Source: an uncultured bacterium
GTDB taxonomy: Bacteria; Bacillota; Clostridia; Lachnospirales; Lachnospiraceae
Assembly (NCBI GenBank): GCA_947177425.1
Contig: CAMWUN010000012.1
Location: forward strand, 1 to 64,000
Direction: 5' to 3'
Length of the DNA stretch: 64,000 nt
This document shows positions 1-64,000 of this stretch, one piece after another. The position numbers and the translations under genes are program-made. The notes under the pieces are model-generated. The model was not told the DNA's origin and searched no databases. It saw only the letters and a list, made by a program, of their open reading frames with translations. Every line of letters begins with the position of its first letter. Positions within the stretch are counted from its first letter, which is position 1.

Positions 1-181
1 GAAGGCAATTTTCGATGGATTTTTGCATGTTACTGGTCACGGAGTGAAAAGTAACTATAGCTATATGGGCAGGCATATTGGAAGCAGATGGGTGTAGTAA
101 TAGGCAGGGAAATGTGATATTATAAGAAACAAAATAAGTGTTTTCTATAAAAAATGATATGGAAATGAGGAAGTACAACGA

Positions 182-1096
182 ATGAATTATATTGTACTGG
201 ATTTAGAATGGAATCAGGGGAATACGGGACAGGAGCCGGAAGTGAAAGAGATGCCGTTCGAGGTCATTGACATTGGTGCAGTTAAATTAAATGAAAACAG
301 AAATATCACGGATAAATACAATCAGCTTGTAAAGCCTGTTGTTTATCATCAGATGAACAGAATTACCAGCGACTTGGTACATCTTCATATGGAAGACCTT
401 CAAAGCGGGCGGCCTTTTGTAGAGGTGATGAATGAATTTCTCACATGGTGCGGGGAAGATTATCTTTTTTGTACATGGGGACCTTTAGACCTTTTTGAAT
501 TGCAGAGGAATATGCATTATTTCCATATGGAGCCTTTGAGCAGAAAGCCGGTTAGATTTCTGGATGTCCAGAAACTGTTCAGTATTGCCTATGAGGACAA
601 AAAAAGCAGAAGAAGCCTGGAATATGCCATAGACTTTTTGCAGATAGAAAAAGATATTCCTTTCCACAGGGCTTTCAGCGATGCCTACTACACAGCGCGG
701 ATTCTGGAACAGATGGAGGAAGAAGTTCTTGAAAATTATTCCATAGACACCTATATACTTCCCAGGAACCGTGAAGAAGAAATCCATGTCATGTTTCATG
801 ATTATATGAAATATATTTCCAGAGAGTTCCCGGATAAACAGAAAGCTATTGAAGACAGGGAAGTCATCAGCACAAAGTGCTATCTCTGCCGCAGGAACAT
901 CCGCAGGAAAGTCCGCTGGTTTTCCACAAACGGAAAGCATTATTACAGTATTTCTGTCTGTCCTGTCCACGGCTATATGAAATCCAAAATCAGAATCCGT
1001 AAATCTGAAAATGATAAAGTATATGTTGTAAAAACTTCTAAGTTTATATCAGAAGAAGAGTGTCAGAAGATTATGAAAAGGAAACCCAAAAAGTAA
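182..1096 (+). CDS. DEDDh 3'-5' exonuclease (DnaQ/KapD-like)
   Basis: 304-residue protein with an RNase T/DnaQ exonuclease fold in its first ~190 residues. Visible catalytic residues are D7 and E9 (motif LDLEW), D103 (WGPLDL) and H162/D167 (HRAFSD), the full DEDDh set, so it should be an active 3'-5' exonuclease on DNA or RNA. The C-terminal ~110 residues are basic and carry a CxxC pair near 'CYLC' and a third Cys ('VCPVHG'), which could bind metal or nucleic acid. Its closest named relatives are KapD-type exonucleases of Firmicutes, but the sporulation role of KapD cannot be assumed. The start has GAGGAA about 9 nt upstream. It converges with the carboxypeptidase gene, with 19 bp between the two. 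Confidence 0.8.
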   Translation: MNYIVLDLEWNQGNTGQEPEVKEMPFEVIDIGAVKLNENRNITDKYNQLVKPVVYHQMNRITSDLVHLHMEDLQSGRPFVEVMNEFLTWCGEDYLFCTWGPLDLFELQRNMHYFHMEPLSRKPVRFLDVQKLFSIAYEDKKSRRSLEYAIDFLQIEKDIPFHRAFSDAYYTARILEQMEEEVLENYSIDTYILPRNREEEIHVMFHDYMKYISREFPDKQKAIEDREVISTKCYLCRRNIRRKVRWFSTNGKHYYSISVCPVHGYMKSKIRIRKSENDKVYVVKTSKFISEEECQKIMKRKPKK

Positions 1097-1115
1097 AACA
1101 GCGCCTTTGCCAAAA

Positions 1116-2600
1116 TCAAAGATCAAAACTATCAAACCGGGAAGAGGAAAAATCAGGGCCTTCTTTCCGGTTTCTTCTGCGTTTTCTGGTATATTTTCTT
1201 GTAATCCGCCTGTTTTCGAAGATATTATAATTGTTTATGACAGAACGGATTACAAAAATCGCGATTAACAGGACAGCCACCGCCAGCGTGACAATAAGGA
1301 CTAATTTAACGTTGATTATGATTACATCGGGTTCTTTATTCTTAACAGCTTCCAGATTTTCTATATCATGTGAAAAATCATAGGCCGTCGCGGTTTCTTT
1401 TACAAGATCTACGGTGGAAGTTCCTACATATGTTCCATGATAATAATAATTAATAACGGCAACTTCATCCTCTTGTCTGGTATCATAGGAAATATCGGAA
1501 TCCAGTTCATCAAAAACGGCTGTTTTTGGCATAATCAGATAGCTGTCCTGGTTTAAGGTCAAAATAGGGTTGGAGTTACCGAATATATCGCTGGATGTAT
1601 TAAAAAAATTGGAATTTTTAATGGAGTAATTTGTCTCGTTTTCAGCCACATTTACAGTAGAAAAATTGGCAAACCCATAGTCAAAAAGCTTTACGGTATC
1701 GTAAAACTGTTCAGGGGACTCTTCCTTCATAATAACGCAGATTAATTTCATCCCGTTTTGTTCCGCACAGGTGACAAGGGTCTGTCTGGCTTCATCGGTG
1801 TATCCGGTCTTTCCGCCTTTGATTCCTTCATAAGGGATTTCTCCGGTAATCAGCTTATGTTTATTTCTCCGAACAAAGTCGTCAGGCTGAGTGTCGGTGG
1901 CTTCAAAATGGTGGGAGGTGGTATTTCCAAGTTTAGCAAGAAGTTCATTTTGAAAAAAGGCTTTTGCAATTAGGGCCAAATCATAGGCAGAAGTGTAGTG
2001 GAGGTCATCGTAAAGTCCGTGGGCATTAACAAAATGCGTATTTTTACAGCCAAGTTCAGCAGCCCTTTCATTCATCATTTCTGCAAAGTCATCCATGGAA
2101 CCGGCAACATGTTCCGCAACAGCATTAGCCACTTCATTGGCAGATGCCACTAAAATACCATAGAGACATTCCTCCATGGACATGGCCTGTCTTTCATCAA
2201 TACCGATATTGGAACTTCCAAGTTCAATGCTGAAAACTGCATCATGGGAAAAGGTAACGATTTCATCCATTTTACAGTTTTCCACCGCAAGAAGGCAGGT
2301 CATAAGCTTGGTGGTACTGGCAGGATATAATTTTTCATTAATATTTTTGGCATAGAGAATCACACCCGTATTTGCTTCCAGCAAAATAGCAGACTGTGCA
2401 CCGATAGCCGGCCCGGCCGGCCAGTTTTCAATCTGGTTGCTCTGAATGGGGAGGGATTTCCTCTCCTCCGCTTCAAGAAGGGCGGCCTCTAAGCTTTCAG
2501 GTGCGGCATAGGCGCCAAAACCTGTACAAATAAAAATAAATATACATAAAAATGCGGATAGGGCCCGATATCTTATCCGGCTTAAGTTAAAATTGTTCAT
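1116..2600 (-). CDS. D-alanyl-D-alanine carboxypeptidase (low-molecular-weight PBP, S11)
   Basis: Penicillin-binding protein 5/6-type serine peptidase that trims the terminal D-Ala of peptidoglycan stem peptides outside the membrane. Motifs in order: SxxK as STTK near residue 95, SxN as SAN near 153, KTG near 265 followed by GYTDEA. An N-terminal hydrophobic signal/anchor segment (AFLCIFIFICTGFGAYA) is followed by the catalytic domain. Near the C terminus there is a transmembrane helix (VLIVTLAVAVLLIAIFVI) and then a very basic tail, so it is membrane-bound at the end. The start at 2600 is chosen because GGAG lies 5 nt upstream; the in-frame ATG at 2615 has no such site. Family assignment is secure; DacA versus DacF/DacB type is not. 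Confidence 0.9.
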   Translation of the reverse strand: MNNFNLSRIRYRALSAFLCIFIFICTGFGAYAAPESLEAALLEAEERKSLPIQSNQIENWPAGPAIGAQSAILLEANTGVILYAKNINEKLYPASTTKLMTCLLAVENCKMDEIVTFSHDAVFSIELGSSNIGIDERQAMSMEECLYGILVASANEVANAVAEHVAGSMDDFAEMMNERAAELGCKNTHFVNAHGLYDDLHYTSAYDLALIAKAFFQNELLAKLGNTTSHHFEATDTQPDDFVRRNKHKLITGEIPYEGIKGGKTGYTDEARQTLVTCAEQNGMKLICVIMKEESPEQFYDTVKLFDYGFANFSTVNVAENETNYSIKNSNFFNTSSDIFGNSNPILTLNQDSYLIMPKTAVFDELDSDISYDTRQEDEVAVINYYYHGTYVGTSTVDLVKETATAYDFSHDIENLEAVKNKEPDVIIINVKLVLIVTLAVAVLLIAIFVIRSVINNYNIFENRRITRKYTRKRRRNRKEGPDFSSSRFDSFDL

Positions 2601-2844
2601 GGCGGCTCCATACATAGAATCTTGTGCGCTGGGTTACAAATCTGACCTGACGGCCTGAATAAAATTACTTGCCTGCAACACCCGGATTGCCGGAAATGTT
2701 ACATTTACTAGTTTACAATCTGCCTTTATTCTTGACAATAGTTATTTCATCCAATTTTTTGCACTATTTTAACTTTCTTTTCTGAAAAAAAAGTAGTACA
2801 ATGGATGATTGTAGTATAGAGTATTTTTTATAAGGAAATAAAGG

Positions 2845-3483
2845 ATGAGACTTAGAAATATTAAGGGCGCAAGGGATGTGATAGCGGAAAGCCCGCTGGT
2901 AGTCCATGAGCCGGAAGAAGCAAAGGGAAGGTGGAAGGAAATATTTGGAAATTGCCATCCGGTGAGAATTGAGATAGGGATGGGAAAGGGAAAGTTTATC
3001 CATGAACTGGCACAGGCAAATCCCGGAATCAACTATGTTGGAATAGAAAAATATTCCAGCGTTCTTTTAAGGGCCCTGCAGAAGATGGAAAAGGAACCTC
3101 TGCCCAATCTTCTGTTCATTCGTATGGATGCGGAAGATATAACAGAAATATTTGACAGGGAAGAAGTGGATTTGATTTACCTGAATTTTTCAGATCCCTG
3201 GCCAAAAGACAGACATGCCAAAAGACGTCTTCCCTCAAGAGAGTTTCTGGCAAGATATGACCAAATTCTTAAAAAAAACGGCACTTTGGAATTTAAGACG
3301 GATAATAAGGATTTGTTTACATTTGCACTGGAAGAACTGGCTCCTGCAGGATGGAGCGCAGTAAATATTACATTTAATCTTCATGAAGATGCAGAAATGT
3401 CAGAAGGAAATGTTATGACAGAATACGAAGAGAGATTCTCCTCTGGCGGAAACCCCATTTATAAATATATAATACAAAGATAA
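2845..3483 (+). CDS. trmB: tRNA (guanine-N7-)-methyltransferase
   Basis: Makes m7G46 in the tRNA variable loop using SAM. The 212-residue length is typical of bacterial TrmB. The SAM-binding region reads IEIGMGKGKF near residue 50. The signature NFSDPWPKDRHAKRRL sits near 120-135, and the C-terminal TEYEERF motif near 193-199 is also characteristic. AAGGA lies 8 nt before the ATG. It stands alone between the divergent carboxypeptidase gene and trxA. Confidence 0.95.
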   Translation: MRLRNIKGARDVIAESPLVVHEPEEAKGRWKEIFGNCHPVRIEIGMGKGKFIHELAQANPGINYVGIEKYSSVLLRALQKMEKEPLPNLLFIRMDAEDITEIFDREEVDLIYLNFSDPWPKDRHAKRRLPSREFLARYDQILKKNGTLEFKTDNKDLFTFALEELAPAGWSAVNITFNLHEDAEMSEGNVMTEYEERFSSGGNPIYKYIIQR

Positions 3484-3636
3484 TACATGAAATGCTATTT
3501 GCCGTGTTGTATGTTATAATTATAGGGTAAAATTATTAGTATATATAATTATATTTAACATAAATAATATAATTTTGGAAAAATATAATCTAAGTAAGAT
3601 ATTATTTTATAATTTATTTAATAGGAGGTTCAGACA

Positions 3637-3957
3637 ATGGAAGTAAAGATTACAGATAACAATTTTGAAGCAGAGGTAAAGGAAAGCAGTATTCCGGTAT
3701 TGGTTGATTTTTATGCTGACTGGTGCGGACCCTGTAAGATGATGGCGCCTTTGGTAGCCCAACTGGCAGAAAGCTATAGCGGGAAGTGTAAAGTAGGCAA
3801 ATGCAATACAGACGAGAATCCGGAACTTAGCAGACAGTTTAGAATTATGTCTATTCCTACCTTCATTCTGTTTAAGGATGGAAAAGAAGCAGAAACCATA
3901 GTGGGCGCTGTTTCCAAAAATGAATTAGAGAAAAAAATTAAGCAGGTGTTGGCATAA
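3637..3957 (+). CDS. trxA: thioredoxin
   Basis: 106-residue thioredoxin with the canonical redox motif WCGPC at residues 29-33, the cis-proline region MSIPTFILF and the FKDG turn. It is a cytoplasmic protein disulfide reductase. AGGAGG lies 8 nt before the ATG. The stop codon sits inside a hairpin that probably terminates or attenuates transcription before the antiporter operon 32 bp downstream. The 150 bp upstream are very AT-rich and probably contain its promoter, but no single pair of hexamers stands out. Confidence 0.95.
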   Translation: MEVKITDNNFEAEVKESSIPVLVDFYADWCGPCKMMAPLVAQLAESYSGKCKVGKCNTDENPELSRQFRIMSIPTFILFKDGKEAETIVGAVSKNELEKKIKQVLA

Positions 3958-3970
3958 GCCCACCTGCTTT
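3940..3970 (+). terminator. hairpin at the end of trxA
   Basis: AAGCAGGTG pairs with CACCTGCTT across a loop containing the trxA stop codon. The T-run is short (TTT), so it may be leaky and let some transcription enter the antiporter operon. Confidence 0.55.
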
Positions 3971-3989
3971 CAAGTGGAGGAAAAGAAAG

Positions 3990-4454
3990 ATGTACTTGCT
4001 GTTTTTTCTGATATGGATTATATTTAACGGACAGCTTACATGGGAAATAGCAGTTTTCGGGGCAGCAATAGCAGGACTGATGTACTGGTTTATATGTAAA
4101 TTTCTGGATTATAATCCAAGGACAGATTTAATGATTTTCATAAAATTTTTTCAGATTCTCCATTATGTATTTATCCTTATAAAAGAGATTATCAAGGCTA
4201 ACTTTGCAGTCATTAAGATGATTATGTCCTCCCGGTATGAAATTGAACCCGCGGTAGTGCGGTTTAAAACGGATTTAAAAACCCCGCAGGCAAGAATTCT
4301 TCTTGCCAATTCCATAACACTTACACCGGGAACGATTACCGTATCTCTGGAAGAAGACGAATATGTGGTACATTGTCTGGACAAAAGTCTGGCAGAGGGA
4401 ATCAGCAGTTCCATATTTGTCACCCTCTTAAAAAAGATGGAAAGGATGAATTAA
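3990..4454 (+). CDS. mrpE: Mrp-type Na+/H+ antiporter subunit E
   Basis: 154-residue membrane protein of the MnhE/MrpE family (MbhA in the hydrogenase-linked complexes). Two or three N-terminal hydrophobic helices are followed by a soluble part with the family pattern LLANSITLTPGTITVSLEEDEYVVHCLD. It is the first gene of a ten-gene operon for a multisubunit cation/proton antiporter. GTGGAGGAAAAG lies upstream of the ATG. The next gene starts 1 nt after its stop. Subunit identity is clear; the transported ion is not visible from sequence. Confidence 0.88.
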   Translation: MYLLFFLIWIIFNGQLTWEIAVFGAAIAGLMYWFICKFLDYNPRTDLMIFIKFFQILHYVFILIKEIIKANFAVIKMIMSSRYEIEPAVVRFKTDLKTPQARILLANSITLTPGTITVSLEEDEYVVHCLDKSLAEGISSSIFVTLLKKMERMN

Positions 4455-4455
4455 T

Positions 4456-4788
4456 ATGCAGATAAATGAAAAGCTGACTGCGCTGGAAGCAGTTTATCAG
4501 GGAATGTACATGACAGTACTGGTAATTCTGGCAATTATGCTTTTTGCCTGTCTGATTCGTGCGGTGCGGGGACCCCGGGTAGCTGATCGTATTGTGGCGG
4601 TTAATATGATGGGCACCATGGTTATGGTAATGATAACGGTTCTTTCTCTTTTTCTGGAAGAAGGATTTCTGGTAGATATCTGTCTGATTTATGCACTTGT
4701 AAGTTTTCTGGCAGTTATCGTGATTACAAAGGTTTATGTGGGTGTGTACAGGGAAGGACAGCAGGATGCCGGAAAGGATCATAGCTAG
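4456..4788 (+). CDS. mrpF: Mrp-type antiporter subunit F
   Basis: 110-residue, three-helix membrane protein of the MnhF/MrpF family, with the typical RAVRGPRVADRIVAVNMMGT stretch after helix 1. It follows mrpE by 1 nt. Its stop codon immediately precedes an inverted-repeat element that separates it from mrpG, whereas all other gene pairs in the operon lie within 20 bp or overlap. Confidence 0.88.
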   Translation: MQINEKLTALEAVYQGMYMTVLVILAIMLFACLIRAVRGPRVADRIVAVNMMGTMVMVMITVLSLFLEEGFLVDICLIYALVSFLAVIVITKVYVGVYREGQQDAGKDHS

Positions 4789-4945
4789 TATGACTCAACT
4801 TAATTAACCTTATGTTTCACTTGTCTGAATTTCCATCTGCTGCGTTGGCTTCAATCGACGATGCTACCGGCATCGCCTCATTCAGCCGCCTTGCACATGA
4901 AAATTTATCCTGCGTGAAACATTAAGGTAATTAAGTTGAATCATA
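4789..4945. repeat. 157-bp imperfect inverted repeat, MITE-like
   Basis: The left end, TATGACTCAACTTAATTA and on to GTTTCAC (4789-4820), is matched by its reverse complement at 4914-4945 with about four mismatches in 32 positions. Weaker complementarity continues inward, and a small central hairpin GATGC-TACCG-GCATC is present. No open reading frame fills it. The outermost TA on each side could be a target duplication. It lies between two otherwise tightly packed antiporter genes. As RNA it would form a long hairpin within the operon transcript. Candidates are a non-autonomous mobile element or a dispersed palindromic repeat. Confidence 0.7.
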
Positions 4946-4975
4946 CCAGAATACTTTACATAGGAGGGTATCAAG

Positions 4976-5371
4976 ATGGAGGTATTTGAATGGATCAGGT
5001 TAATTGCAGGAGGCGCGCTGGTTATATGCGGTCTGATTATCTTTTTGATTGAGTTATATGGTATTTTCCATCTGGACTATGCCCTGAACAGGATGCATGC
5101 TGCGGCAATGGGAGATACTCTGGGGATTAGCTTTTCCCTGGTGGGCCTTATGATTTTTTCAGGGCTGAACTTCACCACCCTGAAAATGATGCTGATAGTA
5201 ATATTTCTGTGGTTTGCTTCCCCGGTTTCGTCGCATCTGCTTGCAGCTCTGGAAGTAACCACTAACGAAAATTTAAAGGAACACTGTCAGGTATATGAAG
5301 ATTTAAAAGATTTGGAAAAAGAGTTAAAGGATGAAAAAGATAAAGAAAGAACAGGAGAGAAGGAAGTATGA
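4976..5371 (+). CDS. mrpG: Mrp-type antiporter subunit G
   Basis: 131-residue MnhG/MrpG family protein with three predicted helices. The family core LDYALNRMHAAAMGDTLGIS follows helix 1, and SPVSSHLLA follows helix 3. The C-terminal tail is rich in Lys and Glu. It has its own strong AGGAGG site 10 nt before the ATG, useful since the inverted repeat upstream separates it from mrpF. Its last four bases overlap the next start codon (ATGA). Confidence 0.88.
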   Translation: MEVFEWIRLIAGGALVICGLIIFLIELYGIFHLDYALNRMHAAAMGDTLGISFSLVGLMIFSGLNFTTLKMMLIVIFLWFASPVSSHLLAALEVTTNENLKEHCQVYEDLKDLEKELKDEKDKERTGEKEV

Positions 5372-5649
5372 CATTATTTCAATGTATATTGATGGGATTT
5401 CTGATTGTCTGTGCCATATCGGTAAGTTTTTCCAGGAATCTTCTGAACTCCATATTAATTTATATGTCTTATTCCCTGATAATGTCTATTATCTGGGTAT
5501 GCCTGCAGTCTCCTGACCTTGCAATCACGGAGGCGGCAGTTGGCGCAGGAGTTACCAGCATCTTATTTTTCTCCACACTTAAGAAAATCCATGCAATCCA
5601 GATAGAAAAGGAGAAGTCGGATCAGAAGGAGGATGAGGGAATTGAGTAA
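5368..5649 (+). CDS. DUF4040 antiporter subunit (MbhD-like)
   Basis: 93-residue, three-helix protein matching the DUF4040/MbhD module, with the signature SPDLAITEAAVGAGVTSILFF near residues 47-68. In classical Mrp complexes this module is fused into the C-terminal half of MrpA; here it is a separate gene, as in Mbh hydrogenase operons. It overlaps mrpG by 4 nt and the following gene by 17 nt, so translation is probably coupled. Confidence 0.85.
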   Translation: MTLFQCILMGFLIVCAISVSFSRNLLNSILIYMSYSLIMSIIWVCLQSPDLAITEAAVGAGVTSILFFSTLKKIHAIQIEKEKSDQKEDEGIE

Positions 5650-6604
5650 GTTAAGACCTCAGAAGGAATACGAAAAGACATTTGCTTTTCATTTTTTCAG
5701 ATGGCTGTCAGGCAGTAAAGATCCGTATCTTGGGGAAGTGGAAATGAAACCCCAAAAGGAGACTGAGACTGCAAAGGCCACTATTCTGGAGCGCATGAAT
5801 GAAAAGGAGATGATCCGGGATAAGGTATATGATGTGGAAAACAACAAAAAGCTGGCGGTTTTTCACAAAATCTATGTGATAATGGCAATTTTGTTCTGCA
5901 TTATATTAGCAGGGCTTTTACTGTATACGGTTTCTTATCTTCCAAGAACTGGAAATCCTTCCAATCCAGATAACAATATGGTTTCAAGAAGGTACATTGA
6001 AAACGGTCTTCAGGAGACAGGCTCCCTTAATATTGTATCAGGCATGATTCTGACATACAGGGCTTTTGATACTTTTGGGGAAACAAATGTGCTTTTTATT
6101 GCTACCTGTTGTGTCATGATTCTCTTAATGGTGGATGACGCTATCCTTAAAAAGCAGGAAACAGTGAATGACAGACAGTTTGAACCTCAAAATGATGCTA
6201 TTCTGAAAGGAACGGCATTTGTCCTGTGCCCAATTATTTTTATTTTTGGCATCTACATAATTTTAAACGGTCATCTGTCTCCCGGCGGCGGGTTTTCCGG
6301 CGGTGCCGTTTTAGGCGCAGGACTTATCTTATATGTCAATGCCTATGGATTTAAGAAGACCCAGAAGTTTTTTAATGAGCATGTGTATAAAACGGCAAAA
6401 ATTACGGCCCTGTGTATGTACGGAATTATCGGTTCCTACTTCTATATACTGGGGGCTAACGGCATTGAAAACCATATACCGTTAGGTATACCGGGGCATA
6501 TATTGAGCGGCGGCATTATTCTGCCTATTGATATATGCGTGGGACTGGAAGTTGCATGTACTATGTATGCATTTTATGCATTGTTTCGGAGAGGGGGCCT
6601 GTAA
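5633..6604 (+). CDS. mrpB: MnhB-domain antiporter subunit (MbhE/MbhF or MrpB-like)
   Basis: 323 residues. A ~75-residue cytoplasmic N-terminal part (FHFFRWLSGSKDPYLG) is followed by a helix and an MbhE-like segment. The C-terminal ~150 residues are a classical MnhB domain with GHLSPGGGFSGGAVLGAG near residues 212-229. It therefore combines modules that are split between MrpA and MrpB in Bacillus. The chosen ATG overlaps the previous gene; its GGAGG lies directly against the ATG, so a later start is possible, but the N-terminal sequence up to residue 36 looks like part of the protein. Confidence 0.82.
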   Translation: MRELSKLRPQKEYEKTFAFHFFRWLSGSKDPYLGEVEMKPQKETETAKATILERMNEKEMIRDKVYDVENNKKLAVFHKIYVIMAILFCIILAGLLLYTVSYLPRTGNPSNPDNNMVSRRYIENGLQETGSLNIVSGMILTYRAFDTFGETNVLFIATCCVMILLMVDDAILKKQETVNDRQFEPQNDAILKGTAFVLCPIIFIFGIYIILNGHLSPGGGFSGGAVLGAGLILYVNAYGFKKTQKFFNEHVYKTAKITALCMYGIIGSYFYILGANGIENHIPLGIPGHILSGGIILPIDICVGLEVACTMYAFYALFRRGGL

Positions 6605-6979
6605 ATGGGAGCAAATCTTTTTTCAAACTATGGAGAAATGGTGGCAATCATTTTGTTTGTTATCGGGTTTGGCAATCTGCTTCTACAGAGTAACCTGATT
6701 AAAAAAATTATCGGCCTGAATATTATGGATACGGCAATTTATCTGTTCCTTGCGGAAAAAGGATATATTGAGGGCCGTATTGCGCCTATTATAGTGGACG
6801 GGATACAGGATATGGAAACTTATATCAACCCCATTCCCAGCGGACTTGTGCTGACAGGCATTGTAGTGTCGGTATCTGTCAGCGCCCTGATGCTGTCCAT
6901 TACCGTCAGACTGTACCAGCGCTATCAGACGCTGGATCTGGACGAGATAAATATCCGTCTGCTGAAGGAGGGACTGTAA
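6605..6979 (+). CDS. mrpC: Mrp-type antiporter subunit C (NuoK-like)
   Basis: 124-residue, three-helix protein of the NuoK/MnhC family. Visible are GLNIMDTAIYLFLAEKGY at helix 2 and the INPIPSGLVLTGIVVSVSVSALMLS stretch at helix 3, typical of MrpC. It starts directly after the preceding stop codon and is followed directly by the next gene. Confidence 0.9.
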   Translation: MGANLFSNYGEMVAIILFVIGFGNLLLQSNLIKKIIGLNIMDTAIYLFLAEKGYIEGRIAPIIVDGIQDMETYINPIPSGLVLTGIVVSVSVSALMLSITVRLYQRYQTLDLDEINIRLLKEGL

Positions 6980-8473
6980 ATGGATTTCGTGCAAAACTTT
7001 CCGGCAGTCTCTATTTTAATGTGCCTGTTTGCCGGAATAATCAGTTCCGGGATGAAAAAAAGATCTGCCAGATATATTAGTATGGGTCTGATAGTTGCGG
7101 TTACGGTTTTAAGCCTGTGTACCCTGTTATATATCCTGAAAACGGGACAGGCTTTTGTTTATGTTATGGGTAAGTTTCCGGCTCCCTGGGGAAATGAAAT
7201 CAGGGCTGGGGTTCTGGAAGCGTTTATGGCTTTCTTTTTTTGTGTTATCATGTTTCTGTCTCTGGAAGGAGGAAGAAAAAAGCTTGCGGATGAAGTGGAG
7301 GAGGGAAAAACATTTTTATACTATGTATTGTCGGATCTGCTGCTTTCTTCTCTGCTTGCGCTGGTATACACAAACGATTTATTTACAGCCTATGTTTTCG
7401 TGGAGATTAATACCATAGCTGCCTGCGGCCTTATCATGATCAGACAGAACGGAAGAACAATTAAAGCATCTGCAAGATATATGATAATGAGTCTCCTTGG
7501 TTCCGGCCTGTTTCTGATGGGGCTGTGTATGCTGTATGATCTGACAGGCCATCTGCTTATGAGCAATATTAAAGAACAGGCGGCGCTTATTTATGCGTCG
7601 GGAGAGTACAGAATCCCACTGCTTATTGTTATAGCCCTTATGTCGGTGGGACTTGCCATTAAAAGCGCATTATTTCCTTTCCACGCATGGCTGCCGGATG
7701 CCTATGGCTATTCCACGGTATCTTCTGCTGCGATTTTGTCCAGTCTGGTTTCAAAAGGATATATTTTTCTGTTGATTAAGATTATTTACAGAGTAATTGG
7801 CTTTGACATTTTTAACAGCAGTAAAATCATTAATGTATTGTTTATTTTTGGTCTGATGGGTATGATTTTCGGCTCTTTGAGCGCTATCAGGGAAAATGAT
7901 GTGCGGAGGATGATTTCTTTTTCATCGGTTGCGCAGATTGGCTATATTTATATGGGTATTGGAATGGGTACCCAGGCAGGTATTGGGGCAAGTGTGTTCC
8001 ACATTCTTTCCCATGCAGCCACCAAATCTCTTTTGTTTATTGCTGCAATCGGGCTGACGGATGTGTCGGGAGGCAGCAGGAAATTTATTGAACTGACCGG
8101 CGCAGCCTACAGAAACAAATGGGCGGGAGCCGCATTTACGGTAGGATCCCTTTCCATGGTTGGGGTTCCCATGTTTTCAGGCTTTATCAGCAAATTGCTG
8201 TTTGCCCAGGCAGCAGTGCAGAATAATGTAAAAATGCTTCCGGCTCTGATAGTATTAGGCATCAGTACCGTTTTGAATGCCATTTACTTTATGAAAACGG
8301 TAATCAGAATTTACACACCGGTAGATGACGGCAAGTATGACAGCATTAGATTTAAAGATATGAAATCTTATACAGTGATTTTAATCTGTTTCATTCTTTT
8401 AAATGTAATTCTGGGCGTAAGTTCCCAGCCGGTTGTTGATCTGATAGACCAGGGGCTTGCCATGTTTTCTTAA
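6980..8473 (+). CDS. NuoN/MrpD-like proton-translocating antiporter subunit (first of four)
   Basis: 497-residue polytopic membrane protein of the proton-conducting transporter family (NuoL/M/N, MrpA/D). The conserved helix-5 glutamate (YVFVEINTIAAC) and helix-7 lysine (IKSALFPFHAWLPDA) are both present, as is the helix-8 SKGY segment, so the proton path looks intact. Its start follows the mrpC stop without a gap. Best name is an MrpD homologue, but with four paralogues in one operon the one-to-one name is uncertain. Confidence 0.85.
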   Translation: MDFVQNFPAVSILMCLFAGIISSGMKKRSARYISMGLIVAVTVLSLCTLLYILKTGQAFVYVMGKFPAPWGNEIRAGVLEAFMAFFFCVIMFLSLEGGRKKLADEVEEGKTFLYYVLSDLLLSSLLALVYTNDLFTAYVFVEINTIAACGLIMIRQNGRTIKASARYMIMSLLGSGLFLMGLCMLYDLTGHLLMSNIKEQAALIYASGEYRIPLLIVIALMSVGLAIKSALFPFHAWLPDAYGYSTVSSAAILSSLVSKGYIFLLIKIIYRVIGFDIFNSSKIINVLFIFGLMGMIFGSLSAIRENDVRRMISFSSVAQIGYIYMGIGMGTQAGIGASVFHILSHAATKSLLFIAAIGLTDVSGGSRKFIELTGAAYRNKWAGAAFTVGSLSMVGVPMFSGFISKLLFAQAAVQNNVKMLPALIVLGISTVLNAIYFMKTVIRIYTPVDDGKYDSIRFKDMKSYTVILICFILLNVILGVSSQPVVDLIDQGLAMFS

Positions 8474-8487
8474 GGAGGTTTGCCATT

Positions 8488-9975
8488 ATGTATTATGTAT
8501 TATCTATCTTTTTTCCTATTCTGGCGGGAATATACCTTCTTGTGAGAAAAGAAATGAAAGACAGAAAAAATCTTTTGATTACTGTTGCCGCAGCTCTGGC
8601 TATAACAGCAGTTTTTGTGGTATTTACATTTTTCTTTGCCGACCCCAGGATGTTTACGCTTTTTAATCTGACAGACAGGCTTCCTGTTTTATTTAAGGTG
8701 GATGAGGTCAGCATTGTCTTTTCAGTCATGGCAGTGCTGGTATTTCTGTGTGCAGGAGTCTTCTCCTTTGCGTATATGAAACATGAAGAAACTGATGAAA
8801 GTTACATCAGGGAAAAGCGTTATTATGGATTTTATCTGATTGTGTTCGGTGTGGTCATTGCATTATGCTTTGCGGGAAATCTGATTACTTTCTATCTTTT
8901 TTTTGAAATGCTGACTCTGTCTTCTGTGCCGCTTGTACTTCATAACGGCAGCAGGGAAGCGGTTATGGCCGGGCTGAAATATCTGTTTTATTCTTTGAGC
9001 GGCGCATATATGTCATTATTCGGCCTGTATTTTATAGAAAGGTATGGAAACACCCTGACATTCAGCGAAGGAGGCGTCATAAGCGTACAGGCGGCGGCAT
9101 CCCATGGCGGGATTCTGCTTTTGACGGCAATGCTGATGCTGGTTGGATTTGGTGTGAAAGCGGGCATGTTTCCCATGCATGCATGGCTTCCCACAGCCCA
9201 TCCCGTTGCCCCGGCCCCGGCTTCGGCCATTCTTTCGGCAGTAATTGTAAAAGTCGGGGTTCTTGCCGTTATCCGTGTGGTTTACTATATATTCGGGGTT
9301 TCTTTTCTCAAAGGGACATGGGTGCAGACCGTCTGGATGACATTGACGCTTCTAACAGTTTTCATGGGTTCTATGCTGGCTTACAGGGAGCCTGTGCTGA
9401 AAAAACGTCTGGCCTATTCCACAGTCAGCCAGTTGTCCTATATTTTATTCGGGTTTTCCGTTATGAACGCAGGCTCCGTGACAGGCGGTCTTTTACATGT
9501 CTTATGCCATGGATTTATCAAGGCAGCTTTGTTCCTGTGCGCGGGAGCAGTTATTTACATGACAGGAAAGACCAGGGTAGAAGAACTACGGGGAATAGGA
9601 AAGGAAATGCCGCTGCTCATATGGTGTTATACAATTGCATCATTAGGGCTTATTGGAATTCCTCCTACAGGAGGTTTTATCAGCAAATGGTATCTTGCAG
9701 AAGGCGCCTTGTCCTCCGGCATAATGGGATTCAACTGGATTGGGCCTGTGATCCTTCTTGTGAGCGCCCTGCTTACGGCTGGTTATCTGCTGCCTGTGAC
9801 TATTTACGGATTCTTTCCCGGTGCAGATTATGATTATGGAAATTTGAAGAAAAAGGAACCTTCCCGGCTGATGACGATACCTGTGCTGGTTCTTACTGTA
9901 TTGTCGGTACTGATGGGTCTGTTTCCGGAAGGCATAATTGATTATCTGTCCCATATTGTTATTAAAATAATGTAG
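8488..9975 (+). CDS. NuoM/MrpD-like antiporter subunit (second of four)
   Basis: 495 residues, about 14 predicted helices, same family. Key residues: Glu in YLFFEMLTLSSVPLVLH, Lys in FGVKAGMFPMHAWLPTAHPVAPAPASA, and a further Lys in VIVKVGVL. The APAPASA loop is typical of NuoL/NuoM/HyfB-type subunits. TAAGGAGG lies just before the ATG, 14 bp after the previous gene. Confidence 0.85.
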   Translation: MYYVLSIFFPILAGIYLLVRKEMKDRKNLLITVAAALAITAVFVVFTFFFADPRMFTLFNLTDRLPVLFKVDEVSIVFSVMAVLVFLCAGVFSFAYMKHEETDESYIREKRYYGFYLIVFGVVIALCFAGNLITFYLFFEMLTLSSVPLVLHNGSREAVMAGLKYLFYSLSGAYMSLFGLYFIERYGNTLTFSEGGVISVQAAASHGGILLLTAMLMLVGFGVKAGMFPMHAWLPTAHPVAPAPASAILSAVIVKVGVLAVIRVVYYIFGVSFLKGTWVQTVWMTLTLLTVFMGSMLAYREPVLKKRLAYSTVSQLSYILFGFSVMNAGSVTGGLLHVLCHGFIKAALFLCAGAVIYMTGKTRVEELRGIGKEMPLLIWCYTIASLGLIGIPPTGGFISKWYLAEGALSSGIMGFNWIGPVILLVSALLTAGYLLPVTIYGFFPGADYDYGNLKKKEPSRLMTIPVLVLTVLSVLMGLFPEGIIDYLSHIVIKIM

Positions 9976-9992
9976 GAGAGGAGAGCAGAGTT

Positions 9993-11456
9993 ATGATATT
10001 ATTGGTTATTTTAATTCCCATAGCGGCTGGTGCGTTGATTTCACTGGTTCCATTTAAAAAAAGAGTCTACATGGAACTTTTTTTGGAAACACTGGTGATT
10101 ATCAACAGTTTACTTGTCGGGTATCTTCTTCTTCACAGATCGTCGGACATATTTACGCTGGTTAACTTTACAGGAAACTTATCCATCAGTTTTAAGGTGG
10201 ACGGCATGAGCATGGTATTTGCCGGGCTGGTTTCTGCTCTGTGGCCGATGGCCACCCTGTATGCATTTGAATATATGACTAAAGAAGAACATGAGAAAAT
10301 ATTTTTTACTTTTTATACGATGACCTACGGGGTGACATTAGGTATTTCTTTGGCGGCCAATCTGCTGACCATGTACTTTTTTTATGAACTGCTTACCTTA
10401 ATTACAGTTCCTCTGGTCATGCATACCCTTACCAGAGAAGCAATACTGGCCAGCAGAAAATATTTGTATTATTCTTTAGGAGGCGCTGCCTTTGCTTTTA
10501 TAGGGCTGATATTTATCATTATCTATGGAAGCACGACTGATTTTGTACTTGGCGGTGTGCTGGATTTGGATAAGATTGGGGACAGGACGAATATCCTTTT
10601 GCTGATATATGTGATTGCGTTTATGGGATTTGGCGTAAAAGCGGCTGTGTGCCCTTTTAATTCCTGGCTGCCGGATGCAGGCGTGGCGCCCACTCCGGTG
10701 ACGGCCCTTCTCCATGCAGTGGCGGTGGTAAAGTCAGGCGCTTTTGCTGCCATCCGTCTGACTTATTACAGCTTTGGTACGGATTTTTTAAGGGGAACCT
10801 GGGCACAGGATGTACTTATGATAATCGTTATGTTTACGATTGTATATGGGTGCAGCCGGGCAGTGAAGGAAACCCATATTAAGAGAAGGCTGGCTTATTC
10901 CACCATAAGCAATCTGTCATATATTTTGTTTGGTGTGACAATTATGACACCTCTTGGTATGGTTGGAGCCCTTACCCATCTGGTATTTCATGCATTTATG
11001 AAAATAAGTTCTTTTTTCTGTGCAGGCGCAATTATGCATCAGACAGGAAAACATTACGTGCATGAACTTGACGGCATGGGGTATAAAATGCCCTGTGTGT
11101 TTGGAGTATTTACCGTGTCTGCACTGGCTCTTATGGGTGTGCCGGGGCTGGCAGGGTTTGTCAGTAAATGGAATCTGGCGTCGGCGGCTGTAGAAAGCGG
11201 AAGCCGGACAGCCTGTGCAGGAATAGGGTGTCTTCTCATTTCTGCCCTTCTGACGGCAATATATATGCTTACAATTGTAATACGTGCATTTTTCCCAGCA
11301 AAAGATTATGACGTTTCTTCTCTGGAAGGAATCAGGGATCCTAACTGGAAGATGCTTATCCCATTGCTGATTTTTACAGGCAATATTATTTTATTCGGTT
11401 TGTGGTCCGGGCCAATCGTAAAATTTTTCTCAGGCGTGGCATCAGGAACATATTAA
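9993..11456 (+). CDS. NuoM/MrpD-like antiporter subunit (third of four)
   Basis: 487 residues. Conserved Glu in YFFYELLTLITVPLVMH and Lys in FGVKAAVCPFNSWLPDAGVAPTPVTALLHAVAVVKSG; the second Lys (VVKSG) is also present. The A-P-T-P-V-T-A-L-L-H variant of the loop resembles NuoL/MrpA/MbhH-type subunits. GGAGAGGAG lies upstream of the ATG. It is 17 bp after its neighbour and 18 bp before the next gene. Confidence 0.85.
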   Translation: MILLVILIPIAAGALISLVPFKKRVYMELFLETLVIINSLLVGYLLLHRSSDIFTLVNFTGNLSISFKVDGMSMVFAGLVSALWPMATLYAFEYMTKEEHEKIFFTFYTMTYGVTLGISLAANLLTMYFFYELLTLITVPLVMHTLTREAILASRKYLYYSLGGAAFAFIGLIFIIIYGSTTDFVLGGVLDLDKIGDRTNILLLIYVIAFMGFGVKAAVCPFNSWLPDAGVAPTPVTALLHAVAVVKSGAFAAIRLTYYSFGTDFLRGTWAQDVLMIIVMFTIVYGCSRAVKETHIKRRLAYSTISNLSYILFGVTIMTPLGMVGALTHLVFHAFMKISSFFCAGAIMHQTGKHYVHELDGMGYKMPCVFGVFTVSALALMGVPGLAGFVSKWNLASAAVESGSRTACAGIGCLLISALLTAIYMLTIVIRAFFPAKDYDVSSLEGIRDPNWKMLIPLLIFTGNIILFGLWSGPIVKFFSGVASGTY

Positions 11457-11474
11457 AAAAGAGGAGAGACGGAC

Positions 11475-13565
11475 ATGAGTTTGTTGGTTTATAGTGCTGT
11501 GTTTTTCCCCATGGCTGCTGCCATAATTGGTTATTTGATAGGAAGAAGGGATAAAAATGGCAGGGATTTTTTTGCAGACATTGCGACAGGTATAGAGGTT
11601 ATACTGTTTATATGTATTTTTATTATTACGGCCATAAACGACAGTATCCGCCCGGAAGTGGGAATTCCAGGCATATGTGGAATGGGAATTCGCTTTAAGA
11701 TAGATGGCTTCCGTGTTCTGTATGGCGCCATAACTGCTTTTATGTGGTTTATGAGCACAGTATTTTCAAGGGAATATTTTGGACATTACCGGAACAGAAA
11801 CAGATATTATCTGTTTCTGCTTCTCACACTGGGGGCTACAGAAGGCGTATTTCTGTCGGCTGATTTTTACACTACATTTATTTTCTTTGAGATGATGTCT
11901 TTTACTTCCTTTGTGTGGGTTGCCCATGATGAAAAGAAAGAGTCCTTGCGTGCAGCAAATACCTATCTGGCAGTGGCGGTTATTGGCGGTCTTGTGATGC
12001 TTATGGGGATTTTCCTTTTATACAGTATAACAGGCACGCTTGAATTTGAAGAGTTAACCGGACTTTCAGAGGGCTTTGCTGGAAATAAGGGTATCTGGGC
12101 AGCAGGGCTTTGTATGCTGTTTGGATTTGGCGCCAAGGCGGGGGCTTTTCCACTGCATATCTGGCTTCCCAAAGCCCACCCGGTAGCACCGGCGCCGGCC
12201 TCTGCCCTTCTTTCCGGTATATTGACGAAAGCGGGCATGTTTGGGATTCTCGTACTGACCTGTTATATTTTCCTGAATAATGGCATCTGGGGAAGTCTCA
12301 TTTTGGTTATTGGCGTATGTACAATGGTGGTGGGAGCTGTGCTGGCATTATTTTCCGTAAATCTGAAACGTACGCTGGCATGTTCCTCTGTATCCCAGAT
12401 TGGATTCATATTGGTAGGAGTAGGAATGTCGGGGCTTTTGGGGGAAGAAAATGTACTTGCGCTCAGAGGCAGTCTTCTTCATATGGTAAACCATTCCCTT
12501 ATTAAGCTTGTGCTGTTTATGGCAGCCGGCGTGGTGTTTATGAATGTGCATAAGCTGGACTTAAATGATATACGGGGCTTTGGCAGAAAAAAACCTCTTC
12601 TCAATTATATTTTCCTTATGGGCGCTTTAGGGATTGGAGGCGTTCCCTTATGGAACGGCTATATCAGCAAGACTCTGATTCATGAAAGCATCGTGGAATA
12701 TATGGAACTGATGAGAGAAGGGACTGTACAGGGGATTTTTACGCTGGGCAGCATGAAGAGAATAGAGTGGATTTTCCTTATAAGCGGTGGTCTGACTGTT
12801 GCTTATATGCTGAAGCTTTATGGGACAGTTTTTCTGGAAAAAAACAGTGATTCCGCCATGCAGGAGAAGTTTGACTCATTGAAAGGGAAATATATGAACA
12901 GGGTAAGTGCATCCGCTCTTACCTTCAGCGCGTCACTGCTTCCTGTTATGGGATTTTTGCCGGGACAGGTGATGGACAGACTGGCGGACATGGGGCAGGC
13001 ATTTATGCATGGAAAAGCCATGACGGAACCAGTGGCCTGGTTTTCCCTGACCAACCTGAAAGGGGCAGGAATTTCCCTTTCCATCGGCCTGGTCCTTTAT
13101 CTGACAGTGGTGAGATTGTGGCTTATGAAAAAGGAGGATGGAAGGACAGTCTATGTAAACAGATGGTACAGATATCTGGATTTGGAGGATATTATCTACC
13201 GTCCCATTCTGCTTAAAGCTCTGCCTTTCATATTTGGAGTATTATGCAGGATACTTGACAGCTTTGTGGATACTATTGTGGTATTTCTGCGCAAGACCAT
13301 ATACAGGGACAGCAAACTTCCCCATGAGTTAGAGGAAGGCACTCCCGTTACCCATGCAATGGGAATATTTGTAAACGGCCTGGAAAAACTGGCTAACGCC
13401 ACAATTTGGAGGAAACATCCCAAAACAACAGATTATGAGCACAAATATGCAATGCTCCATGAAGAACTTTCAGAAGATGCGGAAATGATTGGAAGAAGTC
13501 TTTCCTATGCTCTTTTGCTGTTTTGCTTCGGTCTGGTAATCACAGTCATTTATTTATTATTGTAG
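11475..13565 (+). CDS. NuoL/MrpA-like large antiporter subunit (fourth of four)
   Basis: 696 residues, the longest paralogue. Conserved Glu in FIFFEMMSFTSFVWVAHDE and Lys in FGAKAGAFPLHIWLPKAHPVAPAPASALLSG. About 150-200 residues extend beyond the 14-helix core, ending in another hydrophobic helix (LLLFCFGLVITVIYLLL), reminiscent of HyfB/NuoL C-terminal extensions. It lacks the DUF4040 and MbhE modules of classical MrpA, which are separate genes here. Last gene of the operon; the next gene is the tRNA. Confidence 0.85.
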   Translation: MSLLVYSAVFFPMAAAIIGYLIGRRDKNGRDFFADIATGIEVILFICIFIITAINDSIRPEVGIPGICGMGIRFKIDGFRVLYGAITAFMWFMSTVFSREYFGHYRNRNRYYLFLLLTLGATEGVFLSADFYTTFIFFEMMSFTSFVWVAHDEKKESLRAANTYLAVAVIGGLVMLMGIFLLYSITGTLEFEELTGLSEGFAGNKGIWAAGLCMLFGFGAKAGAFPLHIWLPKAHPVAPAPASALLSGILTKAGMFGILVLTCYIFLNNGIWGSLILVIGVCTMVVGAVLALFSVNLKRTLACSSVSQIGFILVGVGMSGLLGEENVLALRGSLLHMVNHSLIKLVLFMAAGVVFMNVHKLDLNDIRGFGRKKPLLNYIFLMGALGIGGVPLWNGYISKTLIHESIVEYMELMREGTVQGIFTLGSMKRIEWIFLISGGLTVAYMLKLYGTVFLEKNSDSAMQEKFDSLKGKYMNRVSASALTFSASLLPVMGFLPGQVMDRLADMGQAFMHGKAMTEPVAWFSLTNLKGAGISLSIGLVLYLTVVRLWLMKKEDGRTVYVNRWYRYLDLEDIIYRPILLKALPFIFGVLCRILDSFVDTIVVFLRKTIYRDSKLPHELEEGTPVTHAMGIFVNGLEKLANATIWRKHPKTTDYEHKYAMLHEELSEDAEMIGRSLSYALLLFCFGLVITVIYLLL

Positions 13566-13680
13566 TCATGTGCGCCTTCTGTCCGGGGTGCGCCGCCCTG
13601 CTGCCGGCTAACCTCTGAAATGTAACCAGTAAATAAAAATTGTATCACAAAAATTTTTATAGAATTTTTGTGTGCAAACA

Positions 13681-13709
13681 TTGACAATCTGCCTTAAAAA
13701 TTGTATGAT
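13681..13709 (+). promoter_or_regulatory. promoter of tRNA-Pro
   Basis: TTGACA (13681-13686), 17-bp spacer, TATGAT (13704-13709). The hexamers are a near-consensus sigma-A promoter, about 60 bp upstream of the tRNA. Confidence 0.8.
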
Positions 13710-13771
13710 GAACAATGTCGTAAGGAAGTAAACAGTTCCTGGAGCGTTCTTGATATTACGTTCTAAGATAG

Positions 13772-13845
<74 letters not shown>

Positions 13846-13854
13846 CTTCAAGTA

Positions 13855-13880
13855 CCCCGCAGCTCTGCTGCGGGGTTTTT
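13855..13880 (+). terminator. terminator of tRNA-Pro
   Basis: Perfect stem CCCCGCAGC/GCTGCGGGG closing a short loop, followed by TTTTT. Confidence 0.9.
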
Positions 13881-13941
13881 GTACGTATCCAGAGTGTCTG
13901 AAAAATACTTTCTGACGGAAGGAATATAAGGGAGTTCGTGT

Positions 13942-15282
13942 ATGGAAGAAAAGCGGAATCAGGATAATACTGATTTTATGAAAGAGACAATTAAACAAAG
14001 ACCGCTCAACAGGAGAAAGCTGGTAAGGCGCACGCTGATTACTGCGGCGATGGCGGTTGTTTTTGGTATGGTTGCCTGTGTTACTTTTCTGCTTTTAGAG
14101 CCGTTAATCAGTAACAGGATTTACCCGGAAGAGGAACCTCAGAAGATTGTATTTGAGGAAGAAACGAAAGAAGAGGAAATACTTCCGGAAGACATGATTG
14201 CCGACGATTCCCAGATGCAGCCTGAACCTACAACAGCTCCCGTCGTGGAAGATGAGCTGATAGCGCGTATATTGTCTGAAATGGATCTTGAATTAGAAGT
14301 GGAACTGGGAATAGAGGATTATGCCGCGCTTATCAGCAGTATGGGCGGCGTGGCGAAAGAAGTAAAGGAATCGGTTGTTACGGTTGTGGGAGTCACTTCC
14401 GATATAGGATGGCTTGATAATGAATATGAGAGCGAAGGGGCCGTATCCGGTCTGGTAGTGGCAGATAACGGAAAAGAGTTGTTGATTCTGGCTAATGTAA
14501 ACAGCCTGAAAGGGGCGGATTCCCTGACGGCTATTTTCGCAGACGGGGAAGAATATCCTGCCGCCATTAAGAAAAAAGATAATAACACAGGTCTGGCTGT
14601 AATCTCTATCCTGAAATCAGGTATGAAGGGCGCCACTCTGGAAAGAGCGAAAGCTGTCAGACTTGGAACATCGGGGAGCAGTCTGGTGGGAACGCCTGTC
14701 ATTGCCTTAGGCAGACCCATGGGGACGGAAGATTCCCTTTGTTATGGGAATATAACTTCTGCCAACAATGCCATCAAACTGCCGGATTCCAATTATAAAT
14801 ATATGACTACCGATATTTACGGAAGCGGCAATGCCAGCGGGATATTGATTAACTTAGGCGGACAGGTGGTAGGAATTATAGATATGGCTAACAATCCTTC
14901 GGACATGAAGAATTTAGTCAGTGCAATTGGCATTTCAGAAATAAAAAAATTAATTGAAGAACTTTCAAATGACAGGAATATTGCATACCTTGGAGTATAT
15001 GGAGCTGACGTGACACAGGAGGCAAACACAGAACTTGGGGTTCCCTTCGGCGCATATCTCATGGAGATAGATATGGACTCTCCGGCTATGGACGCAGGGA
15101 TTCAAAGCGGTGATGTGATTATCAGAATAAAGGATACAGAAATAAATAACTATCAGGATTTAGTGCATGCACTTCTTCTGGAACAGCCTGAAAACACAGT
15201 GAGAATCGGACTGATGCGTCAGGGGCCGGAGGGGTACACGGAAATGGATGTAAATGTCCTGCTGGGATTAAAAAGAGAATAA
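13942..15282 (+). CDS. HtrA/DegP-like membrane-anchored protein with replaced catalytic triad (pseudoprotease) and PDZ domain
   Basis: 446 residues: short cytoplasmic part, one transmembrane helix (~31-53), an acidic linker rich in Glu and Pro (~60-105), a chymotrypsin-fold S1C domain (~130-335) and a C-terminal PDZ domain (~345-445; GVYGADV, SPAMDAGIQSGDVIIRI). The triad is not conserved. The His of the TNxHV motif aligns with N187 (LANVNSL), the Asp of DLAV with G217 (TGLAV), and the catalytic Ser of GNSGGPL with A298 (GNASGIL). The gene has no frameshift or stop and keeps fold-defining residues, so it looks like a maintained non-proteolytic scaffold or sensor on the outer face of the membrane rather than a pseudogene. 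Alignment was by eye; a one-residue shift would place S299 near the nucleophile position, but His and Asp would still be missing. Confidence 0.8.
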   Translation: MEEKRNQDNTDFMKETIKQRPLNRRKLVRRTLITAAMAVVFGMVACVTFLLLEPLISNRIYPEEEPQKIVFEEETKEEEILPEDMIADDSQMQPEPTTAPVVEDELIARILSEMDLELEVELGIEDYAALISSMGGVAKEVKESVVTVVGVTSDIGWLDNEYESEGAVSGLVVADNGKELLILANVNSLKGADSLTAIFADGEEYPAAIKKKDNNTGLAVISILKSGMKGATLERAKAVRLGTSGSSLVGTPVIALGRPMGTEDSLCYGNITSANNAIKLPDSNYKYMTTDIYGSGNASGILINLGGQVVGIIDMANNPSDMKNLVSAIGISEIKKLIEELSNDRNIAYLGVYGADVTQEANTELGVPFGAYLMEIDMDSPAMDAGIQSGDVIIRIKDTEINNYQDLVHALLLEQPENTVRIGLMRQGPEGYTEMDVNVLLGLKRE

Positions 15283-15332
15283 AGGAAAGGACTGTCTGTC
15301 TGGATAGCAGCAGACGGTAATAGGTGTTAGCT

Positions 15333-16277
15333 ATGAAATATATTAAAGATTATAAAGACGGAGACAGGGTATTTGATATTTATTTATGCAAACATAAACA
15401 GTCAGCGGTGACAAAAAATGGAAAGCCCTATGAGAGCCTTTTTTTGCAGGATAAGACAGGGACAATCGACGCTAAAATATGGGATCCTAATAATGCAGGC
15501 ATTGCAGAGTTTGATACCCTCGATTACATAGAAGTATATGGAGATATTACCAGTTTTCAGGGCGCATTGCAGGTGAATGTGAAGAGAATCAGGAAATGTC
15601 AGGAAGAGGAATTTAATCCGGCGGACTATCTGCCAGTCAGTAAATTTGATATAGAAGATATGTTTAAAGAACTGCTTGGTTTTATTGATAAATTGGAAAA
15701 CAGGTATTTAAAGCAGCTTTTGCAGGCATTGTTTGTAGAAGATACGGAATTTGTAAGTTTATTTAAAAAATCCTCTGCGGCAAAGACAGTCCATCATGGA
15801 TTTGTAGGCGGGCTTTTACAGCATACGCTGGGTGTTACAAGAATGTGCGAATATTACTGCAAAGAATATCCCCTGTTGAACAGAGATTTACTAATAAGCG
15901 CGGCTATCTGCCATGATATAGGAAAGGTAAGGGAGATTTCCCTTTTTCCCCAGAATGACTATACCGATGAGGGACAGTTTTTAGGACATATTGTGATAGG
16001 GACAGAGATGCTTGCAGAAAAAATAAGCAAAATTGAAGGTTTTCCTGTGATGCTTGCCAGCGAATTGAAACACTGCATACTGGCCCATCATGGGGAGTAT
16101 GAGTTTGGTTCTCCCAAAAAGCCCGTTATTATGGAGGCGGTTGCTCTTAACTTTGCGGATAATACGGATGCCAAGCTGCAGACCTTCACAGAAATACTGG
16201 AAAACTCCACGGAAACGGGATGGATGGGATTTAACCGCCTGTTTGATTCTAATTTAAGAAGCACAAGCATGGATTAA
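15333..16277 (+). CDS. yhaM: 3'-5' exoribonuclease YhaM family (OB fold + HD domain)
   Basis: 314 residues from the ATG at 15333. An N-terminal OB-fold nucleic-acid-binding domain (~15-95; SLFLQDKTGTIDAKIWD) is followed by an HD phosphohydrolase domain with HHGFVGGLLQHTLG, AAICHDIGKV and HCILAHHG metal-binding motifs. YhaM degrades RNA, and some DNA, 3' to 5' in Firmicutes. The ATG is preferred over the in-frame GTG at 15324 because AGGTG lies 7 nt before it. It is 50 bp downstream of the HtrA-like gene and may be co-transcribed with it. Confidence 0.9.
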   Translation: MKYIKDYKDGDRVFDIYLCKHKQSAVTKNGKPYESLFLQDKTGTIDAKIWDPNNAGIAEFDTLDYIEVYGDITSFQGALQVNVKRIRKCQEEEFNPADYLPVSKFDIEDMFKELLGFIDKLENRYLKQLLQALFVEDTEFVSLFKKSSAAKTVHHGFVGGLLQHTLGVTRMCEYYCKEYPLLNRDLLISAAICHDIGKVREISLFPQNDYTDEGQFLGHIVIGTEMLAEKISKIEGFPVMLASELKHCILAHHGEYEFGSPKKPVIMEAVALNFADNTDAKLQTFTEILENSTETGWMGFNRLFDSNLRSTSMD

Positions 16278-16386
16278 CTGTCTTAAAGCGTGTTTGAAAT
16301 AGACGGCAGACAGACCAGGTTATGTATATATTTGCTTGTTACTGTGGGATGTGCCTTTGGATTTGAAAATAGAAATGAGGAAAATC

Positions 16387-17826
16387 ATGGGTTATGAAAA
16401 AAATCAAATGCTGACGGTAGAAATTGTGGATATAACCGCGCAGGGAGAAGGAATAGGGAAGCTGGACGGTTATCCCTTTTTTGTCAAAGATGCAATTATA
16501 GGGGATAAAGCCCGGATCCGTGTTACCCGGGTAAAAAAGAACTATGCTTATGGAAGATTAGAGAAGGTACTTGTGCCTTCTCCTTTTCGTATCACCCCTA
16601 AGTGTGCCTTTCATAAGCAGTGCGGAGGGTGCCAGATACAGGCGATGGATTATGAACAGCAATTACGCTTCAAAGAGTCCAAGGTCAAAAATAATCTTGT
16701 CAGGATTGGCGGTTTTGCGCCTGCATTTATTGACAAAATTATGGAACCGGTGGTAGGGATGGAGGAACCTTTTCATTATAGAAATAAAGCGCAGTATCCT
16801 ATAGGGACGGACAGGGAAGGAAATCCCATTGCCGGATTCTATGCGGGAAGAACCCATGATATCATCGCCAATACGGATTGTGCCCTTGGGGTGGAAGAAA
16901 ACAGAGAAATTCTGGAAGTTATACTTTCTTACATGAGAAACCAGCATGTATCGGCCTACAATGAAGTTACAGGTGAGGGAGTGATTCGCCATGTACTTAT
17001 CCGGAAGGGCTTTCAAAGCGGGGAAGTGATGGTGTGCCTGATAATTAATGCCAGACCTGCAGGGAATGACTGTCAGTATCTGCCTTCCCAGGAGAAACTG
17101 ATTGAGTCCCTTAGCAAAATAGCCGGCATGATGAGCATATCGGTAAGCATCAACAGGGAAAAAGGCAATACAATTATGGGTAAGGAAATTCATACCCTCT
17201 GGGGAAACAGTACTATAAAAGACACAATTCATTTCCGGGATGTAAGCAGGAATTTTGAAACTGCCGGATGGGGAATTACATTTGCCATTTCCCCACTGTC
17301 TTTCTATCAGGTAAATCCATTGCAGACGGAAAGGCTGTACAGCCTTGCACTTTCCTACGCGGGGCTTACAGGAAAAGAAACTGTGTGGGATTTGTATTGC
17401 GGCATAGGTACAATTTCCCTGTTTCTGGCAAAGAATGCAAAGCAGGTGTATGGGGTGGAAATTGTTCCCCAGGCTATCGAAGACGCCAGACAGAATGCGG
17501 CTGATAACGGTATTGAAAATGCACAGTTTCTGGTGGGGAAAGCGGAAGAAGTGCTTCCTGAAATGTATGAGCAAAAAGGGATATCTGCGGATGTAATCGT
17601 GGTGGATCCTCCCCGGAAGGGATGCGATGGGGCCTGCCTGGAGACAATACTGAAAATGATGCCGGAGAGAGTCGTATATGTAAGCTGTGACAGCGCTACA
17701 CTGGCACGGGATTTGAAAGTGCTTTGTGACGGGGGATATGAGTTGAAGAAGGGAAGAGTTGTGGATATGTTTCCAATGACAATTCATGTGGAAGTCGCAT
17801 GTTGTCTACAAAGGACGGATTCGTAG
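16387..17826 (+). CDS. rlmD: 23S rRNA (uracil-5-)-methyltransferase RlmD/RumA family
   Basis: About 479 residues. N-terminal TRAM domain (VEIVDITAQGEGIGK), then a [4Fe-4S] cysteine cluster (CAFHKQCGGC plus a later Cys), and a SAM-binding methyltransferase domain with WDLYCGIGTISLFLA and DPPRKGC. The catalytic-Cys region reads VYVSCDSATLARDL. The ATG at 16387 has an AGGA 6 nt upstream; the open frame extends further upstream but without a good ribosome site. The C terminus (CCLQRTDS) is directly followed by a hairpin and then mobile-element debris, so its last few residues may have been altered by insertion. It could also be the paralogous RlmCD-type enzyme. Confidence 0.88.
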   Translation: MGYEKNQMLTVEIVDITAQGEGIGKLDGYPFFVKDAIIGDKARIRVTRVKKNYAYGRLEKVLVPSPFRITPKCAFHKQCGGCQIQAMDYEQQLRFKESKVKNNLVRIGGFAPAFIDKIMEPVVGMEEPFHYRNKAQYPIGTDREGNPIAGFYAGRTHDIIANTDCALGVEENREILEVILSYMRNQHVSAYNEVTGEGVIRHVLIRKGFQSGEVMVCLIINARPAGNDCQYLPSQEKLIESLSKIAGMMSISVSINREKGNTIMGKEIHTLWGNSTIKDTIHFRDVSRNFETAGWGITFAISPLSFYQVNPLQTERLYSLALSYAGLTGKETVWDLYCGIGTISLFLAKNAKQVYGVEIVPQAIEDARQNAADNGIENAQFLVGKAEEVLPEMYEQKGISADVIVVDPPRKGCDGACLETILKMMPERVVYVSCDSATLARDLKVLCDGGYELKKGRVVDMFPMTIHVEVACCLQRTDS

Positions 17827-17861
17827 AAATCCTTGAATTTACGCACTTTGCGAGGATTTTT
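17827..17861 (+). terminator. hairpin directly after rlmD
   Basis: AAATCCT pairs with AGGATTT, with an inner CGCA/TGCG stem, followed by a T-run. The interval 17862-18142 beyond it has no intact gene, only short fragments and another hairpin. Confidence 0.6.
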
Positions 17862-18025
17862 AAGTTTAACCGAACACCTGAAATCGGAAAGAAAAAAGAG
17901 ATTTCTCACGAGATTAAAGTGTCCGTAGTTATGGAACTCGTATGAGTGGACACAAAAATGTATCGTTCACAAACTCAATCATTACAGAAAAATCTTATCA
18001 ACAACTGAATAATAGGTAAGTCGAA

Positions 18026-18076
18026 AGACCGCTTGTTTTCTATATCTTTATGGTGTGGAGCAGGCGGTCTTTTTTG
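18026..18076 (+). terminator. terminator-like hairpin in island
   Basis: GACCGCTTG pairs with CAGGCGGTC across a 28-nt loop, followed by TTTTTT. Confidence 0.6.
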
Positions 18077-18142
18077 ATTTTAGAACTGCCAGTATTCATC
18101 AGACACTTTGCTAATCAAATTAAAAAGTAGGAGGACAAACAG

Positions 18143-18304
18143 ATGGAGCAGACAAGCAAAAAGAGTATATGTGGGATTTTCGACCATCACAATGTACAGA
18201 CGGAAAATGTAAAGATCAGCAAACTGCATGATTTTCGAGGGCATCCGTTCAAGGTAGAGCATGTAGACTGGTTTAAAATGACTGTTTTGCAAGAAGAATA
18301 TTGA
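18143..18304 (+). pseudogene. ParB-like protein fragment
   Basis: A 53-residue frame with AGGAGG upstream that begins MEQTSKKSICGIFDHH and contains VKISKLHDFRGHPFKV. This is the N-terminal start of the ParB/Spo0J nuclease-like proteins carried by conjugative elements of Clostridia. It stops after about one fifth of the normal length, so it is a remnant of a lost integrative element. Family assignment is from recognition of the HPFKV-type motif. Confidence 0.6.
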
Positions 18305-18321
18305 TATTAAGAAGCAGAATT

Positions 18322-18361
18322 CCATTGATATTCGCAGATAAATTAGGTACAATATCAATGG
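18322..18361 (+). promoter_or_regulatory. promoter with perfect 11-bp inverted repeat (putative operator)
   Basis: CCATTGATATT (18322-18332) and AATATCAATGG (18351-18361) are exact inverted repeats. Within them lie a -35 TTGATA (18325-18330) and a -10 TACAAT (18348-18353) with a 17-bp spacer. The repeat arms overlap both hexamers, as expected for an autorepressor site for the gene starting about 10 bp downstream. An additional ATTGATATT copy lies at 18300-18308. Confidence 0.75.
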
Positions 18362-18371
18362 ATAAAGGGTG

Positions 18372-19757
18372 ATGATAGTGGCATTAGTAAATATTGGTTC
18401 TGAAACAGAGCAAATTGAATATAAAAAGAGTATTGGCGAGTTAAAGGAAGCGATGTTTTCTATTGCCGCCATTTTGAACAAGCACCAGAAGGGTGAATTG
18501 TATTTTGGTGTGAAAAATGATGGGACAGTAATCGGGCAGGAAATTAATAATGAATCTCTACGGAAAGTAAGTCAGGCAATCGGAAATCATATTAAGCCTG
18601 CTATTTATCCGGAAATAAAGATACAACCATTTGGTGACAGAGAGACTATTTTAGTTCGCTTTGAAGGCAGTAGATGCCCGTATCTTGCCTACAATGTTCC
18701 AAGAATAAGAGTAGCGGACGAAGATCTTGTTATGGATCAGGATACTTATGATTCTATGATACGTAAGCGTGATAATGTTGACTATTCATGGGAGAAGAGA
18801 GTATCTAAGTATACAATAGACGATGTAAATGAAAATGCTTTTGCGGAGTATCTGAGAAAAGCAAAAGAAGCTGGGCGAATTGATTTTGAGGACACGGATG
18901 TAAAAACTGTATTGGATAAATTGGAGTTGATAGAGGGAAACTATCTTTTAAATGCAGGCGCTGCTCTTTTTTGTGATTGTGGTATTGTCAATGAATTGCA
19001 GATTGCGAAATTTGCATCTGATGAGCGCTTGACATTTACTGACATACGAAGGTACAGTGGTTCTGTTATGGAATTAAAGAAAAAAGCGGAGCAGTATATT
19101 ATTGATGCTATGGATTGGCGTGTTGAGTTTGGAAATTTGACGAGAAAAGAAATACCGGAAATTCCGTTGGATGCAATTAGGGAAGCGATTACAAATTCTT
19201 TTGGGCATAGAATGTTCGACAGTGGACAGAGCAATGAAATTACTATTTTCAAAAATAGAATTGAAATCTATAATCCGGGTGCTTTTCCCGCAAATAAAAC
19301 ACCGGAAAGTTATGTGGTGGGAAATCAACGACCAATTCGAAGAAATCCTCTAATTGCACGTACATTATATTATTCTAAAGATATGGAAAGCTTTGCAACA
19401 GGATTAAAGCGCATTAAGGATGCTTGCGACAAAGCGGGATGCAGGGTGGAATTTCAAACACCGGATGATGGCTTTGTTGTTGTGTTTTATCGGCATGGTA
19501 CTCAAAAATTGAGCGGTACCGCTCAAAAAGAAGAAACGACCGCTCAAAAAACCGCTCAAAAGGAAGAAAGGATTAATGCGCTGCTTGAATATTGCAAAGA
19601 GCCGAGAGACAGAGATGAGATGATGAAGTTTCTTGGTATAAAACACAGAACTACATTCAGAAGCGATTACCTGAATCCCTTACTGGATAAAGGTAAAATT
19701 GTAATGACAATACCGGATAAGCCGCGAAGCAAGAATCAAAAATTTTACTCTGTTTAA
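18372..19757 (+). CDS. AlbA_2 domain / RecG-C-like ATPase-fold regulator
   Basis: 461 residues. N-terminal AlbA_2 (Schlafen-like) domain at ~10-125 (EQIEYKKSIGELKEAMFSIAAILN, LYFGVKNDGTVIGQ). A middle region with a HATPase_c_4 domain like those of RecG-type regulators (~265-370; IREAITNSFGHRMFD, NRIEIYNPGAFP) is followed by a C-terminal winged-helix segment (RDEMMKFLGIKHRTTFRSDYL). A short low-complexity linker repeats TAQK/KEE. These proteins are common in accessory islands and are annotated as transcriptional regulators or nucleic-acid-binding proteins; the biochemical role is unknown. ATG 18372, GTG 18369 and GTG 18378 are all possible starts. It has its own operator-like promoter and terminator. 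Confidence 0.75.
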   Translation: MIVALVNIGSETEQIEYKKSIGELKEAMFSIAAILNKHQKGELYFGVKNDGTVIGQEINNESLRKVSQAIGNHIKPAIYPEIKIQPFGDRETILVRFEGSRCPYLAYNVPRIRVADEDLVMDQDTYDSMIRKRDNVDYSWEKRVSKYTIDDVNENAFAEYLRKAKEAGRIDFEDTDVKTVLDKLELIEGNYLLNAGAALFCDCGIVNELQIAKFASDERLTFTDIRRYSGSVMELKKKAEQYIIDAMDWRVEFGNLTRKEIPEIPLDAIREAITNSFGHRMFDSGQSNEITIFKNRIEIYNPGAFPANKTPESYVVGNQRPIRRNPLIARTLYYSKDMESFATGLKRIKDACDKAGCRVEFQTPDDGFVVVFYRHGTQKLSGTAQKEETTAQKTAQKEERINALLEYCKEPRDRDEMMKFLGIKHRTTFRSDYLNPLLDKGKIVMTIPDKPRSKNQKFYSV

Positions 19758-19796
19758 CTTTCACGAAATAATAAATTTGCAATCTGCAACGGTAAG

Positions 19797-19842
19797 AGCA
19801 ATGTCAAAAGCCTGATATTTTGCGGTTTTTGACATTGCTTTC
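19797..19842 (+). terminator. terminator of the AlbA_2 gene
   Basis: AGCAATGTCAAAA pairs with TTTTTGACATTGCT. A T-rich stretch follows. Confidence 0.7.
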
Positions 19843-19850
19843 TGTAATTT

Positions 19851-20405
19851 TGGAAATTTCATAGCTCTTTTAACTTTCGCACTCAATCTGATGGTACAAC
19901 AAAGTTCATGGATTTTCTCGATGAACAGAGAATGCATCTACTTTATGAGAAATTTATCCTGGAGTACTTCCGTAAAGAGCATCCGGAGTTGACGGCTAAT
20001 GCGTCACAAATACCGTGGCAACTGGATGATGATTTTGGAGATATGCTCCCGGTTATGCAGACTGATATTATGCTTACAAAAGATGAGAAGACTCTGATTA
20101 TCGATGCAAAATATTATGCTCATACAACACAACGGCAATACGATAAGAATACTCTTCATTCTGGGAATTTGTACCAGATATTCACCTATGTAAAGAACAA
20201 AGAGGCTGAGCTGGCAGAACAGCCACATCAGGTCGCTGGTATGCTTCTGTATGCCAGAACGGATGAGGAAATATATCCTGAGAAAAAATACCGGATGAGC
20301 GGGAATCAGATTGGAGTGAGAACGTTGAATCTGGATGGGGATTTCGATATGATCAAAAGCCAACTGGACGAGATTGCCGAGAAATTCTTCGGGGAAGCTG
20401 TGTAG
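19851..20405 (+). pseudogene. 5'-truncated McrC-like restriction subunit
   Basis: An open frame without a proper start. Residues upstream of the first ATG (19908), reading FRTQSDGTTKF, continue naturally into MDFLDEQRMHLLYEKFILEYF, so the reading frame is the C-terminal half of a longer protein. The PD-(D/E)xK nuclease motif is visible as MLPVMQTDIMLT and LIIDAKYY, matching McrC of Firmicutes 5-methylcytosine/LlaJI-type restriction systems. The N-terminal DNA/McrB-binding part and the McrB GTPase are absent from the window. It is a relic; a short nuclease-domain protein from 19908 is possible but has no convincing ribosome site. Confidence 0.7.
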
Positions 20406-20413
20406 GTGAAATT

Positions 20414-21006
20414 ATGCAGGATAGATATGCCGGCGATATCGGCGACTTTGGAAAGATTGGTCTACTTAGGACTTTACAAGCACAAGTATTGCGAAGTCCG
20501 ATGGCCGCTCAATAGATGCCTTGGAAAGAGAGAGTCTTATCCAGAATGCAAAATATTATAATGATCCAGTAACCGTTGCCATGCGTGATGAATGGCATAA
20601 TAGGGCGTTGGGTTTTTTACAAGATGTTGATATTGTGTTTGTGGATCCGGATAACGGAATGCTGGTAAAGTCTGTTGGTAAGAGATCTGCAAAGAGTATC
20701 AAGTATACATTTTATGAAGAAGTCAGGGATTATGTTCAGCAGGGACAGAGTGCAGTGATTTACAATCATCGGAGCAGAAAGCAGGAGGCTCAATATTTCC
20801 ATGAAATATGCATCAAGCTTCAAGAGGTCACTGGTGTGCCTGAGGCAGAAATATTAAAGATTACTTTCCCAAAGTGTTCTGTCAGAGATTACCTGGCTGT
20901 ACCTGCTTCGGCTGAGCATCGAAAAAAGATAGAAGCTGCATTTATTTGTATGGAGCAAGGAATTTGGGGCAAGACAGGCATGTGTAGGATACCACGAGAG
21001 AAGTAA
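20414..21006 (+). pseudogene. internally deleted gene of unknown family (starts MQDRYAGDIGDFGK)
   Basis: The ATG at 20414 begins MQDRYAGDIGDFGKIGLL and runs to a stop at 20513-20515 after about 33 codons. The remaining ~160 residues (ESLIQNAKYYNDPVTVAMRDEWHNR, DIVFVDPDNGM, VIYNHRSRK) resume in a different frame around 20500. The two parts look like the ends of one protein with its middle deleted and the frame shifted. Full-length proteins of this type are known only as hypothetical, often near defence genes. The C-terminal part keeps D/N-rich motifs suggestive of an enzyme, but no function can be assigned. Confidence 0.6.
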
Positions 21007-21016
21007 TCCAATATAA

Positions 21017-21040
21017 TGCGGTCATATGACCGCGTTTTTA
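21017..21040 (+). terminator. terminator before the toxin-antitoxin module
   Basis: GCGGTCAT/ATGACCGC is a perfect palindrome followed by GTTTTTA. Confidence 0.7.
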
Positions 21041-21068
21041 TTGACTTTTTAGGATCCTTGAGTATAAT
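21041..21068 (+). promoter_or_regulatory. promoter of the mqsR-like module
   Basis: TTGACT (21041-21046), 16-bp spacer, TATAAT (21063-21068), ending about 23 bp before the toxin start codon. Confidence 0.8.
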
Positions 21069-21091
21069 ATAAAGTACACGGAGGTGACTGA

Positions 21092-21436
21092 GTGAGTAAT
21101 CAGGCAAGCAACGCACAGATTGTAGCATATCTTGCTGATGTCAAGCGACTACTGTCTGCAGGAAAATATGATTTTGTTCCAAGAAGAAAAAACATGCAAG
21201 CATTGGCGCAACATGGTCTTACTATCACAGATGCAAAGAATGAGATTTTAGGGCTTGTTGTCGGTGATTACTACAAAGGCCCTAAGCAGGATCATGATCC
21301 TAATCGTCCAGGAGACATTTGGGAATTCAAAAAGAATATTGATGGGATGCAATTTTACGTAAAAGTAAAAATTGTTCAGGAGAACGGAGAAGATATCCTG
21401 AAATGTATTGGATTCCACGAGGACGATTTTGCTTAG
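21092..21436 (+). CDS. MqsR-family toxin
   Basis: 114 residues, GTG start with GGAGGTG 7 nt upstream. The pattern ADVKRLLSAGKYDFVPRRKNMQAL, ITDAKNEILGL, DYYKGPKQD, GDIWEFKK and MQFYVKVKI fits the MqsR branch of the RelE/BrnT-like mRNA interferase fold. Family members cleave mRNA at short specific sites and arrest growth. It is followed 17 bp later by a zinc-binding/HTH protein, the toxin-first order typical of mqsRA. The module has its own promoter and appears intact, unlike the genes before it. Activity is inferred from family membership. Confidence 0.8.
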   Translation: MSNQASNAQIVAYLADVKRLLSAGKYDFVPRRKNMQALAQHGLTITDAKNEILGLVVGDYYKGPKQDHDPNRPGDIWEFKKNIDGMQFYVKVKIVQENGEDILKCIGFHEDDFA

Positions 21437-21453
21437 GAAAGGAGGTGGCGTCG

Positions 21454-22458
21454 ATGAAGAAATATTGCGAGGAATGTGGAAAAGAAGTCGAGACTAAGGT
21501 AGTTATTAAGAAAGAAACTTATGATGTTTGTGGCGAGCCAATCGAAGTTGATGCCCAGGTATTGGTTTGTGCTGAGTGTGGAGAAGAGTTCTATTGTGAA
21601 GAATTTGATAATGCCACTCTTATTAATGCATATAACGAATATCGTAGAAAGCATAAACTTTTGCTGCCGGAGGAAATCAAGAAAATAAGAGAACAGTATG
21701 GGCTAAGCCAGAGAAGTTTTGCTAAACTCTTGAACTGGGGAGATAAGACTATCTGCAGATATGAGAATGGCTCTATCCAAGATAAGGCTCATAATAGTCT
21801 TCTTCTGTTCTTGCGCGAGCCTGAAAATATGAGGACCTATCTAACGGAGAACGAGATTGTCCTTGATGAGAGGCAAAAGGCAAAACTGCTTGATACTGTT
21901 GATAAACTTGAACAAGATACAGAATATCGAGTTGGCAGACGTTTCTTTGATCTGTTTTTCTCAAGAGTTCCATGTGAGGAAAACGGCTTCAAGGGTTTTG
22001 ATTATGAGAAACTCTGTGCCATGGTTCTTTTTTTTGCGAATAAGAGCACTGAATTACTGAAAACTAAGCTTATGAAGTTGCTCAACTACTCGGATATGAT
22101 TTTCTATAAAGAAAGTGGGATATCAATATCTGGTTTGAAATATGCACATCTGCCTTATGGACCAGTGCCTGATCATTTTGATATGATTCTTGGAAAAATG
22201 GCAGCAGATCATATTGCCCACATCGATGTGTTTTATGATGGGGACTATGAAAAACATCAGGTAGTTCCAGAGTGTGATATCCCTGAAGGTGTGCTTTCTG
22301 ATGCAGAGATAGACGTGCTGAACCGTATATACGAGAAGTTTAAGTCATTTGGATCAGTGGAGATTTCCGACTACTCACATAAGGAAAAAGGATATAAAGC
22401 CACAAAGACGGGAGAGACTATTTCCTATGCATACGCAATGGATATTCAATTGAATTGA
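21454..22458 (+). CDS. MqsA-like antitoxin fused to a Panacea/SocA-like (DUF4065) domain
   Basis: 334 residues. N-terminal MqsA-type zinc domain with C5, C8, C39 and C42. A helix-turn-helix domain follows (~70-130; IREQYGLSQRSFAKLLNWGDKTICRYENG), as in MqsA/HigA-type antitoxins. The C-terminal half (~175-330) has the DUF4065 pattern: KLMKLLNYSDMIFYKESG, ISGLKYAHLPYGPVPDHFD, and a late EISDYSHKEKGYKAT. AGGAGG lies 8 nt before the ATG. It should neutralise the upstream MqsR-like toxin and repress the shared promoter; the third domain may add a second neutralising or chaperone-like surface. Pairing and function are inferred. Confidence 0.82.
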   Translation: MKKYCEECGKEVETKVVIKKETYDVCGEPIEVDAQVLVCAECGEEFYCEEFDNATLINAYNEYRRKHKLLLPEEIKKIREQYGLSQRSFAKLLNWGDKTICRYENGSIQDKAHNSLLLFLREPENMRTYLTENEIVLDERQKAKLLDTVDKLEQDTEYRVGRRFFDLFFSRVPCEENGFKGFDYEKLCAMVLFFANKSTELLKTKLMKLLNYSDMIFYKESGISISGLKYAHLPYGPVPDHFDMILGKMAADHIAHIDVFYDGDYEKHQVVPECDIPEGVLSDAEIDVLNRIYEKFKSFGSVEISDYSHKEKGYKATKTGETISYAYAMDIQLN

Positions 22459-22471
22459 TGATATTCAAAGA

Positions 22472-22506
22472 TGAAGCGGCCTCCGGTGATGAACCGGGAG
22501 CCGCTA
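22472..22506 (+). terminator. hairpin after the antitoxin gene
   Basis: AGCGGC-CTCCGG pairs with CCGGGAG-CCGCT. The downstream T-run is weak (ATTTTC). Confidence 0.5.
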
Positions 22507-22611
22507 TTTTCTGTCAGTCCTTTTTATAAAAATTGGTCTCATATCCGTCGAGGCGTCCGTCTCTGCAGACCGCATTTTGCATTGACTCATATCATTTGGC
22601 ATTGTGGAGAT

Positions 22612-22639
22612 TTGAATAGTATTATAGATATGATATAAT
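22612..22639 (+). promoter_or_regulatory. promoter of the unknown membrane gene
   Basis: TTGAAT (22612-22617), 16-bp spacer, TATAAT (22634-22639), 36 bp upstream of the TTG start. Confidence 0.65.
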
Positions 22640-22674
22640 TCTTAAAAAAGGCAATACACAGGAGGGAAGAAATC

Positions 22675-24252
22675 TTGAGCGGGAAAAATCCAAAGATGCC
22701 AAAGGGCGGCTATTGTCTGAGAATAACAAGAAACAAATTGCTGTCGTTATGGCTGGCAATGCTTTTTCTATTTTTTGGAGCGGCGCTTGGAATTTATAGC
22801 TGGATGGAATTACAGGCGGATAAGTCAGCATGGGATTATATGGAATATATAAAGATGATTATTGGCTGGGCTGGATCGCTTTTCTTTCTGGCCATAGGGC
22901 TGGGAACAGCTTACACATCTTTGCGGGATGCTTTTTTTCCACAAAAAAGTACGCTGGCCAATTCGATTCGTTCCCAGCTTCCTTACCCGGACGCTGCGCC
23001 GGGGGTGCAGGAATTGTTTGCCATGGTAGACAGGGATATTGAGACAAACGGACAGTGGTTTGACAAAGTGGCCGTGGGAAAGGAATGGGTGCTGGGGGAC
23101 GAGGCAAGTTATATACCCCGTATCCGGGTATTTTTTGGAAGGGATGAAATCAAGAGCCACAGAAGTGGAGAGAGGGTAAATACTACCCGGATTCTGGAAT
23201 TACATATATTAGATGACCGGAGACAGCATCAGATTACCACCCTCCACAATCCCAAAGAATTGCAGGCCCTTCTGGACTGTATTTCCCTGCGGGCGCCGGA
23301 TGCCCTTCGCAGGCCCTACAGCGAGTATAATATCTGGGTGCAGAAGTCAGATATGGAGTGGGAGAATATGCTCCGGGAGTACCGGGTGAGACAGGGAGAG
23401 CGGGATTTGGCGGCCTTCCAGGCTGGAAATGCAGATGCAGTCATAAATCAGAACATGATTCTTACCTATCCTGATGGAAGGGTGACTTCCAGAGTGACGA
23501 AGGATTTGATCCGGGAGGCCATGGAAGAATGTCTAAGCCAGGGGGAGGGAACTTTTTCATTATCCGCTGGATGTCCGGTCGAACGGGAGGGTATCCGGTA
23601 TGTGGAGATGGAATGTTCTGCCGGATATTATGAGGAGGATTGGGAGGATTTATCCTTTCAGGAAATGGAGAAGCTTGGCGAAGCGGAACTGTTTCTGAAA
23701 ATGACAGCCACAGGAGAAGCGGGGAAAGCGGTACAGTCTGGCAGGATATGCCAGATGGATATCCCCAGCGCAGAGCGGATCCTGGAAGCCTGGCTTAGGG
23801 GAGAAATTCCCAAAATGAAAGATTGGGAAGCCACCCCTCTTTTTATGGAGCAGGAGCAGCCCAAGAAGCGGGTGGTGCTGCCACCCCACTTGGGGCTTAT
23901 GACGCCGGCCGGAGTGTTTCAAAGCCATGACAGGTTTACGCTGGAAGATGTAGAGGTTGCGGCGGAAGGTCTGGTGGATGGAACCTACCGGATGGTTGAC
24001 CTGACTCTGCAGGGCGGTTATTTGTGGATGCGTATCCAGGGAGGCGACGCATCGGACGGACGCTGTAAGGTATCAGTCACAAGGGCAGATTCAGATAAAC
24101 TGCGTTATTTCAGGAACCAGTGTACCCACAGACAGGCGGCGGCCTGGCTGACAGCATTTGCAAAGGGAACATTTCAGCCTGACTGGAAGGAATGGAAAGA
24201 TTACACCAGGCAGGCGGAAAAAGAATATAAAAGAAAACAGGGAGAAAAATAG
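22675..24252 (+). CDS. unknown protein with two N-terminal membrane helices
   Basis: 525 residues, TTG start with GGAGGG 8 nt upstream. I do not recognise a family. Two hydrophobic helices (~25-42 and ~62-82) are followed by a long hydrophilic region that should be cytoplasmic if both helices form a hairpin. The soluble part is acidic, Trp-rich and ends in a Lys/Arg-rich coiled-coil-like tail (YTRQAEKEYKRKQGEK). Two segments look like internal structural units: ~110-230 (ARVFFGRDEIK-type strands) and ~430-500. Only 2 bp separate it from the Sel1-repeat gene, so the two are almost certainly co-expressed. Confidence 0.7.
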   Translation: MSGKNPKMPKGGYCLRITRNKLLSLWLAMLFLFFGAALGIYSWMELQADKSAWDYMEYIKMIIGWAGSLFFLAIGLGTAYTSLRDAFFPQKSTLANSIRSQLPYPDAAPGVQELFAMVDRDIETNGQWFDKVAVGKEWVLGDEASYIPRIRVFFGRDEIKSHRSGERVNTTRILELHILDDRRQHQITTLHNPKELQALLDCISLRAPDALRRPYSEYNIWVQKSDMEWENMLREYRVRQGERDLAAFQAGNADAVINQNMILTYPDGRVTSRVTKDLIREAMEECLSQGEGTFSLSAGCPVEREGIRYVEMECSAGYYEEDWEDLSFQEMEKLGEAELFLKMTATGEAGKAVQSGRICQMDIPSAERILEAWLRGEIPKMKDWEATPLFMEQEQPKKRVVLPPHLGLMTPAGVFQSHDRFTLEDVEVAAEGLVDGTYRMVDLTLQGGYLWMRIQGGDASDGRCKVSVTRADSDKLRYFRNQCTHRQAAAWLTAFAKGTFQPDWKEWKDYTRQAEKEYKRKQGEK

Positions 24253-24254
24253 TT

Positions 24255-25505
24255 ATGGGAAAATGTTTTAGTGATGCAGTGGAACAGGCGCTTAAGTACA
24301 TTTATTATGACCTGCGCGCAGGAAAAGGAGCGGAAGGGTTTGCGCTCTTAGAGCAGGCTTCCGCGGCAGGGGACGGAGATGCATCCTGTATTCTGGCACG
24401 GTGCTACTGCGGTAGTCAGTATGTATGGAGCGGTCATGATTTTCCGGAGGATGATGACAAGGCGGTAAGCCTGATTCACAGAGCAGTGGAGCAGGGAAGC
24501 GGAATCGGCGTACTGGTGGCTTTGCGCACCGGAGAGCTGACCCCTTCCTTAGAGAAAAAGATGCCCTTTGAAAACCTTCAGGAAGCATTTGACAGTGTGG
24601 AGGCCAAGGCGGAAATGGGAGATGCATTCAGCCAGTATACGGTGGCAAACTCTTATTTCTGGTGGGATTTTATCCGGATTCAGGGAAAGGGACGTGAATC
24701 TTTTTCCAGCGAAAGGGAGTATAAAGAATATCTCCGGCAGAATATTTCCAAATGTGAGGATTTATTCCAGAAAGCATTCCGGGGCGGCATGTACTTTGCA
24801 GCCAACAATCTGAACCGCTATTACAGTCAGGGAGATGAGGATATTATTGCACCCCGCCCGGAGCTTGCCAGAGATCTTTTTAAGCGGGGAGCGGAGATGG
24901 GATATCCTATCCACCAGTGGATTTATGGGGAGGATTTGGAGGAAAAAGGACAGCCCGAAGAAGCTCTTTACTGGTACAAACTTGCTGCGGAAGGCGGTCA
25001 GTTGGAATGCTGGTACTGCATTGGCCGTGCCTATGAAGAGGGAAAGGGAACACAGAAGGATGCAGCTTATGCGGCCCGGTGCTATGAGAAAGGGCTGACC
25101 CAGAAAAAGGACAGCGGCAAAAGAATTGGCTGTGCTAACCGTCTGGGTGCTTTATATTATGACGGAGAGGGTGTGGAGAAAGACTATGCCAAGGCGTTCC
25201 AGCTTTTGAAGTACGGATATGATCATAACACCAAGTATGGCGTCTGCTATCTGGGCAAATGTTATTTCCGCGGCTGGGGAACCCAGCAGGATTATGTGAA
25301 GGCAAGAGAGTTTCTGGAACAGGTAGACTGGACCAACAGGGAAGCCTTTTATATGCTGGGCGTAATCTACGGACAGGGACTCGGCGTACCCGAGGACATT
25401 AAGAAGGGTGTGGAGTATTTGCAGAAAGCCGGGAACTATCAGGAAGCAAAGGAGGAACTGCTCAAGTACAAAAAAACCCTTTTTGGGAAATGGGTGCGCA
25501 GATAG
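24255..25505 (+). CDS. Sel1-like repeat protein
   Basis: 416 residues made mostly of Sel1/TPR-like helical repeats of ~36 residues. Clear copies begin near GYPIHQWIYGEDLEEKG, GGQLECWYCIGRAYEEGKGTQKD, GCANRLGALYYDGEGVEKDYAKA, YGVCYLGKCYFRGWGTQQDYVKA and AFYMLGVIYGQGLGVPEDIKKG. No signal peptide is present. Such proteins act as protein-interaction scaffolds. The partner is probably the membrane protein encoded directly upstream; the process they serve is unknown. Confidence 0.85.
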   Translation: MGKCFSDAVEQALKYIYYDLRAGKGAEGFALLEQASAAGDGDASCILARCYCGSQYVWSGHDFPEDDDKAVSLIHRAVEQGSGIGVLVALRTGELTPSLEKKMPFENLQEAFDSVEAKAEMGDAFSQYTVANSYFWWDFIRIQGKGRESFSSEREYKEYLRQNISKCEDLFQKAFRGGMYFAANNLNRYYSQGDEDIIAPRPELARDLFKRGAEMGYPIHQWIYGEDLEEKGQPEEALYWYKLAAEGGQLECWYCIGRAYEEGKGTQKDAAYAARCYEKGLTQKKDSGKRIGCANRLGALYYDGEGVEKDYAKAFQLLKYGYDHNTKYGVCYLGKCYFRGWGTQQDYVKAREFLEQVDWTNREAFYMLGVIYGQGLGVPEDIKKGVEYLQKAGNYQEAKEELLKYKKTLFGKWVRR

Positions 25506-25556
25506 AATTTTATTACAATAAACCGGCCCGCGAAGCGTGGCAGCGTTTGTTTTTAA

Positions 25557-25595
25557 GAAACATCCTGTTACTTGAACTGCAGCAGGATGTTTTTT
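25557..25595 (+). terminator. terminator after the Sel1-repeat gene
   Basis: ACATCCTG pairs with CAGGATGT, followed by TTTTTT. Confidence 0.85.
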
Positions 25596-25623
25596 ACTAA
25601 AGGATACGGAGGTGACAGGTAAT

Positions 25624-26265
25624 ATGGCAGAATATAAAAGTAAATGTATAACAGAATTAGAAAAATGTATGGCGGGAGAATATTATGACTGCCATGACAA
25701 GGTTTTTCTGGAATTTAAGAACAGAACAAGGAAGCTGCTTAGAGAGTATCATGCCCTTTCCTATGAACAGAAGAAAGAAAAGGCAGAGATTTTAAAGCAA
25801 TTGTTTGGAGGGATTGGTACAAATGTATCTGTGGGACAGCCCTTTATCTGCGATTATGGGAGAAACATTTATCTGGGAAATAATGTCTCTGTGAATATGA
25901 ATTGTACATTTGTGGACTGCAACAGAATTACCATTGGGGATAATGTGCTGATTGCATCCAATGTGCAGCTTTATACAGCAGCCCATCCTGTGGAATTGTC
26001 AGAAAGACTTTCGCCCGGCTGGAATTCCGAAATGGACGAGTACTTTTGCCGTACCTATGCGCGTCCAATTAAAATAGGGAACGGCTGCTGGCTGGGCGGC
26101 GGCGTGATTGTCCTTCCGGGAGTTACCATAGGGGATGGTTCTGTCATAGGTGCCGGAAGCGTGGTTACGAAGGATGTCCCGGAAAATTCTCTGGCGGCAG
26201 GGAATCCATGCCGTGTAATTCGCAAAATTAATCAGGAAGAAGAAAGGACAGGAGACAATGCCTAA
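25624..26265 (+). CDS. hexapeptide-repeat sugar O-acetyltransferase (maltose/nodulation NodL type)
   Basis: 213 residues. An N-terminal helical Mac domain (~1-55) is followed by a left-handed beta-helix with hexapeptide repeats (NIYLGNNVSVNMNCTFVDCNRITIGDNVLIASNV) and the active-site segment YTAAHPV. The C-terminal part GNGCWLGGGVIVLPGVTIGDGSVIGAGSVVTKDVP is typical of MAT/GAT/NodL acetyltransferases. It would transfer acetyl from acetyl-CoA to a sugar hydroxyl. The ATG at 25624 is chosen over the GTG at 25612 because GGAGG is suitably placed only for the former. Its end overlaps the sulfatase maturase by 8 nt, suggesting a joint role in sugar metabolism. Confidence 0.88.
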   Translation: MAEYKSKCITELEKCMAGEYYDCHDKVFLEFKNRTRKLLREYHALSYEQKKEKAEILKQLFGGIGTNVSVGQPFICDYGRNIYLGNNVSVNMNCTFVDCNRITIGDNVLIASNVQLYTAAHPVELSERLSPGWNSEMDEYFCRTYARPIKIGNGCWLGGGVIVLPGVTIGDGSVIGAGSVVTKDVPENSLAAGNPCRVIRKINQEEERTGDNA

Positions 26266-27358
26266 TATCAGCGTATTAATTAAACCAGCTTCGGGTATGT
26301 GCAATTTGCAGTGTAAGTATTGCTTTTACCACGATGAAACAAAGAACAGGGAAGTGGAATCCTATGGATTTATGTCAGAGGAAACTTTAGAAAAGGTTAT
26401 CCAAAAGGTTTTGGATTTTTCGGACACAGCCTGTACCATTGCATATCAGGGGGGAGAGCCTTTTTTGAGAGGTCTTGATTTCTTTAAAAAATCTATAGAA
26501 TTTCAAAAAAAATATAACGTAAAAGGAGTAAAAATTTCAAATGCCATTCAGACAAACGGAACTTTTCTGGATGAAAATTGGGTGAAGTTCCTGAAAGAAA
26601 ACAATTTCCTTGTAGGGGTTTCCCTGGACGGAACAATGTTCACCCATGATTCTTTCCGTGTTGACAAGAATGGGCAGGGAACCTTTAACAGGGTAATGGA
26701 GGGAATTGAACTGCTGAAAAAGTATGGTGTGGATTTTAATATTCTGACGGTAGTGAATGCAGTGACTGCAAAAAAAATTACACAGATTTATGAGTTTTTC
26801 AAGCAAAATGACTTTATGTATCTCCAGTTTATACCCTGCCTGAATCCTCTGGGAATGGAAAGAGAGCGTTTTTCCTATACACTTACGCCCAAAGCTTACG
26901 GACACTTCCTGAAAACGCTGTTTGATTTATGGTATAACGATTTCAAAAAAGGAGTTATTGTGCATATACAGCAGTTTGAAGAGTATGCAAAGATGCTTCT
27001 TCGCATGCAGCCGGATGTCTGCGGTATGAGCGGCATATGCTCCTGTCAGCATGTGGTGGAGGCGGACGGAGGCGTCTATCCGTGTGACTTTTATGTGTTG
27101 GATGAATATAAACTTGGCAGTCTGAATGAAATGTCCCTGGAGGAAATTAATGAAAAGAGAAAAGAAATTCATTTTGTAGAAGATTCCACAGTAATACATG
27201 AGGACTGTAAGAGTTGTAAATATTTACCCATCTGCAGGAATGGATGCAGGAGACACAGGGTTTCCAAGAATTATTTTTGTGATTCCTATTATGAGTTTTT
27301 TGAATATACGATTCACAGGCTGGAAGAAATTGCCGCATACTATCAGAATTATCTCTAG
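26258..27358 (+). CDS. anaerobic sulfatase-maturating enzyme (radical SAM, SPASM)
   Basis: 366 residues. Radical SAM [4Fe-4S] motif CxxxCxxC at C15, C19 and C22. The SPASM/auxiliary cluster cysteines are at C255, C261, C276, C317, C320, C326, C330 and C341. D277 directly follows C276, as in characterised clostridial anSME where this Asp is the proposed base. The enzyme oxidises the active-site Cys or Ser of a sulfatase to formylglycine without oxygen. The Cys-type sulfatase 260 bp downstream is the evident client. Cytoplasmic. Confidence 0.93.
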   Translation: MPNISVLIKPASGMCNLQCKYCFYHDETKNREVESYGFMSEETLEKVIQKVLDFSDTACTIAYQGGEPFLRGLDFFKKSIEFQKKYNVKGVKISNAIQTNGTFLDENWVKFLKENNFLVGVSLDGTMFTHDSFRVDKNGQGTFNRVMEGIELLKKYGVDFNILTVVNAVTAKKITQIYEFFKQNDFMYLQFIPCLNPLGMERERFSYTLTPKAYGHFLKTLFDLWYNDFKKGVIVHIQQFEEYAKMLLRMQPDVCGMSGICSCQHVVEADGGVYPCDFYVLDEYKLGSLNEMSLEEINEKRKEIHFVEDSTVIHEDCKSCKYLPICRNGCRRHRVSKNYFCDSYYEFFEYTIHRLEEIAAYYQNYL

Positions 27359-27477
27359 AATTTTTTTGTGTTTTTTAAATAATGTTTCGAGATTACTAAT
27401 TTCATTTGATAAATTAGACAAGATTTGCTGAAAGTAGCCTGCTTCATACAACTTTTTAAAGAAAATGTGAAAACTTG

Positions 27478-27507
27478 TTGAGAGAAAAAAATAGAATATG
27501 CTATAGT
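27478..27507 (+). promoter_or_regulatory. possible sulfatase promoter
   Basis: TTGAGA (27478-27483), 18-bp spacer, TATAGT (27502-27507), about 110 bp before the sulfatase. The intergenic stretch also contains ATCGcTTATCC and GGATAaaatgaaCGAT (27543-27574), an imperfect inverted repeat that could be an operator for the downstream GntR-type regulator. Confidence 0.45.
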
Positions 27508-27522
27508 GAAGGCACATCATGA

Positions 27523-27603
27523 ATGTGCGAAAAACTGCAGGGATCGCTTATCCTGGATTCGGATAAAATGAACGATAATGGTAAGATTACAAAGGAAGAA
27601 TAA
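27523..27603 (+). other. 26-codon open frame with EF-hand-like end
   Basis: A small frame starting at ATG 27523 and ending 14 bp before the sulfatase start. Its C-terminal residues DSDKMNDNGKITKEE resemble a calcium-binding EF-hand or dockerin loop with one residue inserted. There is no convincing ribosome site. It could be a leader peptide, a relic of a longer gene, or chance. Confidence 0.25.
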
Positions 27604-27617
27604 ATGGAGGTAAGTCA

Positions 27618-28970
27618 ATGGCTTATAATATAATATTTTATTTTACAGATCAACAAAGAGCAGATACGTGCGGGTGTTTTGGACAGCCGTTAAATATTAC
27701 GCCGAATCTTGACCGGCTGGCAGCAGAAGGGGTAAAATTTGATTATGCATTTTCACCCCAGCCGGTTTGCGGTCCCTGCCGCGCACTGTTCCAGACAGGT
27801 AAATATCCTACAGAAACAGGATGCTTCCGCAACAATATCATGCTGCCAGAAGGTGTAAAGACGCTTGCCGATTATATAGAAGAAGCAGGATATGAGACAG
27901 CATATATCGGCAAATGGCACCTTGCAAGTGACGGGGAGTTTGAGAAACCGCCCACAATTGACCATGCGATTACTGCGATTCCCCGTGAATTAAGAGGGGG
28001 ATATACCGGGTTCTGGCGTACAGCGGACGTATTGGAATTCACTTCCCACGGCTATAACGGATACGTGTTTGACGAAAATAATAACCGGATAGATTTTGAG
28101 GGGTACCGGGCAGACTGCATTACGGATCTGGCACTTGACTTTTTTGAGGAAAGAGATGTAAATAAACCTTTTTTCATGACAATTTCCCATATTGAGCCTC
28201 ATCATCAAAATGACCATAAACATTACGAAGGGCCGGAAGGCTCCAAAGAGAAATTTAAAGACTTTGTTCTGCCGGGGGATTTGAAGGCATTAAAAGGGGA
28301 TGCGGAAATTGAATATCCCGATTATCTGGGGGCATGTGAAAATCTGGATAAGAACCTGGGAAAACTGGTGGAAAAGTTGAAAGAGAAAGGTCTGTATGAA
28401 AATACGATTATCATATTTGCATCTGACCATGGTTCCCACTTTAAAACACGGAACCGGGACAGCCACTTAAATGGTAACGACGATTATAAACGTTCCTGTC
28501 ATGATGCCTGCCTTCGGGTTCCTCTTGTAATCGCCGGAGGCCCCTATAAGGGAGGTGTGACAGTGGAGGAACTGGTCAGCACAGAGAGCCTTCCCAAATC
28601 TATCCTTGCTATGGCGGGAGTGGATGTGGGAGATGCCATGATAGGAGAAAATCTTCTGGATGTAGTAGAAAAGAAGGACAAAGACCGGCCAAACCAGGTT
28701 TTTGCACAGATATCTGAAAGCCGGGTTGGAAGATGTATCCGTACGCCAAAATATACTTATTCTGTCTATGCGCCTGGAATGAACGGCGGTGAAGTGGCAT
28801 CAGCGGATGTTTATGCAGATGATTTCCTGTATGATATGGAAAAAGATCCCTATCAGTTAGTGAATTTAGTGGACGAATCTGATTATGCAGATGTAAAAGC
28901 GGATATGCGTAAGCGTCTGCTTGACTGGATAGAAAAAGCAGAAGGAAAAAGACCGGTAATTACAGATTAA
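27618..28970 (+). CDS. Cys-type sulfatase
   Basis: 450 residues, alkaline-phosphatase-fold sulfatase. Metal-binding Asp/Gln in FYFTDQQRADT at the N terminus, and the formylglycine motif C-x-P-x-R as CGPCR at residues 51-55, so C51 is converted by the maturase encoded upstream. Further motifs are TGKYP, IGKWHL and FASDHGSHF. There is no signal peptide, so it acts in the cytoplasm, suggesting an imported sulfated sugar or small sulfate ester as substrate. The exact substrate cannot be read from sequence. GGAGG precedes the ATG. Confidence 0.92.
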   Translation: MAYNIIFYFTDQQRADTCGCFGQPLNITPNLDRLAAEGVKFDYAFSPQPVCGPCRALFQTGKYPTETGCFRNNIMLPEGVKTLADYIEEAGYETAYIGKWHLASDGEFEKPPTIDHAITAIPRELRGGYTGFWRTADVLEFTSHGYNGYVFDENNNRIDFEGYRADCITDLALDFFEERDVNKPFFMTISHIEPHHQNDHKHYEGPEGSKEKFKDFVLPGDLKALKGDAEIEYPDYLGACENLDKNLGKLVEKLKEKGLYENTIIIFASDHGSHFKTRNRDSHLNGNDDYKRSCHDACLRVPLVIAGGPYKGGVTVEELVSTESLPKSILAMAGVDVGDAMIGENLLDVVEKKDKDRPNQVFAQISESRVGRCIRTPKYTYSVYAPGMNGGEVASADVYADDFLYDMEKDPYQLVNLVDESDYADVKADMRKRLLDWIEKAEGKRPVITD

Positions 28971-28982
28971 GGAGATGGCCTT

Positions 28983-30095
28983 ATGGGGGTTTTGGATAAA
29001 AAATCAGAACAGACATATCTTTGGCTGCGTTCCTATATTGATGAAAATAAGTTTGCTGATAATTCAAAACTCCCATCGGAAAACGTCATTAGCCACCGGC
29101 TTAAAGTGAGCCGGGAGACGGTACGTACCGCACTTGCCAGACTGGATCAGGAAGGTCTGATTCGTAAGGTAAAGGGAAGTGGAACCTACATAAATAAAGA
29201 AGCAGCCCTGACAAAAGAACTGGGAGGCAGCAGCGGTACGATTAAAGTAGGGCTGGTATTACAGGGACAGGATACCCATGCAAACTCTTCCCTGATAGAG
29301 GGAATCCGGAGCGTACTGCATCCGGATCAGGCAGAACTTAGAATTTTTCTTACGGATAATAAATTTGCCAATGAACGGCGCTGCCTTTTGACAGTGGTAC
29401 ATCAGGATTTTCAGGGGTTTATTGTGGATGGTGTAAAGGCAAGCCTGCTGAATCCAAACCTGGACTGTTATAAGCAAATATATCAGAAAAATATACCTGT
29501 TATTTTTTACAATAATTATTATAAGGATTTAGATTATCCCCGTGTCATAAGCAATGATAAGCAGTGTGCCGACCGGCTTCTTGGCCTGCTGATAAAGGCA
29601 GGGCACAGACATATAGCCGGAATCTTCATCTACGATAATTACCAGAGCATTGAAAAGTTTCAGGGCATGGCAACGGCATTGAAAAGATATGAGGTGGAAT
29701 TTCAGGATGATTATATTAAATGGTGTATTTCAAACGAAGCCCATGACAACCGTTTTATCCATTCCATAGAAAAATTTTTAAAAGGGATTCCCCGTTGTAC
29801 GGCAATTGTCTGCTGCAACTATATGATTTACCGCCTGGTGAGACAGGCGCTGAAAGGGCAGGGAAAAAGGGTTCCCGAGGATTATTCCCTGGTCTGCTTT
29901 GATTATTCCGGAGACGACTGGGAGCAGGAGGGAATTACCTGTTCCATTCATCAGGGGTACCAGATTGGACAGGAAGTGGCTTACCGCCTTCTCAAGATGA
30001 TTGAAAGGAAGGATTGTAAAAGCAAAGATTATTCCTGTGTCATGCCGCCTAAGATTTATGTAGGGCGTTCCATTAAACAGATAGGCAAAAGATAG
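28983..30095 (+). CDS. GntR-type HTH regulator with LacI-like sugar-binding domain
   Basis: 370 residues. N-terminal winged helix of the GntR family (~10-75; LPSENVISHRLKVSRETVRTALARLDQEGLIRKVKGSGTYI) joined to a periplasmic-binding-protein-like effector domain (~85-365; IKVGLVLQG, HRHIAGIFIYDNYQS, DYSLVCFDYSGDDW). This is the AraR/RliB architecture. It starts 12 bp after the sulfatase and is likely to control this cluster in response to a sugar. Confidence 0.88.
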   Translation: MGVLDKKSEQTYLWLRSYIDENKFADNSKLPSENVISHRLKVSRETVRTALARLDQEGLIRKVKGSGTYINKEAALTKELGGSSGTIKVGLVLQGQDTHANSSLIEGIRSVLHPDQAELRIFLTDNKFANERRCLLTVVHQDFQGFIVDGVKASLLNPNLDCYKQIYQKNIPVIFYNNYYKDLDYPRVISNDKQCADRLLGLLIKAGHRHIAGIFIYDNYQSIEKFQGMATALKRYEVEFQDDYIKWCISNEAHDNRFIHSIEKFLKGIPRCTAIVCCNYMIYRLVRQALKGQGKRVPEDYSLVCFDYSGDDWEQEGITCSIHQGYQIGQEVAYRLLKMIERKDCKSKDYSCVMPPKIYVGRSIKQIGKR

Positions 30096-30117
30096 GATGA
30101 TTTGTCAGAATCAGAAA

Positions 30118-30145
30118 CCCCGCAGCGTATGCTGCGGGGCGTTTG
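30118..30145. terminator. bidirectional hairpin between convergent genes
   Basis: CCCCGCAGC/GCTGCGGGG with a 4-nt loop. It lies between the GntR-type regulator (+) and the hybrid kinase (-). T-runs are short on both sides. Confidence 0.6.
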
Positions 30146-30165
30146 CTAATAAGCTGAAGCGTTTG

Positions 30166-32394
30166 TTAATTTTCCCGGGCCTGCAATATTTCTTTCATTG
30201 TTTTAAGCAGTAACGGAACGTCAATGGGCTTGGTCAGGTGTGCATTTATGCCGCTCTCCAGGGACATACGCTTGTCACTGTCAAAAGCATTGGCAGATAA
30301 TGCAATAATTGGAATGTTAGCCAATGCCGGGTTATCAAGCCTGCGGATGGCCGCTGTTGCCTGTCTGCCGTTCATTTCAGGCATCTGGATATCCATAAGG
30401 ACGATATCGTAATCACCGGGATTTGACTCCTCAACCATTTTGACAGCCACATTGCCGTCAGAAGCAGTTTCAACAAAAAAGCCAAGACCCTGCAATATTT
30501 CGGATTCAATTTCCATATTGATTTCGTTGTCTTCTACCAGCAGAATCTTTAAATCCAGCAGAGGGAAGGAGAAATCTTCAAAGTCAGAGAAATCAGAAAA
30601 CGGCTCGTTCTGTATACGGAGACGGAGTGTGACGGTAAATGTACTTCCCTTGCCGACAGTACTCTTTGCCTCAATGCTTCCACCCATCATTTCCGCAATA
30701 TTCTTGGCAATCGTAAGACCAAGGCCGGTGCCGTAGACACTGCTGAAGGTTGTATTTTTCTCCCGCTCAAAAGGTTCAAAAATATGAGCCAGAAAGTCTT
30801 TACTGATGCCAATGCCATTATCCTTGATTACAAACTGGTAAACGGCAAAGTCGTTTGATATATTTTCTATCTCTGTAATAGTCATATTGACTTTTCCGCC
30901 ATAGTTAGTAAACTTCACAGCATTATGAATCAGGTAAGAAAGGAGCTGTTTCAGTTTGTCCGGGTCGCTGAAGACATCATAATGCTCAAGTTTATCAGTA
31001 TTGATAGTAAAGTCTATGTTCTTATCTAAGGCTTTGGAAAGCATGGACTGATGGAGATCCTGCATAACGTCGCAAAGATTACATTCCTTTTCTGTAATGC
31101 GTATATCGTTGGATTCTGTCCATGCGACTTCCAGAACCTTTTCAATTAAAGCTAAAAGCTCTCTGCTGGAGGTTTCAATCTTATTGAGGTAATTCTGTAC
31201 GGAATTCCTGTTGTCTATATGTTCCTTGGCAAGCGCAGTATAACCAAAGATGGCATTTAAAGGCGTCCGCATATCATGGGACATATTGGACAGGAAAGTA
31301 TTTTTGGCAACAATTGCAAGATTGGCACTGTAAAGAGCCTCTTCAAGAAGCTGCTTCTGCTCCATCTCCCGCAGAACTTCCTCATCAATCCTCCGGTATC
31401 CCCAGACAAGCTGGGAAATATGATCCTGGCGTCCCACATTTACAATACGGAGCTGTAAATACTGGGTCTCGCCATCCGCAATAATGCGGTAATTGACACA
31501 ATAGGTCTTGCTTTCTGACAACTTCTGGCGTATTTGGTCAGGTTCAGTAGCCTGAGTAACCATTTCCCGGTCATCGGGATGAACCCAGGTAGCAATATAG
31601 TCGGAAGCATACCAGAGATATCCACGGGCGTGAAGGGTTTTATCAAACTGATACTCAGTCCGCGAACTTAAACGGTAAGGCAGGACTTTATCTGAATCCA
31701 GATCGACATAAAGGATGGATTCATAATTCATGCTTAATCCTTCAATTACCTCAAGACGCCGTAGATGTTCCTGGTTAATAAGATCTTTCTCATTATTATA
31801 CTCGTCAAGAAGATTCTTTATCTTCTTTTCCCTCTCCATAAAGAGATTCTTTTCTGTAATCTGGCGGTTTCTTTTTTCTGTTGCATCAGCTATAAATACA
31901 TAGAAAACATCCCCAACCTTGTCACTATGGACAAAGTGGCCGTAATCTTCAATCCATCGTATACTTCCGTCTCTGGCAGTGATGCGGTATTCCACATAAT
32001 CCAAATCAAACTGGCTGCCTTTGATTTGGTTTTTGATGCTCTCTTCTACCTCTTCCAGATCTTCAGGATGTACAAGCCCCCGGAAAGTGTTGCCTGTCAT
32101 CTCGCGGAACTCATCCATGGTATCGCATTGAAAAATTCTAAGAAGCGCTTTATTTGCATAGATAATCTGCTCATTATCATCTGCGCGGTAAATTAAGAAG
32201 CCGCCTGGCATTTCATCCATAAACGTTATCACTCCGCAGGCAGTTTCAAGTTCTTGCGATTCCAGTAAAGAAGGTGGAGTACCCGGGCTGGTATTTTCTG
32301 ATTGGAGGTCAGAAGCTGTATCGCTGTTTTCCGGGACATTTAATAGTGTTATAATGTGTTCGATTAAATTGTTATTTGGTTCTTGTATATTCAT
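30166..32394 (-). CDS. soluble hybrid histidine kinase with PAS domains and receiver
   Basis: 742 residues, no transmembrane helix. Two PAS-type sensor regions (~60-175; ~215-335) are followed by a coiled coil, HisKA with H373 (SHDMRTPLNAIFGY), HATPase_c (N box, DNGIGIS, GTGLGLTIA) and a C-terminal receiver with phospho-acceptor near D668 (LMDIQMPEMNG). It would sense a cytoplasmic signal and phosphorylate its own receiver; there is no output domain, so it needs a partner phosphotransfer protein or response regulator elsewhere. It is divergently transcribed from cutC. Confidence 0.9.
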   Translation of the reverse strand: MNIQEPNNNLIEHIITLLNVPENSDTASDLQSENTSPGTPPSLLESQELETACGVITFMDEMPGGFLIYRADDNEQIIYANKALLRIFQCDTMDEFREMTGNTFRGLVHPEDLEEVEESIKNQIKGSQFDLDYVEYRITARDGSIRWIEDYGHFVHSDKVGDVFYVFIADATEKRNRQITEKNLFMEREKKIKNLLDEYNNEKDLINQEHLRRLEVIEGLSMNYESILYVDLDSDKVLPYRLSSRTEYQFDKTLHARGYLWYASDYIATWVHPDDREMVTQATEPDQIRQKLSESKTYCVNYRIIADGETQYLQLRIVNVGRQDHISQLVWGYRRIDEEVLREMEQKQLLEEALYSANLAIVAKNTFLSNMSHDMRTPLNAIFGYTALAKEHIDNRNSVQNYLNKIETSSRELLALIEKVLEVAWTESNDIRITEKECNLCDVMQDLHQSMLSKALDKNIDFTINTDKLEHYDVFSDPDKLKQLLSYLIHNAVKFTNYGGKVNMTITEIENISNDFAVYQFVIKDNGIGISKDFLAHIFEPFEREKNTTFSSVYGTGLGLTIAKNIAEMMGGSIEAKSTVGKGSTFTVTLRLRIQNEPFSDFSDFEDFSFPLLDLKILLVEDNEINMEIESEILQGLGFFVETASDGNVAVKMVEESNPGDYDIVLMDIQMPEMNGRQATAAIRRLDNPALANIPIIALSANAFDSDKRMSLESGINAHLTKPIDVPLLLKTMKEILQAREN

Positions 32395-32582
32395 GAGAGC
32401 CTCCCCCCTAGATAATTTATTAAAATTTTAACACAAAATGGACAGCATGTCATTATTGATGTTTATTATATTTATATTAAAATATTTCTATGTTACAATT
32501 TATTTAAGGCAGTTGTGGGGCAAAATTATTCTTTTTGCCGCCGGACTACAATTTTTTCGTATAAAAATTCAGGAGGTTTCAT

Positions 32583-33353
32583 ATGGGACAATATATATTG
32601 GAGTGCTGTGTGGACAGTGTGGAATCTGCCCTGGCAGCAGCGAAGGGCGGTGCGGACCGGCTGGAATTGTGCGGAGCGCTGATAATCGGAGGTACATCCC
32701 CAAGCCCTGCATTATTTGAGGAGATAAGGCGCTACAGCGATATTCCCATACGGGTACTGCTGCGGCCTCGCTTTGGGGATTTCCTTTATTCAGGGCATGA
32801 ATTTGAGATTCTTAAGAAAGAAGTGGAACTGTTTGGGAAAGCGGGAGCGCAGGGGGTTGTGATTGGATGCCTTACAAAGGACGGCGGCCTTCATATGCCG
32901 CAGATGAAAGAGCTGACTGCAATAGCCGGGGAAATGAAGGTGACGCTGCACCGGGCCTTTGATGTGTGTGCCGACCCCTTTCTGGTATACAGGCAGGCGG
33001 CGGAACTTGGTATAGACACAGTACTTACATCAGGGCAGGAAAGCAGTTGCCTAAAGGGTATGCCGCTGCTGAAACAGTTGTGTGGGCTTAAGAAAGAAAT
33101 TAAGGGGCCGGAGATTATGGCAGGAGCAGGGGTTACGCCCGATATTATCAGGAAATTTCTTGACCAGACCGATATTACAAGTTATCATTTATCAGCCAAA
33201 AAGATAGTGGACAGCGGCATGGATTACCGGAAGGAAGGGGTTCCCATGGGGCTTCCTGCCATGAGTGAATACAGCATATTCAGAACAGACCCGGAGATTG
33301 TGGCGGAGGCTAAGAAAGTATTAACAGAATATGGGAGGAACAGGGATGCCTAA
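32583..33353 (+). CDS. cutC: CutC family protein
   Basis: 256-residue TIM-barrel protein of the CutC family. Conserved stretches: LECCVDSVESALAAAKGGADRLELC, GGTSPS, RVLLRPRFGDFLYS, HRAFDVC and LTSGQ. It was historically tied to copper homeostasis, but the enzymatic role is not established. Its 3' end overlaps the TetR regulator start by 8 nt, so the two are translationally coupled. GGAGG lies 7 nt before the ATG. Confidence 0.9.
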   Translation: MGQYILECCVDSVESALAAAKGGADRLELCGALIIGGTSPSPALFEEIRRYSDIPIRVLLRPRFGDFLYSGHEFEILKKEVELFGKAGAQGVVIGCLTKDGGLHMPQMKELTAIAGEMKVTLHRAFDVCADPFLVYRQAAELGIDTVLTSGQESSCLKGMPLLKQLCGLKKEIKGPEIMAGAGVTPDIIRKFLDQTDITSYHLSAKKIVDSGMDYRKEGVPMGLPAMSEYSIFRTDPEIVAEAKKVLTEYGRNRDA

Positions 33354-33909
33354 CACAACAAAGCTTATGCTGGAGGATTCCCTTAAAAAGCTGCTTCTCC
33401 ACAAAACAATTGACAAGATAACCATTAGTGACCTGACGAAAGACTGTGGTATAAGCCGGATGTCCTTTTATTATCATTTTAAAGATATTTATGATCTGGC
33501 TGAGTGGGTGTGCGTTGAGGATGGGAAGCGTGCCCTGCAGGGCAAAAAGACCTACGATACCTGGCAGGAAGGCATGACCCAGATTTTTGAGGTTGTTCTG
33601 GAAAATAAACCTTTCATTTTAAATATTTACCGTTGTACCAGCAGGGAAAAGATAGAAAACTATCTTTACAAGCTTACCTATAATCTGATAGCGGGTGTTG
33701 TAGAAGAAAAAAGTAAGGGAATTGATTTGCCAAAAGAGGACAAAATATTTATCGCAGAGTTTTATAAGTATGGCTTCGTGGGCGTGATTCTGGACTGGAT
33801 AAGTAATGGGATGAAGGACGATTATAAAGTAATTGTGGAAAAGATGAGCATAGCCCTGCGGGGAAATATAACAAATTCTATCCAGAACTTTGAGCAGGTA
33901 AAAAAATAA
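33346..33909 (+). CDS. TetR/AcrR family regulator
   Basis: 187 residues. N-terminal TetR HTH (~5-55; KITISDLTKDCGISRMSFYYHFKDIYDL) and a C-terminal ligand domain resembling the DhaS-type group. Start at 33346 has AGGAACAGGG upstream; the in-frame ATG at 33331 is less well placed. The next gene on the same strand, 142 bp away beyond a strong terminator, is oleate hydratase, a plausible target since TetR regulators often control fatty-acid detoxification; this is inference. Confidence 0.85.
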   Translation: MPNTTKLMLEDSLKKLLLHKTIDKITISDLTKDCGISRMSFYYHFKDIYDLAEWVCVEDGKRALQGKKTYDTWQEGMTQIFEVVLENKPFILNIYRCTSREKIENYLYKLTYNLIAGVVEEKSKGIDLPKEDKIFIAEFYKYGFVGVILDWISNGMKDDYKVIVEKMSIALRGNITNSIQNFEQVKK

Positions 33910-33920
33910 GATATTTTATC

Positions 33921-33964
33921 AAAACAGGCGGAATGATAAATTTTTTATCATTCCGCCTGTTTTG
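33921..33964 (+). terminator. terminator after the TetR gene
   Basis: Perfect 18-bp stem from AAAACAGGCGG to CCGCCTGTTTT, enclosing ATGATAAA/TTTATCAT. Confidence 0.9.
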
Positions 33965-34050
33965 TAAATAGAAAAATAGCTTTTCAGGAGATAATATATA
34001 CCCATGAAGCAAAGCAAATGTAAAACAATAAAAGAAAGGCGGTAATAAAT

Positions 34051-36024
34051 ATGGCAGGAAAAAGGAATATAGGACTTGGCATGGCAGCCATTGCAGCAGG
34101 CGCGGGTGTAGCTGCTGTTGCAGCAAAAAACCACAAAAAGGCGGAAAAGAAAGTGGCAATGAAAAAAGAAGCTGACCGGAAGCAGGAGTACCGGAATACT
34201 GAAATAGGAAAAAACGAAAAGAACAGCAAAGGGATTTACTATTCCAACGGCAATTATGAGGCATTTGCAAGACCCAGAAAGCCCGAAGGAGTAGACGACA
34301 AAAATGCTTATATTGTCGGAAGCGGTCTGGCTTCACTGGCAGCCGCATGTTTCCTGGTACGTGACGGCCAGATGCCGGGTTCCCATATTCATATTCTGGA
34401 AGCCATGGACATTGCAGGCGGCGCCTGTGACGGGATTTTTGATACATCCAGAGGATACATTATGCGCGGGGGACGTGAGATGGAGAACCATTTTGAATGT
34501 CTGTGGGATTTGTTCCGCAGTATCCCCTCCCTTGAGACTCCCGGTGTTTCTGTGCTGGATGAATACTACTGGCTTAATAAAGAAGACCCCAATTATTCCC
34601 TCTGCCGTGCTACGGTAAACTGCGGCGAAGATGCACATACGGACGGCAAGTTTAACTTAAGCCAGAAGGGCTGTATGGAAATCATGAAATTATTTATGAC
34701 TAAGGACGAAGACTTGTACGATAAGACTATTGAAGATGTCTTTGATGACGAGGTGTTTAACTCCACCTTCTGGTTGTACTGGAGAACCATGTTTGCGTTT
34801 GAAAACTGGCACAGCGCCCTTGAAATGAAGCTTTATTTCCAGAGATTCATTCATCATATTGCAGGGCTTCCCGATTTCAGCGCCCTTAAGTTTACGAAAT
34901 ATAACCAGTATGAGTCGCTGATTCTTCCTATGCAGAAATATCTTGAGGAGGCAGGCGTTGATTTCCAGTTTAATACGGAAGTGACTAACGTTATTTTTGA
35001 ATTTGAAAATGACAGGAAGGTTGCAAAGGCAATTGAATGTAAAGTAAAAGGCGTGGAAAAGGGAATTATGCTTACCGAAAACGACCTTGTATTCGTGACC
35101 AATGGGAGCTGCACTGAGGGAACCATTTATGGGGATCAGAATCATGCGCCTAACGGGGATGCAGAAGTGAGAACCAGCGGATGCTGGAGCCTGTGGAAAA
35201 ATATTGCAAAACAGGATCCTTCCTTTGGGCATCCGGAAAAATTCTGCTCGGATGTGGCAAAGACAAATTGGGAATCTGCCACTGTCACAACCCTGGACGA
35301 TAAGATTCTTCCTTATATTACAAATATCTGCAAACGTGACCCGAAAAGCGGCCGCGTCGTGACCGGAGGTATTGTAAGCTGTATGGATTCCAGTTGGCTG
35401 ATGAGCTGGACAATCAACAGGCAGGGACAGTTTAAAGAACAGGATAAGGATAAGGTATGTGTCTGGGTATACGGATTGTTTACGGATGTTCCCGGCGATT
35501 TTATCAAGAAGCCCATGAGGGAATGTACTGGTATGGAAATTACACAGGAATGGCTCTACCACCTGGGAGTACCCGTAGAGGATATCCCGGAACTGGCGCA
35601 GAACAGCGCGGTATGTGTTCCTACCATGATGCCTTACATTACGGCATTCTTTATGCCAAGAGCCAAGGGCGACCGTCCCGACGTTATTCCTGACGGATGT
35701 GTGAACTTTGCATTCCTGGGACAATTTGCAGAAACCCCAAGGGATACTGTGTTTACCACTGAGTATTCTGTAAGGACAGCCATGGAAGCTGTGTACGGGC
35801 TGCTGGGCGTGGACCGGGGTGTGCCGGAAGTCTGGGGAAGTGTTTACGATATCCGTGAACTGCTGGACAGCAGCGTAAAGCTTATGGACGGCAAGTCCCC
35901 TCTGGAGATAGAACTGCCAGGGCCGCTAAACGCATTGAAGAAGCCCATCCTGCATGTGGTGAAAGGAACTGTGGTGGAGAAAATACTGCGTGACCATGAT
36001 GTGATAAAAGAAGGCATGATATAA
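34051..36024 (+). CDS. ohyA: oleate hydratase (MCRA family)
   Basis: 657-residue FAD enzyme of the myosin-cross-reactive-antigen family that adds water to cis-9 unsaturated fatty acids to make 10-hydroxy acids. FAD-binding signature AYIVGSGLASLAAACFL near residue 90, then GGACDG and RGGREMENHFECLWDLF; E and other catalytic-region motifs are intact. About 60 residues precede the usual start: a hydrophobic Ala/Gly-rich helix (IGLGMAAIAAGAGVAAVAA) followed by a Lys-rich segment, which may anchor it to the membrane where fatty acids enter. It protects gut bacteria against unsaturated fatty acids. Confidence 0.93.
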   Translation: MAGKRNIGLGMAAIAAGAGVAAVAAKNHKKAEKKVAMKKEADRKQEYRNTEIGKNEKNSKGIYYSNGNYEAFARPRKPEGVDDKNAYIVGSGLASLAAACFLVRDGQMPGSHIHILEAMDIAGGACDGIFDTSRGYIMRGGREMENHFECLWDLFRSIPSLETPGVSVLDEYYWLNKEDPNYSLCRATVNCGEDAHTDGKFNLSQKGCMEIMKLFMTKDEDLYDKTIEDVFDDEVFNSTFWLYWRTMFAFENWHSALEMKLYFQRFIHHIAGLPDFSALKFTKYNQYESLILPMQKYLEEAGVDFQFNTEVTNVIFEFENDRKVAKAIECKVKGVEKGIMLTENDLVFVTNGSCTEGTIYGDQNHAPNGDAEVRTSGCWSLWKNIAKQDPSFGHPEKFCSDVAKTNWESATVTTLDDKILPYITNICKRDPKSGRVVTGGIVSCMDSSWLMSWTINRQGQFKEQDKDKVCVWVYGLFTDVPGDFIKKPMRECTGMEITQEWLYHLGVPVEDIPELAQNSAVCVPTMMPYITAFFMPRAKGDRPDVIPDGCVNFAFLGQFAETPRDTVFTTEYSVRTAMEAVYGLLGVDRGVPEVWGSVYDIRELLDSSVKLMDGKSPLEIELPGPLNALKKPILHVVKGTVVEKILRDHDVIKEGMI

Positions 36025-36067
36025 AATAAATCTATAATTAATTTTAAATCTATATTTTATTTTAAAT

Positions 36068-36120
36068 TTATCCCCGTAAGGACAGGAAAGCTGACAATCC
36101 TGATTCTTACGGGGATAAAA
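36068..36120. terminator. bidirectional terminator
   Basis: TATCCCCGTAAG pairs with CTTACGGGGATA between two convergent genes, with A/T runs on both sides. Confidence 0.8.
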
Positions 36121-36139
36121 TTTAATTATTATAAATTTC

Positions 36140-36517
36140 TTAGTCCCACATCCCGTTTTCTTTTGCAGAAAGGGATTCTTTGTGGCATGCGGGACATGGA
36201 ATGTTTTCTATGTCCCCGATAAGTTCTGTTTTGCTGCCGCATTTACTGCAGTTTCCAACAAATTCCTTATGTACATCCGGTAATGTCAATACCGGAACAC
36301 TTGTTATACTGTTACAGTGTTTACAGTGGGACAGTTGGAATCCAAAATCATACAGAGGGAACATGGTATCTCCCACACATTCTTTGATTTCCTTCTGGAT
36401 ATCCTCCGGATAGATAGCAGCCACCGATTCTAAAGTCCCGTGCATAATTCCGCATCCGGTTATACACTGCCAGTCTGCCCTGCATGAGGAGCAGGTTACT
36501 TTTACAATTTCTCCCAT
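36140..36517 (-). CDS. small Cys-rich (zinc-ribbon-like) protein of unknown function
   Basis: 125 residues with five CxxC-type pairs: CSSC at 9-12, C18/C22, CKHC in the middle, CSKC, and CPAC near the end. This fits two or three zinc ribbons. No catalytic motif is recognised. It follows the protease-flagellin gene on the same strand 23 bp downstream of that gene's stop, so it may be co-transcribed with it. Confidence 0.65.
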   Translation of the reverse strand: MGEIVKVTCSSCRADWQCITGCGIMHGTLESVAAIYPEDIQKEIKECVGDTMFPLYDFGFQLSHCKHCNSITSVPVLTLPDVHKEFVGNCSKCGSKTELIGDIENIPCPACHKESLSAKENGMWD

Positions 36518-36540
36518 TTATGCCCCTTTCTCAGATACGG

Positions 36541-38403
36541 TTAACCATTTAAAAGCCCCAGAATAATATCTGACTGGCGGTTTGCCTGAGCTAACATAGC
36601 CTGACCTGCCTGTAAAAGAATCTGGTTGTTAGAAAATTTAACCATTTCTTCCGCCATATCCGTATCCCTTATGCGGGATTCTGCCGTAGTTGTATTTTCC
36701 ACCACATTATCCAAGTTGGCTATAGTGTGTTCAAGACGGTTTTGGATTGCGCCGTAATAACTTCTTACATTACTTACATAAATAATTGCATTTTTAACTA
36801 AATTAATGGCATCGTCGGCATCCTGCGTTGTTTTCACATTCATCTCTCCCAGTCCAAGAGCATCCGCACTCATCTGGTAGAAGTTTATGTCAATGTGCTG
36901 TCCGGCCTCAGCGCCCACCTGAATGGGTACATTAGCTGCACCGCTTGAAAAGTCATATGAAATCTGGGACGGGTCAATAAAAAAATTGCCGGCATAGCCT
37001 GGCGTTCCGGCTCCCCCGTCTGATAAGCTGCCGTATATAACGGAACCGGCGCCGTCTTTGGATTCGTAAGTTAACTTCCTGACAAATTCCGTCAAATCTG
37101 CATCACCGGCGCTAAAAAGACCCCTAATCTGGGCTTCTGTCATTCCCGTCCGGTCATAGATGGCATTGTTTAACCTCTTGCCGTTAAGAAGATCCCCAAA
37201 GACCAAATCCATTCCCCGGGCAATATTGGCTCCAGTTACATCCGTTGTTCCGCCATTTTTAATGTTTGCAAGATAACCAATATAGGCGCAGGCAAGATAG
37301 CCGTGTCCGTAAGGTCTGCCGGTTACGCTGAATTTCTTTAAATAGTTACTGATATTTCCATCCTGACTGTTATCATTTTCGCTGGTCAGCCGCTCTGCAT
37401 AAAGAAGCAGTTCGTTGTTCCATCCAGTAGTAAAGCCGCCTCCGGCAAGCTGTGCCGTCCCTTCAGTGAACCAGGTCGGGTACTTTTCACCTTTTCTTCC
37501 GCTCATGCCGTCGGTCAGGTTATACTGCATGACCGTATGCATCAGTTCATGGGTGATGGTAGATTCAAGAACCTCCGCCCGTGAGCCGGTTCCGCTTGCG
37601 TCCGCATCATTGAAGTCGGAGGCATCCACCTTAATATACATGGAATATGCCGGACCGCCGCCATAGCTGTACCTGTATCCGGCAAGAGCCAGCGTATTTC
37701 CGGGACCGTCTATGAAGGATATATTCAATGCCAGTTGAATCTGTGTACTACCCTGTGCAGTCTGGAAAGACGGGAAAGCCTGAAAGATGGAATTGACTGC
37801 ACTGGGAACCAGAGTATTTGCAATCTTATCTGCCAGCGCGCTTCCGCTGCTGACAGTAACACCCGGGGCGCGGGCCATTGTATTATCTGACAATCCGTCC
37901 ACCGATACAGACTGGTTTGCAAAATCAATGGTAAGTTTATATTCATAATTCTGCATATCTATAGCTGACCTGGGCGAATACCCGGCGTCAGGAAACAGTC
38001 TGCGCTCATTAAATACAGTATATCTTGATGTGTTATCAATTTCGTTCTTGATCTGCTGTATTTCCAGATCGATCAGAGAACGATCGTTGTCTGTTAAGGT
38101 ACCGGTTGCGGCTTTGACAGCCAGTTCATTGGCCCTGTGAAGCATTTCATGGATTTCATTGAGCGCGCCTTCTGCGGACTGGACCATGGAAATACCGTCC
38201 TGGGCATTGGCTGACGCCTGCGTAAGACCCCGTATCTGCCTTCGCATCTTCTCAGAAATGGAAAGCCCTGCGGCATCGTCTGCCGCACGGTTAATCTTGT
38301 AACCGGAAGATAATCTCTCCGTAAGCGTGGTCTGCGTTTTAGAGTTTGTTTTTAAATGCCGGGCCGCATTCCATGCGGCCAAATTTGTTTTTACTGAAAG
38401 CAT
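36541..38403 (-). CDS. flagellin with embedded metallopeptidase (flagellinolysin)
   Basis: 620 residues. Residues 1-140 are a normal flagellin N-terminal D0/D1 region (SSGYKINRAADDAAGLSISEKMR; QDGISMVQSAEGALNE). The last ~95 residues are the flagellin C terminus (QNRLEHTIANLDNVVENTTTAESRIRDTDMA, QAMLAQANRQ). The middle ~350 residues replace the surface-exposed variable domain and carry a zinc-protease motif HELMH at 285-289 with a likely third ligand E314 in WFTEGTAQLAGG, a gluzincin arrangement as in flagellinolysins. The filament would display thousands of protease copies. No other flagellar gene is in this window. Confidence 0.92.
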   Translation of the reverse strand: MLSVKTNLAAWNAARHLKTNSKTQTTLTERLSSGYKINRAADDAAGLSISEKMRRQIRGLTQASANAQDGISMVQSAEGALNEIHEMLHRANELAVKAATGTLTDNDRSLIDLEIQQIKNEIDNTSRYTVFNERRLFPDAGYSPRSAIDMQNYEYKLTIDFANQSVSVDGLSDNTMARAPGVTVSSGSALADKIANTLVPSAVNSIFQAFPSFQTAQGSTQIQLALNISFIDGPGNTLALAGYRYSYGGGPAYSMYIKVDASDFNDADASGTGSRAEVLESTITHELMHTVMQYNLTDGMSGRKGEKYPTWFTEGTAQLAGGGFTTGWNNELLLYAERLTSENDNSQDGNISNYLKKFSVTGRPYGHGYLACAYIGYLANIKNGGTTDVTGANIARGMDLVFGDLLNGKRLNNAIYDRTGMTEAQIRGLFSAGDADLTEFVRKLTYESKDGAGSVIYGSLSDGGAGTPGYAGNFFIDPSQISYDFSSGAANVPIQVGAEAGQHIDINFYQMSADALGLGEMNVKTTQDADDAINLVKNAIIYVSNVRSYYGAIQNRLEHTIANLDNVVENTTTAESRIRDTDMAEEMVKFSNNQILLQAGQAMLAQANRQSDIILGLLNG

Positions 38404-38408
38404 CCGTG

Positions 38409-38416
38409 CCCCCCCC
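38409..38416 (-). promoter_or_regulatory. G8 tract at the flagellin ribosome binding site
   Basis: On the coding strand eight consecutive G lie 5 nt before the flagellin ATG (spacer CACGG). They supply the Shine-Dalgarno pairing. Length change by slipped-strand mispairing would shift spacing or strength. Confidence 0.6.
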
Positions 38417-38510
38417 GAAACATTTCATGTAATCAAAGGAATAACCCTATGATTTAATTGTTTACGAGTCTCAGTATGAAAAAGTGTTATAAGAGTATAA
38501 TACAAAAATG

Positions 38511-38538
38511 TTATCGGCATATTTGTATATTAGCATTA
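38511..38538 (-). promoter_or_regulatory. sigma-28 (SigD/FliA) promoter of the flagellin gene
   Basis: On the minus strand GCCGATAA (38518-38511) is an exact flagellar sigma -10 element. TAAT lies 16 nt upstream of it in the -35 position (consensus TAAA). The predicted leader is about 100 nt. The remaining intergenic stretch to 38800 is AT-rich and otherwise shows only a weak promoter for the fucosidase gene. Confidence 0.75.
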
Positions 38539-38664
38539 GAGATAAAATATATAAAAAATAAATTTTTAATAATAATAGTAGAATTATAAGTAAGAAAATA
38601 AGGCGGAAGATTGTTTTTTACAGAAAAGCATATTATAATTATAGAAAACTGGAGATAATAAATA

Positions 38665-38691
38665 TTGATAAAACGTTAGAATATATATAAT
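38665..38691 (+). promoter_or_regulatory. weak candidate promoter for the GH95 gene
   Basis: TTGATA (38665-38670) and TATAAT (38686-38691) with a short 15-bp spacer, 110 bp before the start codon. Confidence 0.35.
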
Positions 38692-38800
38692 TAAACGGTA
38701 AAAAATCTGAAAGAGTAAAAACGGAAATACGTGTCGTAAAGGAATTTATGGAAAAAGAGTCTGCAGACAGCAATAATAACTTTTTTATGGGAGCAGGTTT

Positions 38801-41062
38801 ATGAGTAAATTATGGTATAGGAAACCAGCCAGTGAATGGGAGGAAGCGCTGCCCCTTGGCAATGGCAGGCTGGGGGCAATGGTTTTTGGAGGTGTGGAGG
38901 AAGAGCATCTTCAGATGAATGAAGAAAGCATGTGGTATGGAGGCAGGGCAGACAGGAATAATCCAGATGCCAGAAACATGCTTCCGAAAATAAGGCAACT
39001 TATTTTTGACGGGGAGATTGGAGAAGCGGAAAGGCTGATGAAACTGTCCATGTCAGGCTGTCCAAACAGTATGCATCCTTATCAGACGTTAGGGGATATT
39101 TATTTCCAGTTTACGGGACTTGAAAAAATAGAGAATTACCACCGGGAACTTGATTTAGATGAGGCCATATACAGACAGAAGTTTACCTGTGGGGATACTC
39201 TTTACAAAAGGGAAATATTTATATCAAAGCCCCATGATGTGATGGCAATGCGTTTCAGGGCAGAGGGAAGCGGAAAGGTTCATTTTACGGCAAGGCTGGA
39301 GAGAGGGCGGTTTTTTGACGGTGTGAAGAAGGCCGGAACCAGGGGAATCTGTCTGTACGGAAATCTGGGAAAAGGCGGATTTGACTTTTCCATGATGCTG
39401 GTGGCTGATACGGAAAATGGAAAGGTGCAGGTGATTGGAGAGCACCTTGTAGTGGAGGATGGGGACGACGTAACCCTTTATTTCTGTGCAGGAACTTCCT
39501 ACCGTGTGACGGAGGCCATGCTTGAACCTTCTATTCTGGAAAGGCTTCAGCGGGCAGGCCGGGAAGGCTGGGATCATCTGCTGGCGGAACATGTGGAGGA
39601 CTACCGTCAGTTATATGGCAGGGTGGAATTTTGTCTGGGGGATATAGAAAAATATGACAAAATGCCCACAGACGAGAGAATCTTAAGGGCAAAGAACGGG
39701 CAGGCGGATAAGGGATTGTCCAAGCTGTATTTTGATTTTGGACGGTATCTTCTGATTTCATGCAGCCGTGAAGACGGGCTTCCAGCTACTCTGCAGGGGC
39801 TTTGGAATCAGGATATGCTTCCCCCATGGGATTCTAAATATACTATTAATATTAATACGCAAATGAATTACTGGCCTGCAGAGGTCTGTAATTTATCAGA
39901 ATGTCATATGCCGTTATTTGAATTAATCAAAAAGATGGTACCAAACGGACGCAGGACGGCGCGGATCATGTATGGATGCAGAGGGTTTGTGTGCCATCAC
40001 AATACGGATATACACGGGGATACGGCGGTACAGGATCACTGGATTCCCGGTTCCTACTGGGTGATGGGAGCCGCATGGCTCTGTACCCACCAGTGGACCC
40101 ATTATCTGTATACGCTGGATAAAGATTTCCTTAGGGAAAATTTTCCGGTTATGCGGGAAGCAGCGCTGTTTTTCCTGGATTTTCTTGTGGAATATAAGGG
40201 AAATCTTGTGACCTGCCCTTCTGTTTCCCCGGAAAATACGTTTATTCTTCCCAATGGACAGAAAGGGGCGAATATTTACGGGGTGACAATGGACAACCAG
40301 ATTCTCCGGGATTTGTTTACCCAGTGTGTGAAGGCGGCTGAGATACTGGGTGTGGAGGACGACTTAAATGAGCGGCTGAAGGAAGCCCAAAAGAAACTGA
40401 TACCTACCCGGATAGGGAAGAGGGGGAATATTATGGAGTGGCCGGAGGAGTTTGAAGAACTGGAACCGGGACACCGTCATATTTCCCATTTATATGGTTT
40501 ATATCCATCGGAACAGATTACCGTGGATGGCACGCCGGAACTGGCACAGGCGGCTAAAGTGACCTTAGAGCGCAGGCTTGCATCAGGGGGCGGTCATACC
40601 GGGTGGAGCAGGGCGTGGATTATCAATCATTATGCGAAACTGTGGGATGGAGAAAAAGCATATGAAAATATAGAAAAGCTTTTTGCCGGTTCTACCTATG
40701 ATAATTTGTTCGATAAGCATCCGCCTTTCCAGATAGACGGCAATTTTGGCGTTACGGCGGCCATCGCCCAGATGCTGGTGCAGAGTACCCTGTCAAGGAT
40801 AGTACTTCTGCCCGCGCTTCCAAAGGCATGGGAAAGCGGAAGCATGAAGGGGCTTCGTATTCAGGGAGCCGGGGAAATTGATATTTTCTGGCAGGAAGGT
40901 ATTCTGGCCAGATGCAGCATCCGGTCGGATAAAGGTATGAAGGTCTGCATAAAATATGGCGATGCGAAAGAATTTTTTGAATGGAAGGCTGGAGAAGAGA
41001 AGGAAATTCTCTGGGATAAAAAGGCGGCGGCTCTCGTTCCGGCTGACATAAGGAGCAAATGA
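38801..41062 (+). CDS. GH95 family alpha-L-fucosidase/galactosidase
   Basis: 753 residues. N-terminal beta domain starting WYRKPASEWEEALPLGNGRLGAMVFGG, the family hallmark, with LQMNEESMWYGG. The (alpha/alpha)6 catalytic domain contains TLQGLWNQDMLPPWDSKYTININTQMNYWP, CHHNTDIHGDTA and a later FQIDGNFG motif. The enzyme releases terminal alpha-1,2-linked L-fucose, or L-galactose in some members, from glycans. No signal peptide, so it acts on imported oligosaccharides. No transporter or fucose catabolic genes lie next to it. Confidence 0.92.
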   Translation: MSKLWYRKPASEWEEALPLGNGRLGAMVFGGVEEEHLQMNEESMWYGGRADRNNPDARNMLPKIRQLIFDGEIGEAERLMKLSMSGCPNSMHPYQTLGDIYFQFTGLEKIENYHRELDLDEAIYRQKFTCGDTLYKREIFISKPHDVMAMRFRAEGSGKVHFTARLERGRFFDGVKKAGTRGICLYGNLGKGGFDFSMMLVADTENGKVQVIGEHLVVEDGDDVTLYFCAGTSYRVTEAMLEPSILERLQRAGREGWDHLLAEHVEDYRQLYGRVEFCLGDIEKYDKMPTDERILRAKNGQADKGLSKLYFDFGRYLLISCSREDGLPATLQGLWNQDMLPPWDSKYTININTQMNYWPAEVCNLSECHMPLFELIKKMVPNGRRTARIMYGCRGFVCHHNTDIHGDTAVQDHWIPGSYWVMGAAWLCTHQWTHYLYTLDKDFLRENFPVMREAALFFLDFLVEYKGNLVTCPSVSPENTFILPNGQKGANIYGVTMDNQILRDLFTQCVKAAEILGVEDDLNERLKEAQKKLIPTRIGKRGNIMEWPEEFEELEPGHRHISHLYGLYPSEQITVDGTPELAQAAKVTLERRLASGGGHTGWSRAWIINHYAKLWDGEKAYENIEKLFAGSTYDNLFDKHPPFQIDGNFGVTAAIAQMLVQSTLSRIVLLPALPKAWESGSMKGLRIQGAGEIDIFWQEGILARCSIRSDKGMKVCIKYGDAKEFFEWKAGEEKEILWDKKAAALVPADIRSK

Positions 41063-41152
41063 GGCTGACCCGGGGATACCGGCTGGGAGCAGAGCAGGAC
41101 AGGCCCGGTCGGCAGACTTACAGATAGAAAAGGATAGAAAGAAGGCGGTGAA

Positions 41153-41716
41153 ATGGAAGAGACATTTCTGGCGGAGGTAAAAAGACAGGCGAAGCAGGCA
41201 GTAGAAGAATTGCTGGCGCAGGCCAATTTATCAAAAGGAGATATTCTGGTGGTGGGATGTTCCTCCAGTGAGGTAACAGGGGAAAGGATAGGCACTTCCT
41301 CCAGTCTGGAGACAGCGGAGGCTGTTTTTGAAGGAATTTATGAAGTAACTGTGAAAAATGGACTGTATCTGGCCGCACAGTGCTGCGAGCATTTAAACAG
41401 GGCAATTATTATAGAAAAAGAACTTGCAGGACGGGAGAGGATTCCGGCTGTCAATGTGGTGCCCCGGCCTAAAGCAGGCGGTTCTTTCGGAACCACAGCT
41501 TACGGGAGATTTGCCCGGCCTGTGGCAGTGGAGCATATAAAGGCCCAGGCAGGAATGGACATTGGGGATACGCTGATTGGCATGCATCTTGACGAAGTGG
41601 CGGTTCCTGTCCGTATCGAAACAAAAAAAATCGGGGAAGCCCATCTCGTATGTGCCAGAACCAGAGGGAAGTTTATAGGCGGCGAAAGAGCAGTTTATAA
41701 TAAAGAAATGCTTTAA
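41153..41716 (+). CDS. TIGR01440/DUF436 family protein (YwlG-like)
   Basis: 187 residues, the usual size. Family motifs: VVGCSSSEVTGERIGTSSS near residues 37-55, AAQCCEHLNRAII near 80-95, VVPRPKAGGSFGT. The function of this conserved Firmicutes family is not established. It is 90 bp after the fucosidase and upstream of pgi. Confidence 0.85.
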   Translation: MEETFLAEVKRQAKQAVEELLAQANLSKGDILVVGCSSSEVTGERIGTSSSLETAEAVFEGIYEVTVKNGLYLAAQCCEHLNRAIIIEKELAGRERIPAVNVVPRPKAGGSFGTTAYGRFARPVAVEHIKAQAGMDIGDTLIGMHLDEVAVPVRIETKKIGEAHLVCARTRGKFIGGERAVYNKEML

Positions 41717-41804
41717 ATTCTTGAAAAACCCATATGCATTTGTTACACTAAATGATGGTTGATGCAGTTAAAATAATTTTATTTATAAAAAAGGAGCGAT
41801 GATT

Positions 41805-43151
41805 ATGAGCAAAGTAACATTTGACTATTCCAAAGCTGCTTCCTTTGTAAAGGACCACGAAGTGGAATCCATGAAGAAGCTGGCTATGGACGCAAAGGAG
41901 CTGTTGGTTTCCAAAACAGGGGCAGGCAATGATTTCCTTGGCTGGATTGACCTGCCTGTAGACTATGACAAAGAAGAGTTCGACAGAATCAAGAAGGCGG
42001 CTGCCAAGATCCAGAGTGATTCAGAAGTCCTTCTGGTAATTGGAATCGGCGGTTCTTATCTGGGCGCAAGGGCTGCAATTGAATTTTTAAGACACAGTTT
42101 TTACAATACTGTGAGCAAAGAAGTGAGAAAGACGCCCGAAATTTATTTTGTGGGTAACTCTATCAGCTCTACTTATATTAAACATTTGATGGATGTGATT
42201 GGAGAGCGGGATTTCTCTATTAACATGATTAGTAAGTCCGGCACAACCACAGAACCTGCCATTGCATTCCGTGTATTTAAAGAAATGATGGAAAAGAAAT
42301 ATGGCAAGGAAGAGGCTGCAAAGAGAATCTATGCCACAACCGACAAGGCAAAAGGTTCTTTGAAGAATCTGGCAGTAGAAGAAGGGTACGAGAGTTTTGT
42401 TGTTCCCGATGATGTAGGCGGACGTTTCTCGGTTCTCACAGCCGTGGGTCTGCTCCCCATTGCAGTCAGCGGCGCGGACATTGATAAATTGATGGAAGGC
42501 GCACAGGCAGGGCGCAAGGCAGCGCTGGAAGCTCCTTTTGAAGAGAATGATGCAGTGAAGTATGCGGCCCTGCGTAATATCCTTCTGAGAAAGGGAAAAG
42601 GAATCGAAATTCTTGCAAATTATGAACCCAGCGTACATTTTGTTTCTGAATGGTGGAAGCAGCTTTATGGCGAGAGCGAAGGCAAAGACCAGAAAGGCAT
42701 TTTCCCTGCAAGCGTTGATCTTACCACTGATTTGCACTCCATGGGGCAGTTTATCCAGGACGGTTCCAGAAATATGTTTGAGACGGTCATTAATATAGAA
42801 ACCAGCAGAGAGGAAATTATTTTGCAGGAAGAAGCTGTTGACCTTGACGGACTGAATTATCTTGCAGGCAAGAGCGTTGATTTTGTCAATAAGAGCGCCA
42901 TGAACGGGACGATTCTTGCACACACAGACGGACAGGTTCCCAACTTTATGGTGACAGTTCCTGAGGTAAATGAGTTTTATTTAGGAGAATTGTTCTACTT
43001 CTTTGAATTTGCCTGCGGCGTCAGCGGATACCTGCTTGGGGTAAATCCTTTCAACCAGCCCGGCGTGGAGAGTTACAAGAAGAATATGTTTGCCCTTCTT
43101 GGAAAACCCGGGTATGAGGCGCAGAGGGAAGAACTGCTTAAGAGATTATAA
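41805..43151 (+). CDS. pgi: glucose-6-phosphate isomerase
   Basis: 448 residues, the short Firmicutes PGI form. It interconverts glucose 6-phosphate and fructose 6-phosphate. Visible: [46 protein letters not shown] and the C-terminal [26 protein letters not shown]. The ATG at 41805 has GGAG 8 nt upstream; the ATG at 41799 is too close to it. Confidence 0.96.
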
Positions 43152-43216
43152 GACAGAATTATAGCAAATATAATCAAAGGCTGCCACATTTTGGGGGCCA
43201 GCTTATTGAAATAGAA

Positions 43217-43257
43217 ATGCCCGGAGGGATTGTGCGGTTATCCTTCCGGGTATTTTA
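43217..43257. terminator. terminator between pgi and trpA (convergent)
   Basis: ATGCCCGGAGGGA pairs with TCCTTCCGGGTAT, followed by a T-rich stretch. Confidence 0.75.
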
Positions 43258-43265
43258 CTTCAAAA

Positions 43266-44063
43266 TTAAATATTTAATATGGCGTCTTTCATACTCTTTA
43301 CATATTCGCCTACCGGGGCAGCGGAATCCCGGCCGTATTTTTCAATTAATTTTATAATTGCGGAGCCCACGATGATGCCGTCTGTGATTTCCGCCATGGC
43401 GGCGGCCTGCGCAGGGGTGGAAATACCAAATCCGACTGCACAGGGGACGGAAGTGTTTTCCCGTACCAGTTTCACAAGGGATGAAATGCCGGTGCTGATT
43501 TCATTTCTGACGCCGGTTACGCCCAGACTGGATACAATATAGATAAAGCCCTGGGCCTTTCTGGCAATCATGGCTGCCCGGTTTGCGGAGGTAGGGGCAA
43601 TCAATGAAATAAGCGCCACACCGTACTTCTGACAGATATCCTCAAATTCCCCTTTTTCCTCAAAGGGCAGATCGGGAAGGATTAGTCCGTTTATCCCGAT
43701 TTCAGAGCAGGTGCGGATGAACTTCTCTGCATCATAGGAAAAGACCACATTGGCGTAGGTCATGAAGAGCATAGGCAGTTCCAGCGGTGCGCAGGCATCC
43801 TCCCGCAGTTCCCTGACCATATTGAATATTTTGTCGGTGGTAACGCCGCCATTCAGGGCACGCAGGTTAGCGCCCTGGATGACAGGGCCTTCTGCGGTGG
43901 GGTCTGAAAAGGGAATTCCCAGTTCAATTAAATCGGCACCGTTTGCCGCCATACTGCGGACAATTTTTTTGGTGGTTTCCAAGTCCGGGTCGCCGCAGGT
44001 GATAAATGGAATGAATGTCTTGCCTTTTGCAAAGGCATCTTTAATCTGGTTTGCGTTATTCAT
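43266..44063 (-). CDS. trpA: tryptophan synthase alpha subunit
   Basis: 265 residues. It cleaves indole-3-glycerol phosphate to indole. Catalytic E in [21 protein letters not shown] and D in [11 protein letters not shown] are present; the phosphate-binding region reads GFGIST and GIIVGSAI. The start at 44063 has GGAGG 6 nt upstream and overlaps the trpB stop by 8 nt, so translation is coupled. Last gene of the trp operon. Confidence 0.95.
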
Positions 44064-45246
44064 GAATATCCTCCCCTCTGTAACGGGCAATGGAAGCGCA
44101 GTCTTTGTCTCCCCGCCCGGATATGGTGATGACGATAATCTGCTCTTTAGAATAGGTGGGCGCTATTTTCATGGCATGGGCAATGGCATGGGCGCTTTCA
44201 ATGGCCGGGATAATGCCCTCTGTGCGGGAAAGGTATTCAAAAGCGTCTACTGCCTCGTCGTCTGTGACGGGGACATACTTTGCCCGGCCTGTATCATGGA
44301 GCCATGCATGTTCCGGGCCGATGCCGGGATAGTCCAGTCCTGCAGATATGGAATAAACAGGTGCAATCTGCCCATATTTATCCTGGCAGAAGTAGGATTT
44401 CATGCCGTGGAAAATTCCAAGCCGTCCGGTACTGATTGTGGCGGCGGTTTCAAAGGTGTCGATTCCCCGTCCGGCAGCTTCGCATCCAATTAGTTCCACA
44501 TCTTTGTCTTCAATAAAGTGGTAAAAGGTTCCCATGGCGTTGCTGCCACCGCCTACACAGGCCATCACTACATCCGGGAGCCGTCCTTCCTTTTCCATGA
44601 CCTGCTGTTTAATCTCACGGGAAATAACAGACTGAAAATCCCTTACGATTGTAGGGAAGGGGTGAGGGCCCATAACGGAGCCAAGGCAGTAATGGGTATC
44701 GTCAATCCGGCTGGTCCATTCCCGCATAGCTTCTGAAACGGCGTCTTTCAGGGTGGCAGTACCTGTTTTGACAGGAATCACCTGGGAACCTAACAGGCGC
44801 ATCCGGTAAACATTAAGCGCCTGTCTTATGGTGTCCTCTTCTCCCATAAAAACTACACATTCCATGCCAAGCAGTGCGGCAGCAGTGGCAGTGGCAACGC
44901 CGTGCTGTCCGGCTCCGGTTTCGGCAATCAGTCTGGTTTTGCCCATCTTTTTGGCGAGAAGGGCCTGTCCTAAGACGTTATTGATTTTGTGGGAACCGGT
45001 GTGGTTTAAATCTTCCCGTTTTAAGTAAAATTTTGGACCGTTTAAATCTCTGGTCATTTTTTCGGCGTAATACAGGCGGCTGGGACGGCCTGCATATTCG
45101 TTAAAAAGTGTGGTGAGTTCCTGGTTAAATCCGGGGTCATCTTTGTAATGGTTGTAGGCTTCTTCCAGTTCTATCACAGCATTCATGAGGGTTTCAGGAA
45201 TATACTGTCCGCCGTGAACTCCGAAGCGTCCTTTGGAATTTGACAT
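44056..45246 (-). CDS. trpB: tryptophan synthase beta subunit
   Basis: 396 residues, TrpB1 type. It condenses indole with serine using PLP. The PLP lysine lies in [14 protein letters not shown], the phosphate loop in [10 protein letters not shown], and [19 protein letters not shown] and the start [13 protein letters not shown] are canonical. AGGAGG lies 6 nt before the ATG. It is separated from trpF by an IS110 insertion, so its transcription from the T-box promoter is doubtful. Confidence 0.96.
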
Positions 45247-45271
45247 ATCTTACCTCCTAGTATAATAATGA

Positions 45272-45290
45272 TATAGCCACAAGAGCTATA
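45272..45290. repeat. small hairpin upstream of trpB at the IS110 junction
   Basis: TATAGC-cacaaga-GCTATA forms a perfect 6-bp stem. It lies between the trpB ribosome site and the presumed end of the IS110 element, perhaps part of its target. Confidence 0.45.
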
Positions 45291-45299
45291 AAGTTAATA

Positions 45300-45618
45300 A
45301 GTTACAAAGTCATATCTGATGAATAACTGAAGGAGGGTTCCCCTTTCATCAGAGGTTATTGATAAAATTTTTACCATGTCTGAGGTTTCCTTAATGCACC
45401 AGACAAAATATAGAGGTATAATCACTGAGGCAGGATCATTGACGATGCCTCCTTGGGAACCGGCCTTCCGGCTGGTGAAACCTCCAATTAAGTCTGTCAG
45501 TCCATTCGGTGGTGATTTATGTTTTGGCTGGTTGGGAAGCCCCAGGCTATACCTGTATAAGCCGCTAGGTTGTGTATCCGCCTTCTGGAAATGGATACCT
45601 GCCAGAAAGGATAAAACC
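45300..45618 (+). ncRNA. candidate bridge RNA region of the IS110 element
   Basis: IS110-group elements encode a structured RNA in the long non-coding left end that guides target and donor recognition. This left end is ~320 nt and shows several stem-loops: AATAAC...GTTATT (45332-45361), ACCGGCC/GGCTGGT (around 45458-45477), and GGCTATAC/GTATAAGCC (around 45545-45563). Exact RNA ends and guide loops cannot be determined here. Confidence 0.4.
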
Positions 45619-46953
45619 ATGCAATACCAAAAAGTACTTAAGATGCTGGAAAGCATCCCCTATCTCTCAGTCGGGCTTGATGTCGGGGCAGACTTCACAT
45701 GGATGTCCATCATGCTCCCAAACGGCACCCTTGCCGGGAAACCTTTTAAGATCGTTCATTCCGATCCCCAGTCCCGGGAGCTTGCCGTCGCAAAAATAAA
45801 GGAAGCACAAGAGGCGTATTCTCTTAAAAGCCGCTGCTTCCTTGAGTCCACCGGGATCTACCACATCCCACTCCTGTGCTTCCTTCGCGATAAGGGTTTT
45901 GACTGCTCTGTCATTAATCCTATCATTACTAAGAATAGCACAAATCTGAACGTAAGAAAACTGCATAATGACAAATTTGATTCAAAAAAAGCTGCCAAAG
46001 TCGGTTTGGATGCTTCCCTGAAGACTTCCATCATCCCTGATGATGAGGTCATCGACCTACGTAACCTGGTCCGGGACTACTACTACTTCAAGGATCTGCA
46101 GTCCGCTGTCGTCCTGAAGCTCACTGCTGAGCTGAAAGTGTCATTCCCCGCATACCGGAAAGTCTTCAGCAAGGTCACCACCCAGACTTCCTTAAAACTT
46201 CTGGACGCCTGCCCGCTTGCGGAGGATCTTCTTGCTGCCCCTAAGGAAACGGTGGTGGAAATGATCCGTTCCACGGCACGTTTTGGGGAAAAGTATGCCC
46301 TGGCCAAGTATGATGCCCTGCGGACCGCAGCGGAAGATGCCGCCATTTTTGGGCGGGCCCTGAAAAGCAATTCTGTCCGCATAAGGCTCTACATAGACTC
46401 TTACCGGGAGTACCAGAAACGTCTTGACACAATCATGGAAGCAATCCATGCTTCTGTTGATGGCCTGAAAGACAGTCCGGTCTATGACCGTATCCTTCTT
46501 CTCCAGTCACTGCGCGGCGTAGGCTTCATGAGCGCGGTTGTCCTAGTCGCAGAAATGGGCTCTTTTAACCTGTTTCCTTCCCCGAAGAAGCTGTATGCCT
46601 ACTTCGGCCTGGATCCTGCCGTGAAGCAGTCCGGGAAGTTCAACGGGGAGAAGGTACATATGTCAAAAAGGGGTTCCAGCCTCGCCAGACGCATCCTGCA
46701 TATGGTGGCGCTCAATAACCTTAAGGTGGACAAGGGCAGCGGGATACCTGTAAATCCGGTCATCCACAGCTATTATACCGATAAATGCAAAGCAAAGAAG
46801 AAAAACGTGGCTGTCGGAGCTGTAATGCACAAGATCTGCAACATCATCTTTGCTATGCTCCGGGACAATAAGCCGTTTGAGGTCATCACTCCTCAGGAAC
46901 ACTGTAAACGGTATCTGGCAGCGCATCCTGACAAGGTACAGAGCGCAGCTTAA
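45619..46953 (+). CDS. IS110-family transposase/recombinase
   Basis: 444 residues from the ATG at 45619. An N-terminal RuvC-like DEDD domain (GLDVGADFTWMSI, FLESTGIYH, LHNDKFDSKKAAKVGL) is followed by a coiled-coil linker and the C-terminal Tnp_IS116/IS110/IS902 domain (LQSLRGVGFMSAVVLVAEMG, YAYFGLDPAVKQSG), with the candidate catalytic serine in MSKRGSSLAR. The frame is complete, so the element may be active. The open frame extends upstream to 45376, but that part overlaps the structured left end and does not look like protein. Confidence 0.92.
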   Translation: MQYQKVLKMLESIPYLSVGLDVGADFTWMSIMLPNGTLAGKPFKIVHSDPQSRELAVAKIKEAQEAYSLKSRCFLESTGIYHIPLLCFLRDKGFDCSVINPIITKNSTNLNVRKLHNDKFDSKKAAKVGLDASLKTSIIPDDEVIDLRNLVRDYYYFKDLQSAVVLKLTAELKVSFPAYRKVFSKVTTQTSLKLLDACPLAEDLLAAPKETVVEMIRSTARFGEKYALAKYDALRTAAEDAAIFGRALKSNSVRIRLYIDSYREYQKRLDTIMEAIHASVDGLKDSPVYDRILLLQSLRGVGFMSAVVLVAEMGSFNLFPSPKKLYAYFGLDPAVKQSGKFNGEKVHMSKRGSSLARRILHMVALNNLKVDKGSGIPVNPVIHSYYTDKCKAKKKNVAVGAVMHKICNIIFAMLRDNKPFEVITPQEHCKRYLAAHPDKVQSAA

Positions 46954-47096
46954 CAAATTTTTATGAGTTTTGAAACTTTCCACAGGGGTGGGCTTATTAA
47001 AGTTACCCTTTTTTGCATCAACTGCTTGAAAAATACTTTTTAAACATTTTTCATTTTACCTATTGACATTTCTTAGCTGGACTTAGAGTAAAAGCG

Positions 47097-47699
47097 TTAT
47101 TGTTCATTTTTTACTGCATTAATAAATGCTTTGATTTTGTTATAATCTTTCCGGCAATCGGTTTCCACACCGGAGCTGGTGTCAACCCCGTAAGGGCGGG
47201 TGAGGGCGATAGCGTCCCGGACATTTTCCGGGGTCAGGCCGCCTGCCAGAAAAAAGGGTTTACTGATATCCGGTATCAGCGACCAGTCAAAGGTTTTACC
47301 TGTGCCGAGCCCGTTATCCAGCAGCAGGTAGTCGCAGGGATAGTTAAGGGCGTTTCTGATATCATCCCCGGTTTTAATGATAAAAGCCTTGATGACAGGG
47401 CATTTGCAAAGGTCTTTCAGTTTCAGGGCATAAGATGCGTCCTCCTGTCCGTGAAGCTGGACAATCTGGATGATGCCGTTGTTTACAAGGGCCGCTGCAT
47501 TTTCAACAGGCTCATTGACAAAGACACCCACACTTTGGATGGCAGGATTTAGGATTTTTCTTAAAGCGGCGGCATCCTGTGGGGAAATATAACGCTGGCG
47601 CCCTTTTAGGAATACAAATCCTATATAGTCCGGCATACATTCATTTACATAGGAAATATCTTCCGCTGTCTTCAGGCCGCAGATTTTAGTTTTTGTCAT
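47097..47699 (-). CDS. trpF: phosphoribosylanthranilate isomerase
   Basis: 200 residues. Begins TKTKICGLKTAEDISYVNE with the catalytic Cys; the catalytic Asp lies in DTSSGVETDCRKDYNKI near the C terminus. GIIQIVQLHGQED and FLAGGLTPENV are family hallmarks. It starts 4 nt after the trpC stop codon. The operon's next member, trpB, lies beyond the IS110 element. Confidence 0.95.
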   Translation of the reverse strand: MTKTKICGLKTAEDISYVNECMPDYIGFVFLKGRQRYISPQDAAALRKILNPAIQSVGVFVNEPVENAAALVNNGIIQIVQLHGQEDASYALKLKDLCKCPVIKAFIIKTGDDIRNALNYPCDYLLLDNGLGTGKTFDWSLIPDISKPFFLAGGLTPENVRDAIALTRPYGVDTSSGVETDCRKDYNKIKAFINAVKNEQ

Positions 47700-47703
47700 A
47701 GTT

Positions 47704-48501
47704 TCATGCAGTTCCTTTCAGTTCGTCAAGCATAGCTTTTTTGTTGCCGGAGCGCATAAGTGTTTCACCAATAAGCGCAGCATCTACATGGGCCTTTTCC
47801 AGAGACACAACATCCGCCCGGCAGGTTATGCCGCTTTCTGCAACAAAAAGGATATTTTCCGGAACCAGGGCACGAAGCCGTCCGCTGTTGTTTATATCCA
47901 CGGTAAAATCCTTCAGGTTGCGGTTATTTACCCCTATAATGCGTGCGCCTGCTTCTATAGCGGAATTTATTTCCGCTTCATCGTGGGCTTCCACAAGGGC
48001 GGAAAGGCCGAGCCGGTCACAAATCCCAATATAATCCTTTAGGGTTTGTGTCGGAAGCAGGGAGCAGATGAGCAAAACGGCGCTGGCTCCCAGAAGCTTT
48101 GTTTCATAAATCATATACGCGTCCACTATAAAATCCTTGCGGATGCAGGGAAGGGATACGGCCTGTGTAATTTGTCTTAAATATTCATTTTTCCCTAAGA
48201 ACCATTTAGGCTCGGTCAGTACAGAAATACAGGATGCCCCCGCCTGCTCATATTCCTTTGCAATGTTGAGGTAAGGAAAATCATCTGCAATCACCCCCTT
48301 GGAGGGGGATGCTTTTTTACATTCGCAGATGAAGCTAATTCCTTTGGCGGACAAGGCTTTTTCAAAGGGAAAGCCTGTATTGCAGTCAGCACAAAGAGCC
48401 AGATGCTTTGTTTCTTCAAGGGAACGGACTGCCTTTGCATCTTTTACCCTTACACGCGCATATTCAGCTATGGTATCCAAAATAGTCGACATATCTTTCA
48501 T
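47704..48501 (-). CDS. trpC: indole-3-glycerol phosphate synthase
   Basis: 265 residues, TIM barrel. FICECKKASPSKGVI contains the catalytic lysines, with LGASAVLLICSLL, EAHDEAEINSAIEAGARIIGVNNRNLKDF and FVAESGI as expected. Two Met codons are possible at the start (48501 and 48492); 48501 has AAAGG upstream. It is 21 nt downstream of trpD. Confidence 0.94.
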   Translation of the reverse strand: MKDMSTILDTIAEYARVRVKDAKAVRSLEETKHLALCADCNTGFPFEKALSAKGISFICECKKASPSKGVIADDFPYLNIAKEYEQAGASCISVLTEPKWFLGKNEYLRQITQAVSLPCIRKDFIVDAYMIYETKLLGASAVLLICSLLPTQTLKDYIGICDRLGLSALVEAHDEAEINSAIEAGARIIGVNNRNLKDFTVDINNSGRLRALVPENILFVAESGITCRADVVSLEKAHVDAALIGETLMRSGNKKAMLDELKGTA

Positions 48502-48522
48502 GAGCCTTTCTGATCTGAAAAC

Positions 48523-49539
48523 TTATTTATTGCTTTCGGTTTTGAATGCTTCTAATGTGGCAAGCGCACTGCCGGAGTCTATCAGTTGTCCGGCCAGCTT
48601 AATGCCGTCGGCAAAAGTGTCTGCTTTCCGGGCGATATAGAGGGCAGCTCCGGCATTTAGCAGAACAGCCTCCCGTTTAGGGCCTTTTTCCCCTTTTAAT
48701 ATAGCAAGGGTGATTTGGGCATTTTCTTCCGGGGAGCCGCCTTTGAGGTCTTCTTTCCGGCATATGTCAAGGCCGAAATCATCGGGTGAAATGGTATAGG
48801 TCTGGTAGTTCCCTTCATTAAATTCGCAGATATAGGTGGGGGAGCTTGCTGATATTTCGTCCATCTTGTCCATGCCGTAGACAACCATGCCGCGCTTTAC
48901 CCCAAGGCTGGAAAGCACTCTGGCAAGAGGCTCTGTCAGGGACTTGTCATAAACCCCGAGAAGCTGCATAGTGGGGGAAGCGGGATTGGTCAGAGGGCCT
49001 AAAATATTAAATACGGTGCGGATTCCAAGTTCTTTGCGGATGGCTCCCACATATTTCATGGATGTATGGTATTTTTGCGCAAAGAAGAAACAAATACCTG
49101 TTTTTTCAAGCAGTTCAATGCATTTCTCAGGAGACAAGTCGATATTCACGCCGAGGGCTTCTAAGCAATCTGCTGTCCCGCACATGGATGAAGCCGCCCG
49201 GTTGCCGTGCTTGGCGATTTTAACACCGCCGGAGGCGGCAACTAAAGCAGAGGTAGTTGAAATGTTAAAAGTCTGGGCATTATCCCCGCCGGTTCCCACG
49301 ATTTCAAGAACATCCATATTGTGATTCACTTTCAATGCGTGGCTGCGCATGGCAGCAGCGCAGCCTGCAATTTCATCAATTGTTTCGGCTTTGGTGCTCT
49401 TGGTGGATAAGGCGGCCAGAAACGCCGCGTTTTGTGTGGGTGTGGTTTCACCGTTCATAATCTCACTTATTACGGTGTAGGCTTCGTCATAAGTTAAGTC
49501 CTGTTTGTCTACGATTTTTACAATTGCTTCTTTAATCAT
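48523..49539 (-). CDS. trpD: anthranilate phosphoribosyltransferase
   Basis: 338 residues from the ATG at 49539 (AGGAAG just upstream). Family motifs: [23 protein letters not shown] (PRPP site), [35 protein letters not shown]. First gene of the operon; trpE and trpG, which make its substrate anthranilate, are not in the window. Confidence 0.95.
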
Positions 49540-49623
49540 TCTTCCTGTTTCCTTTCTTTTCAAGTGTATTCTGTACAGAAAGGCTGTCAGAAGCTGTCAT
49601 GCTTCACGAGACAGCTTATTGTA

Positions 49624-49920
49624 ATAAAAAACGCCCCTGACAGAAATAAGTTTCTGCCAAGGACGAATATTAACTATCCGCGGTGCCACCTTGGTTTACA
49701 GCTTGCGCTGTACGCTTAACAGGATACCATCATATCCCTGACAACTGACGTGTGCCTTACGTTGCAGAATACTGGATGAATTATAAAATAATTCATTGTT
49801 GACTGCACCCTCAGCGGTCCATTTGATGACTTGTTTTCCACCTGTTCTCAGCAACACAGGCTCTCTGTAGGAGCATCATCACCTTTATCTCCGCCTCAAC
49901 GGTTTGGGTGTTATTAAATT
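49624..49920 (-). promoter_or_regulatory. T-box riboswitch (tRNA-Trp) of the trp operon
   Basis: On the minus strand the conserved T-box element GGTGGCACCGCGG lies at 49690-49678. It is followed by the terminator stem CCTTGGCAGAAA/TTTCTGTCAGGGG and TTTTTT (49666-49624). Stem I begins near GAGGCGGAGATAAAGG, and the specifier codon UGG is at 49821-49819 in the context AAA-UGG-ACC. This is the Trp codon, so uncharged tRNA-Trp would promote readthrough into trpD. The whole 49540-49951 gap is explained by this leader. Confidence 0.92.
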
Positions 49921-49926
49921 TTATTC

Positions 49927-49955
49927 ATCATAACGCAGGGATTCTGTGTTGTCAA
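49927..49955 (-). promoter_or_regulatory. promoter of the trp operon
   Basis: Minus strand TTGACA (49955-49950), 17-bp spacer, TATGAT (49932-49927), just upstream of the T-box. The -35 overlaps the end of the ybjQ-like gene. Confidence 0.85.
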
Positions 49956-50266
49956 CCACAAATTTTTACAGCGGTTCCATATGCCATGACTTCTGCGGCT
50001 CCCTGCATGATGGCGGAGGAAGCATAGCGGACATTGACAATTGCGTCAGCATGGAGACGCTCTGCATCTTCTATCATACGTTTGGTTGCCAGCTCCCTGG
50101 CTTCATTCATCATTTCCGTATAAGCTTTCAGTTCGCCGCCTACGATAGTTTTAAATCCCTGGGTAATATCCCTTCCGATGTTCTTTGACTGTATGGTGCT
50201 TCCCTTTACCAGTCCCAGCATTTCCAGTTCTTTTCCATTGATATAATCTGTGTTTACAATAATCAT
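49952..50266 (-). CDS. YbjQ/UPF0145 family protein
   Basis: 104 residues, matching the YbjQ pentameric family (heavy-metal-binding-like name, function unknown). Motifs: GLVKGSTIQSKNIGRDITQGFKTIVGGELKAYTEMMNEAR and ADAIVNVRYASSAIMQGAAEVMAYGTAV. It lies downstream of the RHH and SPFH genes on the same strand, separated by a repeat region. Confidence 0.9.
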   Translation of the reverse strand: MIIVNTDYINGKELEMLGLVKGSTIQSKNIGRDITQGFKTIVGGELKAYTEMMNEARELATKRMIEDAERLHADAIVNVRYASSAIMQGAAEVMAYGTAVKICG

Positions 50267-50293
50267 TTTTCCGTCTCCTTTTGTTTATTTGGT

Positions 50294-50427
50294 GGGAGAA
50301 TACGAAGCATTCTCTTTGATTGTCGCTGTCAGGCGACGATATTTCATATTATAGAAAGTTGTGCCAGCGTAAATTTTTGAGGGAGAATGCGCAGCATTCT
50401 CTTTAATCGTCGCTGCCAGGCGACGAT
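50294..50427. repeat. two direct copies of a 47-bp double-hairpin repeat
   Basis: Copies at 50294-50340 and 50381-50427, about 87% identical. Each contains two adjacent inverted repeats, GAGAATgcgcagCATTCTC and CGTCGCTGccAGGCGACG (second-copy form). Differences between copies partly disrupt the first stem in copy 1. They lie between the ybjQ-like gene and the RHH gene and could act as RNA stabilisers or terminators, or be mobile palindromic repeats. Confidence 0.7.
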
Positions 50428-50430
50428 TTT

Positions 50431-50634
50431 CTATTGGATATCCAGCTCCGGCGGAATATCAAATTCGCTGGGGACCGGTTTTCCGTTCTTTTTCCTTTGT
50501 CTGACGCATTCTGTCAGCAAATATTCTATCTGCCCGTTGACAGAACGGAAATCATCTTCTGCCCATGCGGCAATGGCGTTATAAAGCTTCGGTGAAAGCC
50601 GGAGGGGAATTTGTTTTTTAGCATTATCGGTCAT
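50431..50634 (-). CDS. ribbon-helix-helix DNA-binding protein (Arc-like)
   Basis: 67 residues. [44 protein letters not shown] has the strand-helix-helix spacing of the Arc/MetJ-like family. It starts 1 nt after the SPFH gene stop. It may bind the phased palindromes in the promoter of this operon. Confidence 0.8.
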
Positions 50635-50635
50635 A

Positions 50636-51676
50636 TTAATACAAGCTTCCTGAATTTACAATGGGCTGGGCATCTTTGTTCCCGCACAGGACTACCAGAA
50701 GATTAGATACCATGGCCGCTTTGCGTTCTTCGTCCAGTGCAATAATTTCCTTTTCGTTCAGCCGTTCAAGGGCCATTTCCACCATGCCGACAGCTCCGTC
50801 CACAATCATTTTCCGTGCGTCGATAATGGCGGATGCCTGCTGGCGCTGGAGCATGACGGCGGCAATTTCTGGTGCATAGGCAAGGTAGGTGATTCTGGCT
50901 TCAAGAATCTCAAGACCCGCCTCGTCTACTTTCTTCTGGATTTCATCCCGGATTCTTTGGGCAACCACTTCGCTGGAACCTCTAAGACTTCCTTCGTCAG
51001 CTACCCCGTCGCCGGTAGTGTCTACATTGGGAGCCACATCATAAGGATACATCCGTACAATATCCCGGAGTGCGCTGTCACACTGCAGGGACAGGTATTC
51101 CTTGTAATTGTCCACATTAAAGACGGCTTTTGCCGTATCGGTGACTTTCCACATGACAGCAATGCCTATCTCAATTGGATTGCCCAGACAGTCATTGATT
51201 TTCTGACGGTTGTTATTTAAAGTCATAACCTTGAGGGAAATTTTCCTGCTGGCAGATTCAACGGAACTTTCCGCACCTTTTGAGGTAATTGCAAGACCAT
51301 TCATGGCACTGCCGCTTACATCCCCGCTCTGGTTCAGTTTCGTCCGTGCAGCAGGGTTGAAGCTGGAGCAGAAGGGGTTGACAAAATAAAAACCTGCGTC
51401 CTTAAGAGTTCCGGTATAGGTGCCGAAAAGGGTAAGCACCAGCGCCTCCTGGGGTTTGATTACTTTAAGGCCCATAAAGGGAATCCATCCAATAGCCAGA
51501 TAAATGATTCCGACAATAAGCAGAGCAGCGCCTGACCAGGATGTAATCCGGCTCATGCCGTTCTCAAGGCGGAAAGCGCCGACAATAACGGCTGTGATTG
51601 CTGCAAGATACAATACCAGAAAAAGCAGTAACATGGAAAGGCCGTTTTTCTTATTTTTTAATATTTTTTCTTCCAT
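50636..51676 (-). CDS. SPFH/Band 7 domain membrane protein
   Basis: 346 residues. Two N-terminal hydrophobic helices (~15-38; ~47-67) are followed by an SPFH domain ([31 protein letters not shown]) and a coiled-coil region ([44 protein letters not shown]). It resembles stomatin/flotillin-like scaffold proteins of membrane microdomains. AGGAGG lies before the ATG. First gene of the operon with the RHH protein and probably ybjQ. Confidence 0.9.
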
Positions 51677-51707
51677 AACCGTAGTCCTCCTTTGATTTGA
51701 TATATAG

Positions 51708-51736
51708 ATGATATCAATTTGATATCAAAATGTCAA
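51708..51736 (-). promoter_or_regulatory. promoter with phased palindromic operators upstream of the SPFH gene
   Basis: Minus strand TTGACA (51736-51731), 17-bp spacer, TATCAT (51713-51708). Inside and beside the spacer TGATATCA occurs twice (51709-51716 and 51720-51727), centres 11 bp apart, one helical turn. A partial third copy, TTGATATAT, lies at 51697-51705. Confidence 0.75.
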
Positions 51737-51917
51737 GAGGTATTTTAAGCAACCTGAAATCCAACGTCGTTTTCCGGGGACGGATATCATAAAAAACAGT
51801 TTGGAAAATTGATTTCCGCATTTTTTTCTGTCCAAAACAGCTAAAATTATGTATAATAATAGAACGGGGATGCAGAAGCCGCGTCACATCAATTATATAT
51901 CATAAAGGAAACCATAT

Positions 51918-52877
51918 ATGAAAATTGTTGTTTTGGAAAGGAATAGTGTGGGACTGGACATTTCGGTGGATGAGATTGGAACTCTCGGCGAGGTGACGAT
52001 GTATCCCAACACTACGGCAGCAGATGTAAAAGAAAAGGTCAGGGATGCTGAAATTATTGTTGCCAATAAGGCGCCTTTAAATGAAGAAACTTTAAAGGAT
52101 GCAGCGGATGTGAAGCTGATCTGCGAGTTTGCCACAGGTTATGACAATGTTGACCTGGCTTACTGCAGAAGCAGGGGAATCAAAGTGGCCAATGTGGTGA
52201 ATTATTCTACGGATGCAGTGGCACAGCATACATTTGCCCTTTGCTTTTATGTGCTGGAGAAGCTTAAGCATTATGATGAGTATGTAAAGTCCGGGGCATA
52301 TGCCGCCCAGGAACGCTTTTCCAATTTTGACCTTCCTTTTACGGAACTTGCAGGAAAGACCTGGGGAATTGTGGGGATGGGTAATATTGGAAGAAAGACG
52401 GCGTCTATCGCCCGGGCGTTTGGGTGCAGGGTTATCTTTTACTCCGCTTCCGGCAGCAGCACCTGCACGGAGTATGAAAGGGTGGACTTTGATACGCTTT
52501 TAAGGGAAGCGGACTTTTTATCTCTTCACTGCCCCCTAAGCGACAGGACAAGGAACCTGATTGACATGGAAGCCCTTAAGAAAATGAAAAAAAGCGCCAT
52601 ATTAATCAATGTGGCCAGAGGCCCGGTGGTAAATGACAAAGATTTGTATGAAGCGCTGACGAAAGGGTATATTGCGGGAGCGGGGCTGGATGTGACTGGT
52701 ACGGAGCCTATGAAGGACAGTAACCCTTTAAGCCGGATAAAGGACAGTAATAAGCTGATTATTACGCCCCATCTGGCCTGGGCAAGCACCGAAGCGAGAG
52801 AGCGGTGCGTGTCTGAAACCTGTAAAAATATTGAAAGCTTTCTTAAAGGCATGGACAGAAATATTGTAAATAAATAA
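51918..52877 (+). CDS. D-isomer-specific 2-hydroxyacid dehydrogenase
   Basis: 319 residues, NAD-dependent. Rossmann motif GIVGMGNIGRKTASIARAFG, then catalytic Arg in LINVARGPVV, Glu in GLDVTGTEP and His in ITPHLAWAS. Members reduce 2-oxo acids such as hydroxypyruvate, glyoxylate or pyruvate; the substrate is not identifiable. It ends 15 bp before the deaminase gene, so it is probably in one transcription unit with it. Confidence 0.9.
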   Translation: MKIVVLERNSVGLDISVDEIGTLGEVTMYPNTTAADVKEKVRDAEIIVANKAPLNEETLKDAADVKLICEFATGYDNVDLAYCRSRGIKVANVVNYSTDAVAQHTFALCFYVLEKLKHYDEYVKSGAYAAQERFSNFDLPFTELAGKTWGIVGMGNIGRKTASIARAFGCRVIFYSASGSSTCTEYERVDFDTLLREADFLSLHCPLSDRTRNLIDMEALKKMKKSAILINVARGPVVNDKDLYEALTKGYIAGAGLDVTGTEPMKDSNPLSRIKDSNKLIITPHLAWASTEARERCVSETCKNIESFLKGMDRNIVNK

Positions 52878-52892
52878 AAATGGAGGATTAGA

Positions 52893-54194
52893 ATGGGAAT
52901 TGTACTGAAAAGCATTCTGGCAGTATTGCCGGAAGGGGAAAAGGATGCAGTGAGGGAAACGGATATTTATATTGAGGGAAGCCGGATTGCTGCTATTGGA
53001 CAGAAACCGGAAGGATTTAAGGAGGAGAAGGTGATTGACGGGAAGGACAGGCTTGCCATACCTGGGCTGATTAACTGCCACACCCACTCTTATATGTCTT
53101 TTATGAGGAATGTGGCTGATGATTTAAGTTTTATGGACTGGCTGTTTGGAACCATTGACCCGATTGAACAGAAAATGACCGATGAAGACACTTACTGGGG
53201 AGCGTGCCTTGCAATTATCGAGATGATGAAAAGCGGTACCACCTGTTTTAACGACATGCAGATGAATATCCATCAGACTACAAAGGCGGTAAAAGAGTCC
53301 GGTATGCGCGCGGTGATATCCAGAGGGCTGGTAGGAGAAGGAGATAATGAGGCAGGGCAGATGCGGCTTTGCCAGGCATATGAAGAGAGGGATGCGGCAA
53401 AAGACTGCGACAGACTGACCTTTATGCTTGGCCCTCACGCGCCATATACCTGCGATGATGCTTATATGCGTATTGTTTCCGGCGAGGCAAAGAAAAACCA
53501 CATGGGAATCCATGTGCATCTTTCAGAAAGTGAAAGCGAGATACAGCAGATTAAAGAGAAATATGGATGTTCTCCGATTGAGATGGCAGATAAAAACGGT
53601 TTGTTTGACGTTCCGGCAATTGCCGCGCACTGTGTGCAGATTACGGAAAGCGACATGGATATTCTGAAAGCAAAGAATGTCAGCGTGGTGACGAATCCTG
53701 CCAGCAATATGAAACTGGGCAATGGCTTTGCCCCTGTTCCTGAAATGCTGGAAAAGGGTATTAATGTGTGCCTGGGAACAGACGGCGCGGCCAGCAATAA
53801 CAGCCTGAACCTGTTCCATGAGCTGAGCCTCCTTACCCTGATTCATAAGGGAGTGAAAAAGACTCCCCAGTGTGTCAGCGCAGGGGAAGGTTTCCGCATT
53901 GCTACCATAAACGGAGCAAGGGCGCTGGGGCTTGAGAAAGAGACGGGCTCTCTTGAAGCGGGGAAAAAGGCGGACATTGCAATCCTTAATCTGAATACCC
54001 CTTCCCTGACACCCAGAAATAATCTGATAGCAGGACTTTCTTATTCGGCAAATGGTTCCGAAGTGGAGACAGTTATCATAGACGGAAAAGTAACGATGGA
54101 AAACAGAAAAGTGCTGACGCTGGATGAGGAACTGGTATATCAGAAGGTAAATGAGATTATCGTACGCATGGGACTGGACAAAAAAGAATATTAA
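52893..54194 (+). CDS. mtaD: 5-methylthioadenosine/S-adenosylhomocysteine deaminase
   Basis: 433-residue amidohydrolase of the MtaD/DadD/SsnA-like group. Zinc ligands: HTHSYMSFMRN, HVHLSES and the later AAHCVQITESD, with CLGTDGAASNNSLNLFHE. It deaminates SAH to S-inosylhomocysteine, or MTA to methylthioinosine. The adjacent adenosylhomocysteinase-type gene makes SAM recycling the likely role. GGAGG lies upstream of the ATG. Confidence 0.9.
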   Translation: MGIVLKSILAVLPEGEKDAVRETDIYIEGSRIAAIGQKPEGFKEEKVIDGKDRLAIPGLINCHTHSYMSFMRNVADDLSFMDWLFGTIDPIEQKMTDEDTYWGACLAIIEMMKSGTTCFNDMQMNIHQTTKAVKESGMRAVISRGLVGEGDNEAGQMRLCQAYEERDAAKDCDRLTFMLGPHAPYTCDDAYMRIVSGEAKKNHMGIHVHLSESESEIQQIKEKYGCSPIEMADKNGLFDVPAIAAHCVQITESDMDILKAKNVSVVTNPASNMKLGNGFAPVPEMLEKGINVCLGTDGAASNNSLNLFHELSLLTLIHKGVKKTPQCVSAGEGFRIATINGARALGLEKETGSLEAGKKADIAILNLNTPSLTPRNNLIAGLSYSANGSEVETVIIDGKVTMENRKVLTLDEELVYQKVNEIIVRMGLDKKEY

Positions 54195-54301
54195 GCAGGT
54201 TTCCCGCCTGTTTTTTATTAAAAGTGATGATAGGACAGACGACCATCACTATAATAAAAATTCGGCTGAAAATTCTTATAATTTTATTGGAGGAAATGGA
54301 A

Positions 54302-55552
54302 ATGAACAGTGAAATCAGAGACATTAATTTGGCCGAATCCGGTGAACGCAAGATTGAGTGGGTGAAAAGGAACTGCGACCTTTTGCGCACGCTGGAAGAA
54401 GAGTTCGGCAAAACCAGACCTTTTGAGGGAAAGAAGATAGCCCTTTCCGTCCACCTGGAAGCAAAGACCGCATATCTGTGCCTGGTGTTAAAAGCAGGAG
54501 GCGCGCAGATGTTCGTGACAGGCTCCAATCCCCTATCCACCCAGGATGATGTGGCTGCAGCGCTGGTAAAAGCAGGACTTGAGGTACATGCATGGTATGA
54601 CTGCACGTCGGAAGAGTACCACGCCCACATCCGCCACGTGCTGGAGGCCGGCCCTAATATTATTATTGATGACGGGGGCGATTTAGTAAACATGGTTCAT
54701 ACCCAGATGCCGGAACTGATACCTGCCATTATCGGCGGCTGTGAGGAAACCACCACAGGCATTATCCGTCTGGAAGCGATGAACCGTGCAGGGGAACTGA
54801 AATTCCCCATGGTCCGTGTCAACAATGCAGACTGCAAGCACTTATTTGATAACCGTTATGGAACGGGACAGTCTGTATGGGACGGCATTAACAGGACGAC
54901 GAACCTGATTGTAGCCGGCAAGATTGTCGTAGTGGCCGGATATGGATGGTGCGGTAAAGGTACTGCCATGAGAGCCAAAGGGTTAGGCGCAAGAGTAATC
55001 GTAACGGAAATTGATCCTATCAAGGCCATTGAAGCTGTCATGGACGGATTTGATGTAATGCCCATGAATGAGGCCGCAAAGGTTGGAGATTTCTTCGTAA
55101 CAGTTACAGGATGCGATAAGGTAATTGATGAGGAAGACTTCAAGGTCATGAAAGATGGGGCGATTCTCTGCAATGCAGGACATTTTGACTGCGAAATTGA
55201 CATGGCAAGGCTTAGGGAAATCGCAGTGGAGACCAGGGAGCAGAGAAAGAACATTATGGGGTACAAACTTCCTACCGGACAGTGGATTTTCGTTCTGGCA
55301 GAGGGGCGCCTGGTAAATCTGGCGGCCGGAGACGGGCATCCCGCAGAGATTATGGATATGAGTTTTGCCATCCAGGCATTATCTGCAAAGTATCTGGTAG
55401 AACATGGCAGTGAACTGGAAGAAAAGCTGATTGATGTGCCCAGAACGGTTGACCAGGATGTAGCAAAGAGAAAGCTGGCATTTCTTGGTAAGGAGATTGA
55501 TGTCCTTACGCCGGAACAGGAAAAGTATTTAAACAGCTACACGCTGGAATAA
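54302..55552 (+). CDS. ahcY: adenosylhomocysteinase family (S-adenosyl- or S-inosyl-homocysteine hydrolase)
   Basis: 416 residues. NAD-binding motif VVVAGYGWCGKGTAMRAKGLGARVIVTEIDPIKAIEA; substrate-region motifs LEAKTAYLCLVLKAGGA, NADCKHLFDNRYGTGQS, and GHFDCEID/GEGRLVNLAAGDGHP-like segments. The C terminus ends ...LNSYTLE and lacks the KPDHYRY tail of eukaryote-type enzymes, as in the shorter archaeal/Thermotoga group. With the deaminase next door, it may use S-inosylhomocysteine. Start at 54302 has GGAGG 8 nt upstream; the longer frame from 54224 is non-coding. Confidence 0.92.
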   Translation: MNSEIRDINLAESGERKIEWVKRNCDLLRTLEEEFGKTRPFEGKKIALSVHLEAKTAYLCLVLKAGGAQMFVTGSNPLSTQDDVAAALVKAGLEVHAWYDCTSEEYHAHIRHVLEAGPNIIIDDGGDLVNMVHTQMPELIPAIIGGCEETTTGIIRLEAMNRAGELKFPMVRVNNADCKHLFDNRYGTGQSVWDGINRTTNLIVAGKIVVVAGYGWCGKGTAMRAKGLGARVIVTEIDPIKAIEAVMDGFDVMPMNEAAKVGDFFVTVTGCDKVIDEEDFKVMKDGAILCNAGHFDCEIDMARLREIAVETREQRKNIMGYKLPTGQWIFVLAEGRLVNLAAGDGHPAEIMDMSFAIQALSAKYLVEHGSELEEKLIDVPRTVDQDVAKRKLAFLGKEIDVLTPEQEKYLNSYTLE

Positions 55553-55593
55553 ATACGGAATAAGGGGGGAAGTTCAGGGGAGGGTGATTTTAA

Positions 55594-57318
55594 GTGAAGC
55601 AAAAAACAAGGAGAGCGGGAGTCAAAGTAAAAATCCTGTTGCCGTCAAGTCTGCTGGTTATCGCAATATGCCTGGTCATGGGGATAAATATCTTCCGCCA
55701 TATGGAAGAATCTATGGTAAAAATAGGGCTGGAGCAGGCAGACATGGCGGCGGTCCTTGCCGTGAAGCAGTTAGACGGAGACATGGTGGCATTAATAGGG
55801 CCGGACAGTGAAGGGAAGGAAGAGTACCAGACACTTCTTGTACAGATGAGAGAGCTGAAAGAAGACTGTGGAGTGGCCTTTATGTATACCCTTTACACAG
55901 ACGGGAAGCAGGTATACTACGGTGTGGACACAGATGCAACCAGCAGCCAGTCCAGCCCGGGAGACATATTTGAAGTCTCCTATGAAGAACTTAGGGATGT
56001 TTTTCAGGGCAGTAAGTATGTGCAGGACTATATAGACCATACAGAGGATGGAGACCTTGTTTCTGTCTATCAGCCTGTTCTGGACAGCAGCGGGAAGGTG
56101 GTGGCTGTTCTTGGATGCGATTACGACGCGGACAATGTGGTGTCCGCCTTAAATGAAGCAAGGGAATGGGTGATTGGACTGGGAAGCATCTGCCTTGTGA
56201 TTTCAGTTATCTGTCTGAATATTATTGTTGGAAGGATTATGAGAAGCCTTCGCATTGTTGATAAGAAGATTTATGAACTTGTCCACAATAAAGGAGATCT
56301 TACCCAGAAGCTGGAAGTCAGAACCGGAGATGAGATGGAACTGATTGCAGACAATGTAAATGCATTGCTGGAATTTATCAGGCAGATTATGCTGAACATT
56401 GCAAATAATTCCCAAAATCTTGCCAAATCATCGGAGCATATTGTCCAGAATCTGTACAACGCAGAAGGCAGCATAACAGATGTATCCGCCACGATGGAGC
56501 AGATGAGTGCGGCAATGGAAGAGACAAGCAGCTCTCTTGGGCAGGTTCACGCCGCCATTGAAGAAATTTCCCGCACCATTGAGGCTATTTCCCAAAAGGC
56601 AGACAGCGAGAGGGACTCTTCAAAAGCGATTTATGAGAAAGCGAAGGAAGTCTATGAGACGGCAGTTATAAGCCAGAAAAATGCCAAACAGCAGGCAGAG
56701 CAGATGATTTCTTCCGTCAACGAAAAGATAGAGAAGTCAAGGGCTGTTGAGGAGATTGGCGGTCTGACTGCCCAAATCATAAATATTACCAGCCAGACTA
56801 ATCTGCTGGCCCTGAATGCAAGTATAGAAGCTGCCAGGGCGGGAGAAGCAGGAAAAGGGTTTGCGGTTGTTGCAGATGAAATTGGTAAACTGGCAACAGA
56901 TTCTGCCAAGGTTGCAGCCGAAATACGGACAGTGAGCGCGAATGTTACGGAAGCAGTCAATGAACTTTCCAGGGAAGCAGAAAATATGCTGAAATTTATG
57001 GAAAAAGTGGCAATGGGCGGATATGAGAAACTTTTGGAGACCAGCGGGAACTACCAGAAGGACGTTGAAAGCATGACTGTTATTATGCGGGAATTTGCAG
57101 AAGAAAGCCAACAGGTCCGGGAAAATATTGACAGTATCAGGGAAACTGCTTCCATGCTCAATGATGTTGTGGAAGATAACGCAAAAGGCGTCGTAAATGT
57201 GGCCGAGAGATCCACGGAACTGACGGTAAGTATGCGGGACATCAGTGCTGAGGCAGATGCAAATATGGCGGTTTCAAACCAGTTGAATGAAGAAGTAGCA
57301 AAATTCAGGTTACAATAA
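55594..57318 (+). CDS. methyl-accepting chemotaxis protein
   Basis: 574 residues, GTG start with GGAGGG 9 nt upstream. Transmembrane helix ~10-30, an extracellular sensor region of ~155 residues (Cache-like; [19 protein letters not shown]), helix 2 ~190-212, HAMP (~213-265), and a long coiled-coil signalling domain with the tip [41 protein letters not shown]. It reports a ligand to CheA/CheW. It supports the view, with the flagellin, that the organism is motile. Confidence 0.95.
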
Positions 57319-57356
57319 ACTATTTTATTCAGCAAAAAGCTATAGGAGGGATATTT

Positions 57357-57998
57357 ATGCAGGAAGAAATTAAAATCAAATCAAAAACACATTCTAAGGT
57401 TGTTTTGAAAGCAATACCGGGGCACTTTGTTACACCAAACTCCCATGTAAATTATTTTTTGGATATGACTACATTAAAATGCAGACTCAGCGAATCTCTG
57501 GCAGCAGCGAAAGCCCTTGGAGAGCAGATTGCAACTACGACAGTGGTGGATACGATTGTATGTATTGACGGTACTGAGATTATCGGTGCATTTCTTGCAG
57601 AGGAACTGACAAGGGCAGGGGTCTACTCCATGAATGCCCACAATACAATTTATATTGTGACCCCTGAATATTCAAACTCAGGACAACTTCTTTTCAGAAA
57701 AAACATGGTTCCCATGATTAAGCACAAAAATGTGCTGATTCTGATGGCTTCGGCAACTACAGGAAAGACTATCCTGAAGCTTTCCCGTGCTCTCGGCTAT
57801 TATGATGCCAAGATTAATGGAATCAGTTCCATATTCAGCGCGGCAAACAGCGTAATGGGGATTCCGATTAATGCGCTGTTCACCACCGCAGATATCCCGG
57901 ATTACAAATCCTACAACCCGGAAGACTGCCTTCTTTGCAGAGAAGGAGAGAAAGTGGATGCTTTTGCAAACGGCTTCGGGTATTCTCTGATTGACTAA
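57357..57998 (+). CDS. phosphoribosyltransferase-like protein with degenerate PRPP loop
   Basis: 213 residues with the overall pattern of type I phosphoribosyltransferases (orotate PRTase-like): VDTIVCIDGTEIIGAFLAEELTRAGV resembles the first PRTase core and NVLILMASATTGKTILKLSRALGYYDAKINGISSIF the PRPP-binding loop region. The two acidic residues that normally precede TTGxT (consensus VxxDDxxTTG) are replaced by LMASATTGK. A C-terminal CLLC pair is present. It may be a non-catalytic or altered-specificity member. It is 38 bp after the chemoreceptor. Confidence 0.6.
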   Translation: MQEEIKIKSKTHSKVVLKAIPGHFVTPNSHVNYFLDMTTLKCRLSESLAAAKALGEQIATTTVVDTIVCIDGTEIIGAFLAEELTRAGVYSMNAHNTIYIVTPEYSNSGQLLFRKNMVPMIKHKNVLILMASATTGKTILKLSRALGYYDAKINGISSIFSAANSVMGIPINALFTTADIPDYKSYNPEDCLLCREGEKVDAFANGFGYSLID

Positions 57999-58034
57999 TT
58001 AACGCTGCCATGTTTTGCGGGCCGGCGTATTAAC

Positions 58035-58068
58035 AAACGCTGGCGCGCGCTTTGCAAGCCGGCGTTTG
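58035..58068 (+). terminator. hairpin after the phosphoribosyltransferase-like gene
   Basis: AAACGCTGGC pairs with GCCGGCGTTT around a GC-rich loop. No strong T-run follows directly. Confidence 0.45.
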
Positions 58069-58073
58069 TAATA

Positions 58074-58119
58074 AAAACACCTCCAAAGAGGCATCAGCGC
58101 CGGCTTTGGAGGTGTTTTT
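58074..58119. terminator. bidirectional terminator
   Basis: AAAAACACCTCCAAAG pairs with CTTTGGAGGTGTTTTT, giving U-runs on both strands between convergent genes. Confidence 0.9.
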
Positions 58120-58132
58120 GATAATGAAAATC

Positions 58133-58306
58133 TTAGTTATAATTATTGATGCAGGGCTGGAACATGCTCTTGTCTATTCCGCATTCTGGACATACCCAGT
58201 CGTCCGGTAAATCTTCAAAAGCTGTGCCAGGGGCAATGCCGTGCTCGGGATCGCCGATTGCAGGATCGTAAGTGTAGCCGCAGGGATTACAAAAGTATTT
58301 TTGCAT
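58133..58306 (-). CDS. rubredoxin
   Basis: 57 residues: [20 protein letters not shown] and onward to [13 protein letters not shown]. Iron ligands C6, C9, C39 and C42 in the two CxxC(G) knuckles, with DDWVCPECG typical of rubredoxins. It is a small electron carrier, likely the donor for the peroxide-reducing rubrerythrin encoded just upstream on the same strand. GGAG lies before the ATG. The tail after the second knuckle is short and ends INNYN. Confidence 0.95.
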
Positions 58307-58353
58307 AATTCATATCTCCTTATAAAATAATTTTAACAGAATTTATAGGGTTT

Positions 58354-58893
58354 TTAGCTGAAATATCTCTTTAAAAGTCCTTCAAATGCCTTTCCGTGGC
58401 GGGCTTCATCGCGGGCCATTTCATGCACGGTATCATGGATTGCGTCAAGGTTGGCAGCTTTTGCTCTCTTTGCAAGGTCAAATTTGCCTGCTGTAGCGCC
58501 GTTTTCAGCTTCCACTCTCATTTCAAGGTTTTTCTTGGTGGAGTCTGTAACGACTTCGCCTAACAGTTCTGCAAATTTTGCAGCATGTTCAGCTTCTTCA
58601 TAAGCAGCTTTTTCCCAGTATAAACCGATTTCAGGATATCCTTCCCTGTGGGCAACTCTTGCCATTGCAAGGTACATGCCGACTTCTGTACATTCACCAT
58701 TAAAGTTTGCTCTTAAATCTGCAACAATATCCTCGCTTACGCCTTGTGCAACGCCTACTACATGCTCGGCAGCCCATACCTTTTCATCAGCCTGTGCAGT
58801 AAATTTCTCTGCAGGCGCATTGCAGACAGGGCATTTCTCTGGTGCAGCATCTCCTTCATAAACATAACCACATACCTGACATACAAATTTCAT
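58354..58893 (-). CDS. reverse rubrerythrin (NADH-linked peroxidase)
   Basis: 179 residues with the order rubredoxin domain first (C5, C8, C21, C24) and then a four-helix diiron domain. Iron-ligand motifs: E in [34 protein letters not shown] and [10 protein letters not shown]. This is the reverse rubrerythrin arrangement of Clostridia, which reduces hydrogen peroxide and oxygen. It sits between rubredoxin and the PerR gene on the same strand. AAAGGAG lies before the ATG. Confidence 0.94.
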
Positions 58894-58920
58894 AGTTTTA
58901 TTCTCCTTTTCTTTATATAA

Positions 58921-59343
58921 TTAATCCGGTAAGCCGTGCTGCCTGGCAACGTGGCGGCCGGATTTTTGTATACAATTGTTGCAGCGGCCATAAAAATAAG
59001 TTACCTGGCCTTCAATTTCACCTTCAAAATCTTTCCGGGCGGCTTCTGTCATCTGCTCTGTAACAGGAAGGCTTAAATCGCTTACGCCGCCGCATTCCGA
59101 ACAGACAAAATGGTAATGGGGTGAAGTATCATAATCAAAATGATCAATTCCGTCCCCTACCCGGAGCCTTGTGATTTCACCAATATCGGCAAGTAAAGTC
59201 AGATTCCGGTACACAGTTCCCAGACTGATGTTAGGAAAAGACTGCCTGACATTCATGTAAACGACATCTGCGGTAGGGTGGTCTTTTCTGGATGCCAGAA
59301 ATTCTTTAATGGAATCCCGCTGCTTACTGCGCTTAAGATTCAT
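58921..59343 (-). CDS. perR: PerR-type Fur family repressor
   Basis: 140 residues. Winged-helix N terminus (TADVVYMNVRQSFPNISLGTVYRNLTLLADIGEI) and a dimerisation domain with structural zinc cysteines C81, C84, C121 and C124. Regulatory iron-site candidates include H68 and the HxH pair H76/H78 with nearby Asp residues, as in PerR. It is 27 bp upstream of the rubrerythrin gene, so it probably represses itself and the peroxide genes until its Fe-bound histidine is oxidised. Confidence 0.88.
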   Translation of the reverse strand: MNLKRSKQRDSIKEFLASRKDHPTADVVYMNVRQSFPNISLGTVYRNLTLLADIGEITRLRVGDGIDHFDYDTSPHYHFVCSECGGVSDLSLPVTEQMTEAARKDFEGEIEGQVTYFYGRCNNCIQKSGRHVARQHGLPD

Positions 59344-59368
59344 AAATTTTCCTTTTTGTTTTGAAAAT

Positions 59369-59381
59369 AGTAATTATTACT
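59369..59381 (-). promoter_or_regulatory. Per-box-like palindrome upstream of perR
   Basis: AGTAAT-T-ATTACT is a perfect 6-1-6 palindrome 26 bp upstream of the perR start codon, similar in form to PerR/Fur boxes (AT-rich, 7-1-7 type). It suggests autoregulation. Confidence 0.6.
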
Positions 59382-59555
59382 GTTTTATTATATCTGATTG
59401 TCCCACGATGTCAATATTTCATTTTAATAATTTATAAAATTTTTATAGATTCATTTATTCTTTAATAACCAGCCCTGTCATGTATGTGTTATAATCGGTA
59501 TTAAAGATGTGCGGATTTAGATAACAGAAATAGCGGAAAAGGCAGGGATGTTAAT

Positions 59556-61034
59556 ATGAAGTTTAAAACCAGACTGGTTATCACGTTTCTGACAATTATT
59601 CTGCTGCCTCTGGTATTAGCCAGCACGGCCTTTATCATTATAGGCGGATTTCTTGTCAAGGAGCAGGAGGAATATGGATTTCGGAATAATGATTACAATA
59701 TGCTGATTGATCCTGCCCAGGCATCCAGGCTTATTTCGGATGAGATTTTTGATGAGGTCAATAAAATTCTGGATCGTGACCGTTCCGGCATGGAAGATGA
59801 AAAAATTCTCTCCCAGATTAACGAAAGGATTTCCAACAAATCTTCTTATATAATTGTAAGGAAGCAGAATGAACTTTTATATACGGGAAATGAACTGGCG
59901 GCAAATCAGATTTTTGAAAATCTTCCGGATTTTGATGAAGAAAATGTGCAGCAGGAGCAGCGACACAGTATTTATTATGACGATATGAAAAAGCTGGTAA
60001 GGCAGATAGATTTCTACTTTGCAGACGGCAGTGAAGGAAGCTTTTTTGTCATATCAAGAGCCAATTCTATCTTATCACGCAAACTGTTTGTAGATATGGC
60101 GATAGCCATTATGGTGATTTTGATTTTTACCAGTATGTTCCTGACCAACTGGATCAGCCGCGGGGTGTTTGCCCCAATCAATCAGTTGAATATTGCCATG
60201 CAGAATATTGCGGAAGGCAATCTGGAATACATGCTTCCAGACAAGGACGACGGGGAGATTGGAGAACTATACCGGAATTATGAGGATATGCGGCTGCGCC
60301 TTAAAGAGTCCACAGATGAAAAGATTTTGGCCGAAAAGCAGAATAAAGAACTGGTAAGCAATATTTCCCACGACCTTAAGACGCCGATTACGGCTATCAA
60401 GGGGTATGTGGAGGGCATCATGGACGGGGTGGCTGACACGCCGGAAAAGATGGATAAATATATCAGAACCATATATAATAAAGCTAATGACATGGACAGA
60501 CTGATTAATGAACTGACAGTCTATTCGGGAATTGATTCCAACCGGATTCCCTATCATTTCCATAAGATAAATGTCTCTGAATATTTTGGGGACTGTATTG
60601 AGGAGGTCGGGCTTGACCTGGAATCTAAAAATATTGAACTGAATTACTCCAATCTGGCAGCGCCGAATACGGTAATTATTGCGGATCCGGAACAGCTTAA
60701 AAGGGTAATCAACAATATTATAGGGAACAGCGTCAAATATCTTGATAAGGAAAAAGGGGAAATTGATATCCGGATTCTGGATGAGATAGACTCTATACGC
60801 GTGGAGATTGAAGATAATGGAAAGGGAATCGCGGCCAAAGACCTTCCCAAGATATTTGAGCGTTTTTACAGGACAGACACTTCCCGGAATTCCGCCCAGG
60901 GGGGAAGCGGCATAGGGCTTTCCATTGTCAAGAAAATTGTGGAAGACCACGGCGGATATATATGGGCCACAAGCAAGGAAGAAGAAGGTACCTGTATGCA
61001 TTTTGTAATCCGCAAATATCAGGAAGCAGAATAA
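59556..61034 (+). CDS. membrane sensor histidine kinase
   Basis: 492 residues. Helix 1 (~8-31), an extracytoplasmic sensor of ~140 residues, helix 2 (~178-200), HAMP (~200-250), HisKA with LVSNISHDLKTPITAIKGYVEGI, and HATPase_c with NNIIGNSVKYLD, EDNGKGIAAKD and GGSGIGLSIVKKIVEDHGG. It phosphorylates the response regulator encoded 22 bp downstream. The signal is unknown. Confidence 0.93.
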   Translation: MKFKTRLVITFLTIILLPLVLASTAFIIIGGFLVKEQEEYGFRNNDYNMLIDPAQASRLISDEIFDEVNKILDRDRSGMEDEKILSQINERISNKSSYIIVRKQNELLYTGNELAANQIFENLPDFDEENVQQEQRHSIYYDDMKKLVRQIDFYFADGSEGSFFVISRANSILSRKLFVDMAIAIMVILIFTSMFLTNWISRGVFAPINQLNIAMQNIAEGNLEYMLPDKDDGEIGELYRNYEDMRLRLKESTDEKILAEKQNKELVSNISHDLKTPITAIKGYVEGIMDGVADTPEKMDKYIRTIYNKANDMDRLINELTVYSGIDSNRIPYHFHKINVSEYFGDCIEEVGLDLESKNIELNYSNLAAPNTVIIADPEQLKRVINNIIGNSVKYLDKEKGEIDIRILDEIDSIRVEIEDNGKGIAAKDLPKIFERFYRTDTSRNSAQGGSGIGLSIVKKIVEDHGGYIWATSKEEEGTCMHFVIRKYQEAE

Positions 61035-61056
61035 AGATTTATAGGGAGGAAAGGGT

Positions 61057-61746
61057 ATGAGCAGGATTTTAATTATTGAAGATGAAGAGGCGATTGCGGA
61101 CTTAGAGAAGGATTATCTGGAACTGAGCGGATTTGACGTCCAGATTTGCAACAAGGGAGATGAGGGCCTGCAGACCGCACTTGCAGAGAAGTTTGATTTG
61201 ATTGTACTTGACCTGATGCTGCCGGGAATGGATGGGTTTGAAATCTGTAAACGCATCAGGGAGGAAAAGAATATTCCCATTATTATGGTATCGGCAAAGA
61301 AAGATGATATAGACAAAATCAGAGGGCTGGGACTGGGAGCCGACGATTACATGACCAAGCCCTTCAGCCCAAGCGAACTGGTTGCCCGGGTAAAAGCTCA
61401 TATGGCAAGATATGACAGACTGGTTGGTTCTACCCAGAAGAATAATGACATTATAGAAATCCGCGGTATCCGTATAGATAAGACGGCAAGGAGAGTTACT
61501 GTTGACGGAGTGGAAAGGGCATTTACAGGAAAGGAATTTGACCTTTTGACTTTCCTTGCAGAGCATCCAAACCATGTATACACCAAGGAAGAACTTTTCA
61601 GGGAGATCTGGGACATGGACTCTATCGGAGATATTGCAACGGTGACGGTGCACATTAAGAAGATACGCGAAAAGATAGAATATGATTCTGCCAAACCCCA
61701 GTACATTGAAACAATCTGGGGCGTGGGATACCGGTTCAAGGTATGA
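61057..61746 (+). CDS. OmpR/PhoB-type response regulator
   Basis: 229 residues. Receiver domain with phospho-acceptor Asp in LIVLDLMLPGMDGFE and Lys in DYMTKPFSPSELVARVKAH, then a winged-helix DNA-binding domain (FTGKEFDLLTFLAEHPNHVYTKEELFREIWDMD ... VTVHIKKIREKIE ... TIWGVGYRF). Partner of the kinase upstream. AGGAGGAAAGGG-like site before the ATG. Confidence 0.95.
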   Translation: MSRILIIEDEEAIADLEKDYLELSGFDVQICNKGDEGLQTALAEKFDLIVLDLMLPGMDGFEICKRIREEKNIPIIMVSAKKDDIDKIRGLGLGADDYMTKPFSPSELVARVKAHMARYDRLVGSTQKNNDIIEIRGIRIDKTARRVTVDGVERAFTGKEFDLLTFLAEHPNHVYTKEELFREIWDMDSIGDIATVTVHIKKIREKIEYDSAKPQYIETIWGVGYRFKV

Positions 61747-61776
61747 TCTGCTCTTTTGGAGACGGAGGAATCTTTT

Positions 61777-62535
61777 GTGCTGAAAAATATTATTGCGGAA
61801 GATAAACATATCATAGTCGTGTATAAGCCCGCAGGAATAGCCACACAGACAGCAAGGGTGGGGCAGCAGGACATGGTAAGCGAACTGAAAAATTATCTGG
61901 CGAAAAAGCCCGAGTATAAAGGAAAAGGAGAACCATATCTGGGAATTGTGCACAGGCTGGATCAGCCCGTTTCCGGGCTGTTAGTGTTTGCCCGAACGAA
62001 GCAGGCGGCGGCCCGGCTCAGCAAACAGGCGGCGGACGGAAGGATGCAGAAATTTTATTATGCGGTTGTCTGCGGCAGGCCGGATAAGGAACAGGGCAGA
62101 CTGGAAGATTACTTATATAAAGATTCCAGGATGAACCAGTCCCTTATCGTGGATGAAACTTTTCCCGGGGCTAAAAAGGCAGTCCTTCATTATAAACTGG
62201 TAAAGACACTGGTAATGCTGGAAGAAAACTTAAGTCCGGGAGAAAACGGCGGGTTTTCAGGGGAGAATGAAATTTCCCTTCTGGAAATCAGGCTGGTTAC
62301 GGGGCGGCATCATCAAATCAGGGCCCAGATGTCCCATGCAGGCATACCGCTGCTTGGAGACAGTAAATATGGAAGCCCCAGATCAAAGGAACTTGGATAC
62401 AAGGCAGGGTGCAAAAGCGCGGCGCTGTGCGCTTTCCGTCTGATTTTTGACCATCCTGCAGCAGGAGAGAGAATGACTTTTGAAAAGCAGCCGGAGGGGG
62501 AGATTTTCCTTCCATTCTTTACCAGAGGAATTTAA
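61777..62535 (+). CDS. RluA/RluD-type pseudouridine synthase
   Basis: 252 residues from a GTG start (GGAGG 8 nt upstream). The catalytic Asp lies in LGIVHRLDQPVSGLLVFART; KPAGIATQT and RLVTGRHHQIRAQMSHAGIPLLGDSKYG are family motifs. No N-terminal S4 domain, so it is closer to the short RluA/YlyB-like group. It modifies uridines in rRNA or tRNA; the site is not known. Confidence 0.92.
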   Translation: MLKNIIAEDKHIIVVYKPAGIATQTARVGQQDMVSELKNYLAKKPEYKGKGEPYLGIVHRLDQPVSGLLVFARTKQAAARLSKQAADGRMQKFYYAVVCGRPDKEQGRLEDYLYKDSRMNQSLIVDETFPGAKKAVLHYKLVKTLVMLEENLSPGENGGFSGENEISLLEIRLVTGRHHQIRAQMSHAGIPLLGDSKYGSPRSKELGYKAGCKSAALCAFRLIFDHPAAGERMTFEKQPEGEIFLPFFTRGI

Positions 62536-62553
62536 AAAGTTTATTCATATTTC

Positions 62554-62618
62554 ATTTCAAATTACCCATACTACCAGTAGATATATAGAGACAGGCTGGT
62601 GAAGTGTGGGTGATTTTT
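62554..62618 (+). terminator. hairpin before the AI-2E-type gene
   Basis: ACCCATACTACCAG pairs with CTGGTGAAGTGTGGGT, followed by TGATTTTTT. The T-run abuts the next start codon, so the hairpin could also hinder translation initiation there. Confidence 0.55.
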
Positions 62619-62619
62619 T

Positions 62620-63699
62620 ATGGATAATATTTTTACAGGGAAAAAGGGACTGACAGAAAGTACGAAAAAGTACCTGACTATAGCGGGAATTATTTTTATG
62701 GTTTATTTTTCAATGAAATTTATAAGCCCGATTGTTTCCCCGTTTATCATTGCGTTTTTGCTGGCAGGACTTTTAAATCCTCTGGTTTTGAAACTCCACC
62801 GGAAAATAAAAGTGCGTAAGGGAGTTCTGGCGGGGCTGATTCTGTTTGCTATCTGTCTTTTGATTTTAGTTCTGGCCTGGATTTTAGTGCTTGCACTGGT
62901 GACAGGGGGCAGCAGGATTACTGCGCAGATGCCGGATTATCAGGAAGGGCTGTGTCTGCTGCTTGGAAACTGCTGTGACATGATGGAGCAGCAGTTTGGC
63001 GTGGATGGGGTGAGAATTGAAGAATTTATATTGGAACAGGTGAATGTCTTTGTCGAAAATCTTGAGGTAAAAGTTCTGCCCGAAATGATGGGGAAATCCG
63101 TGGGATACATGAAAAATGTAGTAGCCTTTGTAAGTTTCATTGTAATTATGATTATTGCCATACTGCTTATGATGAAGGATTATGACAGGCTGATATCTAA
63201 ATTGAGAGAGGAAAAGGACTTTAAAGCTGCCAGGGAGGTAGGAAACAAAGTTATCATATATATAAAGACTTTTATCAGGGCCCAGATAATTATTCTTTGC
63301 ATTATCAGTACAGTCTGTGCTGTTACGCTGGCTCTTATGGGTATGAAAGGAGGCGTATTGTACGGAATTTTAACAGGATTTATGGACATGCTTCCTTTTG
63401 TAGGGACAGGAATCATGCTGATTCCCCTTGCGCTGCTACGCCTGATTAACGGAAGCTACTGGCAGGCCCTTTTATGTTTCTGCCTTTATGCGGTGTGCGC
63501 CCTGATACGGGAGTTTTTAGAGCCGAAACTGATTGGCGAACGGGTGGGCGTATGGCCTGTAGGGATTTTATTTGCTGTATTTGCGGGAATACAGTTGTTT
63601 GGCGTATGGGGCATTATTAAAGGGCCTCTGTCTCTGGTAATAATCTGTGAAACCTGCAAATATTTGTGGGGAGAAGAGCAGGAAAGCGCGCAAAAATAA
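62620..63699 (+). CDS. AI-2E/YtvI-type multi-pass membrane protein
   Basis: 359 residues, about 7-8 helices: two pairs at the N terminus, a soluble stretch (~105-165), and a C-terminal helical bundle with the family motif GFMDMLPFVGTGIMLIPLALLRLINGSYWQALLCF and EPKLIGERVGVWPVGILFAVFAGIQLFGVWG. The family includes AI-2 exporters and spore-formation protein YtvI. The ribosome site is weak (GGGTG). Role uncertain. Confidence 0.85.
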   Translation: MDNIFTGKKGLTESTKKYLTIAGIIFMVYFSMKFISPIVSPFIIAFLLAGLLNPLVLKLHRKIKVRKGVLAGLILFAICLLILVLAWILVLALVTGGSRITAQMPDYQEGLCLLLGNCCDMMEQQFGVDGVRIEEFILEQVNVFVENLEVKVLPEMMGKSVGYMKNVVAFVSFIVIMIIAILLMMKDYDRLISKLREEKDFKAAREVGNKVIIYIKTFIRAQIIILCIISTVCAVTLALMGMKGGVLYGILTGFMDMLPFVGTGIMLIPLALLRLINGSYWQALLCFCLYAVCALIREFLEPKLIGERVGVWPVGILFAVFAGIQLFGVWGIIKGPLSLVIICETCKYLWGEEQESAQK

Positions 63700-63758
63700 A
63701 TTTACAGAAAAGGAAATTCCCTGTTATACTGATTCCATCAGTGAAGGAAGGTGGAGCA

Positions 63759-64000
63759 ATGGCTAAAAAAGCGGGAAATATATTTGTTACGGCGTATCTG
63801 CTTCTGATATTTGGCGTATATCCTTTTTACATGAGGGAAGGGTATGTGGATATTGGGAGGGCGAAGTATGAATTTTTTATCTACTGTTCTCTGGCTGTGC
63901 TGGTAATTCTGGTTTTGATTGGGGCGGTTTATGGGATGCAGGAGCTGGGGAGGCGTATCAGAGAGCATGAGCCGTATTTTATTGATTGGGATAAGCTGTC
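63759..64000 (+). CDS. membrane protein, start only (cut by window end)
   Basis: An open frame from ATG 63759 (GGAAGGTGGAG upstream) runs off the window after ~80 codons. It begins MAKKAGNIFVTAYLLLIFG and has two helices (~8-24 and ~40-60). Sequence is too short to assign a family. Confidence 0.65.
   Translation, partial: MAKKAGNIFVTAYLLLIFGVYPFYMREGYVDIGRAKYEFFIYCSLAVLVILVLIGAVYGMQELGRRIREHEPYFIDWDKL

Follow-up and report, generated by a model that had tools for sequence, protein, structure and literature searches.

A flagellinolysin gene and a conserved small CxxC-protein gene read as a two-gene late-flagellar unit in a Lachnospiraceae genome

The 64,000-nt stretch of Lachnospiraceae DNA analyzed here (the window) encodes what is, judging by its sequence, almost certainly a new member of a known family, the flagellinolysins (MEROPS M101), i.e., flagellins that contain a metallopeptidase. 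The gene is followed by a conserved small gene, hereafter the partner, which encodes a 125-residue protein with four CxxC pairs and is very likely linked to flagellinolysin in function. Here and in numerous relatives, the two genes together read as a late-flagellar unit composed of a putative sigma-28 promoter, flagellinolysin, the partner, and a candidate terminal hairpin (Table 1). The explanation considered on balance somewhat probable as a whole is that an M101 flagellinolysin is encoded in this two-gene unit and that its partner would act before export. The preliminary description of the locus had proposed a flagellinolysin in a host-glycan context; the former identification stood, the latter was not supported, and the conserved CxxC neighbor had been missed.

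Table 1. Features of the flagellinolysin-partner unit, with positions in the window
Feature	Position	Strand	Basis or remark
Flagellinolysin (metallopeptidase-containing flagellin), 620 aa	36541..38403	-	ORF without internal stop
Flagellin N-terminal domain, residues 4-138	37990..38394	-	Pfam PF00669, E 2e-37
Flagellin C-terminal domain, residues 534-618	36550..36804	-	Pfam PF00700, E 2.5e-24
Peptidase-bearing insert, about residues 138-470	36994..37992	-	Stretch used in alignment A1
HELMH zinc motif (H285, E286, H289)	37537..37551	-	Sequence motif, alignment
WFTEGTAQ, residues 311-318; predicted third zinc ligand E314, 25 residues past H289	37450..37473	-	Motif, alignment
Residues 260-263, D260 and D263 invariant	37615..37626	-	Alignment A2; role by analogy with PMC5595980
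Partner, 125 aa, four CxxC pairs, end GMWD	36140..36517	-	23 nt past flagellinolysin stop codon
Partner ribosome-binding site candidate GAAAGGGG	36523..36530	-	Read from sequence
Sigma-28-type (FliA/SigD) promoter candidate TAAT-N16-GCCGATAA	38511..38538	-	-10 element begins 115 nt upstream of ATG
Stable hairpin after partner, candidate transcription-unit end	36062..36125	-	-30 kcal/mol, z -6.65

As the preliminary description had stated, flagellin N and C termini surround an insert carrying HELMH (285-289) and E314, an arrangement confirmed by the Pfam domains and the motif positions. The 620-residue protein scored 209.1 bits against the NCBIfam model NF033876 ("flagellinolysin"), narrowly passing its cut-off of 205 bits, and 210.4 bits in a genome-level search with the same model. 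Its assignment to M101, the MEROPS family of flagellinolysin (PMC7643111), is based on this score together with the flagellin ends, the invariant H/E/H/E residues, and the published spacing from His to Glu; H285, H289, and E314 are predicted to form a gluzincin-type zinc site. A Pfam search with the full-length protein returned no peptidase family at E values up to 10, a search limited to the motif-bearing part matched Peptidase_MA_2 at E 0.052, far under the cut-off of that model, and a PDB sequence search with the insert found no relative under E 0.7 (best E 0.71). A second HExxH motif (HEMLH, 85-89), located inside the flagellin N-terminal domain, is incidental.

In alignment A2, which comprises the window protein and 58 of 61 usable loci, H285, E286, H289, W311, F312, E314, and G315 are invariant across all 59 full-length proteins, as are D260, D263, and YGHGY (365-369). 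By analogy, either D260 or D263 probably corresponds to Asp206, a calcium-site residue of Clostridium haemolyticum FliA(H). Among 101 proteins, HxxxH followed by WFxEG was found in 93, of which 92 keep the catalytic Glu, the exception (L112) having HGLMH instead of HExxH; seven of the remaining eight have HExxH with a different later motif (EGxAE), and one (L182) has AG at that site. For eight close pairs, dN/dS was 0.02-0.09 in the insert and 0.015-0.09 in the flagellin core, indicating about equal constraint. The invariance of the active-site residues and the low dN/dS of the insert thus suggest that the enzyme is being kept. Relatives apparently devoid of HExxH, considered as candidate dead copies, were rejected as such, since the motif is present in their translations. 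At the L032/L112 locus, the HGLMH motif coincides with a flagellin N-terminal part that is out of frame, and the partner gene is still there; the L112 copy looks like a decaying one. In the flagellin core of the window protein, R90 and E114, both invariant in the 59 rows of A2, and L94 presumably match the residues through which Salmonella flagellin contacts TLR5; this protease flagellin may therefore still be seen by TLR5.

The linkage between partner and flagellinolysin was evaluated in named genome contigs, using the best 80 of 205 loci found from alignment A1. The partner is present in 64 of these 80, invariably as a single downstream gene on the same strand, a count that speaks for the clade of the window and not for all M101, since A1 (19 of 31 rows) consists solely of members of its own family. 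In 54 clean cases, the gap between the two genes measures between -8 and 222 nt. At locus L100 the contig ends where the partner would sit, and five of the 64 partners adjoin broken flagellinolysin copies (L084, L096, L102, L113, and L121), the partner frame itself being incomplete in L102 and L113. Most of the best 80 loci are labeled Lachnospiraceae or its genera, with the rest labeled bacterium, Clostridiaceae, Clostridia, Eubacterium, and once Bacillus; several labels mention the rumen, reticulum, omasum, cecum, or rectum of sheep, goat, deer, or water buffalo, or else a cow. The nearest relative among the loci is L055 from Lachnospiraceae bacterium 1XD21-87, with 92% identity over the whole protein.

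Co-occurrence was also determined in genome samples, many of whose members are MAGs; counting the genome of the window, flagellinolysin-positive genomes numbered 10 of 37 for the genus, 20 of 397 for the family sample, and 8 of 398 for the phylum sample. Within the genus (thresholds of E 1e-20 for flagellinolysin and E 1e-6 for the partner), the partner occurs in exactly the 10 genomes that have flagellinolysin, and the two are adjacent by coordinates in 10 of 10. A flagellin-domain match was present in all 37, flagellinolysin being the sole one in G005, and the idea that the partner is a general flagellar gene was rejected because it is found in only 10 of these 37 flagellin-bearing genomes. 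In the family sample, for which scoring was limited to the top 4 flagellinolysin and top 11 partner candidates of each genome, 16 of 397 genomes have the partner: 15 of the 20 with flagellinolysin versus 1 of the 377 others. Fisher tests of co-occurrence, in which kinship is ignored, gave 3e-9 (genus) and 4e-22 (family). All 15 pairs of the family sample are same-strand neighbors, with the partner downstream in 8 and upstream in 7. The one genome with a partner and no flagellinolysin match (G277) has a contig end on one side of the partner and other genes on the visible side. A partial Mantel analysis of 40 pairs was not discriminating, as partner distance correlated with insert and core distances at 0.42 and 0.41, respectively.

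A possible equivalent of the partner was observed outside the family in G731, where two flagellinolysin genes 1.36 Mb apart are each followed by a gene for a 104-residue CxxC protein. These proteins have a partner-like start (MG, C9, C12, an aromatic residue at 16, G21, and G23) and end in aromatic-Asp. Comparison with the partner profile by hhalign gave 94.9% over the first 24 residues only, and the A4 profile at E 1e-3 did not find them. In the family of G731, the 104-residue protein was detected in 1 of 9 genomes and in none of the 8 others. The two copies share 77% identity, such that both may stem from a single duplication of the pair.

With regard to its own sequence, the partner is probably a zinc-ribbon protein that binds zinc. 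Alignment A3, comprising the window partner and 33 of 54 partner rows, contains eight invariant cysteines (four CxxC pairs), W16, G21, G23, F58, L116, and a C-terminal GxWD, an invariance that is partly by choice, since four CxxC pairs and a WD end had been required of the rows beforehand; without that requirement, the WD end occurs in 64 of 64 partner frames and four CxxC pairs in 62 of 64. An MG start, G21, and the WD end are common to the partners, and no signal peptide is visible. The window partner exceeded no Pfam or NCBIfam cut-off, FliS and FliW were not among the nine Pfam families that it matched at E values up to 1, and no match to it was found on plasmids or phages at E 1e-3. Of the other 33 partners, L108 alone passed a Pfam cut-off (Trm112p, 24.3 versus 22, one zinc knuckle). 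Weak NCBIfam matches of the 34 partners were gauged by E values, and the best PDB match of the partner profile had an E value of 0.011. HypA was weakly matched by 23 of the 34 (best E 0.0012), below the Pfam gathering cut-off of 28.9 bits, and a search of 33 partners at E 0.0003 returned no HypA match.

A sensitive profile added five genomes that have a partner cousin and no flagellinolysin match, and the partner is accordingly viewed as the branch linked to flagellinolysin within a broader family of small zinc-ribbon proteins. Four of the five cousin hits are longer proteins or fragments, the fifth (G083) has the same length and an end other than WD, and no flagellin genes were found beside any of them in the stretches examined. 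Longer cousins of about 150-190 residues with a WD end were noted at L188 (5157-5612), L189 (5382-5837), L190 (4982-5542), and L192 (1745-2320); they sit away from flagellin genes, one beside a gene that by eye resembles a macro domain, and those at L188, L189, and L190 matched no Pfam family over cut-off.

The candidate promoter, TAAT-N16-GCCGATAA, is close to the sigma-28 consensus. A site matching RCCGATAW was located at most 300 nt upstream in 33 of 64 relatives with usable DNA (reversed sequence, 2; shuffles, 0.9), and 31 of the 64 lack it. Genome-wide, the sigma-28 pattern is hardly enriched (21 matches versus 16 in the backward control), and thus only the position and conservation of the site count in its favor. 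Of the four other flagellin genes tested in the same genome, three have no clear site, and the one encoding a 315-residue flagellin beside flgK, flgL, fliD, and fliS has a site that agrees at 7 of 8 positions. The hairpin downstream of the partner was not among the five sites, all on the plus strand, returned by a simple terminator scan. Among other observations, the same genome encodes a giant flagellin of ~1,300 residues (L013 510-4421, contig C2 108000-116000) with seemingly repeated surface modules, and a flagellin frame of similar length is present in a second genome of the genus (G032).

Partnerless loci and genomes indicate that flagellinolysin can do without the partner, which is helpful and not indispensable. 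The partner is missing beside 15 of the best 80 loci, 13 of which belong to a single clade that includes Butyrivibrio and Pseudobutyrivibrio loci. On the insert tree (98 of 101 proteins; a quick method, with some long branches), partnerless flagellin forms belong mostly to one 14-row clade, the others being L094, L099, L029, and L038. G311, G313, G415, G624, and four of the five genomes of family f39 have no partner match at all, and in the fifth (G746) the sole match is a longer cousin, unlinked and on a different contig; among the seven other flagellinolysin genomes of the phylum sample, no partner was found beside flagellinolysin in G624 and the five f39 genomes.

Non-flagellin M101 relatives with signal peptides (by eye) were identified at L042, L043, L045, and L046; these are probably secreted, and one of them has dockerin-like repeats. 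Signal-peptide forms occupy three places on the insert tree among the flagellin forms, and two of these placements adjoin partner-bearing flagellin forms (L043 with L035; L042 with L034, L037, and L041), a nesting that suggests repeated moves between filament and secreted protease. No partner was found beside these four loci, nor at E 1e-3 anywhere in G128 and G337, in which a signal-peptide form was found. In G229, no partner surrounds its two signal-peptide forms (L164 and L165), and the one partner found lies between the gene for a 490-residue flagellin and a flagellin-form flagellinolysin. The partnerless state of the signal-peptide forms in these three genomes is the chief ground on which the action of the partner would be placed before flagellar export.

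The surroundings of the unit were compared across the same 80 loci, as the preliminary description had situated the insert next to fucosidase and sulfatase genes and had raised a link to mucus or host matrix. A GH95 fucosidase gene is indeed encoded on the opposite strand, starting 397 nt from flagellinolysin; the sulfatase is 7.6 kb away. Neighbors were scored at E 1e-15 in flanks of ~4 kb, or less near contig ends; flanks of 3 kb were available on each side in 63 of the 80 loci, and of at least 2.5 kb on the fucosidase (upstream) side in 67. GH95, DUF436, MCRA, TetR, and CutC neighbors recur solely in L055 and the histidine kinase neighbor solely in L056, so that none of the eight window neighbors tested besides the partner is kept beyond one of the best 80 loci. 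Because GH95 recurs in L055 alone, the fucosidase-based argument falls, and a host-glycan context was rejected as far as the fucosidase is concerned. The MCRA-family gene (34051-36024, plus strand), presumably of the oleate hydratase type, is convergent with the flagellinolysin unit. Elsewhere in the window, a transposase-like gene (IS110-like by eye; 45376-46953, plus strand) is located between trpF and trpB in a minus-strand trp operon that is otherwise contiguous, with the flanking trp frames open.

Flagellin is unfolded while it crosses the export channel, and M101 enzymes depend on both zinc and calcium. We infer zinc binding, proteolysis, and filament assembly for the window protein, and a cytosolic place and biochemistry for the partner, along the following lines. 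Flagellinolysin would be exported unfolded via the flagellar secretion channel and then assembled, and the filament surface would display a zinc-dependent and probably calcium-dependent endopeptidase, a proteolytic filament in this organism being a fair inference by analogy. The partner would stay in the cytosol and handle flagellinolysin before export, binding the peptidase part or controlling its zinc such that folding or cutting would not occur until the enzyme is outside; the fixed Trp-Asp at its C terminus may serve in docking. Chances are about even that the partner has such a pre-export role, be it as inhibitor, export chaperone, or in zinc handling. A more specific version, put forward tentatively and at somewhat less than even chances, is that of a cytosolic guard: a zinc-ribbon protein dedicated to flagellinolysin in this lineage would keep the enzyme unfolded, zinc-free, or inhibited until export and would have been lost wherever the protease became a signal-peptide form.

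Alternatively, the partner may be a zinc-ribbon regulator that, by binding RNA or DNA, adjusts how much flagellinolysin or flagellin is made without touching the enzyme. Nucleic acids are common ligands of zinc ribbons in general, and the weak Pfam, NCBIfam, and PDB matches include zinc-ribbon transcription and RNA-binding proteins; however, these matches are weak (PDB best E 0.011), the partner is absent from the 27 genus genomes that have flagellin and no flagellinolysin match as well as from G128 and G337, whose found protease form has a signal peptide, and adjacency persists while the gene order flips, all of which makes a regulator unlikely. A metallochaperone, which would activate the peptidase by supplying its zinc in a HypA-like manner rather than hold the enzyme off, would fit the HypA likeness of 23 of the 34 partners and of a G731 104-residue protein, which passes the Pfam HypA cut-off (30.3 versus 28.9). 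Yet this likeness is weak for the 125-residue group, and it can be reasoned that a zinc domain, once folded, would need unfolding before it could be exported and that zinc is available outside, rendering such a loader decidedly doubtful.

The locus may also be an ordinary flagellinolysin gene only, with the small gene a linked passenger that has no tie to the enzyme, as might be proposed from the partnerless flagellinolysins and from the different neighbors in Hylemonella (text available of PMC7643111). This is improbable given the exact match of presence in the 37 genus genomes, the lack of similar conservation for the other eight neighbors, and the maintenance of the pair through order flips and on deep branches under purifying selection (partner dN/dS of 0.07-0.32 in the eight close pairs). 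That the insert is catalytically dead and only a filament surface is hardly credible in view of the ligands and catalytic Glu kept in 92 of 93 full-motif proteins, the insert dN/dS of 0.02-0.09, and two family members reported as active (PMC5595980, PMC7643111).

The abstract of PMC7643111 describes the biological function of flagellinolysin and its activity in other organisms as unclear. A conserved partner gene offers a direct handle on how the cell makes a protease and exports it through the flagellar channel unharmed, and on what purpose the enzyme serves; it also shifts attention from a chance fucosidase neighbor to a genetic unit kept in 10 of 37 genus genomes and 15 of 397 in the family sample. 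Were the partner an inhibitor, it would provide a natural reagent for proteolytic filaments; were the cytosolic guard proposal true, it would represent a factor, undescribed in the papers found, for protecting and exporting an enzyme-bearing polymer. No paper on such a partner was present among the matches listed in the free-licence PMC literature, and the two-gene form is absent from these matches and from the available text of the two flagellinolysin papers.

Small size and CxxC pairs are shared by the partner with HypA and generic zinc-ribbon proteins, from which the partners differ in their MG start, G21, and WD end, the window partner falling under all Pfam and NCBIfam cut-offs. The peptidase domain of clostridial collagenase (M9) is the nearest structural relative of M101 (PMC5595980), and the window protein has no Pfam M9 match at E values up to 10. 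Two flagellinolysins have been proven to be metal-dependent proteases (PMC5595980, PMC7643111), one of them HgrFlaMP of Hylemonella gracilis, which depends on Zn and Ca (PMC7643111). Like the window gene, HgrFlaMP is encoded at an orphan locus away from flagellar genes and has the same architecture; unlike it, the HgrFlaMP gene has NUDIX and MarR genes as neighbors, and no CxxC partner is mentioned in the available text (PMC7643111). FliA(H) of C. haemolyticum binds zinc through His233, His237, and Glu262 and uses Glu234 for catalysis (PMC5595980); as in the window protein, flagellin ends flank a gluzincin insert with 25 residues from the second His to the Glu, and a plain flagellin is encoded in the same genome (PMC5595980). 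The main text of PMC5595980 nowhere mentions a chaperone, zinc ribbon, or operon. In contrast to the C. haemolyticum gene, which is part of a flagellar cluster, the window gene stands alone with its CxxC partner.
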